Shown here piece by piece: positions 1 to 64,000 of a stretch of DNA of 64,000 nt. The DNA comes from Chloroflexota bacterium (GTDB lineage Bacteria > Chloroflexota > JAJPGV01). The notes beneath the pieces were generated by a model. It was not told where the DNA came from. It was given only the letters and a program-made list of their open reading frames with translations, and did not search any database. The DNA is taken from the NCBI GenBank assembly GCA_021325635.1, contig JAJPGV010000030.1:62001-126000 (forward strand). Reading direction: 5' to 3'. Position 1 is the first letter of the stretch. Each line of letters opens with the position of its first letter. Made by a program: the position numbers and the translations under genes.

Positions 1-2
1 AC

Positions 3-221
3 CGCGAGCGCTGCACGCTGTGTGTCTTCGGCGAGATGTGGACGGTCGAATTTCACCGCCTCGGGGCTGACTGCCGTCATCCGAACGCGGCCACCTGGCC
101 CCACATGGAGCGCTGGAGCGACGGCACCATGTCCATCCGTCCCGATGGGCCGCCGTGTCCGCACTTCGAGCCTCGAACAGACAGTCTGATGTCCGAGCTC
201 GATGCCGTCAATGGCGGCTAG
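3..221 (+). CDS. Cys-containing hypothetical protein, 5' truncated by window edge
   Basis: The frame is open to the left edge, so the start is missing and only the last 72 codons are visible. The visible part has a CxxC pair near its beginning, a further single Cys, a CPH near its end and several His, which could form a small metal site. I do not recognise the family. Its last 20 bases overlap the start of the DUF1684 gene, so the two are probably co-transcribed. That it is a real gene is an inference from this overlap and from the open frame. Confidence 0.45.
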   Translation, partial: RERCTLCVFGEMWTVEFHRLGADCRHPNAATWPHMERWSDGTMSIRPDGPPCPHFEPRTDSLMSELDAVNGG

Positions 222-891
222 CAGCGAGTACCTGCAGCTGCTCGACTGGCGGCGGCGCATGGCCGGCCTCTTCGCGGAGGCGCGCAGCAAGAGCGGCACC
301 GAAGCTGCCCTGATGGCGTTTCGGGCCCAAAAAGACGAGCTGTTCCGCAGCCATCCCCAGAGTCCCATTCCCGCGGACCACCGTCCCGGGTTCAAGGGTT
401 TGCGCTATTGGCCCTACGCCGCCGCCGCGCGAGTCAGTGCGACCTTCCAGCCCGGCACCGAGGATCCGGACGGCCTCGGGCCTGACGCCCCGCCAAGCAC
501 TTCGACCCCTACCCCTGCTGGCGCGGGGGTGGCATCGGGCGCGGACGCCGAGCTGATTCGCTTCGGCAGCTTGCGCTTCGATTACGGCGGCTCCAGCTGC
601 ACGCTGGGAGCGTTCTGGCTAGCCGGCTATGGCGGTGGCCTGTTCGTTCCCTTCCGCGACGCGACCAGCGGGCATGAGACCTATGGCGGCGGCCGCTATC
701 TCATCGATTCCATCAAGGGCGCAGACCTGGGATCCGACTGGACGGCCGGTACGGTGATGCTCGACTTCAACTACGCCTACCATCCGTCCTGTGCCTACGA
801 TCCGCGCTGGAGCTGTCCGCTCGCCCCTGGGGCAAACTGGCTGGCGGTGCCCGTTCTGGCCGGTGAGCGACTGCAGGGGCAGTTTCCTTAG
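202..891 (+). CDS. DUF1684 domain protein
   Basis: A 229-residue protein whose C-terminal half matches what I know of the DUF1684 family: a G-x-L-x-F segment, then FRDATSG followed by TY, then LDFNYAYHPSC, CPLAPGANWL and a final AGE motif. The N-terminus has the usual Y-L-x-x-x-x-x-W-R-R beginning. The conserved Cys, His and Asp could hold a metal, but the family has no established function. ATG at 202 and an internal ATG at 211 are both possible starts; neither has a strong ribosome site. It converges on nth, with the two stop codons overlapping by a few bases. Confidence 0.8.
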   Translation: MPSMAASSEYLQLLDWRRRMAGLFAEARSKSGTEAALMAFRAQKDELFRSHPQSPIPADHRPGFKGLRYWPYAAAARVSATFQPGTEDPDGLGPDAPPSTSTPTPAGAGVASGADAELIRFGSLRFDYGGSSCTLGAFWLAGYGGGLFVPFRDATSGHETYGGGRYLIDSIKGADLGSDWTAGTVMLDFNYAYHPSCAYDPRWSCPLAPGANWLAVPVLAGERLQGQFP

Positions 892-1600
892 ACCTTGAAG
901 GCGGACGGGCACAGGTCGTTGATCGAGCAGCGGGCGCACTGTGGACGCTGGGCGTAGCAGCAGCGGCGTCCATGCCAGATCAGCAGATGTGAGAACAGCG
1001 TCCAATCGTCGCGGGGCACGATGGCCATGAGGTCGCGCTCGATCTTCACCGGGTCCTTTTCCTGGGTGAGTCCCAGCCGGCCGGCGAGCCTGATGACGTG
1101 CGTGTCGACGACGACCCTTCGTTGAGTCCGAAGGCCGTTCCCAGCACGACGTTCGCGGTCTTGCGCGCAACGCCCGGCAGCTTGAGGAGCTCCGGCATGG
1201 TGCGGGGAACTTCCGAATTGAAGTCCTGCTCGATCATCCTGGCCGCGCCCTGAATGGACTTGGTCTTGTTGCGGTAGAAGCCGGTTGGCTTGACGATCTC
1301 TTCCACTTCTTGGGGAGGAGCCACGGCCAGGTCGTGCGGGGTGGGGTAGCGTTCGAACAGCGCCGGGGTCGTCAGGTTCACGCGCTTGTCGGTGGACTGC
1401 GCCGACAGGATCGTGGCCACGAGCAGCTGGAATGCGCTCTGGTGGTCCAGCTCACACTTCACGTCCGGGTAGGTCTGGTGCAGGCGGCGGATAATCTCGG
1501 CAACTCTGGCCCGCCGTGCTTTCATCGACTCCTGGGGCATGGAACGTGTCCGGCGAACCGGCTGGTCAGCCGAACGGGCGGCTGCAGAAGCGCGCGGCAT
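888..1600 (-). CDS. nth: Endonuclease III, interrupted by one frameshift
   Basis: DNA glycosylase/AP lyase of base excision repair. The N-terminal part carries the helix-hairpin-helix LPGVARKTANVVLG with the catalytic Lys. After GLNEG the frame changes. In the other frame follow VVVDTHVIRLAGRLGL with the catalytic Asp, and a C-terminal C-x6-C-x2-C-x5-C iron-sulphur loop ending at 888. One extra G in the run at 1115-1117 would restore the whole enzyme, so this is a one-base deletion or a sequence error rather than decay. A start at 1600 is favoured because TAACAT lies 8 bases upstream; ATG codons at 1540 and 1525 are alternatives, and 1525 sits closest to the family's usual start. Confidence 0.85.
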
Positions 1601-1608
1601 CGTGGCAA

Positions 1609-1614
1609 ATGTTA
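1609..1614 (-). promoter_or_regulatory. Candidate -10 box of nth
   Basis: TAACAT on the minus strand, 8 bases before the ATG at 1600. This spacing places the transcription start at or very near the start codon. Confidence 0.35.
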
Positions 1615-1715
1615 GACGGCGCCCAACTACTGGGGAATGTAGAGCGGCAGGGCCGTTTGCGGGCCACGCTTCTAAAATCAACAGCGTGGCAGCTCCCGAG
1701 TGGCAACGCTAGGCG

Positions 1716-2237
1716 TTGAAGCCACAGGGGCACGTCCTGGCCTCCGCCGGCCTCGGAGCTCTGTTCTGGGCCCGGTCGCGCGACCCGCGCACGATGCTGT
1801 TATCCCTCGGTTTTGGCGTGCTGGTCGACCTCGATCATCTTCTGGATTACTGGTACTCCGAGAAACGAATCTGCTTCGACGCCCGCGAATTCATGGCCAC
1901 GCGCTACTGGCGCAAGAGCGGGAGGATCTTCATCCTGTTCCATGGGTTCGAGTACCTGCCGCTGCTGTTCCTGCTGTGGCAGGGACTGAAGGGCAGGCGC
2001 TGGGCCATGGCGGCTACCAGCGCTATGGCCAGCCACGTTTTGGCCGATCATTTCGTAAATGACCTCAAGCCGTTGGGCTACTTCGTGCTCTATCGCCTGG
2101 CTCACCGGTTTCGCGCTTCGGAGATCATCGACCGACCGAAATCGGATCGCCGCGAGGTGGAGCGCCTGGCGATCCGGCGCCTCGCGGAGCGCGGTGAGCT
2201 GCCGCTGCTGCGCCGCCTCCTGCACGTATTCGTATGA
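1716..2237 (+). CDS. Membrane protein, possible metal-dependent hydrolase-like family
   Basis: A 173-residue protein beginning at TTG, divergent from nth. Polar motifs sit among hydrophobic helices: HVLAS near the N-terminus, DLDHLLDYWY after the first hydrophobic segment, HGFEYLPLL before a second, and SHVLADHFVND before a third. This His/Asp pattern resembles the YdjM-type membrane-bound metal-dependent hydrolase-like proteins, but the match is by eye and weak. The C-terminal 50 residues are strongly charged and probably cytoplasmic. No ATG or GTG lies in frame nearby. TAAAAT at 1673-1678 is a possible -10 box. Confidence 0.6.
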   Translation: MKPQGHVLASAGLGALFWARSRDPRTMLLSLGFGVLVDLDHLLDYWYSEKRICFDAREFMATRYWRKSGRIFILFHGFEYLPLLFLLWQGLKGRRWAMAATSAMASHVLADHFVNDLKPLGYFVLYRLAHRFRASEIIDRPKSDRREVERLAIRRLAERGELPLLRRLLHVFV

Positions 2238-2289
2238 GGACTAAGCTTGCTTGCCGCGGGCGGAGTAGCTATTCTCCGGCGGGAGGAAG

Positions 2290-3009
2290 ATGAGTCAGTC
2301 GCACACGGGTCGGGGAGCGACCAAGTCGCCGGCGCAGCTGCTGGCCGGCACACCGCTCTTCGCCGTCCTGCCACCTGCCGACCTCGAAGAGCTCGCTAGC
2401 GCCTCGAAGATTCGGCTCTACCAGCGGGGGGACGTGATCTTCCGCAAAGACGACCCCGGCGTCACCCTCTTCGTCATCGCCAGTGGCGTGGTCAAGATCT
2501 CCGTGTCCTCGGCCGAGGGTGAGGAAATCATCCTGGCCATCCTGACCGCCGGGCAATTCTTCGGCGAGATGGCCCTGTTCGACGATCTGCCGCGCTCGGC
2601 CGACGCGGAAGCGCTCGAAACGACGGAGCTCATGAGCGTGCTTCGTGACGACCTCCTGAACCTGCTGGAGCGGCGCCCGCGCGCGGCCATCATCCAGCTG
2701 CTGAAAGTGCTGGGGCAGCGCCTGCGGGCAACGGACGAGCTGCTTCAGGACGCGGCGTTCCTGGACATCCCGTCACGGCTGGCGAAGCGGCTCATCGAGC
2801 TGGCCGAGGCCCACGGCGAGAACACGCCCGAGGGTATGCGCATCACCCTGCGGCTTACCCAGCAGGACCTGGCCAGCATGATCGGTGCGCGACGCGAGAA
2901 CGTGAACCGCGCGCTGGCCTACTACCAGAGTCGCGGCTGGTTGACCAAGACGCGAGGCTATTTCACCGTCTTGAACATGGATCAGCTGCGCGCCCGCGCA
3001 GCCATCTGA
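2290..3009 (+). CDS. Crp/Fnr family transcriptional regulator
   Basis: A 239-residue regulator with an N-terminal cyclic-nucleotide-binding domain (about residues 15-130) and a C-terminal winged helix (about 150-225). The phosphate-binding cassette reads FGEMALFDDLPRSADA, keeping the Glu and the Arg-Ser pair that contact cAMP in E. coli CRP. There is no N-terminal Cys cluster, so it is not an Fnr-type oxygen sensor. The recognition helix contains RRENVNR (about 201-207), equivalent to CRP Arg180-Glu181-Arg185. ATG at 2290 follows a strong GGAGG; TATTCT at 2271-2276 is a plausible -10 box. A CRP-type palindrome at 30136 upstream of acs is a candidate target. Confidence 0.92.
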   Translation: MSQSHTGRGATKSPAQLLAGTPLFAVLPPADLEELASASKIRLYQRGDVIFRKDDPGVTLFVIASGVVKISVSSAEGEEIILAILTAGQFFGEMALFDDLPRSADAEALETTELMSVLRDDLLNLLERRPRAAIIQLLKVLGQRLRATDELLQDAAFLDIPSRLAKRLIELAEAHGENTPEGMRITLRLTQQDLASMIGARRENVNRALAYYQSRGWLTKTRGYFTVLNMDQLRARAAI

Positions 3010-3033
3010 GCCGCCGGCTCAATTCCCGGCGGC
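3010..3033. terminator. Inverted repeat between convergent genes
   Basis: GCCGCCGG and CCGGCGGC form a perfect 8-bp stem around an 8-base loop, between the convergent crp-like and pspA-like genes. There is no T tract, so this may be a bidirectional factor-assisted terminator. Confidence 0.45.
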
Positions 3034-3046
3034 AGCCGAAGCTCTT

Positions 3047-3424
3047 CTAGCTCAGCCCGAGCTGGCGCTTCAAGGCCGCCAGATCCCGCTCGAGGCGATC
3101 TTCACTTTCCAGGCGGGCCAGGCGCTGCTCGACCGACGGCCCCGACCGTGCTCGTCGCACCACCACTGTTGGCTTCGCCTGCTTGAGGGCGCTGACCGCG
3201 CGGGCCTGCTCCTGATATTGAGCCAGGTAGGTCTTCGCCTTTCGTTGCGCCTCTCGGTGCCGATCGAGGGCCTGCCGCGCCAGCTCGTCCTCGCCCCGGC
3301 GTCGGGCCAGCTCAGCACGCCCAAGCCAGCGGGCCGTTTCCTGCTCCCAGCGCTGGCTTTCGGTGAACAGCAGGTGCTCGTGCGCTATAGCCCGGCGCAG
3401 CTGTTCGGCCTTATCGGCGCTCAC
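3047..3424 (-). CDS. Short PspA/IM30-like coiled-coil protein
   Basis: A 125-residue, highly charged, almost wholly helical protein. The central pattern WLGRAELARRRGEDELARQAL resembles the region of PspA/IM30 where helices 2 and 3 meet (aelAl.kG.e.LAreAL). Full PspA has about 220 residues, so the N-terminal membrane-binding helix and part of the coiled coil are missing. It follows the XRE regulator with a 9-base gap and is surely in its operon. A membrane-stress role is inferred from family resemblance and the paired regulator. Confidence 0.6.
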   Translation of the reverse strand: MSADKAEQLRRAIAHEHLLFTESQRWEQETARWLGRAELARRRGEDELARQALDRHREAQRKAKTYLAQYQEQARAVSALKQAKPTVVVRRARSGPSVEQRLARLESEDRLERDLAALKRQLGLS

Positions 3425-3433
3425 GGCCGCTCC

Positions 3434-3907
3434 TTACGCGGATCGTTTGGCGTGGCCGGACGCGGCGTACTTCGGGCCCGCGGGCTGGCTGAGCATCTTG
3501 TCCAGGGCCTCGAACAGCCGTCGCGGGTCGGGGTGTCGCGCCATCCGCAACAGCAGGTGATACAGGAAGATGTCGTCGCGCATCTCCTCCGCTCCGGCAG
3601 TCAGCCAGGCGCGCAGCGCATCCGGCTCGGCCGCTACGTCAGACACGATTGCCGACTGGTACTCGGCCGGGTCCCCGACCAGGTAGCCCGGTAGGACCTT
3701 GAAGAAGCGCGCCAGCAGAGAGCGGGTCGCCGGGGACATATGCGTGCGAGCGCCCGATTCGAGCTGGCACAGGTACGCGTGCGAGATGCTTTCCCCGAGC
3801 TCCGCCTGCATGGCCCGCAGGACTTCGGCCTTGGTCATTGGCCGGCGCAGGCCGCGAAGCTCCCCTTCGAGCTCGCGCAGCTGTTTCAGCTTCTCCGCCA
3901 GGACCAT
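3434..3907 (-). CDS. XRE-family helix-turn-helix regulator
   Basis: A 157-residue protein. Residues about 20-75 form an XRE-type helix-turn-helix, with E-x-x-x-x-S-x-A-Y-x-x-x-L-E-x-G followed by P-x-x-x-x-x-L-A-x-x-F. The C-terminal half is helical and may serve oligomerisation. It starts an operon with the PspA-like gene, an arrangement that suggests control of an envelope-stress response. TAGATT 12 bases before the ATG could be the -10 box. The upstream region is a repeat tract rather than ordinary intergenic DNA. Confidence 0.8.
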   Translation of the reverse strand: MVLAEKLKQLRELEGELRGLRRPMTKAEVLRAMQAELGESISHAYLCQLESGARTHMSPATRSLLARFFKVLPGYLVGDPAEYQSAIVSDVAAEPDALRAWLTAGAEEMRDDIFLYHLLLRMARHPDPRRLFEALDKMLSQPAGPKYAASGHAKRSA

Positions 3908-3940
3908 GACTTTGCCTAGAATCTAGCAGATAGCTATATG

Positions 3941-4047
3941 AGGGTTGAGGGTCCAGGGTTGAGGGTCGAGGGTTCAGGGCCAGGGCCAGGGCCAGGGCCA
4001 GGGCCAGGGCCAGGGCCAGGGCCAGGGCCAGGGTCGAGGGTCTAGGG
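3941..4047. repeat. Heptamer/hexamer tandem repeat tract A
   Basis: Starts as 7-base units of the type AGGGTTG, AGGGTCC and AGGGTCG, then collapses into about nine copies of the 6-base unit GGGCCA, and returns to GGGTCGA and GGGTCTA. It fills the space between the start of the XRE gene and the stop codon of the DUF402 gene, which it overlaps by a few bases. The heptamers are the reverse complement of those in tract C at 49986-50122. Confidence 0.9.
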
Positions 4048-4578
4048 TATGGGGGGTGGGGTGGGAGGTAGGTCCCAGAAGGGCTCGATGGCGCGTGGGG
4101 GGCCAATCCGGTCGAAGGGGGGCTGGCGGGTAAGGATCCAGCTGGTGACCTCGCGCAGTCCGGCGCGCGCCTGTTCGACGTCCGCCGGCGAGAGGTCGGC
4201 GCGGAGCAGATCCTCTTCGTCGAGCAGCACGAAGCGGCCGTCGGGAAAGACGAATAGGTCCAGCTCCATGTCTTCGAAGCGCAGCTGGTCGCCGTCCAGC
4301 TCTATTGGCCGGCAGATGTTGCAGTACCAGCCCTTGGTCCTGTGGTTGCGCTGGGATCGGATCTCCCAGATGCTGAACCAGCGCTGGGTGAAGTACGTTT
4401 CGACGAACAGGTCGCCGGGCTCGAACACCGTGTAACCCAGGAACAGGGGCTCGCTGCGCTCCCAGTGAGCGTGGACCAGGAGCTGCTGCTCATCCTGTTC
4501 GACGACCAGTCCCTGCCACGAAAAGATCACGCGGCGGTCGTGCCCCAGCTTGGAGATGGTGATCGTGCGGATGCGCAA
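4042..4578 (-). CDS. DUF402 domain protein
   Basis: A 178-residue protein. The middle third matches the DUF402 (FomD-like barrel) pattern: a GYTVFEPGD segment, a WF-x-I-W-E-I strand, GWYCNICRPIE, then DMELDLFVFPDG and VLLDEED. Relatives act as nucleotide-diphosphate phosphatases or have unknown roles, so no substrate can be named. The Pro-rich C-terminus is encoded where the repeat tract begins, which may have extended it. The gene is divergent from the cupin gene and shares an overlapping -10 region with it. Confidence 0.8.
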   Translation of the reverse strand: MRIRTITISKLGHDRRVIFSWQGLVVEQDEQQLLVHAHWERSEPLFLGYTVFEPGDLFVETYFTQRWFSIWEIRSQRNHRTKGWYCNICRPIELDGDQLRFEDMELDLFVFPDGRFVLLDEEDLLRADLSPADVEQARAGLREVTSWILTRQPPFDRIGPPRAIEPFWDLPPTPPPIP

Positions 4579-4608
4579 AGCGTACCCTCAGCTTCCGTGG
4601 GTGCGGGC

Positions 4609-4616
4609 ACTATACT
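4609..4616. promoter_or_regulatory. Overlapping divergent -10 boxes
   Basis: The eight bases ACTATACT contain TATACT on the plus strand (4611-4616), 6 bases before the cupin GTG. They also contain TATAGT on the minus strand (4614-4609), about 30 bases before the DUF402 start. Polymerase could bind in one direction at a time. Confidence 0.55.
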
Positions 4617-4622
4617 CCGGCC

Positions 4623-4964
4623 GTGGCCGAGGTCAAAGTGCTGCAGCTGGAAGAGGTTGCTACCCAGCTTCGCGCGCTCGGCCAGGAAATCCGCTACGCG
4701 ACCTGCTTCGAGTCGAACCGTTTTACCCAGGGCATCATCGCCTTCGCAGGCAAGCCGGCCAGCGGCAACCAGATCACCCATGACGACAAAGACGTGCTGT
4801 GCTACGTCATATCGGGTACCGGCCGGCTACGCACCGGCGATAAGGAGATGGTGCTGAAACAGGGCTCCATCTGCCACGTTCCCGCGCAGGAGCCGCACGA
4901 TTTCCAGGCTACCGGCGATCGTGAGCTCGTATTGCTGTACACCCTGGTCGAGGTTGCTAACTGA
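4623..4964 (+). CDS. Small cupin-domain protein
   Basis: A 113-residue single-domain cupin. The first motif region reads G-x-x-x-T-H-D-D-K-D-V-L-C-Y-V-I-S-G and the second contains CHVPAQEPHDF, giving the usual His/Glu-type metal ligands in part. Such small cupins bind a metal and serve as sensors or minor enzymes; nothing here fixes the substrate. The GTG start is preceded 6 bases upstream by TATACT and has no ribosome site, so the mRNA is probably leaderless. gltX begins 11 bases after its stop, so it is likely cotranscribed. Confidence 0.75.
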   Translation: MAEVKVLQLEEVATQLRALGQEIRYATCFESNRFTQGIIAFAGKPASGNQITHDDKDVLCYVISGTGRLRTGDKEMVLKQGSICHVPAQEPHDFQATGDRELVLLYTLVEVAN

Positions 4965-4975
4965 CGGACGCCGTC

Positions 4976-6397
4976 ATGGCCGCGGACGCGCCGGCGCGTC
5001 TGCGGATAGCGCCCTCGCCAACCGGCGATCCACACGTGGGCACGGCCTACATGTCGCTGTTCGACCTCGCGGTCGCGCGGCGGACCCGCGGGCAGTTCAT
5101 CCTGCGCATCGAAGACACCGACCAGGCGCGCTCGACGCCGGAGGCGGAGGAGACGATCTTCCAGGCGCTGCGCTGGCTGGGGCTCGGCTGGGACGAGGGG
5201 CCAGACGTGGGCGGTCCCTACGGTCCGTACCGGCAGTCGGAACGGCTGCCGTTGTATCGCGAGTGCGCCGAGCAGCTGGTGGAGCAGGGCCACGCCTATT
5301 ACTGCACGTGTACCCCTGAACGGCTTGCGGCTCTGCGGCAGCAGCAAATCGCCGCCAAGCAGCCGCCGGGCTACGACCGCCGCTGCCGGGACCTGGGGCT
5401 CCGACCGCGGCCGGATGAGCCGCACGTCATCCGCATGAAGATGCCTCTCGAGGGGGAGAGCATCTTCACCGACCTCGTGCGCGGTGAGCTCCGCCGGCCG
5501 TTCAAGGACAGCGACGATCAGGTCATCGTGAAGTCGGACGGCTTCCCCACGTACCATCTCGCCGTGGTCGTCGACGATCACCACATGGCCATCAGTCACG
5601 TGGTGCGCGGCGAGGAATGGATTTCCAGCACACCCAAGCACCTGCAGCTGTACCGCTGCTTTGGCTGGGAGCCGCCTCGCTTCGCGCACATGCCGCTGCT
5701 CAGGAATCCCGACAGGAGCAAGGTCAGCAAGCGCAAGAACCCGACTTCCCTGCTGTGGTATCAGCGCCAGGGCTACCTGCCCGAGGCCATGCTCAACTTC
5801 CTGGCCCTGCTGGGCTGGTCCATGCCCGACGGGCGCGAGATCTTCTCCTTCGACGACGTGGTGTCCAACTTCACGTTCGATCGGGTGGTCACCTCGGGGC
5901 CGGTATTCGCCCTCGACAAGCTGCAGTCGATCAACGGTCAGTACATCCGCGGCATGGATCCCGAGCAGCTGCTGGAACGGCTCTTTCGACGCGACTACGT
6001 TCGCGCCCAGCTGCCCCTGGTTCAAGAGCGAATGCGGACGCTCAACGAGTTCCATACGGCGACGGCTTTCTTCTATGCCGACGAGCTGTCTTACGATCGG
6101 TCGCTGCTGATCCCGAAGAAGGCCGCGCCCGATGACGTGCCGCAGTGGCTGAAGGCCGTGCGCCAGCGCATCGAGGAGTTCAGGCCGTGGCGGGCTGTTC
6201 CGTTGGAGGAGCAGCTGCGTGAGCTGGTGGCTGAGCAGTCCTGGAACACCGGGCAGGTATTCATGGCCGTCCGTGTGGCCCTGACCGGCAGCACACAGTC
6301 CCCGCCGCTGACGGAGACGATGGAGGTGCTGGGCCGTGAGAAGACGCTGCAGCGTCTCGATCGTGCCCTGCAGCTGCTGGCGGAAGAGGCGAGCTAG
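4976..6397 (+). CDS. gltX: Glutamyl-tRNA synthetase
   Basis: Class I aminoacyl-tRNA synthetase that charges tRNA-Glu, and tRNA-Gln in organisms with the amidotransferase route. The HIGH-type signature is PSPTGDPHVGTAY near the N-terminus, and the KMSKS-type loop is KVSKRK around residue 250. The zinc-like region CTCTPERLAAL and the C-terminal helical anticodon-binding domain are in place. The 473-residue length is normal. It follows the small cupin gene by 11 bases with no strong ribosome site of its own and converges on obg. Confidence 0.97.
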   Translation: MAADAPARLRIAPSPTGDPHVGTAYMSLFDLAVARRTRGQFILRIEDTDQARSTPEAEETIFQALRWLGLGWDEGPDVGGPYGPYRQSERLPLYRECAEQLVEQGHAYYCTCTPERLAALRQQQIAAKQPPGYDRRCRDLGLRPRPDEPHVIRMKMPLEGESIFTDLVRGELRRPFKDSDDQVIVKSDGFPTYHLAVVVDDHHMAISHVVRGEEWISSTPKHLQLYRCFGWEPPRFAHMPLLRNPDRSKVSKRKNPTSLLWYQRQGYLPEAMLNFLALLGWSMPDGREIFSFDDVVSNFTFDRVVTSGPVFALDKLQSINGQYIRGMDPEQLLERLFRRDYVRAQLPLVQERMRTLNEFHTATAFFYADELSYDRSLLIPKKAAPDDVPQWLKAVRQRIEEFRPWRAVPLEEQLRELVAEQSWNTGQVFMAVRVALTGSTQSPPLTETMEVLGREKTLQRLDRALQLLAEEAS

Positions 6398-6416
6398 CCT
6401 CCAGAGCTCGGCTTCG

Positions 6417-9003
<2,587 letters not shown>

Positions 9004-9009
9004 CCCCTC

Positions 9010-9015
9010 AGTATA
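9010..9015 (-). promoter_or_regulatory. -10 box of radical SAM-obg operon
   Basis: TATACT on the minus strand exactly 6 bases before the GTG at 9003, the same spacing as before the cupin GTG at 4623. A leaderless transcript is expected. Confidence 0.55.
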
Positions 9016-9091
9016 GCCCTGTATAGCAACCTGACGTGTACGAGAAGAGCCGGTCCATCACGTTAGACTGACCGCTTGAAGAGGTGGCCGA

Positions 9092-10387
9092 CTGATCTTT
9101 CCTGACAGCGCCCGTGTCGAAGGCGGGCACCTGTACGTGGGTGGCTGTGACACCGTGGAGCTCGCGCGCCAGTTCGGCACGCCGCTCTACGTCTTCGACG
9201 AGGGGACCCTGCGCGGCAAGGCCCAGGCCTACACGCAGGCGTTTGCCAGCCGCTATCCCAACGTCCTGCTGTGCTATGCAGCCAAGGCGTTCATCAACCC
9301 CTGGCTGGCCAAGCTCCTGGCCGAAGAAGGCCTGGGGCTCGACGTCGTCTCCGCCGGCGAGATGACCGTGGCTCGGCGCGCCGCGTTCCCGATGAGCAAG
9401 GTCCACTTCCATGGAAACAACAAGCTGGCCGACGAGATGGCGCTGGCGCTCGACCTGCAGGTGGGCCGGGTCGTCATCGATAACTTCGGGGAGATCCCGC
9501 TGCTGGAAAGCCTGGCTCAGACGCGGCGTACGGTCGCCGAAGTGCTGCTGCGCATCGCGCCGGGGGTGGAGGCGCACACTCACGACTACCTCCGCACGGG
9601 GGGCCTGTATTCGAAGTTCGGCATCCCGGTCATGACCGATCAGGCCGCCGAGGCAGTAGCTCGCATCGCCGCCTGCAAGCATCTCCGACTGGTCGGCTTC
9701 CACTCCCACATCGGCTCCCAGATCTTCGACCTGCTGCCCTTCGAGGAGAACGTGGCCACGCTGCTCGAGTTCGGCCTGCAGATGCAGGAGCGGCACCAAT
9801 TCGATCTGCTCGAGATCAGCCCGGGCGGCGGGTGGGGCATCCAATACCTCGATTCAGACGATCCTCCGGATATCGCCGATGTGGCCGGCGTCATCACGGC
9901 GACGGTGCGCAGCATCGCGGCGCGAAGCAGGATGCCGCTGCCGAAGCTGGTCCTCGAGCCCGGGCGATCTATCGTCGGGCAGGCTGGGATCACGCTGTAC
10001 ACGGCCGGCGCCATCAAGGACATACCTGGCGTGCGCAAGTACGTGTCGGTGGACGGTGGCATGGCCGACAACATCCGTCCCGCGCTCTACCAGGCTCGCT
10101 ACCAGGCAGTGGTGGCCAACAAAGCGGACTCGGAGGCGTCGGAGACGGTGGCCATCGCCGGCCGGTACTGCGAGTCGGGCGACGTCTTGATCGATGCCGC
10201 TCGGCTTCCTCATATCGAACCGGGCGACGTCGTCGCCGTGCCGGCTACCGGCGCCTACTGCATCCCCATGGCCAGCAACTACAACATGAGCCTGCACCCG
10301 GCCATTGTGGCGGTGAAAGATGGCCAGCCCACCCTGATCCGCCGCCGCCAGACGTACGACGATCTGCTGGCCTGCGAAATCTTCTGA
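9092..10387 (+). CDS. lysA: Diaminopimelate decarboxylase, probable CTG start
   Basis: PLP enzyme that makes L-lysine from meso-diaminopimelate. The family landmarks are GTPLYVFDE, YAAKAF with the PLP lysine, GFHSHIGSQI, GGGWGIQY and LEPGRSIVGQAG; a Cys-Glu pair appears in RYCESGD. The first in-frame GTG is at 9137, but it cuts off conserved N-terminal residues (FPDSARVEGGHLYVGGCD) that are open back to 9080. CTG at 9092 restores them and stands 4 bases after GAGGTGG, a good ribosome site; TAGACT at 9064-9069 could be the -10 box. I therefore place the start at CTG 9092. Confidence 0.92.
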   Translation: MIFPDSARVEGGHLYVGGCDTVELARQFGTPLYVFDEGTLRGKAQAYTQAFASRYPNVLLCYAAKAFINPWLAKLLAEEGLGLDVVSAGEMTVARRAAFPMSKVHFHGNNKLADEMALALDLQVGRVVIDNFGEIPLLESLAQTRRTVAEVLLRIAPGVEAHTHDYLRTGGLYSKFGIPVMTDQAAEAVARIAACKHLRLVGFHSHIGSQIFDLLPFEENVATLLEFGLQMQERHQFDLLEISPGGGWGIQYLDSDDPPDIADVAGVITATVRSIAARSRMPLPKLVLEPGRSIVGQAGITLYTAGAIKDIPGVRKYVSVDGGMADNIRPALYQARYQAVVANKADSEASETVAIAGRYCESGDVLIDAARLPHIEPGDVVAVPATGAYCIPMASNYNMSLHPAIVAVKDGQPTLIRRRQTYDDLLACEIF

Positions 10388-10423
10388 GTCCGGAACTCTG
10401 CCAGGCAGGTTGGCCCTTCCGGC

Positions 10424-10429
10424 TATACT
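10424..10429 (+). promoter_or_regulatory. -10 box of ferredoxin genes
   Basis: TATACT 10 bases before the ATG at 10440, implying a leader of only a few bases. Confidence 0.5.
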
Positions 10430-10439
10430 CCAACGCGCC

Positions 10440-10634
10440 ATGAAAGTGCGTGTGGATCCTGGTCAGTGCGACGGATACGGGAAGTGCGCCAAGGTAGCGC
10501 CGGAGATCTTCAAGCTCGACGAGTTTGGCTATGCCAGTCTCGACGAGGCCGTGGAGGTGGCCGCGGACATGCACGACAAGGTGCGCGAGGCAGCCAAGGT
10601 CTGCCCCAGCAACGCGGTCATTATCGAGGAGTAG
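10440..10634 (+). CDS. Small ferredoxin, [3Fe-4S] type
   Basis: A 64-residue electron carrier. The cluster motif is CDGYGKC, in which the middle Cys of the usual CxxCxxC is replaced, with a distal CP near the C-terminus. Three cluster Cys is the pattern of [3Fe-4S] ferredoxins that serve cytochrome P450s and similar oxygenases. The body (VAPEIFKLDEFGYASL, then V-x-x-A-A-K-V-C-P-S-N-A-V) is typical. It is followed after 7 bases by a [2Fe-2S] protein gene, so the pair probably forms one transcript. Its redox partner is not visible here. Confidence 0.88.
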   Translation: MKVRVDPGQCDGYGKCAKVAPEIFKLDEFGYASLDEAVEVAADMHDKVREAAKVCPSNAVIIEE

Positions 10635-10641
10635 CAAGCAC

Positions 10642-11094
10642 ATGGAGAGCCCCTTCGAGCGCCACCTGTTCGTATGCACCTCCGGCGAATACTGTCCCCA
10701 CGTTGACGGGGACTCGCCCACCATCCACGCTGCTTTCAAGGCGGCCGTGGCGCAAGCCGGGCTGCGAGGCAAGGTTCGCGTAAACAACAGCGGCTGTCTC
10801 GATCAGTGCGGCCATGGGCCGAACGCGGTGGTGTATCCGGAGGGCGTGTGGTATTCACACCTGACGCTCGAAGATGTGCCGGAGATCGTCGAGTCACACC
10901 TCAAGAACGGTAAGCCTGTCGAGCGCCTGATGTATCATCCCGCCAAGGCCGGGGCCAACAAGCTGCAGCGCGACGACGACCACAAGCGCTGCGCTGGCCA
11001 GGTGGACGGCTGCCGCGCCGACTGGCCCACGATCCCGTTCGATGATCCCCGATCGGGCCTGCCTGTGCAGGAGGAATCGACGGCAAGCTCTTAA
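10642..11094 (+). CDS. Thioredoxin-like [2Fe-2S] ferredoxin
   Basis: A 150-residue protein with four Cys in the pattern of thioredoxin-fold [2Fe-2S] ferredoxins: FVCTSGEYC near the N-terminus and NNSGCLDQCGHGPNAVVYP in the middle. These proteins act as electron carriers or subunits of larger oxidoreductases. The segment VWYSHLTLEDVPEIVESHL and GKPVERLMY is the usual C-terminal part. About 50 further residues with HKRCAGQVDGC form an unusual tail with two more Cys. The start at 10642 follows GAGGAG about 10 bases upstream, at the end of the previous gene. Confidence 0.85.
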   Translation: MESPFERHLFVCTSGEYCPHVDGDSPTIHAAFKAAVAQAGLRGKVRVNNSGCLDQCGHGPNAVVYPEGVWYSHLTLEDVPEIVESHLKNGKPVERLMYHPAKAGANKLQRDDDHKRCAGQVDGCRADWPTIPFDDPRSGLPVQEESTASS

Positions 11095-11097
11095 GAG

Positions 11098-11973
11098 CTA
11101 GCCGGCGATCTTCGCGAGCTCGGGTTCGAGCTCTTCCTTCAAGGTCGGGCCTTCGAACTTCGCGGTGATGATCCCATCGCGATTGATGAGGAAGATCCAC
11201 GGCTCCGTCCTTATACGCCATTCTTCGACCGTCGGCGCCAGCCGCTGCGTCTTAGGGTCGGCATAGATCTCGATGTGGATAAAGCCGATCTTGTCGCGCC
11301 ATTGCGGCTCTAATGATTGGACGAGCTGCACTTCCGGCCCGCACACTCGCGACGTGCAATAGGCTGGTGTGGCAAAAATAACGAGCATGGGTTTGTGCTC
11401 GCCTATGCCATCCGCAATGCGCAAATCATGCATGTCGTCGGGGGGCGTGCCCGAATCTATCTCGGAGATATCCTGCACGTCCGAGGCTATTTTGTTGTGA
11501 CTGGGTATGGCCTTGGAGCCCACTTTTGGTGTTGCAGCTTCAGGGTGAACTTGGAAATTAGCGCGCGTCGTATGCGTAGAGCCATCGGCAATGGTGGCAT
11601 CGACCTGCAATCCCCAGTCGCCTGCTTCGTCAAAGCTTGGATAGGCCACGTAGACGCCCTTGTTGCCCGTGGTGTCGTTGAAATCTTTGCCTAAGAAAAC
11701 GGCGTCCGCCTCGCCTTTCTTAACCGCTTGTCCGCCGTTCAGCAGCTTGAAGAAGCTGAAATGAGCCTTCGCATCGACCACCGGTCTATCCTGCTCATCG
11801 AGCAAACCAACGGTAAAGCGGTCCGTGCCTGGCACCAGGTCAGATTGGACCGGTAAGGCCGTCCAGCCCGCGCCGCTCTTGGGCGCCTGAGCGATTGATC
11901 TTGGCTGAGCCGCTCCCCCGCAGGCCGCAAGCATTCCCGCCAGGGCCAGAAGCCATGCGCGGCGAAATCGCAT
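11098..11973 (-). CDS. Lipoprotein with thioredoxin-like domain
   Basis: A 291-residue exported protein. The signal peptide ends in the lipobox LAAC, so it is a lipoprotein. Residues about 25-130 form a beta-rich module and about 185-290 a thioredoxin/SCO-like fold with PAYCTSRVCGPEV, a C-x4-C pair where thioredoxin has CxxC. A role in extracytoplasmic disulphide or copper handling is possible but not proven. The start at 11973 puts the signal peptide at the N-terminus and has TATGCT 7 bases upstream. Codon use looks less GC-rich than in neighbours. It converges on the ferredoxin operon. Confidence 0.75.
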   Translation of the reverse strand: MRFRRAWLLALAGMLAACGGAAQPRSIAQAPKSGAGWTALPVQSDLVPGTDRFTVGLLDEQDRPVVDAKAHFSFFKLLNGGQAVKKGEADAVFLGKDFNDTTGNKGVYVAYPSFDEAGDWGLQVDATIADGSTHTTRANFQVHPEAATPKVGSKAIPSHNKIASDVQDISEIDSGTPPDDMHDLRIADGIGEHKPMLVIFATPAYCTSRVCGPEVQLVQSLEPQWRDKIGFIHIEIYADPKTQRLAPTVEEWRIRTEPWIFLINRDGIITAKFEGPTLKEELEPELAKIAG

Positions 11974-11980
11974 TGCTAGC

Positions 11981-11986
11981 AGCATA
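11981..11986 (-). promoter_or_regulatory. -10 box of lipoprotein gene
   Basis: TATGCT on the minus strand 7 bases before the ATG at 11973; it supports this start over the upstream in-frame ATG at 12063. Confidence 0.45.
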
Positions 11987-12139
11987 CTACAGGTAAGTTT
12001 GACGAAATTCCTGCGAGCTTGCTTGGTTAATGTGGCGGCGCATGCGTCTTTGAAGAATCGCACAGCGACAAAGGGAAGCTCTTATTGTTGATCTGCGCGT
12101 GGACTTATGACAGGGAGCGCTCGCACTAGTGCCTGTGCG

Positions 12140-12145
12140 TATAAT
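12140..12145 (+). promoter_or_regulatory. -10 box of hypothetical gene
   Basis: TATAAT 8 bases before the ATG at 12154, with no ribosome site between them. Confidence 0.5.
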
Positions 12146-12153
12146 CAGCGCTT

Positions 12154-12588
12154 ATGAAGATCGTTGAACGACTATCCGACTTTCCCAAGAAGATCGCATT
12201 GAGAGGCTTGCAGCTCGAGGCCTTTCAGGCTTTGCAAAACGTCGATCCACAGAAGCCGGTAATTAAGATCGCTCCGGATGGTCAGAACGTAGCAGCCATC
12301 AAGAGGGCTTTCGCTGCGGCGGCCAAAGTCTTGGGGGGCTCAGTTGAGACTCGCAATGCCGAAGACGGTTCGATACTCGTCAAATGGTCCGCTACACCTC
12401 GGGTGAGAGGCAGGCGAGGAGCCGCGCAAAAAGCTAAGCCTCAGCATTCCGAAGAGGCTGTCGATCGCGAAGCCAAACGGCTGTGGGCGCTCAAAGGCGA
12501 AGCTGGCTCCTACGAAAGCGCTTCGCAAGACGCTAAGCGAAAATACGTCATCTCCGCCAAGCGCAATCTGTCGCGGGCACGCGGTTAG
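12154..12588 (+). CDS. Basic hypothetical protein
   Basis: A 144-residue protein I do not recognise. The first 85 residues look like a small alpha/beta domain ending in ILVKWSATP. A basic linker (RVRGRRGAAQKAKP) follows, then a helical, Lys-rich C-terminus. The charge suggests nucleic-acid or ribosome contact, which is only inference. It is less GC-rich than its neighbours, as is the lipoprotein gene beside it, so the pair may have been acquired. A consensus -10 box 8 bases upstream supports it as a real gene. It converges on the helicase gene. Confidence 0.65.
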   Translation: MKIVERLSDFPKKIALRGLQLEAFQALQNVDPQKPVIKIAPDGQNVAAIKRAFAAAAKVLGGSVETRNAEDGSILVKWSATPRVRGRRGAAQKAKPQHSEEAVDREAKRLWALKGEAGSYESASQDAKRKYVISAKRNLSRARG

Positions 12589-15044
12589 CGGGCCGAGCGG
12601 CGCTCCAGACTGTCCTTCGCCGCCACGACCTTTTCGCAGATCATGCCGTAGTGCGGCAGGTTGACGGTGGCCTTTTCCAGCTGCCGCAGCAGGTTGGCGG
12701 TCTTCGAAATGTGGCTGGCCACGTCGCCTTCGTCGGCGTCGTAATACTCACATAGGGCGCCAAAGGGCGTGCCCTGGCACCACTGGTAGATCAGGTTCGG
12801 ATACAGCGGCCGGATGACCTCGGTCTCGACTTCCCCGAACTCCTCCTCCAGCGCCTGGATCTCCTCGCCGAGCTCCTGCACGGTAGTTCGCAGCGATCGC
12901 AGCCGCCCGCCCAGCTCTCGCCGTAGCCGGCGGTCCTGTCCGGGGCGCTGCCGGTCGGCGCTGGCAAACCAGCCAATGACCTCAGCCAGCTCGTCTGGCG
13001 CAAGCCGATCCAGCTCGTGGCGGTCGATCAGCTCGGCCAGCTGAAGCGCGGCGCCGTCGAAAATTCCGCCAAGCAACCGCGCCTTGTCCTGGTCGCGATC
13101 GTCGCCGATGTAGCCAAGGGCGTCGAGGGTGGCCTCGATCACCGCCAGCTCCCGGCCCTGGCGCGCCTGCAGCTGGCGCTGGAGCTGGGCCAGCCGGTTC
13201 TCCAGCATCTCCTGCTCCTTGCCCAGCTGGGCAAGCCGTTGGGCGTCGTGTCGGTGCTCTTCCAGCCGGCTGCAGGTCACGCAGGGCGATTGCTTGATCT
13301 CGCTGTCGAGCCGCAGCGCTTCGTGGGACAGCGTTTGCAGGCGCTCCTGCGCGGCATGGATGCGGCGCTGCAGCACTGGGTCCCACTGCCGGCCGCGCAG
13401 CTTCTTGTTGCGCTGCTGCAGCTCCTTTTCCTCATGAGTGATACGCGAGCGGTCCAGCAGGGCCATGTCGTACTGCCGCAGCGGATTGCCGCGATAGCCG
13501 AAGAAGCAGTTCGGCGAGCTGGCGGGGAACTTGCTCCTGATCGACCCTAGCTCCGAGCGCACGGCGTCGAGCCGCTTCTGCAGCCGCTCTCCCTGCCCGT
13601 TGAGCTGGTGCATCAGGAAGCTGCGGCGCACGATCTCCTCGGCTGAGTTCGGCCCGTAGGAATCGATCAGGTTGAGGTACGAGTTGTAGGTCACCGAAAA
13701 GGCCGAGTCGACCGGCTCAGCGGGCGCCGTGAGCAGCTGTGCGACGCCTTCGAAGGGCATCCAGGGGTCGGCCACCACCACGACGTGGCCCAGCACGTCC
13801 TTGCCGCGCCGTCCGGCGCGTCCGGCCATCTGATGGAACTCGCGCGCCGAAAGCTGCCGGTGCGTCTCGCCGTCGAACTTGGTGATGCGAGGCAGAACCA
13901 CCGTCCGCGCCGGCATGTTCACCCCCAACGCAAACGTCTCCGTGGCAAACAGCGCCTGGATGAAGCCGCGCCCGAAGAGATCTTCGACCAGCTCCTTGAG
14001 CTCCGGCAGCACGCCGGCGTGGTGGAAGGCCACGGCCGACTGCAGGCAGCCCGTCAGCCGGGCGGTCTGCGCCAGATCCTGCATGTCGCTCGGCAGGCTG
14101 GCCAGACAGCGCTGCACGGCCTCGTCGATGCGTGACCGAATGAGCGGCGGCGGCGCGGGCAGCGCGCCCGAGACGTCGATCGCGGCGCGCTCGGTGTCCT
14201 TGCGAGAGAACAGGAAATAGAGCGCCGGCGTCATGTCCTTTTCGGTCAGCGTTTCCAGGACTTCGACCGCCCCGGTAACGGGCCCTCTGCGCCGGCGCCG
14301 CTGCCAGCTCTCGTCGCTGGAGCTGACGTCGCGGTAGCGGTCGTAGCTCTCCAGCTCCATGAGCTTGCGGTTGGGCCGCCCGTCCGGGCGCAGCGCCGGG
14401 TGCAGCTCGCCGAGGGTGAAGTAGTGGTAGCGCAGGGGAACCGGTCGAGTCTTGTCGACCACCACCTTCACTTCGCCGAAGACGTCCCGGATCCAGCTCG
14501 CCAGCTCGTCGATGTTGGTCATGGTGGCCGACAAGCACACCACCTGGATGTCCTTGGGACAGAGGATCACCGCCTCCTCCCAGACGCGTCCGCGGTCACG
14601 GTCGGCCAGATAGTGGAACTCGTCGAAGATGAGGCAGGACACTGATTCGATGCGGCTCAGGTCGCGGACCACCAGCATGTTGTGAAAGATCTCGGTGGTC
14701 ATGACCAGCACCGGCGCGTCCTCGTTCAACGTTTGATCGCCGGTCATGATGCCCACACGCTCCGGGCCGAAAAGCTGCCCGAAGTCGCGGTATTTCTGGT
14801 TCGACAGCGCCTTGATGGGCGACGTGTACAGCACCGACTTGCCGGCGTTCAGCGCGCGCGCGATGGCCGCCTCGGCAACGACCGTCTTGCCCGCGCCGGT
14901 CGGCGCCGACAGCAGCAGCGACAGTCCGTGGTCGATGATGTCTATCGCTTCGGACTGAAAGGGGTCGAGCGCGAAGGGATACGAAAGGCGGAAGGCTGGC
15001 GCGGCCGGGCCGAGGCTGAGCTGGCGGCCCGCGGCTGGGGGCAT
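12585..15044 (-). CDS. Ski2/Mtr4-like DEAD/DEAH RNA helicase
   Basis: A large superfamily 2 helicase of about 819 residues. The motor has the Q-like region FALDPFQSEAI, Walker A SAPTGAGKTVVAEA, SPIKALSNQK, DEFHY (motif II), SATMTN (III), FATETFALGVNMPARTVV (V) and MAGRAGRRGKD (VI). A long coiled-coil insertion follows, then a DSHCT-type C-terminal domain (VIRPLYPNLIYQWCQG onward). Relatives include bacterial HelY, and the family unwinds structured RNA for decay or processing. ATG at 15044 is chosen; an in-frame TTG at 15071 is possible. Its 3' end overlaps the hypothetical gene on the other strand by 4 bases. Confidence 0.92.
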   Translation of the reverse strand: MPPAAGRQLSLGPAAPAFRLSYPFALDPFQSEAIDIIDHGLSLLLSAPTGAGKTVVAEAAIARALNAGKSVLYTSPIKALSNQKYRDFGQLFGPERVGIMTGDQTLNEDAPVLVMTTEIFHNMLVVRDLSRIESVSCLIFDEFHYLADRDRGRVWEEAVILCPKDIQVVCLSATMTNIDELASWIRDVFGEVKVVVDKTRPVPLRYHYFTLGELHPALRPDGRPNRKLMELESYDRYRDVSSSDESWQRRRRRGPVTGAVEVLETLTEKDMTPALYFLFSRKDTERAAIDVSGALPAPPPLIRSRIDEAVQRCLASLPSDMQDLAQTARLTGCLQSAVAFHHAGVLPELKELVEDLFGRGFIQALFATETFALGVNMPARTVVLPRITKFDGETHRQLSAREFHQMAGRAGRRGKDVLGHVVVVADPWMPFEGVAQLLTAPAEPVDSAFSVTYNSYLNLIDSYGPNSAEEIVRRSFLMHQLNGQGERLQKRLDAVRSELGSIRSKFPASSPNCFFGYRGNPLRQYDMALLDRSRITHEEKELQQRNKKLRGRQWDPVLQRRIHAAQERLQTLSHEALRLDSEIKQSPCVTCSRLEEHRHDAQRLAQLGKEQEMLENRLAQLQRQLQARQGRELAVIEATLDALGYIGDDRDQDKARLLGGIFDGAALQLAELIDRHELDRLAPDELAEVIGWFASADRQRPGQDRRLRRELGGRLRSLRTTVQELGEEIQALEEEFGEVETEVIRPLYPNLIYQWCQGTPFGALCEYYDADEGDVASHISKTANLLRQLEKATVNLPHYGMICEKVVAAKDSLERRSAR

Positions 15045-15139
15045 GTCAGCTTCAGTACCCGGTTCGATCAAGCTCTTGGCTCAGAATGGGCGATGAGTCA
15101 ATGCTAGCGCCCCCGGCCGATTGCGCCGGTAGCGCTCGG

Positions 15140-15145
15140 TATACT
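15140..15145 (+). promoter_or_regulatory. -10 box of tatC operon
   Basis: TATACT 9 bases before the ATG at 15155. It supports that start over the upstream in-frame start at 15086, which would put the box inside the gene. Confidence 0.55.
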
Positions 15146-15154
15146 CGCCCCGAG

Positions 15155-15916
15155 ATGGGGGTTGCTGAGTTAGCGCAGCCAGTGGTTTCGCCTGTGGAGG
15201 ACGAAGCGGGCGAGAAGACCATGACCATCATGGAGCATCTGCAGGAGCTCCGCTTCCGCCTGGCCTTTTCGGCAGGCGCCGTCGTGGTGGGCATGATTCC
15301 GGGCTGGTTCCTCAACGACTGGCTGCTGGGCGTCCTGCGCCAACCGATCGAAGGAGCGGGCAGCGATCAGAAGCTGTACTTCTTCGGCCCGGTCGACAAG
15401 TTCATGCTGCATCTGAAGATGACGGCGGTCCTGGGCGTGGTCATCTCGCTGCCGATCCTGCTGTATCACACCTGGGCCTTCATCGCGCCCGGGCTGACCA
15501 AGAAGGAGCGCCGGCACAGCGTGCCGTTCGTGGGATTGGGGCTGGTGCTCTTTGCCGCCGGCGCCTACACCGGCTATCGCATCTTGCCGCTGGCCATGAC
15601 CTTCCTGCTGGGCTTCGCCGACGACAACCTCACCCCGCTGCTGGACGCCAGCAAGTACCTGAGCTTCGTGGGCATCATCCTGCTCGTCTTCGGCGTCAGC
15701 TTCGAGCTGCCATTGGTGCTGCTGTTCCTGTGCCAGCTTGGGGTCATCAGCTCGGCCTGGCTCGTCCAGAAGCTGCGCTACGCCATCATCATCATCTTCA
15801 TCGCTTCGACCATCATCACGCCCGGCGCCGACCCGATTTCGCCCATCGTGCTCGGGACGATCATGAGTGGCCTGTATCTGCTGGCCATCGGCCTGGCCAA
15901 AATCATGGGCAAATAG
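15155..15916 (+). CDS. tatC: Sec-independent translocase subunit TatC
   Basis: Twin-arginine translocase core subunit that binds RR signal peptides. The family start motif is MTIMEHLQELRFRL, followed by six hydrophobic segments and the conserved periplasmic FFGPVDKFMLHLKM and cytoplasmic FIAPGLTKKERR, with the Glu needed for signal-peptide binding. The 253-residue length is normal. No tatA or tatB is visible in this window. The next gene starts 13 bases after its stop. Confidence 0.95.
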   Translation: MGVAELAQPVVSPVEDEAGEKTMTIMEHLQELRFRLAFSAGAVVVGMIPGWFLNDWLLGVLRQPIEGAGSDQKLYFFGPVDKFMLHLKMTAVLGVVISLPILLYHTWAFIAPGLTKKERRHSVPFVGLGLVLFAAGAYTGYRILPLAMTFLLGFADDNLTPLLDASKYLSFVGIILLVFGVSFELPLVLLFLCQLGVISSAWLVQKLRYAIIIIFIASTIITPGADPISPIVLGTIMSGLYLLAIGLAKIMGK

Positions 15917-15929
15917 CCCGCCGCCGGCG

Positions 15930-17495
15930 ATGACGGCTGGTCTTCTCTTCGGCTGCCTGGTACCCCACCCGCCGGTGCTGCTGCCCGAGGTGGGAGGCGG
16001 GATGGCGTCCGAGGTGCTGCCGACCGTCGAAGCCATCGAGCGCCTGGGCCGGCGAATAGCCGAATACGAGCCGCAGACGTTGGTGCTCGTCAGTCCTCAC
16101 GGCCCCCTGCAGCGAGGCAGCATGGGCGTGGGCATGGCCCCCAATGCGCAGGGAGATTTCGCCAACTTTCGGGCGCCTCAGGTGAAGATCGGGGCGTCGT
16201 GCGACACCGAGCTGGCCGACGCCATCCGCCGGTCGTGCGAGCGGATCGTCATACCGGTGATGCCGGTCGATCATCTGACCAGGGACGGGCTCGACGGCAG
16301 CATGTACTGGCTGGATCACGGCGCCGCCGTACCCCTGCACTTCCTGCTGCCGCTGTTGGGCAACGTGCGCGTCGTGCTGCTCGGGTTCTCCTATCTCCCC
16401 CGGGCGACGCACAAGACCTTCGGAGCGAGGATTGCCGAAGCCTGCGCCGCCATTGGCCGCCGTGCCGTATTCGTGGCGAGTGGCGACCTGTCGCACCGCC
16501 TCAGCCACTCGGCGCCGGCCGGCTATGACCCGCTTGGCCAGGTGTTCGACGAAGAAGTTGTCGCCGGTCTGGCCGGCGCCGATTGGGATCGGATAAGCAA
16601 CTTGCCAGAGCATGTGGTGGAGCGGGCCGGTGTGTGCGGCTACCTGCCGATCCTGATGCTGGCCGGGGCTCTGGGCGACGCGGTGGAAACGCGCCTGCTT
16701 TCCTATCAATGTCCGTTTGGAGTCGGATACGCGGTGGCCCAGGTGGAGCAGGCGCTATCCTCCGCTGCCCTTGGGACGGCCGTCGCGGCGCCCGAAGCCT
16801 CCCGGCCCGCTTCCGACGTGTCCGCTCCAGGGGAGGCCATGCTGGCCGAGGCCAACGCCGCGGCTGCCGTGGCGCCCCGAGATGCGCCGGCGGCGCTTCG
16901 CCAGGCTCAGCTCGCGCTGGGCCGCGTTCCGGACGATGAGCCCCTGGCCAGTCGGCAGGATCAGCAGCTGGCCGCCGCCGTTCTCGCCCTAGCGCGTGCC
17001 AGTTTGGAGTCCCACGTGCGCACCGGACAGCGTCCCGAGCCGCCGGCGGAGCTGGCCGAAGAGCTGATGGCCAGCCGAGCCTGTTTCGTCACCCTCCGCC
17101 TGAACGGCCAGCTGCGCGGCTGCATCGGCACGATCGTGCCCACGCAGCCGCGGCTCGCCGCCGAGGTGATCGACAATGCCATCGGCGCCGGAACGCGCGA
17201 TCCGCGGTTCCCGCCGGTGGCCGCCACCGAGCTGGCCGGCCTGGCCTATTCGGTCGACGTCTTGAGCGAGCTGCAGCCGGTGTCATCGCTGGAGGGGCTC
17301 GACCCTGCCCTCGATGGACTGGTGGTTCGCCAAGGTCTGCGTGTCGGGGTCTTGCTGCCCGGCATTCCCGAAGTGCGGGACGCTCGGCAGCAATTCGAGC
17401 TGTGCTGCCAGAAGGCCGGCATCACCGGCGGCGAGAGCGTGGAGCTGCTGCGCTTCAGCGTCACTCGCTATGCGGAGCCCGGAGCCGAGCACTGA
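15930..17495 (+). CDS. Fused LigB/MEMO-type and AMMECR1 domain protein
   Basis: A 521-residue fusion. The first 280 residues belong to the class III extradiol dioxygenase/MEMO superfamily: VPHPPVLLPE, SPHGP, LDHGAAVPLHFL and ASGDLSHRLS supply His and Asp at the expected metal site. An Ala-rich linker of about 60 residues follows. The last 190 residues form an AMMECR1 domain with the hallmark LRGCIGT and GTRDPRFPPV. These are two of the three parts of the AmmeMemoRadiSam system; the radical SAM partner is not adjacent. The function of the system is not settled. It follows tatC closely and is probably in its operon. Confidence 0.88.
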   Translation: MTAGLLFGCLVPHPPVLLPEVGGGMASEVLPTVEAIERLGRRIAEYEPQTLVLVSPHGPLQRGSMGVGMAPNAQGDFANFRAPQVKIGASCDTELADAIRRSCERIVIPVMPVDHLTRDGLDGSMYWLDHGAAVPLHFLLPLLGNVRVVLLGFSYLPRATHKTFGARIAEACAAIGRRAVFVASGDLSHRLSHSAPAGYDPLGQVFDEEVVAGLAGADWDRISNLPEHVVERAGVCGYLPILMLAGALGDAVETRLLSYQCPFGVGYAVAQVEQALSSAALGTAVAAPEASRPASDVSAPGEAMLAEANAAAAVAPRDAPAALRQAQLALGRVPDDEPLASRQDQQLAAAVLALARASLESHVRTGQRPEPPAELAEELMASRACFVTLRLNGQLRGCIGTIVPTQPRLAAEVIDNAIGAGTRDPRFPPVAATELAGLAYSVDVLSELQPVSSLEGLDPALDGLVVRQGLRVGVLLPGIPEVRDARQQFELCCQKAGITGGESVELLRFSVTRYAEPGAEH

Positions 17496-17634
17496 GCAGC
17501 GTGGGTTGAACCGCTACCAGCGCCGCCGCTACGGGCCGGCCAGACGGACCCCCGTGCGCGCTGTCAGATGGCAGATCTACCTGCTGGTGATCGCGATCCT
17601 CATCGTCCTGCTGTACTACCGGGTGCTGCGGTAG
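17470..17634 (+). CDS. Small single-pass membrane protein
   Basis: A 54-residue protein starting inside the end of the AMMECR1 gene. After a basic N-terminal half (LNRYQRRRYGPARR) comes a clear transmembrane helix, WQIYLLVIAILIVLLYY, near the C-terminus. The positive-inside rule puts the N-terminus in the cytoplasm. The 26-base overlap with the upstream gene suggests translational coupling. The hydrophobic helix is the main evidence that it is real. It overlaps the 3' end of rluD on the other strand. Confidence 0.5.
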   Translation: MRSPEPSTEQRGLNRYQRRRYGPARRTPVRAVRWQIYLLVIAILIVLLYYRVLR

Positions 17635-18523
17635 GCGCCGGCAGGGTAGCCAGGAAGGCGCGAAGGTCGTCTGGAAGTGGCGATTCCAGCTCGATCCACT
17701 CACCGCTGGTCGGCTGGTAAAAGCCCAGGCGGGTGGCGTGGAGAAACTGCCGGGGTAAGCCGGGCAGCTTGCGGTGGCCGTAGAGCTGGTCACCCGCCAC
17801 AGGATGACCCGTGAACGCGAGATGGACGCGGATCTGGTGCGTGCGGCCTGTGACCGGCTTCACTCGGACGAGCGTCAAGTCTCCGCGATAGTCCTCAACC
17901 TCGTAGTGGCTCACGGCCTCCCGTCCGCCGCGAACGACGGCCATGCGTTTACGCTCGGTGGGGTGCCGGCCTACCGGCGCCTCGATTCGTCCCTGCGCAG
18001 GCTTCAGCCTGCCCTCGACCAGCGCCAGGTACTCCTTTCGGATGCGGCGGTCCTTGATCTGGCGTGCCAGCTTGAGCATGGCCGCGTCGCTCTTGGCGAC
18101 TATCAGCAGACCGGACGTGTCTTTGTCCAGGCGATGCACGATGCCGGGCCGCAGGTCGCCTTTCAGGCCCTTGAAGTCCCGCCAGCGGGCCAGCAGGGCG
18201 TTGACCAGCGTCCCCTGCTGATGTCCGGGTGCTGGGTGAACGACCAGCCCGGCGGGCTTGTCGATGACCAGGAGATCGGCGTCTTCGTACACCACGTTCA
18301 GCGCGACGGCTTCCGGCCGCAGATCCACGGTCCTTGGTTGGGGCAGCTCGACCGTGATCGCCTGGCCGGCGTCCAGCCGCGCGCTGGGACGCGCAACCTG
18401 GCCGTCCACTCTCACCTGGCCGTCCGCGATCAGGCTTTGCAGGTGCGAGCGGGAGAGCGCCGGCAGCGCTTGGGCCAGCCAGCGATCCAGCCGCTGTCCG
18501 GCGCCCTCAGCCGTGACCGTCAG
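17600..18523 (-). CDS. rluD: RluD-type 23S rRNA pseudouridine synthase
   Basis: Makes pseudouridine in large-subunit rRNA. The catalytic core has VVYEDADLLVIDKPAGLVVHP, GIVHRLDKDTSGLLIVAK with the catalytic Asp, and GRTHQIRVHLA. The first GTG (18415) would remove most of an N-terminal S4 RNA-binding domain (QRLDRWLAQALPALSRSHLQ), which is in frame and intact upstream. That frame has no ATG, GTG or TTG back to a stop; CTG at 18523, just before the domain, is the best candidate. lspA ends 55 bases upstream, and lspA-rluD is a widespread operon. Confidence 0.93.
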   Translation of the reverse strand: MTVTAEGAGQRLDRWLAQALPALSRSHLQSLIADGQVRVDGQVARPSARLDAGQAITVELPQPRTVDLRPEAVALNVVYEDADLLVIDKPAGLVVHPAPGHQQGTLVNALLARWRDFKGLKGDLRPGIVHRLDKDTSGLLIVAKSDAAMLKLARQIKDRRIRKEYLALVEGRLKPAQGRIEAPVGRHPTERKRMAVVRGGREAVSHYEVEDYRGDLTLVRVKPVTGRTHQIRVHLAFTGHPVAGDQLYGHRKLPGLPRQFLHATRLGFYQPTSGEWIELESPLPDDLRAFLATLPAPTAAPGSTAGR

Positions 18524-18578
18524 CGATTCGGGGCGAGCGGCTGCCGGCGCCGGCCCCTGTGCGCCGCCGGAGGGAAAG

Positions 18579-19142
18579 CTACTTGGCTCGATCGGTGTCC
18601 GGGTGAAGCATCAGATAGCCAGCCAGCACGATGATGCCAACGACGATAGAGCTGTCGGCGATGTTGAACCAGGGCCAACGCAGGCTGCCGATGCCGACGT
18701 CGATGAAGTCGACGACGTAGACGTGCTGGAAGCGGTCGATCAGATTGCCGATCGCGCCCCCGAGTTGCATCCCCAGGCAGGCGATCAACAGGTGGTTGTC
18801 GCGAGGCAGATAGCGGTAGTAGCCCGCGGAGACGACCACCACGACCAGCGCGATGACGACGTACAGGATGCCCTGATTCTGCAGCACGCCGAAGGCGGCG
18901 CCGGTGTTGTGGCTGAGCGAAAAGCGCAGGAAGTCCCCGACGACAGGCACTGACTGGCCAGGGGCTTCCGCCAGCCGCGTCTCGGCCAGGTTCTTGGTGA
19001 TCCGGTCGACGATGGCGACCAGTGCGGCCACAGGCAGAATGACCGGAAGCATCGATGCCAGCGACCGCCGAGGCCGCCTGGCGTTTGGAGTTGAGACCTG
19101 GTCCTTAAGCTCGGGCGAGCTCGAGGACAACTCGCTCGCCAT
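18579..19142 (-). CDS. lspA: Lipoprotein signal peptidase II
   Basis: Membrane aspartyl protease that cleaves prolipoprotein signal peptides; the window encodes several lipoproteins. Four hydrophobic helices are visible with the family motifs SHNTGAAFG, GGAIGNLIDR (first catalytic Asp), VDFID and WPWFNIADSSI (second catalytic Asp). The ATG at 19142 gives 187 residues and overlaps the end of ileS by 38 bases; an in-frame ATG at 19052 directly before the first helix is also possible. The ileS-lspA-rluD order is widely conserved. Confidence 0.96.
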   Translation of the reverse strand: MASELSSSSPELKDQVSTPNARRPRRSLASMLPVILPVAALVAIVDRITKNLAETRLAEAPGQSVPVVGDFLRFSLSHNTGAAFGVLQNQGILYVVIALVVVVVSAGYYRYLPRDNHLLIACLGMQLGGAIGNLIDRFQHVYVVDFIDVGIGSLRWPWFNIADSSIVVGIIVLAGYLMLHPDTDRAK

Positions 19143-22100
19143 CTATGCTGCCTGTCCAGCAGTAGCCGTCGCCTGTGACACCAGCCGTGAAGTCTAGCGC
19201 GAGCGTCTCCTGGCAGATCGTCTGGCCGAACTTCTCGACCACTTCCGTCCAGCCAGGTCCCGCCTCGAAGCGCAGGTGGATGCGGTCCTGGATGGCGAAG
19301 CCGGCCTCCTTGCGCAGGTCGTTGACGCGGCGGCTCAGCTCACGTGCCCGGCCCTCCAGAGCCAGCTCCGGTGTCACGGTCGTTTCCAGGGCAACCAGCA
19401 CTCGTTCGTCTCCCGCGACCTCATAGCCGCCTCGACCTTTGAGCGCCACCAGCACGTCGTCGTGTTCCAGCTCCACCCCGGCCGCTCGCCACCCACCTCC
19501 GGGGAGGGCCTCGATCTGGCCTGTCTCGACGGCTTTGCGGACCGCCGGGAGCTGGGGCCCAAGCTTGGGCCCCAGGAGGGGCAGGTTGGCCCGGAACGAC
19601 CGCTCGGCCAGCCGGTCGGCCTCGTCCAGGATGACCGCTTTCACGTTCAGCTCGTCCTTCACGTGCTCGGTAAACTCCGGGTCCGGCGGCCAGACCTCAT
19701 TGGCGCCGAGCGCTACCCGCAGGGCCGGCAGCGGCTGGCGCACCTTTACCTTGGAGGCGCTGCGGGCCGCGCGGCCGAACTCGACCACACGCTGCACGAG
19801 GTTCATCGCGCTCTCCAGGCGCTCGTCCACCAGCGCCTGATCCGGATCCGGATAGTGGCAGTGATGGACGCTCGAGTGGGCCGTCGAATCCGCCTGGCGC
19901 ACCAGGTTCTGGTAGATCTCCTCGGCCAGGAAGGGGACGATCGGCGCAATCAGCTTGGCCAGCTCCACCAGGACCTCGTACAGGGTCAGGTAGGCAGACG
20001 CCTTGTCTGCGTCTTCCTCCGACTTCCAAAAGCGCCGGCGGCTGCGCCGTACGTACCAGTTGGATAGGTCGTCATTCAGGAAGCGCTCGAAAGCCTGCAC
20101 GAAGGGCGCTACGTCGTAGGCCTCGAACGCCCTTCGCGCCTGCTCGATGACGCCTTGCAGCCGGCTGAGAAGCCAGCGATCGAGCGTCGAACGCTTGGAT
20201 GGCTCGATCCTAACCTTCGACGGATCGAAGCCATCGATGTTGGCATAGGTCACGAAGAAGGAGTAGACGTTCCACAGTGTCAGCAGGCGCCGCCGAACTT
20301 CGTCGGCCGGTCCGTAGCCAAAGTTCAGGTTCGTCTTCAGGTTCTGGCTGGCGAAGACCCAGCGCATGGCATCGGCGCCCATCCGCTCGACGGCCTCGTC
20401 GAACCAGATGGCGTTGCCGGCGCTCTTGTGCATGGGCCGGCCCTTTTCGTCGTTCATCTTCTCGTAGACCATGCAGGCTTCGTAAGGTGTCCGGTCTTCG
20501 AGCGTGACGCTCATGAACAGCATGGAGTAGAACCACAGCCGGATCTGCTCGCGCATTTCCGAGATCCAATCGGCTGGAAACCACTCCCGCCAGTAGTCCG
20601 GGTTGACCCGGTAGTCGAGCGTGGAGTAGGGCACGATGCCCGCGTCGAGCCAGCAGTCGCCCACCTCCGGGATGCGCCGCGTGGGCTTGCCGCAGGCTTC
20701 GCAGGCGATCTCGATCTCGTCGATCCAGGGACGGTGCAGCTCCGGCAGCTCTACCGGCGGATGATGGAGGCTGCGCTGCTCGCCAAACCGGTCTCCCGCC
20801 GGGGCGCGCGTCCCCTCCGTGCCGCTGGCCAGCGGCTCCGAGAAGCGGGCCCGCAGCGCCTCGGTGGCGCCCGGCGTCTTGCCCGCCATGGGCGGATCCA
20901 GGACGGCGGCTGGCAGCTTGCCGTTCGGCGAGTAGTGGAATGGCGTCACCGTTCGGCTGGCCAGGTCCTGGAGCGACTCGACGATGGTCAGGTGACCGCA
21001 GTCGCAGCGGTAGAAGGGCAGCGGCAGGCCCCAGAAGCGCTTACGCGAGATGCACCAATCGCGCATGTTGGTCAGCCAGTCCTGCATCAGGTCGCCGGCG
21101 TGCGCCGGGATCCAGCGGACCTTGGCTGCCTCGCGCTTCATTCGTGGCCGGATCTCGTCGGCCGAGATGAACCATTCGCCGACCAGCTTGAAGACCAGCT
21201 CCTCGCCGCAGCGCCAGCACACCGGGTAGCGGTGGGGGTATTTCTCGGTGCGGATCAGGTAGCCCTTGCTGCCCAGGCTGTCGAACACGTAGTCCGTCAC
21301 GTCCGGCGCATGCCGGCCGAGCAGCTCACCATAGCCCACCACGTAATAGCCGGAGTCGTCCAGCGGTGCCAGCACGGACAGATCGTGCTGCTGTGACAGC
21401 TCGAAGTCTTCGGCGCCGCAGCCCGGCGCGATGTGGACGATGCCGGTGCCCTCTTCCTCGGCCACGGCGTCCCAGGGCACGACCCGATGGTCCACGCCGT
21501 GCTGGGCCGGCAGCTCGTCGAACGGTCCATGGAAGTGGAGCCCCACCAGCTCGGACCCACGCAGCTCGCGCACGATGCTCGCCTGCGCCCCAAAGATCCG
21601 CTCCACTGTGCCGCGCGAGCAGTAGATGAGCTCCTCCGGTTCATTCGCGCTGTTGCGCTGGCTCACGAGCACGTAGGTCAGGTCAGGATTGACGGCCGCG
21701 GCCGTGTTGGCCGGCAGCGTCCAGGGCGTTGTGGTCCACACGGCCAGGTACTCGTTGGAACGGTCCTTCAGCGGCAGCTTGATGAAGACTGAGCGGTGCT
21801 CCACGTCACGATAGCTGTCAATCAGCTCATGCTGGGACAGCGACGTACCGCAGCGGATGCACCAGGGCATGACCCGCTCGCCCTCGTACAGCCAGCCTTT
21901 GTCCTGGCAGCGTTTGAGGAAGTGCCAGATGGTCTCGATGTTGCGGTCGGACATGGTGAAGTAGGAGTTGTCCCAGTCCATCCAGTTGCCCAGTCGTTTG
22001 GACTGGCCGGTGATGACGCCCGCGAACTTGTCTACGCGAGCGCGGCAGGCCCGCGAGAACTCCGCCAGCCCGAAGTCGATGATGTCGCGCTTCGAGTTGA

Positions 22101-22407
22101 AGCCCATGTCCTTCTCGACCTCGACCTCGACCCACAGGCCCTGGCAGTCGAAGCCATTCTGGTAGCGCTGGCGCTTGCCGAGCATGGCGTGATAGCGCTG
22201 ATAGAAGTCCTTGTAGCTGCGGCCCCAGGCATGATGCACGCCCATCGGGTTGTTGGCCGTCATGGGGCCGTCGATGAATGAGTAGGTCGGGCCGTTGGCG
22301 TTCTTGGCTACCAGCTTCTGGAACGAGCGATCCTCTTCCCAGAAGCGCAGGATGGCCTTTTCGAGGGCGACAAAATCTGCCTTGGAAGGCACTTCCTTGA
22401 AGGGCAT
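19105..22407 (-). CDS. ileS: Isoleucyl-tRNA synthetase
   Basis: Class I synthetase of 1100 residues. The HIGH-type signature is PMGVHHAWGRSYKDF near the N-terminus. The KMSKS loop reads PMHKSAGNAIWFDEA, keeping only the second Lys and the Ser; this variant also occurs in other long, eukaryote-like IleRS. The editing domain, a Cys-rich zinc region (CRCGEELVF, CEACGKPTRRIPEVGDCWLD) and the anticodon-binding helical domain follow. The long type 2-like architecture often correlates with mupirocin tolerance, which is inference here. ATG at 22407 follows GAGGT, with TAGCAT further upstream. Confidence 0.96.
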   Translation of the reverse strand: MPFKEVPSKADFVALEKAILRFWEEDRSFQKLVAKNANGPTYSFIDGPMTANNPMGVHHAWGRSYKDFYQRYHAMLGKRQRYQNGFDCQGLWVEVEVEKDMGFNSKRDIIDFGLAEFSRACRARVDKFAGVITGQSKRLGNWMDWDNSYFTMSDRNIETIWHFLKRCQDKGWLYEGERVMPWCIRCGTSLSQHELIDSYRDVEHRSVFIKLPLKDRSNEYLAVWTTTPWTLPANTAAAVNPDLTYVLVSQRNSANEPEELIYCSRGTVERIFGAQASIVRELRGSELVGLHFHGPFDELPAQHGVDHRVVPWDAVAEEEGTGIVHIAPGCGAEDFELSQQHDLSVLAPLDDSGYYVVGYGELLGRHAPDVTDYVFDSLGSKGYLIRTEKYPHRYPVCWRCGEELVFKLVGEWFISADEIRPRMKREAAKVRWIPAHAGDLMQDWLTNMRDWCISRKRFWGLPLPFYRCDCGHLTIVESLQDLASRTVTPFHYSPNGKLPAAVLDPPMAGKTPGATEALRARFSEPLASGTEGTRAPAGDRFGEQRSLHHPPVELPELHRPWIDEIEIACEACGKPTRRIPEVGDCWLDAGIVPYSTLDYRVNPDYWREWFPADWISEMREQIRLWFYSMLFMSVTLEDRTPYEACMVYEKMNDEKGRPMHKSAGNAIWFDEAVERMGADAMRWVFASQNLKTNLNFGYGPADEVRRRLLTLWNVYSFFVTYANIDGFDPSKVRIEPSKRSTLDRWLLSRLQGVIEQARRAFEAYDVAPFVQAFERFLNDDLSNWYVRRSRRRFWKSEEDADKASAYLTLYEVLVELAKLIAPIVPFLAEEIYQNLVRQADSTAHSSVHHCHYPDPDQALVDERLESAMNLVQRVVEFGRAARSASKVKVRQPLPALRVALGANEVWPPDPEFTEHVKDELNVKAVILDEADRLAERSFRANLPLLGPKLGPQLPAVRKAVETGQIEALPGGGWRAAGVELEHDDVLVALKGRGGYEVAGDERVLVALETTVTPELALEGRARELSRRVNDLRKEAGFAIQDRIHLRFEAGPGWTEVVEKFGQTICQETLALDFTAGVTGDGYCWTGSIDGERVVLELARA

Positions 22408-22442
22408 GGCGGGACCTCTATGCTAACAAAAAGCTGCCTGAT

Positions 22443-23474
22443 TCAGGCTTTGCGCTGCACCAGCACACGGAAGGCGCCCAGCCCCGCCGGATCGAGCAGC
22501 TGCATCGCCTCTTGCCGCAGGGCGTAGTAGGCCGCTGCGTCCGTCAGCTGGCTCTGACGCGCTACCAGCAGCTCGCCGATGCCGTAGCGCGCTAGGAAGT
22601 CGGCCTGTGTGCCGAACCATTCCGTGCTCAGACCCGCCGCTTCGCCAACGGCCATGAGCGTGGTGAAGTCGACGTGGCTGGTCATGTCGGTCGAGCCGAC
22701 GTCGCTGTAGGGCTCGTCGGCGGCGCTGTGCCGGCGGTAGGTCATGAAGGTGCCCTGCGGGTGGCCGAGGAACAGCTCGCGGGCTTCGTAGCCGTAGTCG
22801 ATCGTGAGGACCGCCCCGCTCGTCAGCCGCTCATACACCTGGCCCATCAATCGCACCGCGTCCAGGCTTACCTCGGCCTCGCCGGCCGGGGACAGGTCCA
22901 GGCGCTCGAAGTAGGCCGCGATGCTCGGGGTGGAGTACGGTCCCAGCTCCTCCTCGAAGCCGTCTCCGGCCACCCGCACGTAGCGCTCTCTGTCCCGCAC
23001 CAGGCGGTGCACCGGCAGCGCGTCGAGCAGCTCATTGCTGAGCACCACCCCGGCGAACCCCTGGGGAACGGCGTCTACCCACGCTGCCCGTTCCCCCAGC
23101 AGCTCGCGCTGCCTGCGGCGAAAATCGTCGCTGCGCTCCAGGATCAGGTACTCCAATCCGTCGCCGAGCTCCGCGGCCAGGTGCCCGCTGCCCGCTCCTA
23201 TCTCCAGCACGCGACGGGGAGCGCCGGCCGCGAACTGCTCCTCCAGCCAGCGCCGCAGGGTCTGTCCGAAGAGCGGCGACAGCTCCGGGCTGGTGCGATA
23301 GTCGCCGGCCTTGCCGGTCTTTGTTCCCGGCGCGGAGTAGTAGCCTAGAGTCGGATGGTACAGAGCAAGCTCCATATAATCCCGAAACGGGATGCGCCCT
23401 CCGGCGCGCCCTATCGCCCGGCGGATCTCGCCGGCGAGCAGTTCATTTCTCTGGCGAGGTGCTTTGCTGGACAT
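22443..23474 (-). CDS. MidA/NDUFAF7-like SAM-dependent methyltransferase
   Basis: A 343-residue methyltransferase. The N-terminal family signature [20 protein letters not shown] is followed by [33 protein letters not shown] (SAM-binding motif I), [15 protein letters not shown] and [14 protein letters not shown]. Mitochondrial relatives methylate an arginine of complex I; bacterial roles are mostly unknown. The ATG at 23474 is the last one that keeps the conserved N-terminus, and it overlaps the start of hbd on the opposite strand. It ends 36 bases before ileS. Confidence 0.88.
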
Positions 23475-24321
23475 CCGTAGGATCGGCGTGGTTGGAAGCG
23501 GCCAGATGGGCGGAGGCATCGCCCAGGTGTGCGCGACGGCCAGTTTCGAGACCATAACACACGACCTCTTCCTCACTCGTGACAACCCTAAGCTGGGCCT
23601 GGGGGCTATTCGCGCCCGGCTGCAGCGGCAGGTCGATCAGGGCCGGTTGGCGGCAGCCGATCTGGACCGCGCTATGGCCAACCTGTCCGACACCACCGAT
23701 CTCGCCGACCTGGCCGGCTGCGACCTGATCATCGAAGCGGTCGTCGAGCGTCTCGACGACAAGGCCGCCATCTTCCGCACGCTCGATGGGCAGTGCGGTC
23801 CTCAGACCATCTTCGCCAGCAATACCTCCTCCATCTCCATTACCGAGCTGGCCGCGCAAACCAAACGTCCGGACCGGGTGCTGGGCCTGCACTTCTTCAA
23901 TCCGCCGCCGGTGATGAAGCTCATCGAGATGGTCCGCGGGCTGACCACGTCCGATGAGACCTTCGCCACCTGCCGGTCGCTGGCCGAAAGGTTGGGCAAG
24001 ACCCCGATCGTGTCCCAGGATCGGGCCGGGTTCATCGTGAACTACCTGCTCATGCCGTTCCTCCTCGACGCCATCCGCGCCTATGAAAACGGCCTGGCCA
24101 CGAAGGAAGACATCGACGCCGGCATGGTGTACGGCTGCAATCACCCCATGGGCCCGCTGACGCTGGCCGACTTCGTCGGGCTCGACACCTGCTATTACAT
24201 TGCCCAGGTGCTGTTCGAAGAATTCAAGGAGCCGCGCTACGCCCCCCCGCCCCTGCTCAAACGCATGGTGCTTGCCGGCCGGTTGGGCCGTAAGAGCGGC
24301 AAAGGTTTCTACGACTACTGA
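23464..24321 (+). CDS. hbd: 3-hydroxybutyryl-CoA dehydrogenase
   Basis: NAD-dependent oxidation of 3-hydroxyacyl-CoA to 3-oxoacyl-CoA. The Rossmann fold starts [18 protein letters not shown]; the active-site region is [15 protein letters not shown] with the catalytic His, and the C-terminal domain has [16 protein letters not shown]. About 285 residues is the normal length of the single-function enzyme. No ATG stands at the expected place; TTG at 23464 after GAGGTG is the likely start. The 5' end overlaps that of the divergent methyltransferase by about 10 bases. Partner thiolase or hydratase genes are not in this window. Confidence 0.92.
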
Positions 24322-24358
24322 CAGAAGCGCGCAGTGCGCTGACCCGGCGCCGCCGGGG

Positions 24359-24709
24359 CTGCTGGCCGGGATCGAGCTGTTCAATGCCCGCGAGTTCTAC
24401 CAATGTCACGAGGCGCTCGAGGAGATCTGGCTGGCCGAAGCGGGCCCTATCAGGACCCTGTACCAGGGCATCCTGCAGGTAGGCGTTGCCTTCTACCATC
24501 TTGGCCGGGGCAACTTCCGAGGGGCGACCAGCCTGTTGGAGACCGGTATCACCTACCTGAGGCCCTTTGCCCCAAGCTGCATGGGCATCGACGTGCAGCG
24601 GCTCGTCGACGACTCGATCCACTGCTACGCCGAGCTGCTGCGCCTTGGTCGCGACCGCATGGCCGAATTCGATCGCGATCGCCTCCCCACCATCATGCGC
24701 GCGGCGTAG
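24359..24709 (+). CDS. DUF309 domain protein
   Basis: A helical protein of about 116 residues with the DUF309 signature: LFNAREFYQCHEALEEIW, then LYQGILQVGVAFYHLGRGNFRGATSLLE. The conserved His and Glu form a likely metal or ligand pocket; the function is unknown. After the hbd stop the frame has no ATG, GTG or TTG before the conserved domain. CTG at 24359 or 24362 is the likely start, unless translation begins far inside hbd at 24200. Cotranscription with hbd is likely. Confidence 0.78.
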   Translation: MLAGIELFNAREFYQCHEALEEIWLAEAGPIRTLYQGILQVGVAFYHLGRGNFRGATSLLETGITYLRPFAPSCMGIDVQRLVDDSIHCYAELLRLGRDRMAEFDRDRLPTIMRAA

Positions 24710-24739
24710 CGCCTCCGTAGTGCGGCCGCTGATACTTCC

Positions 24740-25546
24740 ATGGTGAGGCGATCGCGAAGGCCCAGCCTGGCAAGGCCGGAACCCTTCCTCCGCTCGCTCG
24801 TCCTGGTGCGCGAGCGTGTGCCCTCGTTCGACCACTATCCGTTCGACATCCCCGCGCTTCGCGCCCTCACCAAGCTGGACTTCAATCCGGCGGTGACCAT
24901 CTTCGTGGGCGAAAACGGCAGCGGCAAGTCGACGCTCGTCGAGGCCATTGCCGTCGCCGCCGGCTTCAATCCGGAGGGCGGCAGCCGGAACTTCAACTTC
25001 GAGACGCGGCGCTCGGACTCACCGCTGTTCGAAGCCATCCGCCTGGTACGCGGAATTCGGCGGCCGCGAACAGGGTTCTTTCTCCGTGCCGAAAGCTTCT
25101 ACAACGTGGCAACCGAGGTCGAGCGCCTGGACAGCGCGCCCAGCTTCAGCGGGCCGCTCGCGCCGGTCTACGGCGGCGTGTCACTGCATGAGCGGTCGCA
25201 CGGCGAATCCTTCCTGGCGCTGGCGGTTTACCGTTTCTTTGCCAACGGACTCTACGTGCTCGACGAACCCGAGGCAGCCCTGTCTCCTCAGAACTGTCTC
25301 ACGCTGCTGCTGCGCATGCACCAGCTGGTGGAGCAGGGAGCGCAGTTCGTGCTGGCCACCCATTCCCCGCTCATCATGGCCTACCCGGGCGCCACGATCT
25401 ACGTGCTGGACGGCACCGGGGCGCATGCCACCGGCTTCGACGACGTGGAGCACGTTCGCCTCACGCGCGACTTCCTCGCGGCGCCTGAAAGCTACCTCCG
25501 GCATCTGCGGGATGCAGCGCAAGAGCCGGAGCCCGGCTATTCCTGA
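24740..25546 (+). CDS. ABC-type AAA ATPase, SMC/RecF-like
   Basis: A 268-residue soluble ATPase with one ABC-type nucleotide-binding domain. It shows Walker A FVGENGSGKSTLVEAIA, the signature SHGESFLAL, Walker B LYVLDEPEAALSP and the H-loop ATHSPLIM. There is no membrane partner and no long coiled coil, as in the predicted-ATPase group of COG3910. Such proteins are often linked to DNA repair or defence, but nothing here fixes the role. ATG at 24740 and GTG at 24743 are both possible; GATACT stands 6 bases before the GTG, like other starts in this window. Confidence 0.85.
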   Translation: MVRRSRRPSLARPEPFLRSLVLVRERVPSFDHYPFDIPALRALTKLDFNPAVTIFVGENGSGKSTLVEAIAVAAGFNPEGGSRNFNFETRRSDSPLFEAIRLVRGIRRPRTGFFLRAESFYNVATEVERLDSAPSFSGPLAPVYGGVSLHERSHGESFLALAVYRFFANGLYVLDEPEAALSPQNCLTLLLRMHQLVEQGAQFVLATHSPLIMAYPGATIYVLDGTGAHATGFDDVEHVRLTRDFLAAPESYLRHLRDAAQEPEPGYS

Positions 25547-26169
25547 GGCGGGCTGTCGTCCGCGGGTGGCTGAGGAGCCGGCCGCGGCTGCATTCCAGGG
25601 GCCGTAGGCCGAGCGGGCGCCGCCGGAGCGGCCGGACGGGCTGCGCCTGTCCCCGGTCGTGGAGCCCCACCTGGCGCGGGAGGCCGTGCGCCTGGCGGTA
25701 GCGGTCGCGGTGCCCCAGGAGCGGCTGGAGCACCCGCTGGTCGCGGAGCCCCGGGAGCGGCTGGAGCGCCCGCTGGTCGCGGAGTTCCGGGAGCGGCCGG
25801 AGCGCCGGCTGGCCGTGGAGCGCCGGGTACGCCAGGCCGAGGAGCGCCGGGCGGCAGCGGTGGTCGTGGTGCCCCAGGAGCGGCTGGTCGTGGCGCGCCT
25901 GGCTGAGCCGGACGCGGCACGCCGGGTTGAGCCGGACGGGGTACCCCGGGGGCTGCTGGACGGGGAACCCCCGGCTGGGCCGGTCGCGGCACACCGGGCT
26001 GAGCCGGTCGCGGTGCCGCTGGGGCCGCCGCCGGAGCGGGACGCACTGGCGCGGGTGCGGCGGCGCGGGCGCCGGGTCGAGCCGGTGCCGCGCTGGCCTT
26101 TCGGCTATCTTCCAGCTTCCGGGCCTTGATGCGGTGCTTATTCAGCGCGACTTTGCGGGTTTTGTTCAT
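25537..26169 (-). CDS. Small basic protein with long Pro/Ala/Gly/Arg repeat tail
   Basis: A 210-residue protein in two parts. The first 26 residues are strongly basic and helical (MNKTRKVALNKHRIKARKLE), like the very short basic ribosome- or RNA-binding proteins of related bacteria. The rest is disordered, made of tandem 8-residue units PGVPRPAQ/PGVPRPAA and then 12-residue units of the type AGAPAAPGAPRP, ending in an acidic tip. It is not collagen (no strict G-x-x). The regular Arg spacing suggests RNA or polyanion binding or a condensate-forming tail. TATACT 11 bases upstream supports the start. Its end overlaps the ATPase gene by 10 bases. Confidence 0.7.
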   Translation of the reverse strand: MNKTRKVALNKHRIKARKLEDSRKASAAPARPGARAAAPAPVRPAPAAAPAAPRPAQPGVPRPAQPGVPRPAAPGVPRPAQPGVPRPAQPGAPRPAAPGAPRPPLPPGAPRPGVPGAPRPAGAPAAPGTPRPAGAPAAPGAPRPAGAPAAPGAPRPLPPGARPPAPGGAPRPGTGAARPAAPAAPARPTAPGMQPRPAPQPPADDSPPQE

Positions 26170-26180
26170 GTAACCGCAGG

Positions 26181-26186
26181 AGTATA
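26181..26186 (-). promoter_or_regulatory. -10 box of the repeat-tail protein gene
   Basis: TATACT on the minus strand, 11 bases before the ATG at 26169. Confidence 0.45.
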
Positions 26187-26193
26187 ACCGCGC

Positions 26194-27636
26194 TTAGCCG
26201 TACAGGGCCAGGCGCGCCGGGCGCAGCTGATCCTTCAGCTTGCTGCACAGCTCCTCGAACATTTCCAGGTCGGACTCGCTCACAAAGGTCACGGCTGTGC
26301 CCTGCTTGCCTATCCGCGCCGTCCGCCCAACACGGTGGATGTACGTGTCGAAGTCCTCAGGCATGTCGTAGTTCACCACGTGCGACACGTCCGGGATGTC
26401 GAGGCCGCGCGCGGCCACGTTGGTGGCCACCAGGATGCGCACCTCGCCTGAGGCGTAGCGGGCGAGCGATCGCTGCCGCTCTGCCTGGGTCATGCCGCCG
26501 TGGATGGCCGTCACGGAGTAGCGCTTGCGGCGCAGCAGGCCTTCCAACCGGTCGACGCCGCGCTGCGTGTGGCGAAAGATGAGCACGCTGGGCCAGTCGT
26601 TCATGTCCAGCAGCTCCATCAAGCCATCGAACTTGTCCTGTTCGGCAACCTCATAGTAGACCTGCTCTACCGTGTCGACGGTTGGGGTCTCGCTGATCAC
26701 GCTCACCCACTCGGGATCGTGCAGGTAGCGATAGATCAATGTATGGATCTCGGTTGGGATGGTGGCCGAGAACAGTGCTGTCTGACGGTCCTTGGGGGTG
26801 CGGCGCAGAATGCGCTCGACGTCGGGCTGGAAGCCCATGTCGAGCATGCGGTCGGCCTCGTCCAGGACGACCATTTTGACGCCGCCGAAGTGCAGCGTGC
26901 CCCGCTCGAGGTGATCCAGGATGCGACCGGGCGTGCCGACGACAATCTGGGCGCCACGTTGAATGGCCTGAATCTGGGGGTTGATGCTGACCCCGCCGTA
27001 CACCGCCGCGCAGGCGAGACCGGTGTACTTGCTCAGCCGGCTGAGCTCGGTGTTGACCTGCTCCGCCAGCTCTCTGGTGGGCACGACGACCAGGGCCTGG
27101 ACTGACCGGTGGGCGGGATCGAGGCGCTCCAGGAGCGGGATTCCGAACGCGCCCGTCTTACCGCTGCCGGTCTTGGCCTGGCCGACGAGATCTGCTTCGG
27201 TGCGGAGCACCGGCATCGCCCGCTCCTGGATGAGCGTGGGCTCTTTCCAGCCGGCTTCGGCCACGGCCTGCTCGATGGCCAGCAGATCGGAAAAGAGGCC
27301 CGGGCCCGTGGGAACCGGGAACAGCAGCGGCTCGCGGACGGTTTCCTCCGCGGCTGTGGACTTCGGCCGACGCCGTCGCCGGCGCCGCCGTCGATGGTCG
27401 GAATCAGGCTGCAGGCTGCGGGCCAGGGCTCCTTCGAGCTCCGGTTGGACCTTCGAGCTGCTCGCGTGCGGCTCGGGCCGCGTGAGCAGCCGAACTCGAG
27501 CACGTGTCTCGCCGTCGGCGGATAGCTGTGAGGCGGAGGGCCCTCGGGGGTCGGGATCCGGGGCCGCGTGAGCGGCCGAATGAGGGGTAGCGGTCTTAGC
27601 GGCTGGTCGCCGGCGGAAAAGGGAGAGGAAATTCAT
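26194..27636 (-). CDS. DEAD-box RNA helicase, RhlE/CshA-like
   Basis: ATP-dependent RNA helicase. About 115 N-terminal residues are disordered and include a run of ten Arg-rich residues after DH. The DEAD core follows: the Q motif region (WKEPTLIQERAMPVL), AKTGSGKT, PTRELAEQ, DEAD, SATIP, IFRHTQRG, ATNVAARGLDIPD and HRVGRTARIGKQG. The core then ends abruptly without a C-terminal domain. Bacterial homologues act in cold-shock RNA remodelling and ribosome assembly. The ATG at 27636 is chosen over the adjoining TTG. The leader contains an intrinsic terminator, so the gene may be controlled by attenuation. Confidence 0.92.
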   Translation of the reverse strand: MNFLSLFRRRPAAKTATPHSAAHAAPDPDPRGPSASQLSADGETRARVRLLTRPEPHASSSKVQPELEGALARSLQPDSDHRRRRRRRRRPKSTAAEETVREPLLFPVPTGPGLFSDLLAIEQAVAEAGWKEPTLIQERAMPVLRTEADLVGQAKTGSGKTGAFGIPLLERLDPAHRSVQALVVVPTRELAEQVNTELSRLSKYTGLACAAVYGGVSINPQIQAIQRGAQIVVGTPGRILDHLERGTLHFGGVKMVVLDEADRMLDMGFQPDVERILRRTPKDRQTALFSATIPTEIHTLIYRYLHDPEWVSVISETPTVDTVEQVYYEVAEQDKFDGLMELLDMNDWPSVLIFRHTQRGVDRLEGLLRRKRYSVTAIHGGMTQAERQRSLARYASGEVRILVATNVAARGLDIPDVSHVVNYDMPEDFDTYIHRVGRTARIGKQGTAVTFVSESDLEMFEELCSKLKDQLRPARLALYG

Positions 27637-27690
27637 CAAGTAGTAGCTTGGGGCGCTCCTGTGGGAAATCGTGGTGCATGTGGGTCAAAC

Positions 27691-27720
27691 AAAAAAGAGA
27701 TGCGCCTGGCGCATCTCTTT
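27691..27720 (-). terminator. Intrinsic terminator or attenuator upstream of the DEAD-box helicase
   Basis: A perfect 12-bp stem (27694-27705 with 27709-27720) with a 3-base loop is followed on the minus strand by six T and a further T-rich stretch. It stands about 55 bases before the helicase start. TATTCT at 27759-27754 on the same strand would start a transcript some 50-60 bases long ending here. It could be an attenuator for the helicase or the terminator of a short RNA. Confidence 0.75.
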
Positions 27721-27915
27721 CAAAAACCTGAGCCTACTGAGCATCCACTGAGAAGAATATCATCCGCGGCCTTCGTGCTCCAAGATCCGCGCGTCGATCC
27801 CCTATCTCGTGCCCAGCCGGCCGAGGGCCGGAGAGGTGCCTCCCGCTCCGGACCCGCGGGCCTGGTCCGCCCATGGACGCGGCCTGGCCAGGGTCGATGA
27901 CGGTTGGCGGACCCC

Positions 27916-28254
27916 TCAGAACAACGCGCCGTTACCCACTAGGTAGGCTACGAAAAGAACGTTGGCAACGGAACAGGGCCAGCCGATCAGGCCTAGCCGC
28001 CATAGCACCGCCGTTAGTCGTCTGTGCGCCCGCACCCAACGGACGCCGAATGCCAGCAACGCCACCATCTCCAAAATCGGCAGCGTCAGGAGGAATATCG
28101 CGTTGCCGAGAAATGCGTACCCACCTGCACTCACCCTGAGCGCTGCATCGCCAAAAAAGTACCCGAACAACAGCACGGGCAGGAGGCTGATCGCGCCAGC
28201 TGCGGCTTTGGACATTCTCAATGCGCTGTCCCAACGCCCGATCTGGCTGTCCAT
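27916..28254 (-). CDS. Small membrane protein, three helices
   Basis: A 112-residue protein with three hydrophobic segments (about AAAGAISLLPVLLFGYFFG, then FLGNAIFLLTLPILEMVALL and VANVLFVAYLVG) separated by short basic loops. I do not recognise the family. The ATG at 28254 follows GAGGAGGT, one of the best ribosome sites in the window, and is preferred to the ATG at 28302. It lies at the edge of a patch of less GC-rich DNA. Confidence 0.6.
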   Translation of the reverse strand: MDSQIGRWDSALRMSKAAAGAISLLPVLLFGYFFGDAALRVSAGGYAFLGNAIFLLTLPILEMVALLAFGVRWVRAHRRLTAVLWRLGLIGWPCSVANVLFVAYLVGNGALF

Positions 28255-28572
28255 TACCTCCTCGTCAGCGGCGATGGTGTCTCCGCCGGTGAATGGCTGC
28301 ATTCAAAATACCCACCCCGGCCGCCAAAATCCCAAACACCACTGCACGAACAGGCCAAGTTACACCTGGGAGCGCCCAAAAGCTCACGAAGGCCACGATG
28401 ACGAGGCCCAGGCGAACGCGTTAACGGAGACCACTTTGCGGAACAACTGACCAGATCTCATTTCGTGCGAGGACTGAGAACAGCGTGCGAATGTACCAAT
28501 CTAAGGTGTTGAATCACTAAGGACTTTGTTCTTACTTCTGCTGGCCAAGCTACTCCTTCTATCGTCCCGTAT
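28255..28572. other. Gene-free stretch in the accessory patch
   Basis: No supported gene, RNA or repeat was seen between the two small membrane-protein genes. The sequence is noticeably more A/T-rich than the surrounding genes. Open frames on the plus strand have no ribosome site or family resemblance. Confidence 0.4.
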
Positions 28573-28893
28573 TCAGCCGCCCCAGTGGATGAAGGCGACG
28601 AACAGAACGAACGGCCCGAGAACAGCTACGAGTCCACACGTCAGCCAGCGGCGTTGAGCCAGCCGGCGTGCTGCCTCCAAATGAGGTTCGTCCTGGCGTT
28701 TGAACGACGCTTTCACGAGTTCCACGGTGCGGAGCGCCAAGAGAGAGGGACTCCTGTCAATCCCATCGTCTTCGAGGAGATCGGTATGGCCAAATCTACG
28801 ACGAAGTTCGAGGTAGCGCAGCTGGGCTATGTACCAGCGAGACGATACCAAGAGCGCAAGGGTGAGCCAGAGTGCCAGCGCTACCACTGCCAT
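28573..28893 (-). CDS. Small membrane protein, two helices
   Basis: A 106-residue protein with one hydrophobic helix at each end (VVALALWLTLALLVSS and LTCGLVAVLGPFVLFVAFI) and a charged middle segment of about 55 residues. I do not recognise it. It begins 12 bases after the stop of the next upstream gene, so the two form an operon. Small two-helix partners of this sort occur next to immunity or defence genes, but that is only suggestive. Confidence 0.55.
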   Translation of the reverse strand: MAVVALALWLTLALLVSSRWYIAQLRYLELRRRFGHTDLLEDDGIDRSPSLLALRTVELVKASFKRQDEPHLEAARRLAQRRWLTCGLVAVLGPFVLFVAFIHWGG

Positions 28894-28905
28894 AGTTCAG
28901 AGGTG

Positions 28906-29721
28906 TCACGTAGGACGCAAATTGGGCAGCCCCCGGTCCTTGGCTGCTGTCGGCAGGACACGGCGCCGCTTGCGCGGCCAGAACGGCTCAACGCCTGACT
29001 CCTCGAGGTAGGGCCATATGGGCGCGTAAACATCTTGGCTTGTGATCACGTCCGCGGCTGAAGCCGCAAGCGCATGCGCTACTCCACCATCGGCCAGATC
29101 GCTGGTTCGGTCCGGCAAGCCGCGGAGCCAATCCCGCCCATAGCGTTCAACGTACCTTGGCCCATACCAACTGCGCCAGCCAACCGACAGACGGCCCTCG
29201 ACGAATGAACGCAGAAACTCCGGCGTGTTGTCGTCCATTCCGACAATCAGCGCGATGGTCGGTCTGAGACGAGGGTAGAGGCGCTCGCCGAGTCGCTCCA
29301 GGAGCTCGCCCCAATCGTCAGCCCAAGGCTCGACTTGTGCCCCAGGTTTGCCATACCCCACCGGAGTAATGCTGAACGAGACGTCCCATTGATCCTCGCC
29401 CCTTCGGGCCATATGTGCCATGGAGAACGTTTGGGGCTGGTCCACGCGCAGAAGGCCACGTGCCCAATTCTCCGTTTGTTTGAGTGGATCTTTGGGGCGC
29501 GACCGAGCATTCGGCCACAACTTAGGCCAGTCGTAATGCCCCTCCTCGAGGCACGCTCGAATATCGCTCGCCGGCGTTGGGTGTGTGCCGAAGTCCCAAT
29601 AACCCACGGCGAGCGCTAATCCAAGGGGTCGTATCAACTCGAGCATCTCAACGAGATCTTCCTGTGAAGAGATGCCCTCGCACTGAAAGAACTGGAAACC
29701 GAACGACTTCAGCTGACTCAC
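28906..29721 (-). CDS. Hypothetical protein, possibly immunity-like
   Basis: A 271-residue soluble protein with no domain I can name with confidence. A strongly patterned segment near the C-terminus (WRSWYGPRYVERYGRDWL, then DLADGGVAH) recalls single-domain immunity proteins found beside polymorphic toxins. The middle has SFSITPVGYGKPG and a WADDWGELLERLGERLYPRL helix. The GTG start lies 2 bases from the stop of the short upstream frame, as in toxin-immunity pairs. The DNA is less GC-rich than the core genes. Function is unknown; the immunity idea is inference. Confidence 0.6.
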   Translation of the reverse strand: MSQLKSFGFQFFQCEGISSQEDLVEMLELIRPLGLALAVGYWDFGTHPTPASDIRACLEEGHYDWPKLWPNARSRPKDPLKQTENWARGLLRVDQPQTFSMAHMARRGEDQWDVSFSITPVGYGKPGAQVEPWADDWGELLERLGERLYPRLRPTIALIVGMDDNTPEFLRSFVEGRLSVGWRSWYGPRYVERYGRDWLRGLPDRTSDLADGGVAHALAASAADVITSQDVYAPIWPYLEESGVEPFWPRKRRRVLPTAAKDRGLPNLRPT

Positions 29722-29722
29722 A

Positions 29723-30028
29723 TCACCACGTCCGCGTCCGATGAGATGCCCAGACGTTCATGGAATCCCCAGCCCTCCAGGGAGGATCCCAGCTGATGCG
29801 AGGACCCTTGATCTCGCTCATCCGTTCTTCGTATTGACGGGAATTTCCAGGGTCTCCCGCTAATATCCGGTCCAACCGAAACCTAGCGCCAGGCGCATCG
29901 AACCAGCTCCACCCTCTACTGGGCTCGGCGGACCAGCCGCGCGGGCATGGACGGGCGAGCGTGGACCTGCAATTGCCGTCGGGCAGCGACGACATGCAGG
30001 GACCCAATGGCTCGTCCGTCTTCCTCAT
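29723..30028 (-). CDS. Doubtful short gene, possible toxin C-terminal remnant
   Basis: A 101-residue frame directly upstream of the immunity-like gene. The C-terminal part reads ARFRLDRILAGDPG and then MSEIKGPRISWDPPWR, where Asp and E-x-K could be a restriction-nuclease-like pattern. The N-terminal half looks random, and another frame is also open at the 3' end, so it may be a decayed fragment or not coding at all. Confidence 0.25.
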   Translation of the reverse strand: MRKTDEPLGPCMSSLPDGNCRSTLARPCPRGWSAEPSRGWSWFDAPGARFRLDRILAGDPGNSRQYEERMSEIKGPRISWDPPWRAGDSMNVWASHRTRTW

Positions 30029-30135
30029 TCCCAGTGGCCCCCACCACCGGCCTGTATCCGCGGCTTCGCGAGCCGAATTTTCTCTAGCCCGCTATTCCGT
30101 CGGGCGCAACTGTACAGCGGCCGGACGCTAATTGC

Positions 30136-30151
30136 TGTGATCTGGATCACA
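30136..30151. promoter_or_regulatory. CRP-type operator upstream of acs
   Basis: TGTGATCTGGATCACA matches the CRP consensus TGTGA-N6-TCACA perfectly in both half-sites. It lies about 230 bases before acs. The Crp-like protein encoded at 2290-3009 keeps the Arg-Glu-Arg residues that read TGTGA in E. coli. Confidence 0.7.
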
Positions 30152-30181
30152 TTTGCTTGCTTTTCTACAAAAGCAGGCAAA
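30152..30181. repeat. Inverted repeat beside the CRP site
   Basis: Thirteen-base arms (30152-30164 and 30169-30181) pair with one mismatch around the loop CTAC, directly adjoining the CRP-type palindrome. Neither strand has a T tract after it, so it is more likely an operator or mRNA hairpin than an intrinsic terminator. The rest of 30029-30368 holds no supported gene. Confidence 0.55.
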
Positions 30182-30368
30182 CGCGCTTGGCCGCGCTCGG
30201 CCGGGGATGGGCTCACAACCTTCCGCGAATCCGTTGTCTCGAAGATCATGGCCGCAGCCTCGTGGGCCTTGACACATCTCCGGTTCTCCATCCCGGCGCA
30301 GCTTGTTCCCAGGCCGTCTTGGGTTATGCTGGCATTCCCAAAATGAGCTGCATCTTCGAGGTGAGGAT

Positions 30369-32354
30369 ATGAGCGTTCAGCCTGGGTCCGGCCAGGGCCA
30401 TGCCATCGATACCCTGTTTTCGGAGGAGCGGCGCTACGCTCCTCCGCCGGACTTCGCCCGCCAGGCCAACGCTCAGCCGGACATCTACAGCAAGAGCTTC
30501 GATGAGTTCTGGACCGATGAGGCGCAACAGCGCGTCAGCTGGTTCGAGCCGTTCGAAAAGCTGTACGAATGGAAGCTGCCGTACGCCAAATTCTTCCTCG
30601 GCGGCAAGCTCAACATTTGCTACAACTGCGTCGATCGCCACGTCGAAGCCGGCGCCGGCAACAAGGTGGCCTACTACTGGGAAGGCGAGCCGCTTGGCGA
30701 GCGCAGGGTAGTCACCTTCGAGCAGTTGCAGAAGGACGTCGTCAAGCTGGCCAACGGGCTCAAGCGGCTCGGCGTGAAGAAGGGCACGCCCGTTGGCGTC
30801 TACATGGGCATGGTGCCCGAGCTGGCCGTGGCCATGCTGGCCTGCGCCAGGCTGGGCGCGCCTCACAACGTGGTCTTCGGAGGCTTCAGCGCCGACTCGC
30901 TGTCGGGCCGCCTCAACGACATGGAGTGCGAGGTCCTGATCACCCAGGACGAGTCATGGCGCCGCGGCAAGACGTTTCCGCTCAAGGCCGTGGCCAACGA
31001 AGCGCTGGCCAGCGCGCCGAGCGTCAAGCACTGTGTCGTCTTCGGCCGCACGGGCAACCCGGTGGAAATGAAAGCGGGGCGCGACGTGTGGTGGGACGAG
31101 CTCGTGACGCCGGCCAGCGACGATCCCGCCAGCTGCCCCTGTGAGCCGCTCGACTCCGAGGATCTGCTGTACCTGCTGTACTCCAGCGGCACCACGGCCA
31201 AGCCCAAGGCCATTGCCCACACTACGGGCGGCTACCTGGTTGGGGTCGCCACTACCCACCACTACATCTTCGACGTCAAGCCCGACTCGATCTACTGGTG
31301 CGCCGCCGACATTGGCTGGGTGACCGGCCACAGCTACATCGTGTACGGCCCGCTGTGCAACCAGACCACGGGCGTCATCTATGAGGGCACGCCCGACTAT
31401 CCTGATAGGGACCGCTGGTGGGACATCATCGAGCGCTACAAGGTCGACATTCTGTACACCTCACCCACTGCCATCCGCACGCACATGAAGTGGGGTCCGG
31501 AGCATGCCCAAAAGCACGATCTGAGCTCGCTGCGCCTGCTTGGCTCGGTTGGCGAGCCCATCAACCCCGAAGCCTGGATCTGGTATCGGGAGCACATCGG
31601 CGGTGGCAAGGCGCCGGTGGTCGACACCTGGTGGCAGACGGAGACGGGGGCAATCATGATCAGCGCGCTTCCCGGCATCACCACCACCAAGCCGGGATCG
31701 GCCACGCGTCCCTTCCCGGGCGTCGAGGCGGCGGTGTACAACAACGCGGGCGAGGAGGTCGGCCCAGGCGGAGCGGGCTACCTGGTCCTCAAGAAGCCGT
31801 GGCCTTCCATGCTGCGTGGCTTCTACCGCGATCCGGAGCGCTATCAGCAGACCTACTGGTCCCGCTTCCCGGGCGTGTACTTCGCCGGTGATGGCGCCAG
31901 GGTGGACGAAGACGGCTACTTCTGGCTGCTCGGGCGGGTGGACGACGTGATCAACGTCTCCGCCCATCGCATCTCGACCATCGAGATCGAGAGCGCGTTG
32001 GTGGACCATCCGGCAGTGGCCGAGGCGGCGGTATGCGGCCGCGCCGACGCGACCACGGGGCAGGCCATCGTGGCCTTCGTCACCCTCAAAGGCGGGGCCG
32101 AGGGCTCGCCGGAAATGATGACCACCCTGCGCGATCACGTTGCCAAGAAGATCGGCGCCATTGCCCGTCCGGCCAACATCGTGTTCACGCCCGAGCTGCC
32201 CAAGACCCGCTCGGGCAAGATCATGCGCCGCCTACTGCGTGACGTTGCCGAGCACCGACCGCTGGGCGATACGACCACTCTGGCCGACGCCGGCGTCGTG
32301 GACGAGATCGCCAGCCGCGGCCGCGAGCTGCTGGCCAAGGGCGAGGAAGAGTAG
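30369..32354 (+). CDS. acs: Acetyl-CoA synthetase
   Basis: AMP-forming acetate:CoA ligase of 661 residues, the normal length. The N-terminal ACAS domain contains YSKSFDEFWTDEAQQRVSW. The adenylate-binding loop is YSSGTTAKPKAIAHTTGGY, followed by TSPTAIRTHMKWG, VDTWWQTETGA and the C-terminal PKTRSGKIMRR with the catalytic Lys that is typically controlled by acetylation. The ATG at 30369 follows GAGGTGAGG, so the longer frame from 30303 is not the start. The CRP-type site upstream suggests control by carbon status, as for E. coli acs. Confidence 0.97.
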   Translation: MSVQPGSGQGHAIDTLFSEERRYAPPPDFARQANAQPDIYSKSFDEFWTDEAQQRVSWFEPFEKLYEWKLPYAKFFLGGKLNICYNCVDRHVEAGAGNKVAYYWEGEPLGERRVVTFEQLQKDVVKLANGLKRLGVKKGTPVGVYMGMVPELAVAMLACARLGAPHNVVFGGFSADSLSGRLNDMECEVLITQDESWRRGKTFPLKAVANEALASAPSVKHCVVFGRTGNPVEMKAGRDVWWDELVTPASDDPASCPCEPLDSEDLLYLLYSSGTTAKPKAIAHTTGGYLVGVATTHHYIFDVKPDSIYWCAADIGWVTGHSYIVYGPLCNQTTGVIYEGTPDYPDRDRWWDIIERYKVDILYTSPTAIRTHMKWGPEHAQKHDLSSLRLLGSVGEPINPEAWIWYREHIGGGKAPVVDTWWQTETGAIMISALPGITTTKPGSATRPFPGVEAAVYNNAGEEVGPGGAGYLVLKKPWPSMLRGFYRDPERYQQTYWSRFPGVYFAGDGARVDEDGYFWLLGRVDDVINVSAHRISTIEIESALVDHPAVAEAAVCGRADATTGQAIVAFVTLKGGAEGSPEMMTTLRDHVAKKIGAIARPANIVFTPELPKTRSGKIMRRLLRDVAEHRPLGDTTTLADAGVVDEIASRGRELLAKGEEE

Positions 32355-32524
32355 TCAGCGAGAGGGTTTAGGTCGCTTTCTCTGGTGCTGCCAGCCAGGC
32401 GTCACAATACCCACCGCCTGGCGACGCTCAACACACGGGATTTCCACGTGCTCAAGGCGCTGCAAGGCGGCAGCTTCACTCTCCTTCGGGCCCAGTCGAG
32501 GGGAAGGCTGTTCTGCCGAGCGTG

Positions 32525-33655
32525 CTAAGACTCGAGGGCTGCGCGGCCCAGGAGGCCGGGAACGGCATCGTCGAGTGGTGGGTGATGCAGGCCGGCGCGT
32601 GCGTCGCGGAAATGGCGCTGCAGCGCATAGTGGTCGGAAATGGCATGCCCCCCAACCACGCGCATGGCTAAATCGGTCAGATGCACGGCGGCGTTGGTGG
32701 CTACGTACTTGGCGGTTGCCAGCTCCGCCGCGGTGCAGCGCTGGTCGGCGGACGCCGCGGCTAAGCTGAAAAAGGTCGCCCGTGCCGACCCGAGCAGCAC
32801 CTCCATGTGGCCCACCTGTTCCTGCACGTGCGGCAGGCTGGCGATGCTGCGGCCTCCGAGGGAGTTGGGCGACCATGTTTTCGCGAAGTTGACGGCATAG
32901 TCACGCGCTGCCTGGCCGATGCCCAGGTACACCGCCGCCACGAGCAGGCCCCAGGGGTCGAAGGCTGATGGCTTGCGGTCGATACCCAGGAGGCAGTCAC
33001 CAGGGACGTGGGCACTCCGGAGCACCAGGTCGTGACTGCCGCTGGAACGCATGCTCAGCGCATCCCAGGTTTCATCGATGGTGAGGCCCTTGGTCTCGCG
33101 TGGCACCAGGATCCGTGCCACGCGGCGATCGATCATCCTGGCGCTCACGATGAACCAGGACAGGATCGGCGCGCCCGTGGTGAAGCGCTTGCGACCGTTC
33201 AACGTCCAGCCGCCTCGCTCGCGCATCACCGTCGTTTCCGGCAGCCCGCCGCGGCTGGGACTTCCCGTGACCTCTTCCGAAATAGCCGTGTTCAGCAGCG
33301 CGCCCTCGCTGGCTATGCGCTTGCACAGCTGCTCGCGCAGCTCTCGCGGCCACTCGGGATCCGCGAGTATGCGGGCGGTGTGTGCCAGGTGCATGGACAC
33401 GACCAGCGCGGTCGAAGCGTCGCCGCGTCCGAGGCGCTCCATGGCCAGCGACAGGTCCAGCACCCCGGCGCCGCGGCCGCCCGAGCTCTCCGGCAAACCC
33501 CAGGCTGGGATCCCTGCCTCGCGAATTGCCGTGTAATGTTCGTGTGGAAAATTGCCCCGTCGGTCGTGGTCGTCAATGGTCTTGGCGAACAGGTCGGCCA
33601 GGCGACCGCAGACGTCCACCAGCCGGCGCTGCAGCTCGGTTCGAGCGAAATTCAT
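32525..33655 (-). CDS. Acyl-CoA dehydrogenase-like flavoprotein at the end of the cobalamin operon
   Basis: A 376-residue protein with the acyl-CoA dehydrogenase fold: N-terminal helical part with GIPAWGLPESSGGRG, middle beta domain (NTAISEEVTGSPS, GWTLNGRKRFTTGAP) and a C-terminal helical bundle (VQEQVGHMEVLLGSARA, VGGHAISDHYALQRHFRDARAG). Where many members have YEGT with the catalytic Glu, this one reads HHPPLDD, so its chemistry may differ from ordinary beta-oxidation enzymes. Its ATG overlaps the cobU stop as ATGA, which makes it the last gene of the cobalamin operon. The substrate is unknown. Confidence 0.85.
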   Translation of the reverse strand: MNFARTELQRRLVDVCGRLADLFAKTIDDHDRRGNFPHEHYTAIREAGIPAWGLPESSGGRGAGVLDLSLAMERLGRGDASTALVVSMHLAHTARILADPEWPRELREQLCKRIASEGALLNTAISEEVTGSPSRGGLPETTVMRERGGWTLNGRKRFTTGAPILSWFIVSARMIDRRVARILVPRETKGLTIDETWDALSMRSSGSHDLVLRSAHVPGDCLLGIDRKPSAFDPWGLLVAAVYLGIGQAARDYAVNFAKTWSPNSLGGRSIASLPHVQEQVGHMEVLLGSARATFFSLAAASADQRCTAAELATAKYVATNAAVHLTDLAMRVVGGHAISDHYALQRHFRDARAGLHHPPLDDAVPGLLGRAALES

Positions 33656-34224
33656 CGGGCCCGCTTGATTGGCACCGGGATGCCGGCCACCATTAGGACC
33701 ACCTGGCTGGCGCTGGCAGCCAGCCGCTGATTGGCCAGGCCCAACTCGTCGCGGTAGCGCCGGGCGAGCTCGTTATCCGGGACGATCCCCAGCCCGGTTT
33801 CGTTGGTCACCGCAATCAGTGTCGCATTCGCTGCCTGCTGCCAGGCGATCAGCGCGTCGATCTCCCCCTCTACGGCTCGGCCGGCCAGCATGAGGTTGCT
33901 CACCAGCAGCGTGATGCAATCGAGCAGGAAAACCGGGCGGCTGCCTGCCGTGGCTGTCTCGGATGTGGCCGGCTGGCCTGGCGCGCCCGCCGATGGCCAG
34001 CGCGCCCGCAGGACGACGGCTACGCTCAGGGGCTCCTCGATCAGCAGCCAGCTCTGGGGGCGGCTGGCGCGATGGCGCTCGATGCGCTGCCGCATGTCTT
34101 CGTCGCGCGCCTCCGCCGTGGCCACGAACGTCACCGGCCGTCCGCTGGCTGCGGCGAGCTGCTGCGCGAAGGTCGATTTTCCGCTTCGAGCGCCGCCGGT
34201 GACGAGCGTGAGGCCGTCAATCAA
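33652..34224 (-). CDS. cobU: Adenosylcobinamide kinase / guanylyltransferase
   Basis: Phosphorylates adenosylcobinamide and forms adenosylcobinamide-GDP. The family P-loop GGARSGKSTFA stands at the N-terminus, followed by FVATAEARDEDMRQRIERHRASRP, with the GMP-linking His in ERHR. LLDCITLLVSNLM and VTNETGLGIVP complete the signature. The TTG at 34224 overlaps the end of cobQ by 8 bases and gives 190 residues, the usual length. The longer frame from 34317 only reads through cobQ sequence. The linker in the middle is unusually long and Ala/Pro-rich. Confidence 0.95.
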   Translation of the reverse strand: MIDGLTLVTGGARSGKSTFAQQLAAASGRPVTFVATAEARDEDMRQRIERHRASRPQSWLLIEEPLSVAVVLRARWPSAGAPGQPATSETATAGSRPVFLLDCITLLVSNLMLAGRAVEGEIDALIAWQQAANATLIAVTNETGLGIVPDNELARRYRDELGLANQRLAASASQVVLMVAGIPVPIKRAR

Positions 34225-35635
34225 GGCCGGCAATCCGGTGCAGCAGCGCCAGGTCGAGCGATGCTGCCAGCACGGTGGCCAGCCGATCGAACGGATCGTC
34301 CGCCGCGTGAGGTCCATCCTCCACGCCCACTTCCGCCAGCCAGGCCCGGCGGAAGGTGGGGTTGTGGAAGACTCCGTGAAGGTACGTTCCCCAAACGCGT
34401 CCTTGGGCGGCGCCGTCGAACGATCCGTCGGTCAGCCGGGCAAAGGGCCGTGCTCCGTCGAGCAGCGTGGTCTGGCCCATGTGGATCTGGTAGCCCGCGA
34501 GGTCGTGGCCTCCGTCCAGCGTGGTGGCCCGGGCTTGGATGGTGGTCTTGCCGGCGAAGAACGTTGTCTCAACGGGCAGCATACCGAGCCCCGGCATCTC
34601 CACGGCGTCGGATTCGACCTGCTGCGGATCGAGGATGCGCTGGCCGAGCATCTGAAAGCCGCCGCAGATGCCGGCCACCGGCAGGCCGCAGCCGCGGATG
34701 GAGCTCGCCAGCCCGCTGCGCTCGAGCCAGCCCAGGTCGCTCATGGTGGCCTTGGTGCCAGGGATGATGACGGCTCGCGCCCCATGCAGCTCGGAGGCGT
34801 GTTTGACATAACGCACGGGAAGTGGATCAAAGTCGTCGAAGTTGGAGATGTGCGGCAGCTGGATGACGGCGATTGGGCCGTCGACCGGCGCCGTTTCCAG
34901 CGCTACCGAATCCTCTTCCGGAAGGCCCAGTTCCGACACGTAGGGAACCACGCCCAGGACGGGCTTGCCGGTCCGCTGGGAGATGAAGTCCAGCCCGGAT
35001 CGCAGCAGCTCCCGGTCGCCGCGGAACTTGTTGACGATCAGCGCTTGCACGCGCTGCCGATGCCGCTCAGGCAGCAGCTCCAGCGTACCCAGCAGCGCGG
35101 CGAAGACGCCGCCGCGGTCGATGTCACCCACCAGCAGCACGGGCGCGTCCGCCAGCTCGGCGATGCGCATATTCACGATGTCGTGCTCGGCGAGGTTAAT
35201 CTCTGCCGGGCTGCCTGCGCCCTCGATGACGACGAGGTCGAACTGGGCGCGCAGCGTGTCCAAGGCGGCGGCAACCGTATCCAGCAGCTGCGGCTTGAGC
35301 TGGTGATAGTCCACGGCCGAGTACCGGCCTTCAACCCGACCCATGAGCACCAGCTGGCTATGCCGGTCGCCCTCCGGTTTCAAGAGGATAGGGTTCATCT
35401 CGACCCGCGGCTCGACCCGACAGGCCTGCGCCTGCACGACCTGGGCGCGGCCCATCTCCAAGCCATTCCTCGTGGCGAACGAGTTCAGGGCCATGTTCTG
35501 TGACTTGAATGGGGCCACGCGGAGTCCGCGATTGGCGAAGTAGCGGCACAGGCCGGCCACGAGGACCGTCTTGCCGGCGGAAGAAGCCGTGCCCTGAACC
35601 ATCAACGTGAGCGCCGGCACGGACGTTAGGGCCAC
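34217..35635 (-). CDS. cobQ: Cobyric acid synthase
   Basis: Glutamine-dependent amidation of adenosylcobyrinate a,c-diamide to cobyric acid. The N-terminal synthetase domain has VQGTASSAGKTVLVAGLCR and PFKSQNMALNS. The C-terminal class I-like amidotransferase domain has the nucleophile Cys in GICGGFQMLG and the catalytic His in YLHGVFHNP. The length of 472 residues is normal. The GTG start overlaps the cobC end by 10 bases, as at every other junction of this operon. Confidence 0.96.
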   Translation of the reverse strand: MALTSVPALTLMVQGTASSAGKTVLVAGLCRYFANRGLRVAPFKSQNMALNSFATRNGLEMGRAQVVQAQACRVEPRVEMNPILLKPEGDRHSQLVLMGRVEGRYSAVDYHQLKPQLLDTVAAALDTLRAQFDLVVIEGAGSPAEINLAEHDIVNMRIAELADAPVLLVGDIDRGGVFAALLGTLELLPERHRQRVQALIVNKFRGDRELLRSGLDFISQRTGKPVLGVVPYVSELGLPEEDSVALETAPVDGPIAVIQLPHISNFDDFDPLPVRYVKHASELHGARAVIIPGTKATMSDLGWLERSGLASSIRGCGLPVAGICGGFQMLGQRILDPQQVESDAVEMPGLGMLPVETTFFAGKTTIQARATTLDGGHDLAGYQIHMGQTTLLDGARPFARLTDGSFDGAAQGRVWGTYLHGVFHNPTFRRAWLAEVGVEDGPHAADDPFDRLATVLAASLDLALLHRIAGLD

Positions 35636-36276
35636 CTGAGCTGAGCGTGGTCTTCCAGGTGGCAGGTGTCGTTGAAGCTGGTGAGGCGCGTCCCCAGTGG
35701 AGTGAACTCGAAGGTCGTCAGATTACCGTTGTGGTTGCGCAGCCGCCACCAGGACTGCAGCGGGATGTCGAGCAGCGAGGAGATGATGGCGTTGACGGTC
35801 CCACCGTGGCTGACGATGAGCACGGTCTGTCCCTCGTGCTCAGGCAGCGTCTCGAGCAGGAAGCCGGCCACCCGTTCGGCTAGCTGGGCCAGCGATTCCC
35901 CTCCACCGGGCATGGCGAAATGGATCAGCTCTCGCTCGCGCGCCGCGACGTCCTCCGGGTAGCGGTCCTTGATCTCGCTGAAGGTGAGGCCCTCCCAGCG
36001 TCCGAAGGCAACCTCTCGCAGACGAGGGTCGAGACGCAGCGGGAGCGCGCGCTCGGCGAGGATCAGGCGGGCGGTCTCGGACGCGCGGCAGAGGTCGCTG
36101 CTGTAGGCAGCGTCGATGGGCTCCGCGGCCAGACGTTGGGCCAAGAGCCGGCTTTGGCGGCGCCCTTCATCGCTCAGAGGCTCGTCCAGCTGGCCCTGAA
36201 AGCGCCGGTCGGCATTGAACCCCGTTTGACCGTGGCGGCACAGCAGCAGCCGTCCGGAGCTGAGCTCGACCTTCAC
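35626..36276 (-). CDS. cobC: Histidine phosphatase, alpha-ribazole phosphatase type
   Basis: A 216-residue member of the histidine phosphatase superfamily. The catalytic RHG motif is LLCRHGQTGFN, followed by FQGQLDEPLSDEGRRQ, SDLCRASETA, FGRWEGL and the second catalytic His in VSHGGTVNA. By sequence alone it could be a phosphoglycerate-mutase-like enzyme. Its place between cobQ and cobD argues for removing the phosphate from alpha-ribazole phosphate or cobalamin phosphate. Confidence 0.88.
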   Translation of the reverse strand: MKVELSSGRLLLCRHGQTGFNADRRFQGQLDEPLSDEGRRQSRLLAQRLAAEPIDAAYSSDLCRASETARLILAERALPLRLDPRLREVAFGRWEGLTFSEIKDRYPEDVAARERELIHFAMPGGGESLAQLAERVAGFLLETLPEHEGQTVLIVSHGGTVNAIISSLLDIPLQSWWRLRNHNGNLTTFEFTPLGTRLTSFNDTCHLEDHAQLRWP

Positions 36277-37373
36277 CCGCCACTCTCGATCAGGTCCCGG
36301 AAGGCGTCGACGAGCAGGCCATTGTCGCGCTCGCCGCGCACCGCAACGCGTACGTGGTCCGGCAGGCCAAAGGAGGTGCAGTCACGCACCAGCCGGGCGC
36401 GCCTCAGCAGGGCCCCGCGGACCACGGCGGCGGCTGACTCACCGAATTTGTGGGGAACCGCGAGCGCCGCGGCCAGATCGTGAACGGGCACGAGGAAGAA
36501 ATTGCAGTCCGAGGATAGCGGCTGCAGGCCCAGCCCGCGAAGGCCTTCTGCCAGCGCGTGCCTCGATCGCCGGATGGCATTGCCATCGGGCAGCAGCTCT
36601 GCATGGGTAAGGGCGTAGATGCCCGCCGCCTGGGCCAGGACGTTGACGCTCCATGGGGGCTTCACCAGGTCGAGGTTGGCAATGACTGGCGCCTGCGCGA
36701 AGGCCAATCCAAGGCGCAATCCTGCTAACCCGGCGAACTTGGTGAGCGAGCGGAGAACCACGACGTTGTCGGGTATCTGAGGGCTGATGAGGGTGGGCCG
36801 CCCGGCTGTAAAGTCCGCATAGGCTTCGTCCACGACCAGCAGCGTTGTGGGGTGATCCAGCGCCAGGCCACGGACGGTGTCCGTGGGAAGGTGATCGCCC
36901 GTGGGATTGTTCGGGTTGCAGAGGAAGGCCAGCTTCGGCTGCCCTTCGGACAGCCCCTGCGCGAGGTCCTCACAGCGCCGCACGTTTGCTCCCTGGATCC
37001 GCGCCGCGACTTCGTATTCGCCGAAGGTCGGTTGGCGCAGCAGCGCCTCGTCTCCCGGACCGAGGTAGGCCAGGCACACCAGCCAGATCAGCTCCGAGGA
37101 TCCATTGCCGGCCAGCACCTGCTCGGGCCCCACGCCGTAGGTGACCGCCGCGGCGCGACGCAGATCGGTCGACCTTCGATCCGGATAGATGGCCACGTTG
37201 ACGGAGCGCAGGCTATCGAGAAGCTCCCGAGGTGGGGGTACCGGATTGGCGTTGACGCTGAAGTCGAGGATCTCGTCGGGATGGATCCCGAGAGCCCGCA
37301 GCTCGGCGTAGTCCGGCCCTCCGTGGACAGACTCACGCAGCCCGGCCAGGAATGGACGCGGGGCTACGCTCAT
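36273..37373 (-). CDS. cobD: Threonine-phosphate decarboxylase-like aminotransferase
   Basis: PLP enzyme of fold type I. CobD makes (R)-1-amino-2-propanol phosphate, the linker of the nucleotide loop; HisC has the same fold. Here LDFSVNANPVPPP, FLCNPNNPTGDHLP, VVDEAYADF and RSLTKFAGLAGLRLG (PLP lysine) are clear. The cobalamin context favours CobD over HisC. The ATG at 37373 overlaps the cbiB stop as ATGA, so the longer frame from 37400 is not used. The stop overlaps cobC by 4 bases. Confidence 0.9.
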   Translation of the reverse strand: MSVAPRPFLAGLRESVHGGPDYAELRALGIHPDEILDFSVNANPVPPPRELLDSLRSVNVAIYPDRRSTDLRRAAAVTYGVGPEQVLAGNGSSELIWLVCLAYLGPGDEALLRQPTFGEYEVAARIQGANVRRCEDLAQGLSEGQPKLAFLCNPNNPTGDHLPTDTVRGLALDHPTTLLVVDEAYADFTAGRPTLISPQIPDNVVVLRSLTKFAGLAGLRLGLAFAQAPVIANLDLVKPPWSVNVLAQAAGIYALTHAELLPDGNAIRRSRHALAEGLRGLGLQPLSSDCNFFLVPVHDLAAALAVPHKFGESAAAVVRGALLRRARLVRDCTSFGLPDHVRVAVRGERDNGLLVDAFRDLIESGG

Positions 37374-38302
37374 CGCCGACCGCGCACGTGCTTGCCCCAC
37401 TGCACGCCGGCCGTCAGGCTCGCCGCCAGCGCGGCCGTCACCGTCATCAGCTCCACCGCCTGGCGGATACTGCGCGGGCGCAGGTTGGCTTCAGGGCCGC
37501 TGCCCAGGCGGTAGTGGCCGACCTTCTCGAGGGGCACGTCCAGCGCTCCCGCGGCCGCGGCCATGGGCCAGCCGGCGTTGGGACTCTCGGTGCGACGGTG
37601 ATCCCGGAGGGCTGTCTGCCAGGCGGCGCGGGCAGGCCTGCCGGTGAGGGCCGCGGCCGCCGCCAGCAGCAGGGCGGTGAGTCGGGCCGGCAGCCAGTTG
37701 AGGGCGTCGTCCAGCCGTGCGGCGGCTTTCCCCAGGTACTCATAGTGACCGTGGTAGCCAATCATCGCGTCGGCCGTATTGACGAAGCGGTAGGCCACGG
37801 CGCCGGGGACACCCAGCAGCAGATACCAGAAGAGCGGGCCAACGAAGCTGTCCACGCTATTTTCCGCCACCGATTCGATCGTCGCCGCGGCGACCTGGCG
37901 GTCCGAGAGCGTCGCCGTGTCGCGGCTGACGAGGTGCTGCAGGCTCGCTCTCGCGGCCACCACGTCCTGGCGCAGCAGGTCGCGTTCCACCTGGATCGCT
38001 CGCCGTGCGAGCTGGGCCAGGGAGAAGGTCGATTTGAACAGCCACGCCGCTGCCAGCACGTAGGCCAGTTTGCCGGCTCGGCGGGACAGTGCCAGTGCGA
38101 GACGCGCCGTGGCATAGCTCAGCCCGGCCCCGGTCACGACGGCAGCCGTACCGTAAACGAGCTCAGCCTCGGGCCGGCTTGGCCGTCTCGCGTCGATCCA
38201 GCCGATTGCCCGGCCCATCCATACCACAGGGTGCAGCGGCGTGGGAGGCTCCCCAAGCAGCAGATCGATGGCCAGCGCCAGCGGAAGCACCGCCACGCTC
38301 AC
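37370..38302 (-). CDS. cbiB: Adenosylcobinamide-phosphate synthase
   Basis: Integral membrane enzyme that attaches aminopropanol phosphate to cobyric acid. The family signature DLLLGEPPTPLHPVVWMGRAIG opens the protein; ESVAENSVDSFVGPLFWYLLLG and GVPGAVAYRFVNTADAMIGY lie in the middle, with several hydrophobic helices. The length of 310 residues is normal. GTG at 38302 overlaps the folC stop (GTGA). Naming differs between species (CbiB or CobD); cbiB is used here because cobD is taken by the decarboxylase. Confidence 0.95.
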   Translation of the reverse strand: MSVAVLPLALAIDLLLGEPPTPLHPVVWMGRAIGWIDARRPSRPEAELVYGTAAVVTGAGLSYATARLALALSRRAGKLAYVLAAAWLFKSTFSLAQLARRAIQVERDLLRQDVVAARASLQHLVSRDTATLSDRQVAAATIESVAENSVDSFVGPLFWYLLLGVPGAVAYRFVNTADAMIGYHGHYEYLGKAAARLDDALNWLPARLTALLLAAAAALTGRPARAAWQTALRDHRRTESPNAGWPMAAAAGALDVPLEKVGHYRLGSGPEANLRPRSIRQAVELMTVTAALAASLTAGVQWGKHVRGRR

Positions 38303-39645
38303 AGCGGATCCTGGTCCTGCGGCGGGACCAAGCCGAAAGCGACCCGCGCTTCTCCGGTGAGGAACAGGGTTCCGGTGATCACCGTGAGGTCGGGGCTGTC
38401 CGCGGCGGGAAGTGTGGCCAGGGCCCCCGATAGATCCCTGGTCAACCGCGCTCCGGGAAAGTGCCGGGCGAGGTCGGCCGGTTCGGCCGCGCGCGGATGC
38501 TGAGAGCGGGTCAGGACGACGTCGGCCGGTAGACCGTTCAAGACCCTGGCAATGCCGCCGATGTCTTTGTCGGCCGAGAAGCCGGCGATGATACGCAGCC
38601 GGCGAAAGTCGAAGTGCCGCCGCAGCGCCGCCACGAGCGCTTCTATGGAAGCCACGTTCTGAGCGCCGTCGGTCACCACCAAGGGACGTTTGCTCACGAT
38701 CTCGAGCCGGCCGGGCCAGCGAACCTTCGCCAGCCCTGCGGCGATTGCCTCATCGTCGATTTCCCAGAGGCGGGCGGCGGCAGCAGCCACGCCTGCATTC
38801 ACGAGCTGGTGCGTGCCCAGCAGCGGCAGCATGGCCGGCTGGCCGGCGCTCACGTATTGCGAGCTCTGACAGCCGGGCAGGGTCATTTGCTGTCCCACTA
38901 CCTCCGGCAGCGGCTCCCCGGCGCGAAGACGAACGGGAGCGGCCGCCTCGAGAGCGGGCGGCGCTATCCGGAATGGCGCATGTCGCTCCGCTGCGATGCG
39001 GCGCAGCACCTCCAGCGCCTCGTCCTCTTGGGGCGCGCTGACGATAGGGGTGCGCTCTTTGATGATTCCCGCCTTCTCGGTGGCGATAGCCGTCAGTGTG
39101 TCGCCCAGGACGGCCATGTGGTCGAAGCTGATAGGCGCGAAGATGGAGAGGTCGGGCTCCAGCACGTTGGTGGCGTCGAGACGTCCGCCCAGACCGACCT
39201 CGACGACCGCTCGCTCGACGGCCTGGTTAGCAAAGTGCTGGAAGGCGATAAGTGTGCCCAGCTCGTAGGTCGTCGGTGCGCCCAGCGCAGACGGGTCGTA
39301 CGCCTGCAGCAGCTGCTGCACGCCGGCGATCAGCTCGGCGAGCTCGGCCGCTGAGATCGGTGCGCTGTTGACGCGAATGCGCTCACGGTGGGTCGTCAGG
39401 TGGGGCGAGGAGTAGAAGCCCGTGCGTAGACCCGAAGCCTGGACGGCGGAGGCCAGCATCGCGGCGGTGGAGCCCTTGCCCTTGGTCCCGGCGATCAGGG
39501 CCGATCGAAAGCGCTGCTGGGGATTGCCGGCCAGCTCGAGCAGGCGGCGCATGCGGTCCAGTCGCATGTCCGTGCGCGGCGACATGGCTGACACCTCGTA
39601 GTTGGCGAACGAATAGAGGTAGGCCAGCGCGGAAGGGTAGTCCAT
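38299..39645 (-). CDS. folC: Folylpolyglutamate / dihydrofolate synthase
   Basis: Mur-ligase-family enzyme that adds glutamate to folates and often also makes dihydrofolate from dihydropteroate. Visible are the ATP loop AGTKGKGSTAAML, SPHLTTHRERI, the helix VVEVGLGGRLDATNV, SFDHMAVLGDTL and TDGAQNVASIEAL. The length of 448 residues is normal. It sits between cobS and cbiB with overlaps at both ends (TGATG with cobS, GTGA with cbiB), so folate tailoring is tied to cobalamin synthesis in this operon. Confidence 0.95.
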   Translation of the reverse strand: MDYPSALAYLYSFANYEVSAMSPRTDMRLDRMRRLLELAGNPQQRFRSALIAGTKGKGSTAAMLASAVQASGLRTGFYSSPHLTTHRERIRVNSAPISAAELAELIAGVQQLLQAYDPSALGAPTTYELGTLIAFQHFANQAVERAVVEVGLGGRLDATNVLEPDLSIFAPISFDHMAVLGDTLTAIATEKAGIIKERTPIVSAPQEDEALEVLRRIAAERHAPFRIAPPALEAAAPVRLRAGEPLPEVVGQQMTLPGCQSSQYVSAGQPAMLPLLGTHQLVNAGVAAAAARLWEIDDEAIAAGLAKVRWPGRLEIVSKRPLVVTDGAQNVASIEALVAALRRHFDFRRLRIIAGFSADKDIGGIARVLNGLPADVVLTRSQHPRAAEPADLARHFPGARLTRDLSGALATLPAADSPDLTVITGTLFLTGEARVAFGLVPPQDQDPL

Positions 39646-40487
39646 CAGGACAGCAGCGGCACGAGGGTGAACAGCGTCGCGATCTGGACGACCTCGTTGA
39701 CCGCGCCGTAGCAGTCCCCGGTCAGGCCGGGCAGCCTGGTCATGAGGTACATGCCCGCCAGTATCGCGCTTGCCAGCCCCGCCGCCGCCGCGAACAGGCC
39801 GGAGCTGCCGAGCAGCGCATAACCCACCACCGCGGCCAGAAGGAGGTTCGGAAGCAGGGACCAGCGGCTGCCGAAGTCATAGAAGTCGCGCCCCAAGCCC
39901 GTGGAGCGGGCGTACGGGAAGAGGGCGAGAGCCAGGACCATGCCGGCGCGAGAGGTCGTGGCCATCACCAGCATGGCAGCGTAGTGATGCTCGCCGGTGA
40001 GGTCTACGGCGCACGTCCACCACAGCAGGACGTCCAGCGCGGCTCCGGCTACGCCGAAGGCGCCGCTGCGACTGTCGCGCATGATTTCCAGGCGCTGCTC
40101 TTTCGTCCGATGGCTGAAGATGCCGTCGCACGTATCCATGAGGCCGTCGAAATGCAGTCCTCCGGTGACCAGCAGCAGCACCGCCAACATGAGCCCGTTG
40201 GTGACGTCGGCCGGCCACCAGCGGCGCGTCGCGAAATCCAGCCCGACCAGCAGTCCGCCGATCATCAGACCGACCAGCCCGAAGAAGTGCAGGCTGCGGC
40301 CGCGATCCTTCGGCTGCTGCTCGCCACCAAGGCGCAAGCGCCACACGGTCAGGAAGCCCAGCGCGGCGAAGAAGGGCCGGACGAGGAGGTCGTTCAGCGT
40401 CGTCGTGCGCGGCTGAGGAGCCGGGTCAAGACGTGGCGCCGCTTTCAGCCTGCTTGTCGAGCGCCTCGGACACGCCGGCGTCGCCAA
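39645..40487 (-). CDS. cobS: Cobalamin synthase (adenosylcobinamide-GDP ribazoletransferase)
   Basis: Membrane enzyme that joins the lower-ligand nucleotide to adenosylcobinamide-GDP. Family motifs: FFGLVGLMIGGLLVG, LLLVTGGLHFDGLMDTCDGIFS with the metal-binding Asp residues, and MRDSRSGAFGVAGAALDVLL, among several hydrophobic helices. The frame is open from TTG 40487, 62 bases inside cobT, but the first 30 residues look non-native. The family normally begins about where CTG stands at 40397 (LNDLLVRPFFAALGFLT). The true start may therefore be this CTG. Confidence 0.92.
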   Translation of the reverse strand: MATPACPRRSTSRLKAAPRLDPAPQPRTTTLNDLLVRPFFAALGFLTVWRLRLGGEQQPKDRGRSLHFFGLVGLMIGGLLVGLDFATRRWWPADVTNGLMLAVLLLVTGGLHFDGLMDTCDGIFSHRTKEQRLEIMRDSRSGAFGVAGAALDVLLWWTCAVDLTGEHHYAAMLVMATTSRAGMVLALALFPYARSTGLGRDFYDFGSRWSLLPNLLLAAVVGYALLGSSGLFAAAAGLASAILAGMYLMTRLPGLTGDCYGAVNEVVQIATLFTLVPLLS

Positions 40488-41478
40488 AGGTCGCCATCTC
40501 CGCCAGGATCTTCGCCGCGGCTTCGACGATAGACATGGCCAGCGCGGCGCCGGTGCCTTCGCCGAGGCGCAGGTCGAGTGACAGCAGTGGCAGCTGGCTC
40601 AGTCGGTTGAGCACGATGGCATGGCCAATCTCCACCGAGCGATGGGCCGCGAAGGTGTAATCCATGGCTGCGCCGCACAGCTCCGAGGCGATCAGCTGCC
40701 CGGCACCGGAGATGAAGCCGTCGACGATGACCGGCACGCGCCGCGACGCGGCGCCCAGGATAACGCCGGCGATCGCCCCTATCTCGAATCCGCCGACCTT
40801 GGCCAATATGTCGAGGGCGTCCTGCCTATCCGGTTGATTCACGCGCAGCGCCTGCTCGATGACTGCTACTTTGCGCTCGAACTGCTCGTCACTCACACCG
40901 GTCCCGCGGCCCGTCACCTGCCGCACCGGATGGCCGGTGATCGCCGCCACCACCGCGCTGCTGGCAGTGGTGTTGCCGATGCCCATGTCTCCGGTTGCCA
41001 GAAGCGTGGCTCCCCCGTCGATCTCCTCGCAGGCGGCCGCGACGCCGCGTTCGACGCAGTCCCGCGCCTGTTCCGGTGTCATTGCCGCCCCGTGGGCGAA
41101 GTTGGCGGTGGGCCTGCCCACGCCCATGTCCACGACTCGTACCTCAGCGCCCACGTGGCGTGCCAGGACGTTGATCGCGGCTCCGCCGGCATCGAAGTTG
41201 GCCACCATCTGCGGCGTCACCTCGGCCGGGTAGGCCGAGACGCCTTCCGCCGTCACGCCGTGGTCGGCGGCCATGACGATGATCACCTTACGGCCAATTC
41301 GCGGGATTCGCTGCCCGGTGATCCCGGCCAGCCGGATGCTGATCTCCTCCAGCCGGCCGAGCGCTCCCTGCGGCTTGGTCAAGATGTCCTGCCGGGCCCG
41401 CGCGGCCTCCATGGCGCCCTGATCGAGCGGCCGAATGCCCGCGATGGTTTCCGCTATCGAGATGCTCACGGCTGCCAT
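40426..41478 (-). CDS. cobT: Nicotinate-nucleotide:dimethylbenzimidazole phosphoribosyltransferase
   Basis: Activates the lower-ligand base to its riboside phosphate. Diagnostic segments: TKPQGALGRLEEISIRLAG, VMAADHGVTAEGVSAYP, GGAAINVLARHVGAEV, LATGDMGIGNTTASSAVV and a C-terminal LRLGEGTGAALAMSIVEAA with the catalytic Glu. The length of 350 residues is normal. It is the first gene of a nine-gene operon in which all neighbours overlap. Only 41 bases separate it from the divergent antitoxin gene, so there is no room for a B12 riboswitch. Confidence 0.97.
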   Translation of the reverse strand: MAAVSISIAETIAGIRPLDQGAMEAARARQDILTKPQGALGRLEEISIRLAGITGQRIPRIGRKVIIVMAADHGVTAEGVSAYPAEVTPQMVANFDAGGAAINVLARHVGAEVRVVDMGVGRPTANFAHGAAMTPEQARDCVERGVAAACEEIDGGATLLATGDMGIGNTTASSAVVAAITGHPVRQVTGRGTGVSDEQFERKVAVIEQALRVNQPDRQDALDILAKVGGFEIGAIAGVILGAASRRVPVIVDGFISGAGQLIASELCGAAMDYTFAAHRSVEIGHAIVLNRLSQLPLLSLDLRLGEGTGAALAMSIVEAAAKILAEMATFGDAGVSEALDKQAESGATS

Positions 41479-41497
41479 TGTCGCATCAGCCGCGGTG

Positions 41498-41519
41498 CCC
41501 TATAGGCTACCCTATATCA
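41498..41519. promoter_or_regulatory. Direct-repeat promoter region of the VapBC pair
   Basis: CCCTATA occurs twice with a 5-base gap between copies. TACCCT at 41508-41513 stands 6 bases before the GTG at 41520 and may be a -10 box. Such repeats often bind the antitoxin itself. The same DNA would include part of the promoter of divergent cobT. Confidence 0.4.
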
Positions 41520-41801
41520 GTGAAGAAGACGAGTGTCTACCTGAACAATGAAGAGCTTGTGGCACTCAAGCGTGTCGCGGAGCGGGAACACCGATCCCAG
41601 GCGGAGGTCGTACGGGAGGCGATCCTGCAATACGCTCGGCAGTCACCCGACCGCGATTTCGCACTCGCCCGAAATAGCGAATTTGCTCCACGCGCCGCGG
41701 GGGCGCCGCGATTCATCGAGGAGATCCCCGAGGCAGAGCTCATGGCCGGCTTCGGCGCGGATTCGTTCGGAGCCGAGCCCGCGGGCAAACCGCCGGCGTG
41801 A
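41520..41801 (+). CDS. Ribbon-helix-helix antitoxin (VapB-like)
   Basis: A 93-residue protein with an N-terminal ribbon-helix-helix domain (KKTSVYLNNEELVALKRVAE, then RSQAEVVREAILQY), the DNA-binding part of CopG-type antitoxins. The Pro/Gly-rich C-terminus probably wraps the toxin. The GTG at 41520 gives the family's compact start; an ATG at 41478 in frame would overlap the cobT start. It overlaps the toxin gene by 4 bases (GTGA). Confidence 0.85.
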   Translation: MKKTSVYLNNEELVALKRVAEREHRSQAEVVREAILQYARQSPDRDFALARNSEFAPRAAGAPRFIEEIPEAELMAGFGADSFGAEPAGKPPA

Positions 41802-42226
41802 GCCTCGTCGTCGATACTGCTCCCCTGGTCGTACTCGGTACGCCGGACCATCCACAGCGGGCGGCTGTGACGGCGCTCCTGCAGGCCGAGCCTGGCGACC
41901 TCGTAATCACCGGGCAGGTCACCGCGGAAGTCGACTATCTGCTGTCCGAGCGAGTCGGCACCGCTGCCCGGCGCCGTTTTCTCGACGATCTTGTGGCCGG
42001 CCGGTTTACGTTCTTTTGTCTAGAACCGTCCGACTATGAGCTGGCACGGACCTTCGACCGGCAGTATGCCGGGCTGAACCTGGGGTTGGCCGATCTATCC
42101 ATCGTGGTTGCCGCCTTCCGGACTGGGACAAGGCGCATCTTGACGTACGATCAGCGGCATTTCCGCGCCATACGTCCGCTGGATGGCGGCAGCTACGTTA
42201 TTCTCCCCGCCGACGGGCCCGGCTGA
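41798..42226 (+). CDS. vapC: PIN-domain toxin (VapC-like)
   Basis: A 142-residue PIN-domain ribonuclease. The acidic active-site residues are visible as VVDTAPLV (first Asp), TAEVDYLL (Glu), LGLADLSIVVAA (Asp) and LTYDQRHF (last Asp). VapC toxins cut tRNA or rRNA when the antitoxin is lost. It follows the ribbon-helix-helix gene with a GTGA overlap, the classic toxin-antitoxin arrangement. Confidence 0.88.
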   Translation: MSLVVDTAPLVVLGTPDHPQRAAVTALLQAEPGDLVITGQVTAEVDYLLSERVGTAARRRFLDDLVAGRFTFFCLEPSDYELARTFDRQYAGLNLGLADLSIVVAAFRTGTRRILTYDQRHFRAIRPLDGGSYVILPADGPG

Positions 42227-42264
42227 GCGTCGTTGTAACGCCGGACGTCAGTTCGGCGGCGCGG

Positions 42265-43812
42265 CTATACGCCGGCCGGCGCCTTCGCTCGCAGGTCCTT
42301 GCGTGAGGCCACGATCTTGTTGAGCGCGTTAACGTAGGCCTGCGCGCTGGCGATCAAGATGTCGGTGTCGGCGCCGCGGCCGATGAACTGCTCGTTCTGG
42401 CTCTCCACCCGGATCGTCACGTTGGCCACCGCGTCGATGCCCTCGGTCACGGACTGGACGGTGTACTCGGTGAGCTTGTTCGGAACCCCGACGACCTTGT
42501 TGATGGCCTTGTAGGTGGCGTCGACCGGGCCGGTGCCGATGGCCGACTCGGTCATCTCCTGGCCGTCCGCGTTCACCAGGCGCACTGAGGCTGTAGGCAT
42601 GCCGTTGGGGAATGCGGTGTTGATGTTGACCGCCTGCAGGCGGATGGCCTCGTGGGCAATGCGCATCTCGTCGCTGACGATGGCCTCCAGGTCGAGGTCA
42701 CCGACCTCCTTCTTCTTGTCGGCGACGTCGAGGAAGCGCTCCCATGCCTTGTCCAGATCCTTGCCGGTCAGGACGAAGCCCAGCTTCTCGAGCCGGTGCT
42801 GGAACGCGTGGCGGCCCGAACGCGCGGTGAGGACGATGTTGCTTTCGACCCAGCCCACCTCTTCGGGCGTCATGATCTCGTAGTTCAGCCGGTCCTTCAG
42901 CACGCCGTCCTGGTGGATGCCCGAAGCATGGGCGAACGCGTTGGCGCCGACGACGGCCTTGTTGGCCTGCACCGGCATGGACATCAGCGTGCTCACCAGC
43001 CGGCTGGTCTGAACCAGCTGCGTCGAATCGACGCCGGTCTCGTAGCCATAGGCGTGCAGCCGCTTCTTGATGGTCATGACGATCTCTTCGAGCGAGGCAT
43101 TTCCGGCGCGCTCGCCGATGCCGTTGATGGTGCACTCGATGCGGCGGGCGCCGTTCATCACCGCGGCGATGCTGTTGGCCACAGCGTTCCCCAGGTCGTT
43201 GTGGCAGTGCACAGAGATGGTGGCATCGTTGGCGTTGGGCACGAACTTGAACACGTTGGCGATCAGCTCACCCCATTCCTGGGGCAGGACGTAGCCCGTG
43301 GTGTCCGGGATGTTGATGACCGTGGCGCCGGCCTTGATCATCTCGTGGATGGTCTCGTACAGGTACTCAGGATCGGCGCGGCCGGCGTCTTCGGGCGAAT
43401 ACTCGACCTCATCGCAGTAGCGCTTGGCGTACTGCACCGCCCTGATGCCCTGCTGCAGCACCTCCGCGCGCGTCTTCTTCAGCTTTCGTTCGATGTGGAT
43501 GTCCGAGACGGATAGGACGATGTGGATCTGCTTCTTCTCGGCGTCCTTGACCGCCTCCCAGACGGCGTCGATGTCTTTCTCCACGGCCCGGCCCAGGCCG
43601 GTGATCGTTGGCCCCTTGACCTGCCGGGCGATGGTCTGCACCGCCTGGAAATCGCCTGGCGATGAAATGGGGAAGCCTGCTTCGATAACGTCCACGCCCA
43701 GCCGGGCAAGCTGGTGGGCAATCTCGATCTTCTCGGGATAGGTAAGGGAGCAGCCGGGTGACTGCTCGCCGTCCCGCAGCGTGGTGTCGAAGATCGCGAT
43801 GTGCTGAGCCAT
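42265..43812 (-). CDS. leuA: 2-isopropylmalate synthase
   Basis: First enzyme of leucine synthesis (acetyl-CoA plus 2-ketoisovalerate). The HMGL-like barrel has [12 protein letters not shown], the metal-binding [15 protein letters not shown] and [14 protein letters not shown]. The C-terminal regulatory domain, which binds leucine, starts about residue 390. The length of 515 residues is normal. Start ATG at 43812 follows AGGAGG. It lies downstream of ilvB-ilvN-ilvC in the same direction, but a 314-base repeat tract separates it from ilvC. Confidence 0.97.
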
Positions 43813-43831
43813 TCTGCTTGCCTCCTGAGTG

Positions 43832-44145
43832 GTCGTTAGACGCTAGTCGTTAGACGCTAGGCGCTAGGCGCTAGGCGCTAGGCGCTAGGCGCTAGGCGCT
43901 GGTCGCTGGTCGCTGGTCGCTGGTGGCCAGGCGCGAGTCGCTGGTCGCTGGTCGCAGGCGCGAGACGTTGGTCGCCAGGCGCTGGTCGCTGGGCGTGAGG
44001 CGCGAGACGCTGGTCGCCAGGCGCTGGTCGCTGGGCGTGAGGCGCGAGGCGTTGGTCGCCAGGCGCTGGTCGCTGGGCGTGAGGCGCGAGGCGCCCGCCG
44101 CTGGCACTCTTCACTCTTCACTCTTCACTCTTCACTCTTCACTCC
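43832..44145. repeat. Heptamer repeat tract B with 42-base higher-order units
   Basis: Composed almost entirely of 7-base units. It begins with GTCGTTA and GACGCTA alternating, then GGCGCTA repeated, then GTCGCTG repeated. Three tandem 42-base units follow (43967-44008, 44009-44050, 44051-44092), each of six different heptamers (GTTGGTC, GCCAGGC, GCTGGTC, GCTGGGC, GTGAGGC, GCGAGAC or close variants). The last part is five copies of ACTCTTC (44106-44140), stopping 5 bases from the ilvC stop codon. Confidence 0.95.
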
Positions 44146-45165
<1,020 letters not shown>

Positions 45166-45187
45166 CTATGTAATGGCGCTCTTACGC

Positions 45188-45739
45188 CTATTCGTCGTCC
45201 AGGACCCTGGTGGCCCCACTGGCGCCGCGCAGCATTGCCACGCGGCCGGTACGTGAGATCTCCTTGATGCCGAAACGGCGCAGCAAGGAGATCAGCGAGT
45301 CGATCTTGTCCTCTTCGCCGGTGCACTCGACGATGACCGAATCGATGGCCACGTCCACGATGCGTGCCCGGTAGATGTCGGCCATCTGCATGACTTCGGC
45401 CCGCGTCTGACTGTTGCACGAAACCTTGATGAGGGCCAGCTCGCGGGCGACTACCTTGTCTTCGCTCAGGTCGGTCACCTTGAGGACCTCGATGACCTTG
45501 TAGAGCTGCTTGGTGATCTGCTCCAGCACGCTCTCGTCGGCGTCGACTACGAGCGTGAGGCGCGAGAGGTTAGCGGTCTCGGTCGGGCCCACGGTCATGC
45601 TGGCGATGTTGAAGCCCCGGGCGCGAAACAGGCTGACCACGCGGTTCAGCGCCCCGGGCTCGTCCTCCAGCAGCGCCACGATGGTGTGGCGCTCCAGCCC
45701 GTTGGCGCTAACGGCCACGTTTGCCCTGTTTCGAGCCAT
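45188..45739 (-). CDS. ilvN: Acetolactate synthase small subunit
   Basis: Regulatory subunit that activates IlvB and confers valine feedback inhibition. The N-terminal ACT domain is clear: HTIVALLEDEPGALNRVVSLF, RGFNIASMTVGPTE and RLTLVVDADESVLEQITKQLYKV. A C-terminal ACT-like half (RAEVMQMADIYRARIVDV) follows. The length of 183 residues is usual. Its start overlaps the ilvB end by 32 bases. Confidence 0.96.
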   Translation of the reverse strand: MARNRANVAVSANGLERHTIVALLEDEPGALNRVVSLFRARGFNIASMTVGPTETANLSRLTLVVDADESVLEQITKQLYKVIEVLKVTDLSEDKVVARELALIKVSCNSQTRAEVMQMADIYRARIVDVAIDSVIVECTGEEDKIDSLISLLRRFGIKEISRTGRVAMLRGASGATRVLDDE

Positions 45740-47555
45740 TTGAACGGCTGCCGGTGGCCAGCGCCGGCGATTCTCCCTCGAGCAGGTTGATGTGCGTCTC
45801 CTCCACCTGCTCCAGCAGGTCGGGCTCTTCGATCAGGTCCGCCGCGGTGGTGCCCGCCGGAATGATGGGATAGACGTTTTCCTCGGCTTCCACCACGAAG
45901 TCCACGACCACTGGCCCGTTGTGAGCCATGGCCTCGCGGATGGTCTTCTCCACGTCGGCCTTGTGGACGCAGCGCATGCCCTTGGCGCCGTAGGCCTCGG
46001 CCAGCTTGGCGAAGTCCGGGTTGGACATGGCCACGGAGGAGTAGCGGTTGTCATGGAACAGCTCCTGCCACTGCCGCACCATACCCAGGTAGCCGTTGTT
46101 GATGATGGCGACCTTGACGTCGATGTTCTCCTGGACCGCGGTCGCCAGCTCCTGGAGCGTCATCTGAAAGCCGCCGTCGCCGACCACTGCCCAGACGGTC
46201 TCATCGGGGCGGCCCATCTTGGCGCCGATCGCCGCCGGGAAACCGAAGCCCATGGTCCCCAGACCGCCGGACGAGATGTGGGTGTTGCGGTTGTGATAGG
46301 CGATGTGCTGGGCCGCCCACATCTGGTGCTGGCCCACGTCGCACACGATGATGGCCTCGCCCTTGGTGACCTCGGACAGCTTGTTCAGCACGAATTGAGG
46401 CAGCAGCTTCTCGCTGTGGCGGACCTTGATGCCGGGGCGCTCTCGCTTCCAGAGGTGGATCGAGTCCACCCATTCGGTGTGCCGCGCCCCGCCCTGGGCT
46501 TTGAGCTCCTTATTCAGGACCATGAGCACGTTCTTGGCGTCGCCCACCACCGGGATGTCGCAGCGCACGTTCTTGCCGATCTCGGCCGGGTCGATGTCGA
46601 TGTGAATCATCTTGGCTTTGGGCGCGAAGGCGGAGAACTTGCCGCAGGCGCGGTCGTCAAAGCGCATGCCGATGCCGATCACCAAGTCCGCCTGGTGCAC
46701 CGCCCGGTTGGCGTACACCGAGCCGTGCATGCCGAAGAAGCCGAAGCACAGCGGATGCGACACAGGCAGCGTGGAAAGGCCGAGCAGCGTCTGCACCACC
46801 GGGATGTCACCCGTTTCCGCCAGCTCCTGCAGCTCATCGTACGCGTCTGAAATGCTGATGCCGTGGCCGGCCAGGATGACCGGGTTCTTGGCCTCCTGGA
46901 TGGCCTTGACCGCCTGGCGAATCTGGCGAATGTTGCCGAATAGCGTCGGCTTGTAGCCGCGCATGTGCAGCACCTTGGGGTACTCGAATACCGCCAGCTG
47001 CTGCTGGACGTCTTTCGGAAAGTCGATCAGGACGGGCCCCGGCCGGCCGGTTGTGGCCAGATGAAAGGCTTCTTTGATCGTTGGCGCGATGTCTTCCGGC
47101 CGCATCACCAGCCAGTTGTGCTTGGTGATAGGCAGGGTCACGCCGGTAATGTCGGTCTCCTGGAAGGCGTCCTTGCCGATCATGTGCGTGGCCACGTTGC
47201 CGGTGATGGCCACCAGGGGCACAGAGTCGAGCATGGCCGTTGCAATGCCGGTGACCAGGTTGGTCGCCCCGGGGCCCGACGTGGCGATGCACACGCCTGG
47301 CCTGCCCGTGGCTCGGGCATAACCGTCGGCGGCGTGCGCCGCGCCCTGCTCGTGGCGCACCAGCACGTGGCGCAGCTGTGGGTACTCCGGCAGCACGTGG
47401 TAAAGCGGCAGGATGGCGCCGCCGGGTAGGCCAAAGACGAGATCGACGCCCTCTCGAAGAAGGGTCTCGCAGATGATGTGCGAACCGCTCAAGCGCGTGC
47501 CTTCAGCGCGGCGGTGGTGGGGCTGAACGAATTCGTCCAGCTGTGCGACGGCCAT
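45708..47555 (-). CDS. ilvB: Acetolactate synthase large subunit
   Basis: Thiamine-diphosphate enzyme that makes acetolactate and acetohydroxybutyrate. Motifs: GGAILPLYHVLPE, RHEQGAAHAADGYARATG (catalytic Glu), SGPGATNLVTGIATA and the ThDP motif VVGDGGFQMTLQELATAVQ with NNGYLGMVRQW. The length of 615 residues is normal. The ATG at 47555 follows GGAGGAG. The upstream region has a consensus sigma70 promoter and a long leader. Confidence 0.97.
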   Translation of the reverse strand: MAVAQLDEFVQPHHRRAEGTRLSGSHIICETLLREGVDLVFGLPGGAILPLYHVLPEYPQLRHVLVRHEQGAAHAADGYARATGRPGVCIATSGPGATNLVTGIATAMLDSVPLVAITGNVATHMIGKDAFQETDITGVTLPITKHNWLVMRPEDIAPTIKEAFHLATTGRPGPVLIDFPKDVQQQLAVFEYPKVLHMRGYKPTLFGNIRQIRQAVKAIQEAKNPVILAGHGISISDAYDELQELAETGDIPVVQTLLGLSTLPVSHPLCFGFFGMHGSVYANRAVHQADLVIGIGMRFDDRACGKFSAFAPKAKMIHIDIDPAEIGKNVRCDIPVVGDAKNVLMVLNKELKAQGGARHTEWVDSIHLWKRERPGIKVRHSEKLLPQFVLNKLSEVTKGEAIIVCDVGQHQMWAAQHIAYHNRNTHISSGGLGTMGFGFPAAIGAKMGRPDETVWAVVGDGGFQMTLQELATAVQENIDVKVAIINNGYLGMVRQWQELFHDNRYSSVAMSNPDFAKLAEAYGAKGMRCVHKADVEKTIREAMAHNGPVVVDFVVEAEENVYPIIPAGTTAADLIEEPDLLEQVEETHINLLEGESPALATGSRSNGSKQGKRGR

Positions 47556-47831
47556 TGGGCTCCTCCTTTTGGAAGGCCTCGACGCCGCTCGCGATCCCGG
47601 CAGGCCCAGGAAGGCTGCCGGCCGGTCCTACCAAAGGGTGCCGGTCGCCACGGAATCGAGACATTCCCGACCTGGCCTTTTGGGCCATGTAATAACCGCT
47701 CGATCGCGGCTGGCGACACACCGGTGCACTCATGGCACCTGTTGGTGGATCGCCGGTTAGGGATGTCCCGCGCTCGCACGTCGTCGTGCAAACGTATCAG
47801 TAAGCGTACGCGCCGCGGCCACGCTTGTCAA
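47556..47831 (-). promoter_or_regulatory. Promoter and long leader of the ilv operon
   Basis: TTGACA at 47831-47826 and TACGCT at 47808-47803 are separated by exactly 17 bases, the best sigma70-type promoter in the window. The implied leader is about 240 bases and GC-rich with several possible hairpins (for example GGCAG with CTGCC near 47600-47615). No T-box core and no leader peptide rich in branched-chain residues was found, so the control mechanism is unclear. Confidence 0.65.
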
Positions 47832-47844
47832 AGAATTAGGGGGG

Positions 47845-48933
47845 TCAGGGGTTGGGGTACAGGCCAAGGCGGTCGACAGCGCTGCGGGCGATGGACTGGT
47901 CGACGACGCGCGAGAGGTCCATGCCGTGGTGCATCTCGCCGTTGGCCACGTACCACGACAGCTGGTCGGCAATGCTGTCCAGGTTCAGGGCTCCGTTCGG
48001 ATCGATCATCGGATAGCTCATCTCGTCGTAGATGCGCGTGTCCTTGAGCGGGGATTCGCGGGCCAGGAGGGCTACAACCTCGTCGCGACGAATGTTCCGG
48101 AAGAAGGCATCGTTGTAGTCCCGGGCTCCACGCAGGTAGGCCGTCATCCAGCGTACGGCCAGCTCACGTCTGGCTGTGAACTGTGGAGCGAACAGCACTG
48201 CCCCGAACTGCACGCCGGGCGCGACGTCGGCAACCGGCTTCCAGCGCACGCCGAGATCCCTCTGCTCGGCCGAGGTGGCGATGCTCTCCGGCAGCACCGC
48301 CCCGTCGATGGTCCGGCCTCCGAGGGCCGCCAGGATGGAGGGATAAGACATCTGCGTGATGTGCGCGTCCGCCGAGGAGAGGCCGCCGGCCTCCAGGGCT
48401 TTGGCTAGGGCGTATTCGCTGCTGCTGTCACGTGCGGCGACCGCCAGCTTCAGGCCCTTCAGATCGTGGTAGCTGGCCACGTGGCCGTCATCGATCAGGT
48501 CCTTGCGGATAAACAGGAACACACCGTTCGCGGCGGTGTCCTCTCGCCCCTGGGCAGCCACCATCTTGATGCACAGATCGCTCCGCGCGACGTTGAACAG
48601 CCCGGGGCCAATGCTGCCGGATGCGACGTCGAGCTGGCCTGCCGCCAGCGCTGGGACCATGCGCGAGCTGGTGTCGAAGTTCACCAGCTCGACGTGTATG
48701 CCCTCAGCCGAGAAGTAGCCCTCGGCGTTGGCCAGATACATCGCGGCCTCGCCCAGGGCACCTGTCACGCCCACCTTCGCGCTCCCTGGCTCGGTGCCGC
48801 GGGGAGCGACCGTGTCGACGCCCAGCGGGCAGCCGTCGGGGCCGATGGGAGCGAACGAGTCCGAGCCGGCGCCGCCATCACACTGCACCAGCCAGCTGGC
48901 CACCAGGATGGCTGCCAGGAACAACTTGACCAC
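47845..48933 (-). CDS. NMT1/SsuA-like substrate-binding lipoprotein
   Basis: A 362-residue exported protein. The signal peptide ends in LVQC, a lipobox. The mature part has the NMT1/THI5-like binding fold: KVGVTGALGEAAMYLANAEGYF, HVELVNFDTSSRMVPALAAGQLDVA, YHDLKGLKLAVAARDSSSE and AHITQMSYPSILAALGGRTIDGAV. Relatives bind sulphonates, nitrate, taurine or pyrimidine precursors for ABC import. No permease or ATPase gene is adjacent, so the substrate is open. The GTG start has TAACCT 7 bases upstream. Confidence 0.85.
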   Translation of the reverse strand: MVKLFLAAILVASWLVQCDGGAGSDSFAPIGPDGCPLGVDTVAPRGTEPGSAKVGVTGALGEAAMYLANAEGYFSAEGIHVELVNFDTSSRMVPALAAGQLDVASGSIGPGLFNVARSDLCIKMVAAQGREDTAANGVFLFIRKDLIDDGHVASYHDLKGLKLAVAARDSSSEYALAKALEAGGLSSADAHITQMSYPSILAALGGRTIDGAVLPESIATSAEQRDLGVRWKPVADVAPGVQFGAVLFAPQFTARRELAVRWMTAYLRGARDYNDAFFRNIRRDEVVALLARESPLKDTRIYDEMSYPMIDPNGALNLDSIADQLSWYVANGEMHHGMDLSRVVDQSIARSAVDRLGLYPNP

Positions 48934-48940
48934 TACGTAA

Positions 48941-48946
48941 AGGTTA
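48941..48946 (-). promoter_or_regulatory. Candidate -10 box of the binding-protein gene
   Basis: TAACCT on the minus strand 7 bases before the GTG at 48933, with no ribosome site in between. Confidence 0.35.
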
Positions 48947-49004
48947 ACTTGTTTGGGCTTGTGGCAGCAGGCCCGCGCTGGATACGCTTAGCCAGTGAGC
49001 GTCG

Positions 49005-49547
49005 ATGCCGGCTGAACCGCAGATCCCGCCCGAGCGCATCAAGGAGCTGGCGCGGGCGGCCATCGTCAAGCGCAAGGAGTCGAAAAAGACCGGTGCCTCG
49101 GGCAGGCGGGCCAATCCGGTCCAGCCGTCCGAGCGGGCGCTGCTGGAGCTGACCAAGGCGCTGTGCGATTTCTACGGCTTCGCGGCCGTTCCGCGCACGA
49201 CCAAAGAGCACAGGCTCATGGCCGAGATCGTGGCCGAGTCATGGGTTCCGCTGCAGGAGTACGAGCGCCAGGCGCGAGCGCGCGATGAGGCCGAGGAGCG
49301 CGTGCGCGAGCTTCAGCGCGAGACCGCGGACCTGCGGGCCCGGATCGAGCAGCGCATCCAGGACGTGCCGCGCCTCAAGGCCATCATCCGGGCGGCGCTG
49401 GCGCGCCTTATCGTCGACACCCGTGAGAAGCACGTCCCGGAGGAATGGGCTCGCGTGCTGCTCAAGCGCATCGAGTCGGCTAGGGACATCCTGCGCAGCG
49501 AGGCGCTGGAGGAAGCCTCCGAGGCTGCCAAGCCGTCAGGCTCCTGA
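49005..49547 (+). CDS. Coiled-coil hypothetical protein
   Basis: A 180-residue protein I do not recognise. A basic N-terminal region (IKELARAAIVKRKESKK) is followed by a short globular part with DFYGFAAVPRTTKEH. A long charged coiled coil (QEYERQARARDEAEERVREL onward) and a helical end complete it. There is no signal peptide or membrane segment. It precedes the RpiB-like gene by 12 bases, so the two are probably cotranscribed. TACGCT 16 bases before the ATG may be the -10 box. Confidence 0.65.
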   Translation: MPAEPQIPPERIKELARAAIVKRKESKKTGASGRRANPVQPSERALLELTKALCDFYGFAAVPRTTKEHRLMAEIVAESWVPLQEYERQARARDEAEERVRELQRETADLRARIEQRIQDVPRLKAIIRAALARLIVDTREKHVPEEWARVLLKRIESARDILRSEALEEASEAAKPSGS

Positions 49548-49559
49548 CGCTGCCGTTTC

Positions 49560-49985
49560 ATGAACGTCTCGGTCGGCTTTGACGACCGCGCCGACGTCGT
49601 GGACGCGGTTATAGCCGATCTCAAACGCCGCGGCCACACTGTTCGAGCTTACGAGCCCGGTCCCTGGCCGGAGGTGGCGCAGGCCGTGGCCAGCGACGTG
49701 GCCGAGCAGCGCGCAGACCAGGGTGTGCTCTTCTGCTGGACCGGCACCGGAACATCGATGGCGGCCAACAAGGTCCCTGGGGTTCGGGCCGCGTTGGCCT
49801 GGGAGCCCTGGATCGCCGAGGGCGCGAGGCTGTGGAACGATGCCAACGTCCTGGTCATGAGCCTCAAGCGCACCAGTCCCGAAACCGCCGTCGAGATCCT
49901 CGACGCCTGGTTCGCCGTGCAAGCGCCCGATCCGAGCGAAGCCGCCAATATCGCCCGCCTCCAAGACCTCGACCGCCACCCCTGA
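49560..49985 (+). CDS. RpiB/LacA/LacB-type sugar-phosphate isomerase
   Basis: A 141-residue protein with the fold and key segments of ribose-5-phosphate isomerase B: VSVGFDDRADV near the start, FCWTGTGTSMAANKVPGVRAAL and ARLWNDANVLVMSL. In classical RpiB the third-strand motif is CGTGIGM; here the first Cys is followed by W-T-G-T-G-T-S-M, and the catalytic-base region is changed, so the substrate may not be ribose 5-phosphate. ATG at 49560. It is followed at once by repeat tract C. Confidence 0.82.
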   Translation: MNVSVGFDDRADVVDAVIADLKRRGHTVRAYEPGPWPEVAQAVASDVAEQRADQGVLFCWTGTGTSMAANKVPGVRAALAWEPWIAEGARLWNDANVLVMSLKRTSPETAVEILDAWFAVQAPDPSEAANIARLQDLDRHP

Positions 49986-50122
49986 CCCCCTCGACCTTGA
50001 CCCCTCAACCCTAACCCTCACCCCCTCAACCCTCGACCCTAAACCCTCAACCCTCGCCCCTCAACCCTCGCCCCTCGACCCTCAACCCTGACCCTCAACC
50101 CTCAACCCTCAACCCTCGCCCC
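49986..50122. repeat. Heptamer repeat tract C
   Basis: About twenty 7-base units of CCCTCAA, CCCTCGA, CCCTCGC and close variants (CCCTAAA, CCCTGAC), filling the space between the stop codons of the RpiB-like gene and the glycosidase gene. The units are the reverse complement of those in tract A at 3941-4047. Confidence 0.95.
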
Positions 50123-51889
50123 TCACTTCCCCATGTTCTCCAGCGCGACATAGGCCGGGCGCGGCGAATAGTCGGACCGGACCACGCCGAAGCCCCACTT
50201 CTCGTCGGTTGGCGGCACTACGGCCTGGAAATTGAGATTCCACACAAACATCACGCCCATCCACGGCCAGTTGGCCTTGACGTAGTTGAACTCGCGCACC
50301 AGGTAGTCGGCCTGCTGCTGCTCGGTGATGGTGCGGGCGTACTCGTACCCGGCTGGGGCCTGGGGATTCGAGTCATAGCCGGTCTCCGTGGCCCAAATCG
50401 GTTTGCTGCCGTCGCCCACCTGTGCCATGAGGCCGTGGTAGTCCTCCGCCCGCCGGAAGAAGAAGCTGGGGTGATTGGAGAAGTTGGGCTGGGTGTGATT
50501 GGCCACGGTCTGCTCCGGCGGGTTGCCGTAGCCCTGGGGGTGGGCGCCCAGCACGTCGAAGAACTGCTTCACCACCCCGTTCTGGTAGGCGTACATGTTG
50601 GACAGGTAGGTCAGGTCGTCCATGGCGATGTTGGGATCGTTCACGCCGGTTGGCGTAGGCGCTCCCGATACGACGATGGCTGAGGGGTCTGCCGCCTTGA
50701 TTGCCGGATAAACCGCCCGCAGCAGCTCCACGAAGCTGCCGGCGTTGATGTTGCCGGGTCCCACCTCGCGGGCGAAGTTCTCCTCGTTCCAGACTTCGTA
50801 AGCTTCCACTCGGCCTTTGAACTTGGAGGCCATGGCGGAGAAGAAGGCGGCCGCATCGGCCGGGTTCTGCGGGAATTCGCCATTTGCGACCGCTGCCCAG
50901 GAGGGGGCGCACACCACGCTGAAGAGCACGTCCATGCCGCCCGCAGCGGCGTCGCTGGCCATCCTATCCAGCTCGGTCCAATCGGGCGGCTTGGTCTTGT
51001 CTGGCTGCACGTCGCACCAGCGCACCTGCTGCCGCAGCCAGCGGAAGCCAGCGTCCTGCGTGCCGGCGATCGCCTGGGCCTCCTGCCCGCCCACGACCTG
51101 CGCCCCGAAGCCGTACTGTAGGCCGGTCGTGCTCGGCGCGGGCGGCGGAACGGCCACCGGGGCGGCGGTCGGCGTGCTGGCGTCCTGCGGGTAGAAGTTC
51201 AGCGACTTGGCGATGTCCGATCCCAGCACCAGGACGAGTTGGCCGGCCTTGATACCGGCCGGGCCATCCACCTTCCACAGCTGGAACGCGACGCGTTGGA
51301 GGCGAATGGTCAGGAATGGCCCGAAGTCGGTGATGTGCGACGTCGGCAGCCCGAAATGGTCGATGTGAAACGGGTCGGCGAAGTAGAAGTTCTTGAAGGC
51401 GGGGTTGGGGAAATCCAGCCAGGCCTGGCGCAGCGCCGCTACCTGGTCGAAGGTCATGCCCTTTTCGGCTGCGGAGTTATCGATCTGCGGTGGGATCTGA
51501 TAGGTGGCTTGCAGCACCGGGTCGAGGTTGGCATCGTGCAGCCGGTCGAAGATGTTCACGAAGGCCATGGTCTGCGTGTCGGGCCGCCATTGCAGGAGCA
51601 CCCGCTGGGTGCCCTGCACCACGAAGCCGTCGAGCACGAACCGCCCGGTATTGGGATAGCCCAGCAGGCTGGTTGCACCGTAACGCTGGAACCAGGTCCA
51701 CACCGGCACCCCGGCGCCGTCGGTCACGGCAAACCCGGCGCCGCTCACGCCTCCGTTAGCCTGTGTGTAGAAGCGTCCGCCGGCGATCTGGAAGTCGGCC
51801 GTGATGATTTGGGCGCTGGCCTGAGCGACGCCGCCCAGGCTGACCAGCAGGGCGAGAAGGATGGCAAGAGGAATCTGGCGGTGTTTCAT
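50123..51889 (-). CDS. Secreted clan GH-A-like glycoside hydrolase
   Basis: A 588-residue exported protein. The signal peptide (IPLAILLALLVSLGGVAQASA) is followed by a module with FQRYGATSLLGYPNTGRF and FVNIFDRLHDANLDP, a type repeatedly found in Chloroflexota exported proteins. The C-terminal catalytic barrel (about residues 250-585) has YEVWNEENFA, with the probable acid/base Glu, and WATETGYDS, with the probable nucleophile Glu. That pairing is the clan A arrangement; the family (GH5, GH39 or other) cannot be fixed by eye. The ATG at 51889 is chosen because it begins the signal peptide. Confidence 0.85.
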   Translation of the reverse strand: MKHRQIPLAILLALLVSLGGVAQASAQIITADFQIAGGRFYTQANGGVSGAGFAVTDGAGVPVWTWFQRYGATSLLGYPNTGRFVLDGFVVQGTQRVLLQWRPDTQTMAFVNIFDRLHDANLDPVLQATYQIPPQIDNSAAEKGMTFDQVAALRQAWLDFPNPAFKNFYFADPFHIDHFGLPTSHITDFGPFLTIRLQRVAFQLWKVDGPAGIKAGQLVLVLGSDIAKSLNFYPQDASTPTAAPVAVPPPAPSTTGLQYGFGAQVVGGQEAQAIAGTQDAGFRWLRQQVRWCDVQPDKTKPPDWTELDRMASDAAAGGMDVLFSVVCAPSWAAVANGEFPQNPADAAAFFSAMASKFKGRVEAYEVWNEENFAREVGPGNINAGSFVELLRAVYPAIKAADPSAIVVSGAPTPTGVNDPNIAMDDLTYLSNMYAYQNGVVKQFFDVLGAHPQGYGNPPEQTVANHTQPNFSNHPSFFFRRAEDYHGLMAQVGDGSKPIWATETGYDSNPQAPAGYEYARTITEQQQADYLVREFNYVKANWPWMGVMFVWNLNFQAVVPPTDEKWGFGVVRSDYSPRPAYVALENMGK

Positions 51890-51992
51890 GTCGGAAACAC
51901 CGTGCAGCCAGAATCGTGCCAGCAACGTGGCGCCGTTGTGTGCGAGGCCTGGCCTGCGCCTCTTCCTTGGTGTCTGGAAGGGTCCGAACCGG

Positions 51993-51998
51993 TATGCT
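51993..51998 (+). promoter_or_regulatory. -10 box of the eutA-like gene
   Basis: TATGCT 11 bases before the ATG at 52010. Confidence 0.45.
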
Positions 51999-52009
51999 GT
52001 CTACTGCCT

Positions 52010-53683
52010 ATGCACGACGATGACTTCGAGCACGAACACTACACGTATGGCGATGCAACCGAACAAGCGCTGACGACGGGCGAGCTGGTGCGGCTCGTAA
52101 CCGTCGGTATCGACGTAGGCTCGTCCACATCGCATCTCATGTTTTCCCAGCTGTACCTCAAGCGGCAGGGCGATCTGCTGTCCAGCCGGTACGTGGTGGT
52201 TTTGCGCGAAGTCGTGCACCGCTCCCCGATCTTGCTGACCCCCTACACGCCCGACAACAACATCGACGCCAACAAGCTGGCCGATTTCGTCCATCGCTCC
52301 TATCGGGAAGCGGGCATCAAGCCCAAAGAGGTCGACAGCGGCGCCATCATCCTCACCGGCGAGGCGGTCAAGCGCGAAAATGCGCGCAGCATCGCCGAGG
52401 GGCTGGCGGGTGAGTCGGGCAAGTTCGTGTGCGCAACCGCCGGGCACAATCTCGAGGCGGTGCTGGCGGCGCACGGATCGGGCGCCGTGGCCCTGTCTCG
52501 CGAGCTGCATCAAACGCTGCTCAACATCGACATCGGCGGCGGTACGACCAAGCTCGCCCTGATTCACGACGGCGACATCCTGGAGACCGCCGCGGTCAAC
52601 GTGGGCGGGCGGCTGGTCGCCCTCGACGCTGAGGGACGGATCGCCCGCATCGAGCCCTCGGCGCGTGAAGTCGCGGCCGAGCTGGGCCTGGAGCTCGAGC
52701 TCGGCACAATTCCCGAACCCGGCGTGTTCGAAAAGCTGTCGGCCCGACTGGCCGAGGTGCTGATGGAAGTGGTGGCGCTGGCTGGCTCGTCGCACGAGCA
52801 CGACCACCCGCATGCGCACTATGACGGCCATGGCCATCATGACGCCGGCCACTCGGAGCACCACGGCCCGGGGATTCGATCCGGCCACTCGCACGATACC
52901 GCCCCGCTCACCGAACGGCTGATGCTCACGCCGGCCCTGCATTCACACCGCGCCATCCAGGCGGTCACGTTTTCGGGCGGTGTGTCGGAGTATCTGTACG
53001 AGCGCGAAGAGCGCAGCTTCGGCGATCTCGCCCGGCCGCTGTCCGATGCCATTCGGCGGCACATTGCCGCTGGAGGGCTGCCGGCGCCGCTGGCGCAGGC
53101 CGGCGAGCGCATCCGGGCAACCGTGATCGGCGCATCGCAGTTCACGGTCCAGGTGAGCGGCAACACCATCCACATCTCGCGCCCGAAGGTGCTGCCGCTC
53201 CATAACCTTCAGGTCATCTACCCGCGGCTGCCGCGTCGCGAGGAGATCGAGCCGGAGCTCATTGCCCGAGCCATTCATCGAGCCCACGAGCGCCTGGATC
53301 TCGTTCCGGGCAGGCAGGTGGTGGCTCTGGCGGTGGGTTGGAACGGGACACCGCGGTATCAGCTGCTGCGAAACCTGGCGAGCGGCATCATGCAAGGCAT
53401 GAAGGACAGCCTCGACGCAGGGTTACCGCTGATCACCGTCTTCAACAACGACTTCGGCAACCTCATCGGCGACATCCTGCGGGGCGACCTCGGTGTTACC
53501 AACGACGTCATCTCCGTGGACGGCATCGAGCTGAACGAGTTCGATTTCATCGACATCGGTGAGATCCTGCGTCCGGCGCAGGCCGTCCCGGTGGTGGTCA
53601 AGTCGCTGGTGTTCCCCGCCGTGGGCGGGCCTCGGGCCGAGGTGCTGGCCGAGCAGGACGATCTTCTCGCCGCGCATTCCTGA
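52010..53683 (+). CDS. eutA: EutA-like ethanolamine ammonia-lyase reactivating factor with His-rich insert
   Basis: A 557-residue actin-like ATPase. EutA replaces damaged adenosylcobalamin in ethanolamine ammonia-lyase. Family landmarks: TVGIDVGSSTSHLMFSQL, EVVHRSPILLTPYTPDN, GAIILTGEAVKRENAR, ATAGHNLEAVLAAHGSGA, LNIDIGGGTTKLAL and AVTFSGGVSEYLY. Between about residues 261 and 297 an insertion carries 13 His (for example HEHDHPHAHYDGHGHHD), like metal-storage loops of nickel or cobalt chaperones; the N-terminus is also acidic and His-rich. No eutB or eutC lies in the window. The long frame from 51239 is not the start. Confidence 0.85.
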   Translation: MHDDDFEHEHYTYGDATEQALTTGELVRLVTVGIDVGSSTSHLMFSQLYLKRQGDLLSSRYVVVLREVVHRSPILLTPYTPDNNIDANKLADFVHRSYREAGIKPKEVDSGAIILTGEAVKRENARSIAEGLAGESGKFVCATAGHNLEAVLAAHGSGAVALSRELHQTLLNIDIGGGTTKLALIHDGDILETAAVNVGGRLVALDAEGRIARIEPSAREVAAELGLELELGTIPEPGVFEKLSARLAEVLMEVVALAGSSHEHDHPHAHYDGHGHHDAGHSEHHGPGIRSGHSHDTAPLTERLMLTPALHSHRAIQAVTFSGGVSEYLYEREERSFGDLARPLSDAIRRHIAAGGLPAPLAQAGERIRATVIGASQFTVQVSGNTIHISRPKVLPLHNLQVIYPRLPRREEIEPELIARAIHRAHERLDLVPGRQVVALAVGWNGTPRYQLLRNLASGIMQGMKDSLDAGLPLITVFNNDFGNLIGDILRGDLGVTNDVISVDGIELNEFDFIDIGEILRPAQAVPVVVKSLVFPAVGGPRAEVLAEQDDLLAAHS

Positions 53684-53789
53684 GGGCCGGCCTCGTGGCG
53701 AGCGCTGGACTGGGAGCACACGATCCGTCCACGGATCGGGCTGACGCTGTCCGGCGTTTGGGCATGACGGTGGGTGTCGCGGCCAACCG

Positions 53790-54794
53790 GTGATTCGCAG
53801 CTTCGCTGGTACCGTGCTGCTCACGATGCTGCTCGCGCGCTGCGCCGGCCTGCCGAGCGGTTTGTCCGAGCCCACGCCCACGCCGCCAACGCCGGCCAGA
53901 GTCCGGGTTGCCTACTCGGCAGTAAGCGGAGGCATGCTGCCATTGTGGCTGGCCAGGGACAGCGGCATCTTTCAAAAGCACGCCCTCGACCTGTCCCTGC
54001 TGCTCATCCCCGGCGGCAACAACGCCATGACGGCGCTGGTCGCGGGACAGGTGGACGTCATCGAGTCGGGCGGCTCGGATGCCGTTGCCGCGGACGTGAG
54101 TGGCGGCGACGTGGTGGTCATCGGCATGCCGGTGCCGGTGTACCCCTATCAGTTGATGGTTCCGAACGAGATCAGGACAGGCGCCGATCTCAAGGGGAAG
54201 AAGCTGGCGGCTGGCGCGGTGGGCAGCTCAGGCGACGTCGCGACCCGAGTCGTCCTGCGCCGGCTCGGCATCGTGCCCGACCGCGATGCCCTCGTGCTGC
54301 CTGTAGAGAGCCGTCAGATCGGGACGATCGCCCTGCTGCGGGGTGCCATTCAGGGCGTCGTGGACGACCCTCCCGACACGCTGCTGTTGGAGGCGCAGGG
54401 TTTCCACAGCCTGGTCGACATGCCTGATCCGCGGTTTCCCGCGTCACAGACGGCCATCATGGTGCGCCGCTCCTGGCTGGACGACAATCGCGACGTGGCT
54501 CAGCGCTACATCGACGCCCGTGTCGAAGCGATCGCTCTGGCGCGGCGCGATCGCGCCCGCTCCATCGGCGTGCTGAGGACCTACTTCGGCAGCGATGACC
54601 GCGCCCTGGCGGCGACCTACGACTACTACGTCGGCAAAGTCATCGCCCAGCTGCCCTATCCGCGGCCATCTCAGTTCGCCGACGCCATGGATGAGCTGTC
54701 CCGAACCAACAGCGACGTGCCCGATTTCGACGTGCAGCTGATCCTGGATGATTCGCTGGTCCGCAGCGCCGTAGCCCGCGGCCTGGCCGGCTAG
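53790..54794 (+). CDS. NMT1-like substrate-binding lipoprotein
   Basis: A 334-residue exported binding protein with lipobox LLARC and a Pro/Thr linker. The fold is that of NMT1/THI5-like proteins: VRVAYSAVSGGMLPLWLARDSGIF, GGNNAMTALVAGQVDVIESGG and LKGKKLAAGAVGSSGDVATRVVLRRLG. It is a distant paralogue of the gene at 47845. It is orphan too, with no permease or ATPase nearby. It follows the eutA-like gene in the same direction after about 105 bases and could belong to its transcript. GTG at 53790. Confidence 0.82.
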   Translation: MIRSFAGTVLLTMLLARCAGLPSGLSEPTPTPPTPARVRVAYSAVSGGMLPLWLARDSGIFQKHALDLSLLLIPGGNNAMTALVAGQVDVIESGGSDAVAADVSGGDVVVIGMPVPVYPYQLMVPNEIRTGADLKGKKLAAGAVGSSGDVATRVVLRRLGIVPDRDALVLPVESRQIGTIALLRGAIQGVVDDPPDTLLLEAQGFHSLVDMPDPRFPASQTAIMVRRSWLDDNRDVAQRYIDARVEAIALARRDRARSIGVLRTYFGSDDRALAATYDYYVGKVIAQLPYPRPSQFADAMDELSRTNSDVPDFDVQLILDDSLVRSAVARGLAG

Positions 54795-54811
54795 GAGACG
54801 GCCCCCGTCTC
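54795..54811 (+). terminator. Stem-loop directly after the binding-protein gene
   Basis: GAGACGG and CCGTCTC form a perfect 7-bp stem with a CCC loop, starting right at the stop codon. No T tract follows. Confidence 0.4.
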
Positions 54812-54928
54812 TACGGTTGGGTTTCCCGGCATCCGTCGCTCCGCCGGGTGCAGCGCGCCGAGGCCCCGCGCCCAGGCAGCTCGAGATCGTCTTAGCTTTG
54901 CAAGGGATTGGGAGGGCAATCCGGAACG

Positions 54929-54947
54929 GCGGGGCGCGAGGCCCCGC
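54929..54947. terminator. GC-rich hairpin between convergent genes
   Basis: GCGGGGC and GCCCCGC pair around the loop GCGAG. It lies between the convergent binding-protein and bicupin genes. A partial second copy of the sequence around it stands near 54851-54876. Confidence 0.4.
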
Positions 54948-54988
54948 GCTACACGGTCTTGCCGAGGTGAGCCGGTGCGGCTACCTTC

Positions 54989-56125
54989 TCAGAACTTCTT
55001 CGGCTCCCACTCGTAGTTGGGATCTTTGTAGGCCTGCTCAGGCATGGCTGACTTCAGTCCGCGCTTGCCAAGCTCCTCCTCGAAGAGCTGGCGCACCGCG
55101 GGATCCTCGGCTGAGTACTCGATCTGGTCACGGAGCCGGTCCTCGACCTTCTCGGCGTAGCCATGGAACTGCATGGGTGGGTGCAGCGCCAGGTAGCGCG
55201 CAGCCTTGCCACCGAGATTGAAGTGCTGGTGGAACCAGCGGTTTGGCGGGACGAACAGCGCCGCTTCCTGCCAGGGGACGATGATCTTCTCGCGGCCCTC
55301 TTCCCACATGACGGAGTAGCCCTCGCCGCCGGGAATGATGATCACCCGGCCGGGTCCGTGGCGGTGCGCCTTCTTGTACGTCAGCGGCGGGAAGACTGAC
55401 ATGTGGCAGCTCATGTCCGAGCCGGCAAACTGGATCGTTACCGTGGCTCCGCCCGCGCCCCGATGCGTGTTGGCGTCGAGCTTGTCCCAGGCGCTCATGT
55501 CGGGGAAGAAGTTGCCGTACCAGAAGGCGCGGTTGGGGTCTCCTGAGTCCGTCCAGCGCAAGCCCCCGCCGCCGTTCACGACCTTGGCTTCAGAGAAGAA
55601 GTCCTGCTGGGTGGCGAACTCGCTCACCCTGGCTTGATAGGGATTGTTGAGGAAGAAATCCGGGTCAGGCACGATCGACATGGCCAGGGGGAGGTAGCTG
55701 TAGTGCAGCAGCCGGACGGGCTTCTCGCCCTGCATGTTGCTGAATTGGCGGTAGGCGTTGTTCGGCACCAGGAACATCGAGCGGTCCTGCCACTCGAAGC
55801 TCTTCGGCGTTGGCGCCGCATCGTTCCACACGCTCGTCACGCCGCGCCCTGAGACCACGTAGACGACTTCGTCGACAGCCAGCCGGTATGGTGGAAGCGT
55901 CTGGCCGGGAGGGATCTCGGTCACTCGGGCCTCACTCACGCCTTCCTGGCCCATGAGCTGGATGAACGCAGCGTTGCACTTGCGCTCCTCCCACCAGCTC
56001 AGCTCCACGCTGCGTACGTCGCGAACAAAGAAGCCGCGATGAACGGGCACTCCGCGACCTTCCATCCATTCGTCGTAAGCGAACTTGGTCCGCGGGGTAT
56101 CCTGCTGCGGCTGGGCTACTGCCAA
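54989..56125 (-). CDS. Bicupin protein, gentisate-dioxygenase-like fold
   Basis: A 378-residue protein with two cupin halves. The first (about 80-150) has EIPPGQTLPPYRLAVDEVVYVVSGRG and FLVPNNAYRQF. The second (about 250-330) has KAHRHGPGRVIIIPGGEGYSV and FVPPNRWFHQHFN with three His that could bind iron. Similar bicupins include ring-cleaving dioxygenases, and some are annotated as ethanolamine-ammonia-lyase-activating proteins; the eutA-like neighbour makes that label worth noting but not proven. TTG at 56125 follows TAGGAG with good spacing. Confidence 0.75.
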   Translation of the reverse strand: MAVAQPQQDTPRTKFAYDEWMEGRGVPVHRGFFVRDVRSVELSWWEERKCNAAFIQLMGQEGVSEARVTEIPPGQTLPPYRLAVDEVVYVVSGRGVTSVWNDAAPTPKSFEWQDRSMFLVPNNAYRQFSNMQGEKPVRLLHYSYLPLAMSIVPDPDFFLNNPYQARVSEFATQQDFFSEAKVVNGGGGLRWTDSGDPNRAFWYGNFFPDMSAWDKLDANTHRGAGGATVTIQFAGSDMSCHMSVFPPLTYKKAHRHGPGRVIIIPGGEGYSVMWEEGREKIIVPWQEAALFVPPNRWFHQHFNLGGKAARYLALHPPMQFHGYAEKVEDRLRDQIEYSAEDPAVRQLFEEELGKRGLKSAMPEQAYKDPNYEWEPKKF

Positions 56126-56206
56126 CTGAAACTCCTAAGCGAAGTGTGCCGACGAAATGATAGAACGAGCCGTTAAAACAGCAGCTTGACGCCTCGTCCG
56201 ACGCCT

Positions 56207-57305
56207 CTAGGACCCGATAGTGCTCTTCAGATGCGCCTGGATGAAGCCATCGAGATCGCCGTCCAGCACACCCTGAGCGTTTGAGGTCTCGTGTCCGCTG
56301 CGGTTGTCTTTCACCATGGTGTAGGGGTGCAGCACGTAGGAGCGAACGGCGTTGCCGAAGTCGGCCGCGTGATACTCGCCCTTCATGCGGGCGTGCTCTT
56401 CCTGCTGCTCCTCGAGCCGCTTTTCCACCAGCTTGGCGCGCAGGATCTTCATCGCCACGTCGCGATTCTGCATCTGCGATCGCTCGTTCTGGCAGGTGAC
56501 GACAATCCCGGTCGGCAGATGCGTGATGCGCACTGCCGATTCGGTCTTGTTCACGTGCTGGCCGCCGGCCCCGGTGGAACGGTAGGTATCGACGCGCAGG
56601 TCCTTCGGATCGATTTCTATCGCGCCATCCTCCTCGACCTCGGGCATCACCTCCACCAGCGCGAACGAGGTGTGACGGCGGTGGGCGGCGTCGAAGGGTG
56701 ACAGGCGCACCAGCCGGTGCACGCCGCGTTCGCCTTTGAGGTACCCGTAGGCGTCCCGCCCGGTGATCTCCACCGTGGCGCTCTTGATGCCGGCCTCTTC
56801 CCCCTCGGAGGTATCCACCACCTCGGTCTTGAGCTTGTGGTCCTCAGCCCAGCGCAGGTACATGCGCAGCAGCATCTGGGTCCAGTCCTGCGAATCGACT
56901 CCTCCCGTTCCCGCGTGGACCGCCAGGATGGCGTTGCTGTGGTCGTACTCGCCCGACAGGAACAGCTCGAACTCGCGCTCGTCGATCCGTGTGCTCAGCT
57001 CCGCTGCCTGTGACTGGATGTCCCTGGCCAGGTCCTCGTCCTCATCGGCCTCGGCCAGCTCGAACAGCGCCCACAGATCGTCGACCTGCCGCGCGATCTC
57101 TCGCCAGTGGTCCGTTTGCTCGTGCAGGCCGGCGATGCGCGCCATCGTCGCCTGCGCCGCCCGGTTGTCGTCCCAGAAGTCGGGTTGGGTCGACTCCTGT
57201 TCTAGGCGAGCAGCCTCCTGTTCTTTCGCAGGCAGGTCAAAGTCGCACCAGGAGGTCAGAGATACGCGAGCGTAAGGCGATCAAGCGATCGCGAACTTCT
57301 TGCAT
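56207..57305 (-). CDS. prfB: Peptide chain release factor 2 with programmed +1 frameshift
   Basis: Releases proteins at UGA and UAA. The first 22 codons (from ATG 57305) end at CTT TGA; reading then moves +1 and continues as DLPAKEQEAARLEQES into the main frame, giving 365 residues, the normal length. The main frame has STGAGGQHVNKTES with the catalytic GGQ, and RLSPFDAAHRRH with the SPF stop-codon anticodon tripeptide. A main-frame ATG at 57145 would remove conserved N-terminal residues. TATACT stands 10 bases before the true ATG. Confidence 0.97.
57236..57242 (-). promoter_or_regulatory. Programmed +1 frameshift site of prfB
   Basis: CTTTGAC, the standard RF2 recoding heptamer: ribosomes pausing at TGA slip +1 on CTT. 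A weak Shine-Dalgarno-like GGTG stands 3 bases upstream, at the spacing known from E. coli, where the sequence is the stronger AGGGGG. Confidence 0.92.
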
Positions 57306-57315
57306 GAGCCAGCGA

Positions 57316-57321
57316 AGTATA
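57316..57321 (-). promoter_or_regulatory. -10 box of prfB
   Basis: TATACT on the minus strand 10 bases before the ATG at 57305. Confidence 0.55.
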
Positions 57322-57340
57322 GGGGGGATTGGGCGTTTAG

Positions 57341-57383
57341 GGCCCAGGGTCGAGTGGTGAGAAAACGCTCTCGGCCCTGGGCC
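57341..57383. terminator. Inverted repeat after the cupredoxin gene
   Basis: GGCCCAGGG (57341-57349) and CCCTGGGCC (57375-57383) form a 9-bp stem with further pairing inside. It lies just past the stop of the LPKTG cupredoxin gene and before the prfB promoter. There is no T tract. Confidence 0.5.
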
Positions 57384-57393
57384 TGTTCGAACG

Positions 57394-58479
57394 CTAGCGC
57401 CGGCGCAGACGCCGACCAGCGAGGGGAGCACCCCCGAGCAAGACGGCGCCCAGGACGTACGACCAGGCTGGAACGCCTGGGACGCCACTGCCGCCGCCGG
57501 TCTTGGGCAGCGCCGCCGGCGCTTGGACGGGCGCCTGGATCGGCGCGCCGCCGACGACGGTAATCGTGCCAACCATGCCCAGCTCGGCATGCAGGATGCA
57601 GTAGTACTTGTACGTTCCGGGCGCGGTGAACTGCAGGCTGTAGCTCTTCGGGGCACCGGGCACAGGGCCATAGAGCCCCGAGTTCACCAGTCCGGTGCCG
57701 TTGTAGGTGTTGCCGCCGGACGGCGCGAAGTACTTCTCAAAGCCCGGCTGGGCCGGAGTGATGGTCGGCCCTCCGGAAGAGAAGGTGACCGTGTGCGGCA
57801 CGACCGGATCGGTATCGGTCCAGGTCACCGTGTCACCGACCTTCACCGTGAGGTCCCCACCCAGGAAGCGCGCGCTGTAGGCGTTGCCCGATCCGACGCT
57901 GCTCGGCACCGTCCAGGTGGTGCTGCCGCCGGCGCCCCGCGCCTGGGTCACGTTGGCAGCGGCCACCAGCGCTTGCGTGGCGCCGATAGCGGCCTGGATC
58001 TGCTGGTTGCCGGTAGCGCTGGCCTGGTCTTGGGTTTGCGGATAGGCCGTGCCCGGCGCCTGGACCACCAGCTGCCCGGCCATACCGGGATGGATCAGGC
58101 ACAGGTAGGTGTACGTTCCCGGCGCGGCCGTGATGGTCAGGGTGTAGTCCTTGAACGCCAGGCCGGAGCTGACCTTGTTGGTGCCGTCCCAGGCGGTTCC
58201 CGCCACCGGCGTCGTGGCTTCCGGGCTGGCCGGGTTGATCGGTGACGGCCAGCCGAAGCTGATCGTATGCGGCTCGCCCGATCCGATGTGCCAGGTTACG
58301 CCGTCGCCCTGATCGACCGTGAGCTTGGCAGGACCGAAGACGAGCGCCTGGATGGCCTGATCCTGTGTTCCACCGGTAGTAACGGTCCAGTTCTGGGCGG
58401 TGGCGAAGGCCCCCAGCGGCGTGCTCAGCGCGGCGACCAGCAACGTTATCGTGATGCCTATCCGCACGAAGATTCGCAT
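57394..58479 (-). CDS. Two-domain cupredoxin with LPKTG anchor
   Basis: A 361-residue exported copper protein. After the signal peptide come two plastocyanin-like domains. The first has EPHTISF and YLCLIHPGMAG, the second VPHTVTF and YYCILHAELGMVG; each supplies the His, Cys, His and Met of a type 1 copper site. The C-terminus has LPKTG (residues 324-328), a hydrophobic helix and RRLRRR, a sortase-type sorting signal. No sortase gene is in this window. The ATG at 58479 follows AAGGAGAAGG. It probably carries electrons on the outer face of the membrane. Confidence 0.9.
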   Translation of the reverse strand: MRIFVRIGITITLLVAALSTPLGAFATAQNWTVTTGGTQDQAIQALVFGPAKLTVDQGDGVTWHIGSGEPHTISFGWPSPINPASPEATTPVAGTAWDGTNKVSSGLAFKDYTLTITAAPGTYTYLCLIHPGMAGQLVVQAPGTAYPQTQDQASATGNQQIQAAIGATQALVAAANVTQARGAGGSTTWTVPSSVGSGNAYSARFLGGDLTVKVGDTVTWTDTDPVVPHTVTFSSGGPTITPAQPGFEKYFAPSGGNTYNGTGLVNSGLYGPVPGAPKSYSLQFTAPGTYKYYCILHAELGMVGTITVVGGAPIQAPVQAPAALPKTGGGSGVPGVPAWSYVLGAVLLGGAPLAGRRLRRR

Positions 58480-58529
58480 TCCCTTCTCCTTTGGCATAGC
58501 TAGCAAACTGGCAATATTTCAGCCTGGCC

Positions 58530-58535
58530 TATACT
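58530..58535 (+). promoter_or_regulatory. Candidate -10 box upstream of the cupredoxin lipoprotein
   Basis: TATACT on the plus strand 78 bases before the TTG at 58614; here a conventional leader of about 70 bases is implied. Confidence 0.35.
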
Positions 58536-58613
58536 AAAGCCCGACCTTTCCGCGGTCAAGAAACAAGCGGCGGGTGGCCCTCCGAACACCTGCCGGCCAA
58601 CCTGGAGAAGGCT

Positions 58614-59264
58614 TTGCTGACTGCCTTCCGGCGACTGCCGGGCCTTGCGCTGGCCTGTCTGCTGCTGTCCGGTTGTGGCAGCGCGACCTCTGCGCCAGCG
58701 AGCAGCCCATCTTCGGCCAGCGCTGCCGCGACCGCTGCAACGCCGGCCTCCACGTCCACGGCGACCCCGAGCGCGCCCTCGCCAACCTCGACGCCTTCGC
58801 CAACGCCCACTGAGCCTGTCAGATCGGTTGCTGCGTCAGTGCCGGCGAGCGCAGCGGTCGTGACGGTGCCCGCGTCGGCGGGAGCCGCCAGCCCAAAGCC
58901 GGCCGTCCCCGCTCCCGCCAGCGCCAAGCCTGCCGTTCCCACCGTCACGCCCCCTACCGCGGCTCCCACCGCACCGCCCGCCCCATCGCCGACCGCGGCG
59001 GTGAAGCCCGCCGCAGCTTCGGTGACGGTGACGACCGAGGATTTCGACTTCAAGCCGGCCACCATCACCATCTCCGCCGGAGGGACGGTGATCTGGAACA
59101 ACGCCGGTCCCACGATTCACACCGTGGGCGCCACGGACAACAGCTGGGTGTCAGAGGTGCTGCAGAAGGGCCAGAGCTATAGCCATACGTTCAGCTCGGC
59201 CGGGACGTTCAACTACCTGTGCACGCTGCATCCGTTCATGACCGGAACGGTCGTCGTCAAGTAG
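58614..59264 (+). CDS. Cupredoxin lipoprotein with long Ser/Thr/Ala/Pro linker
   Basis: A 216-residue protein. The signal peptide ends in LLLSGC, a lipobox, followed by about 110 residues of low-complexity Ala, Pro, Ser and Thr. The C-terminal 95 residues form a plastocyanin-like domain: VTTEDFDFKPATITISAGGTVIW, TIHTVGATD with one His, and FNYLCTLHPFMTG with the Cys, His and Met ligands. The linker should hold the copper domain away from the membrane. TTG start after GGAGAAGG. Divergent from the two-domain cupredoxin, so the two may serve the same electron path. Confidence 0.87.
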   Translation: MLTAFRRLPGLALACLLLSGCGSATSAPASSPSSASAAATAATPASTSTATPSAPSPTSTPSPTPTEPVRSVAASVPASAAVVTVPASAGAASPKPAVPAPASAKPAVPTVTPPTAAPTAPPAPSPTAAVKPAAASVTVTTEDFDFKPATITISAGGTVIWNNAGPTIHTVGATDNSWVSEVLQKGQSYSHTFSSAGTFNYLCTLHPFMTGTVVVK

Positions 59265-59333
59265 CGCGCCGCACCTGCCCCCGGCCCGTGCGCCGGCAGC
59301 TTTCCGAGCGGTAGTCCTAGCCGAAGAGAGCGA

Positions 59334-62114
59334 TCAGGCGCCGGCCCCGTGGCAGCGCTTGTACTTGCGGCCGCTGCCGCAGGGGCAAGGATCGTTCCGA
59401 CCGATCTTCGTTGCTGCCGCGACGGGGCGCCGCTCGCCGGCCTCCTGGCGGTTCGTGCTCGCGTGCGCATAGGGGGATTGGCTGTAGGATCGGGCGGCCT
59501 GCCTGCTGGACTCCTGCCGCCGGCCGTTCGGCGAAGGCGCAGCCGGAGGCGCTTCCGCTGGGCCGGGCTGCGCTCCGAGGGCCGTGGGCGGCGGTTGAAC
59601 CACGAGGTTGACGTTGTAGATGGCGTGCACCACGTCGTGCTCGATGGTCGCCATAAGGCTCTGGAAGAGGTCGTACGCCTCCGCCTTGTAGGCCACGAGC
59701 GGATCCTGCTGGCCATAGGCCCGCAGGCCGATGCCCTCGCGCAGATCGTCGATGGTGGTCAGGTGGTCCACCCACAGGGTGTCGATGATCTTCAGCAGCA
59801 CCAGGCGCTCGATGTGGCGCATGAGCGGCGGGCTGAGCTGCTGCTCTTTGGCCTCGTAGGCTTTGTCCGCGGCGTCGAGGATCATCTCCTCGAGCTCGTC
59901 GCGGGTCATGAGCTTGAAGTCCTCGGGTGTCCAATCTTCCGGAACTGGGAAGATGGGCTTCAGCGAGCTGAGGAGACCCTCGGTGTCCCAGTTCTCACCG
60001 TATTCGTCGGCGCAGTGCGAGCCGATCATCTGGGACAGCTGGCCGTGGATCATGTCCACGATGACCTCGCGCAGGTCTTCGTGTTTCATGATCTTCTGGC
60101 GCTCGCCGTAGATGATCTCGCGGTGCTTGTTCATCACGTCGTCGAATTCGACGGTGTGCTTGCGGATGTCGAAATGGAACCCTTCGACCTTGGTCTGAGC
60201 CTGCTCGATGGCCCTCGTGACCAGGCCATGCTCGATGGGCGTGTCCTCGTCCATGCCGAGCTTTTCCATGATGTTGGCGATGCGCTCGGAAGCAAAGCGG
60301 CGCATCAGGTCGTCATCCAGCGAGACGAAGAAGCGGGAGGTTCCGGGGTCGCCCTGCCGGCCTGCGCGGCCCCGCAGCTGGTTATCGATGCGGCGGGATT
60401 CGTGGCGCTCCGTCCCGATGATGTGCAGCCCGCCCATGCCGATGACTTCATCGTGTTCGACGGCACACTGCGCGCTGTGTCGGTCCAGCAGCGCCTGGTA
60501 GTCTTTCTCCCCGCCTGACGCTTCCCATTCGTGCTTGGCCAGCCCTTCGGGATTGCCGCCCAGGAGGATGTCGACGCCGCGCCCGGCCATGTTGGTAGCG
60601 ACCGTCACCGCGCCCTTGCGCCCGGCCTGGGCCACGATGCCGGCCTCGCGCTCGTGGTTCTTGGCATTCAGGACTTCGTGGGGGATGCCCTTGCGCGACA
60701 GCAGCTGGCTGAGCCGTTCCGATTTCTCGATCGAGACCGTGCCGATCAGCACGGGCTTACCTTCGTTGTGCAGCTCTTCGATCTGCTCCACCACCGCTCT
60801 GAACTTGCCCTGCTCGTTCTTGTACACCAGGTCGGGCTGGTCCTTGCGGATCATCGGCCGGTTGGTGGGGATGGTGAGCACGTCGAGCTTGTAGATCTTG
60901 TTGAGCTCCTCCGCTTCAGTAGAAGCCGTGCCCGTCATCCCGGAGAGCTTCTTGTACAGACGGAAGAAGTTCTGGAAGGTGATGGCGCCGAGCGTCTTGT
61001 TCTCGCGCTCGACGCGCACCCCCTCCTTGGCCTCGATGGCCTGGTGCAGGCCCTCGCTGTAGCGCCGGCCGATCATCTTGCGGCCGGTGAACTCGTCGAT
61101 GATGATGACCTGGCCGTTCTCGACGATGTAGTCCCGGTCGTTCTTGAAGATGACCTCGGCTTTGAGGGCGTTGTCCAGATAATGCGCCAGCAGATAGTTC
61201 TGCTCGTCGTAGATGTTGTCGACGCCGGCCAGCTGCTCGACGCGAGCGATGCCCTCCTCCGTCAGGCTGACGGCCTTGAGCTTCTCGTCGACGACGTAGT
61301 CCTCTTCGAATCGTAGCTGGGTGGCGATGCGAGCAAACTGGTAATAACGGTCGGTCGCTTCTTCGGCAGGGCCCGAGATGATGAGCGGGGTGCGCGCTTC
61401 GTCGATCAGGATGTTGTCGACTTCGTCGACGATGGCATAGTGCAGCTCGCGCTGCACCGGCTCGGCCTCGCCGATGACCAGCCGCCCCATGGGGTCAACC
61501 ACGATCGGCGGCGTGATCATATTGTCGCGCAGGTAGTCGAACCCGAACTCGTTGTTCGTGCCGTAAGTGATGTCAGCCTGGTACGCGGCGCGCTTCTCGG
61601 GCCCGTAGGGCTCCATGGTGGACTGCACGCAGCCGACGGAGAGTCCCAGCAGGTTGTAGACCTTGCTCATCCACTCCGCATCACGCCGTGCCAGGTAATC
61701 ATTGACGGTCACGACGTGTACGCCCTTGCCTTCGAGGGCATTGAGGAACGCAGGCAGCGTCGCCACCAGCGTCTTGCCCTCGCCGGTTCGCATCTCAGCG
61801 ATCTTTCCCTGGTGCAGGACGATGCCGCCCAGTAATTGGACGTCATAGTGCCGCTGGCCAAGCGCGCGCTTGGCGCCTTCCCGCACCAGCGCAAAGGCTT
61901 CAGGCAGGATGTCGTCCAGCGTCTCACCCTCGGCCAGCCGCTGCTTCAGAGCCGCGGTCTCCTCACGGAGCGCCTCGTCAGACAGGCCGGCGTAGTCGGG
62001 CTCGATCTCGTTGATCTCGTCGACGATGGGTTGGAGCTTGTTGAGCTCCTTCTGGTTGGGATCGCCGACGAGTTTCGTCAGCAGCTTGCCGGCTCCCGGC
62101 AGCACCTTCAGCAT
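59334..62114 (-). CDS. secA: Preprotein translocase ATPase SecA
   Basis: Motor of Sec export, 926 residues. It has [20 protein letters not shown] (Walker A), [48 protein letters not shown] (Walker B), [27 protein letters not shown] and [15 protein letters not shown]-terminal linker leads to a zinc-binding SEC-C tail, [17 protein letters not shown], that contacts SecB, ribosomes or lipid. ATG at 62114 follows AAGGA; TATGAT about 45 bases upstream is the likely -10 box. Confidence 0.98.
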
Positions 62115-62219
62115 GAGTATTCCTTCAGGGTCAGGGACGTGAGTCTGTGGCGGATCATAACAATCTGACGGGGGCTTGCGGATGGTTCGAGCGAGCTGCG
62201 ATCCGGGCTTGAGCCGCCA

Positions 62220-63137
62220 TTACTCCAGGCGCGCGCCAACGATAGCGGGCTGGCCGCGGAGGAACTCCGCGGCGGCCATCGGCTTGCGTCCTTCGAGCTG
62301 CACCTGCTCCAGCCGCAAGGTTCCGGCCCCGGTTACCACCTCCAGGCCCTCGACGACGCTCCCTATCGGCCGGCTTTCGAGCGAAGGCTCCCGCGCCGTA
62401 GCCGCAAGAACCTTCAGCAGCTTGCCGTCCCAGTGGGTGAATGACCCCGGCCAGGGCGTGTAGGCGCGAACCTCCCGCGCCAGACGGCTGGCGGGCTTGG
62501 ACCAATCGATGCGCCCGTCCTCTTTGGTCAGGCGAGGAGCGTACGTCGCCAGCGCTTCCTTCTGGCGGACTGGCGTGATCATGCCTCGCACTCGCAGCTG
62601 CAGGACTTCCACCAATAGGCTGGCGCCGAGGCTGGCGAGCTTGTCCGTGAGCGTCCCGGCGTTGTCATGAGGCTCGATGGGAATGGAGCGCTGTCTGAAG
62701 ACCGGGCCCGTGTCCCACCCCTCCGCCAGGCGCATGATGCTCACGCCTGCTTCCGCGTCTCCGTTCAGCAGCGCGGCAGCCACGGGCGAGGCGCCGCGAT
62801 AGCGAGGAAGGAGCGAAGCGTGCACGTTCATGGAGCCCAGTGGCGGCAGCGTCAGCAGCCAGTAGGGAATCTTGTGGGCGTAGGCGACGACGACCAGGAC
62901 CTCGGGCTTGATGCTCTCGATGCGCTCTCGCACGTCGTCGAGCCGCTCCGGCTGGGCGATCTCCAGGCCGTGCTCGGCTGCCAGCCGCTTGACCGGCGGA
63001 GGCTGCGGCTCCTGGCCGCGTCCCGCCGGCCGGTCGGGTTGGGTCAGCACCAGCTGTGGCGCAAAGCTGCTGTCCAGCAATGCCTGGAGCGACGGCACCG
63101 CGAAGTCCGGCGTGCCGGCAAAGATCAGACGCGTCAC
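62220..63137 (-). CDS. fmt: Methionyl-tRNA formyltransferase
   Basis: Formylates initiator Met-tRNA. The N-terminal domain has TRLIFAGTPDFAVPSLQALL, the formyl-folate segment NVHASLLPRYRGASPVAAALL with the catalytic Asn and His, and GVSIMRLAEGWDTG. The C-terminal tRNA-binding domain follows (PRLTKEDGRIDWSKPA). GTG at 63137 gives the family start; an upstream GTG at 63155 in frame would add six residues. About 305 residues is normal. The dioxygenase gene ends 30 bases before it. Confidence 0.96.
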   Translation of the reverse strand: MTRLIFAGTPDFAVPSLQALLDSSFAPQLVLTQPDRPAGRGQEPQPPPVKRLAAEHGLEIAQPERLDDVRERIESIKPEVLVVVAYAHKIPYWLLTLPPLGSMNVHASLLPRYRGASPVAAALLNGDAEAGVSIMRLAEGWDTGPVFRQRSIPIEPHDNAGTLTDKLASLGASLLVEVLQLRVRGMITPVRQKEALATYAPRLTKEDGRIDWSKPASRLAREVRAYTPWPGSFTHWDGKLLKVLAATAREPSLESRPIGSVVEGLEVVTGAGTLRLEQVQLEGRKPMAAAEFLRGQPAIVGARLE

Positions 63138-63167
63138 GGACAGCCCCGGCAGCACAGCTCCGGGCGC

Positions 63168-64000
63168 TCAGCGGCTCGCATAATGAAAGTCCACCACGCC
63201 CATCCCGATCAGCCAGGCTGGCACGGCTTCATACATCAGCCATTCCGCCGGCTGTCCCTCGGCCACCGCCATGGCGGAGATCCAGTTGCGGATCTCCTCT
63301 GCGCCGTTGCCTCCTTCAGCGACCTCGGCGGGGCTGAGGGCCAGGAGATCGCTCAGCGACCCCTCGCCGAACAGCCGCACCCAGCGCCGATCGAACTCCC
63401 TGTTGATCCGGCCCTGTCCCGGCACGCCGATGAAGTGCGACATGCCGCCCGCACCGATCACGGCCACTCGGTCGTCGCCCGGAAAGCTTTCGACGGCCCG
63501 GCGCAGCTCTGTGCCGAAGTGCGCTGACCGCGCCAGGGTGGGCAGCGGCGGCTCTATGCAGTTCTGGAAGGTAGGGATCAGTGGCAGATCGAAGGCCGGC
63601 AGCGTGTACCGCAGCGGGACGAACGTGCCATGGTCCAGCTTCATGTGAAAGCTTTTGGCGGGGTCCATGCCGCCTTGCTGGTACATGTGCCGCACGATGT
63701 GCTTGGCCAGGGTCGAATTCCCAGGCAAGCTCACCTCGCGACCGAAGCGCAGGTCATCCTCCGGTCCAATCCAGCTGTCGGCAACGCCAATGCAGTAGGC
63801 CGGGAAGTTGTTCAGGAAGAAGTTGTTGAAGTGATCGTTGCTGATGGTAAGCAGGGTTGTGGCGCCGGCCGCCGCGATGCGCCGGCCCAACTCCGCGAAC
63901 GCCTCGATCGTCCGCGTGCAGACCGCCTCGCCGGCAGCCTCCCAGGTCGTAATCAGGTTCGGAGCGTGTCCGGCGGCAAACACGCCCACGATCTTGGCCA
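63168..64000 (-). CDS. Class III extradiol dioxygenase (LigB type), 5' end at window edge
   Basis: A protein of about 277 residues that is complete except for one base: the window ends with TG of the probable start codon, followed by GCC AAG ATC GTG. Visible motifs are GVFAAGHAPNLIT with one metal His, TISNDHFNNFF with another, DHGTFVPLRY and GGMSHFIGVPGQG with a third His region. This is the catalytic (beta) subunit fold of protocatechuate 4,5-dioxygenase and relatives, which open aromatic rings with Fe(II). The substrate is not known. It is distinct from the LigB/MEMO domain at 15930. Confidence 0.88.
   Translation of the reverse strand, partial: AKIVGVFAAGHAPNLITTWEAAGEAVCTRTIEAFAELGRRIAAAGATTLLTISNDHFNNFFLNNFPAYCIGVADSWIGPEDDLRFGREVSLPGNSTLAKHIVRHMYQQGGMDPAKSFHMKLDHGTFVPLRYTLPAFDLPLIPTFQNCIEPPLPTLARSAHFGTELRRAVESFPGDDRVAVIGAGGMSHFIGVPGQGRINREFDRRWVRLFGEGSLSDLLALSPAEVAEGGNGAEEIRNWISAMAVAEGQPAEWLMYEAVPAWLIGMGVVDFHYASR

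Follow-up and report, generated by a model that had tools for sequence, protein, structure and literature searches.

The heptamer tract between ilvC and leuA is one member of a dispersed class of strand-polar 7-bp arrays

The stretch of DNA analysed here (the window; 64,000 bases, contig C53:62001-126000) belongs to a 4.64-Mb genome assembled in 63 contigs (designated G000) and contains the genes ilvC and leuA, which are separated by a gap of 333 bp consisting almost entirely of heptamers (Table 1). Read along the minus strand, the TAG stop codon of ilvC is followed by GG, five copies of AGTGAAG, one AGTGCCA, one GCGGCGG, and about 37 variants of RCGMCYN, and this last run stops 5 bases short of an AGGAGG motif; the 7-bp frame of the spacer is broken once, by a single base. 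The identity of the spacer at lag 7 is 0.71, compared to 0.29 ± 0.02 (maximum 0.37) for shuffled sequences, and Tandem Repeats Finder (TRF) reports a period of 7 both at 43837-44094 (37 copies) and at 44105-44144 (5.7 copies, 100 % match), which confirms the initial annotation of this space as being built of 7-base units that change family. Five ACTCTTC units had been described as reaching right up to the ilvC stop; the run is present, but ends 2 bases before the stop codon. Likewise, the proposed switch to an unrelated unit is correct insofar as two units are present, but is better read as the junction of two facing arms, the spacer apparently being a head-to-head pair of an arm of family F3 on the leuA side and an arm of family F1 on the ilvC side. 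A coding function of the tract was rejected, as the overlapping open reading frames of 71-80 amino acids found in several frames are the mechanical outcome of an open 7-mer array.

Table 1 Features of the ilvC-leuA locus and further heptamer tracts in the window
Feature	Position	Strand	Basis and remarks
leuA, 2-isopropylmalate synthase	42265..43812	-	PF00682 + PF08502
AGGAGG, likely leuA ribosome-binding site	43821..43826	-	Sequence; intact, 5 bases outside the tract
F3 heptamer arm, leuA side, ~37 units	43832..44094	-	RCGMCYN on -, NRGNCGC on +; TRF and parse; family recurs at many loci
42-bp higher-order repeat, six heptamers (five distinct), 3.9 copies, 92 % match	43932..44094	-	Inside the F3 arm; TRF period 42
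Putative junction of the two arms	44095..44104	.	Sequence
F1 heptamer arm, AGTGAAG x5.7 on the minus strand	44105..44144	-	Begins 2 bases past the ilvC stop codon
ilvC, ketol-acid reductoisomerase	44146..45150	-	PF07991 + PF01450
F2 tract (GAGGGTY) with inserted perfect hexamer array CAGGGC x9.8	3937..4065	+	TRF; hexamers at 3975-4033
F2 tract (CCCTCAA on +)	49987..50132	-	Fills the spacer between convergent genes

Within the F3 arm, the heptamers ACGCCTC, GCGCCTC, ACGCCCA, GCGACCA, GCGCCTG, and GCGACCA form a 42-bp block, whose order is real, since permutation of the heptamers within the block reached the observed lag-42 identity in only 2 of 5000 trials. This block had been reported as six different heptamers repeated three times; the block stands, but only five of its heptamers are distinct and all are RCGMCYN variants. 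Blocks with lengths that are multiples of 7 occur at further loci of the same genome (42 bp on contig C9, 49 bp on contig C15). The likeness to eukaryotic satellites noted previously is a descriptive one: repeat blocks of 35, 42, and 49 bp are found at other loci too, and the copy number of the 35-bp block differs between sister species. A literature search revealed no combination of a bacterial heptamer with a higher-order repeat.

The genome-wide occurrence of such tracts was analysed in a 1.12-Mb sample of this genome, partly picked around ACTCTTC matches; a tract was counted when its lag identity over 28 bp was 75 % or higher, and gene borders were taken from a simple codon-usage caller, which is a non-standard annotator. 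Intergenic tracts numbered 46 at lag 7 versus 0-3 at lags 4, 5, 6, 8, and 9, and versus 0.2 in shuffled sequence, whereas coding lag-7 tracts numbered 6; a 400-kb stretch of contig C50 taken alone contained 4 intergenic tracts. Three families were distinguished which often co-occur in one spacer: F1 (AGTGAAG/ACTCTTC; 58 three-unit matches, 0 in a backward control), F2 (GAGGGTY/CCCTCRA), and F3 (NRGNCGC/GCGNCYN; 298 four-unit matches versus 9 in the control). Clustering of units at up to 2 mismatches was dropped because the strands of GC-rich units became mixed. F1 arrays start at gene ends, and some of them provide the TGA stop codon of the preceding gene, with products ending, for example, in ARSLRSQ or VKSEE. 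On contigs C51 and C44, F1 arrays and GGTCGCTGCGCTCCC units flank consecutive spacers, and gene ends enter them (SLRSQ and VKSEE before the stop). The perfect hexamer array inside one of the F2 tracts (Table 1) indicates that 7 is strongly preferred rather than absolute. The idea that the process depends on length rather than sequence is therefore to be kept in part only: a 7-bp step acts on unrelated units, but the families obey a sequence polarity (see below) and the hexamer array exists. The position of the hexamers inside an F2 tract also illustrates how a 6-bp array can be seeded by the loss of one base. At 25703-26013 of the window, tandem repeats of 36 and 24 bp, i.e. multiples of 3, probably lie within coding sequence.

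All relatives used for comparison share only the phylum with this genome; a Tepidiforma sequence among the better IlvC matches suggests that this may be Chloroflexota. In G033, 32 lag-7 tracts were detected in 180 kb versus 0-1 at the other lags from 4 to 12, and in G060, 38 lag-7 tracts in 120 kb; the units are unrelated in both cases. The ilvC-leuA tract thus has counterparts at many places in this genome and in other genomes of the phylum. Tabulated on these samples, period 7 dominates intergenic DNA here and in other genomes of the phylum, which bears out the excess proposed in the initial annotation. G012, which belongs to the genus of G060, had no lag-7 tract in 140 kb. Lag 7 also leads, though mildly (18 versus 5-10), in 656 kb of ilvC surroundings sampled across diverse phyla. 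A contig of the cyanobacterium Microcoleus (L097:5001-5183) carries an inverted TAGATTT heptamer pair which starts 20 bases past ilvC and has its G>C strand first. The repeat GGTCGCTKCGCTCC was rejected as a phylum-wide element, since its 31 copies here compare with 0-3 elsewhere, about the level of the backward control there. An assembly artefact of the metagenomic bin might be suspected from the 63 contigs, of which C6, C8, and C9 begin or finish in F3 arrays, so that array lengths may be wrong; the families, however, are found at dozens of independent loci, and tracts of this kind are also present in other genomes, in some cases on contigs at least hundreds of kb long, which makes an artefact extremely unlikely.

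The adjacency of the two genes is kept at 26 of 29 loci of the same phylum. The corresponding gaps of ~19-373 bp hold very different spacers, mostly without heptamers, and the spacer of G060 carries an unrelated heptamer pair of its own (GATTGCA..TGCAATC). The position of the tract within a conserved gene pair and the strong folding of same-family pairs at other loci could be taken to suggest a local regulatory role, i.e. an attenuator, terminator, or mRNA-stability element of ilvC/leuA. Such a role is, however, very improbable in view of the mostly heptamer-free gaps of the other genomes and of the fold of the tract, which is worse than that of shuffled sequences (z=+2.15); no promoter- or terminator-like site and no Rfam match was found in the tract. 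Some F1 pairs elsewhere in the genome form strong RNA folds (z -5 to -15), and this folding, together with the stop codons supplied to genes, suggests that individual members of the class may be functional.

The turnover of the arrays can be followed in the genus g29 (genomes G033, G042, G101, G109, and G077), where two spacers within one locus of ~4 kb with flanks of 86-96 % identity were compared. Copy number in the class varies between these close relatives: at one array, G101 and G109 differ in length by exactly one 7-bp unit, and a higher-order block of 35 bp has two copies in G033 but three in G042. One of the two spacers has GATGAAG-type arms in G033, G042, and G077 and AGTCAGAAGGCAAA-type arms in G101 and G109; both arms were swapped together, the exchange starting at the stop codon of the left gene and ending ~12 bases ahead of the next start codon. 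The flanks group G033, G042, and G101 against G109 and G077, so that simple descent does not account for the pattern. The joint exchange of both arms would fit a mobile inverted-repeat module, a MITE- or REP/BIME-like element moved by a transposase, with the arms as its ends and the heptamers as its terminal repeats; it would also fit that inverted pairs adjoin hairpins or GGTCGCTKCGCTCCC and that the genome contains one Y1-transposase-like gene (Y1_Tnp match, E=4e-7). The interior between the arms is, however, unconserved, the ilvC-leuA spacer and others combine arms from different families, neither a target duplication nor an empty site was seen in the two spacers of the one locus compared, and no link of such repeats to mobile elements was seen by Rehm et al. 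(2015; PMC4692102). A mobile module is considered improbable. The Y1-transposase-like frame (L171, G000:C46:17504) is possibly frameshifted and directly follows ribosomal protein genes; a GGGGCCTTGCGCCCC repeat close to it recurs in inverted orientation ~550 bp further along. REP/BIME elements are palindromes tagged with GTAG or CGTC (PMC3733652), 20-40 bp in length and accompanied by a RAYT (Y1) transposase. They resemble the tracts described here in being intergenic, arranged as inverted pairs, and associated with hairpins, but in the present tracts it is the repeat that is tandem, and the adjoining hairpins vary by locus.

A striking property of the class is its strand polarity. The G-rich strand runs away from the gene at either side of a spacer, whatever the orientation of the genes, with counts of 29 and 0 against 2 and 24 in this genome (p=1.3e-13); in terms of the plus strand, the G-rich strand of a family lies at the left and its complement at the right of each spacer. 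The two exceptions are an array in mid-position and a spacer in which the gene caller apparently missed a gene. Arrays occupying whole spacers contribute little to this count, and F1, which does not fill spacers, gives 16, 0, 0, and 12. The same polarity was found in G033 with unrelated units (10 and 0 against 2 and 17, p=3e-6). An overall intergenic skew was dismissed as its source, because spacers without arrays have no skew of this kind. Inverted pairs of one family numbered 25 (14 from this genome, 2 from G033, 8 from G060, and 1 from the Microcoleus contig, adjoining ilvC); the G>C strand forms the 5' arm in 24 of them, and the remaining pair is a tie. The ilvC-leuA tract conforms in having a G-rich left and a C-rich right arm on the plus strand. 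For the G-rich heptamers GGGAATC of Xanthomonas and GGGGA(C/T)T of Nostoc, which form quadruplexes, it was reported that, of the two adjacent ORFs, they lie closer to the one on their 5' side, as read along the G-rich strand, irrespective of ORF orientation (Rehm et al. 2015; PMC4692102). The F1 and F3 units of the ilvC-leuA spacer lack regular GGG runs, of which such quadruplexes need four; of the three families, only F2, elsewhere in the genome, has GGG. The polarity is thus seen in units unable to form quadruplexes, in a different phylum, and in several families unrelated to each other, so that these structures cannot be the general reason for it.

The polarity requires a directional process, which could be either the growth or folding back of G-rich 3' ends or a gene-relative selection that removes the other orientation. 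According to the latter explanation, arrays arise in either orientation and the survivors are C-rich upstream of genes, where false ribosome sites and stops are avoided, and G-rich downstream, where stop codons and structure at the mRNA end are provided. The counts for this genome and for G033 can be expressed in these terms, and F1 arrays do start where genes end and can provide their TGA stops. On the other hand, convergent spacers, which hold no start codon, are as strict as divergent ones, and the order is retained in several inverted pairs with both arms distinctly closer to one gene, at C56p97001:10467-10537 and in two pairs of G060 (spacers of 512 and 169 bp). Gene-relative selection is considered unlikely, and convergent spacers and off-centre pairs, although a small sample, favour a 3'-end process over it.

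Taken together, the tract probably represents head-to-head heptamer arms of the class which change in length by slippage or unequal exchange of 7-bp units or blocks, grow directionally, and have no function for either of the two genes. There is good support for growth in 7-bp steps: the units are unrelated (three families here, others in sister lineages) and nearly all have period 7, which argues for a 7-bp step acting across sequences. Arms would gain or lose 7 bp or whole blocks of a multiple of 7 by replication slippage or unequal exchange, and such block-wise changes in length would also have produced the 42-bp higher-order repeat. The G-rich strand would extend from 5' to 3' away from each gene, and we infer that it is the 3' ends on this strand that slip, extend, or fold back. 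With no dedicated role for the two genes, the tract would be tolerated because it starts past the stop codon of ilvC and ends before the ribosome-binding site of leuA. Slippage alone leaves unexplained the polarity, the usual pairing of arms of one family, and the joint exchange of arms in g29. As a further process, directional end-extension in bacteria of this phylum might add G-rich heptamers to 3' DNA ends at breaks or stalls in intergenic DNA, with no reverse transcriptase involved, the ends then being joined head to head as in fused telomeres; it is a slender possibility which, if true, would explain why the arrays are polar, why each spacer has a single junction, why families are mixed, and why the step is fixed at 7. 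Telomerase- or retron-like synthesis was discarded, as no RVT_1 match was found in this 96%-complete genome, and so was Ku-dependent end joining as a general cause of the head-to-head arrangement, as Ku is present here and absent from the tract-bearing genomes G033, G060, and G064.

According to work cited by Rehm et al. (PMC4692102), reports that heptamers are over-represented in bacterial genomes date back to 2007; neither a function nor a mechanism was shown, and a DNA polymerase footprint and quadruplex structure have been suggested as explanations. The heptamer excess and the polarity of quadruplex-forming heptamers are thus already published; new are the polarity of non-quadruplex units, the occurrence of several families and of mixed spacers, and the swapping of families at fixed gene boundaries between sister species. 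The heptamers of Rehm et al. share with the present tracts the 7-bp unit, the intergenic position, the dispersion over the genome, the variable copy number, and the polarity rule, but they contain GGG, whereas F1 has no GG and F3 no regular G triplets and both are nevertheless polar, and here three families occur in one genome and even in one spacer. The STRR heptamers of heterocystous cyanobacteria (Calothrix) are, as cited in PMC4692102, tandem and intergenic with several units per genome; the similarity to them pointed out earlier applies to the kind of repeat rather than to its sequence. For Chloroflexus aurantiacus, which probably belongs to the same phylum as the window, 22 satellites derived from one heptamer, (GATAGRA)n, were described (PMC6749651). 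These are likewise scattered and heptamer-derived but have a single unit of unrelated sequence, and the part of that report considered here describes neither polarity nor inverted pairing. The TAACTGA direct repeats of Beggiatoaceae (PMC4679880) are, like the tracts here, intergenic heptamer repeats at many loci with a position relative to genes; they differ in having one fixed unit in 2-6 copies, mostly just upstream of start codons, and were proposed to be sites for a translational regulator. The sister species with different families between the same genes and the contrast between G060, which is rich in tracts, and G012, which has none in its 140 kb, constitute a natural experiment for finding the responsible genes. 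Beside leuA, at 41478-42226 of the window, two overlapping plus-strand ORFs have, as judged by eye, a VapBC-type appearance (ribbon-helix-helix-like, then PIN-like).
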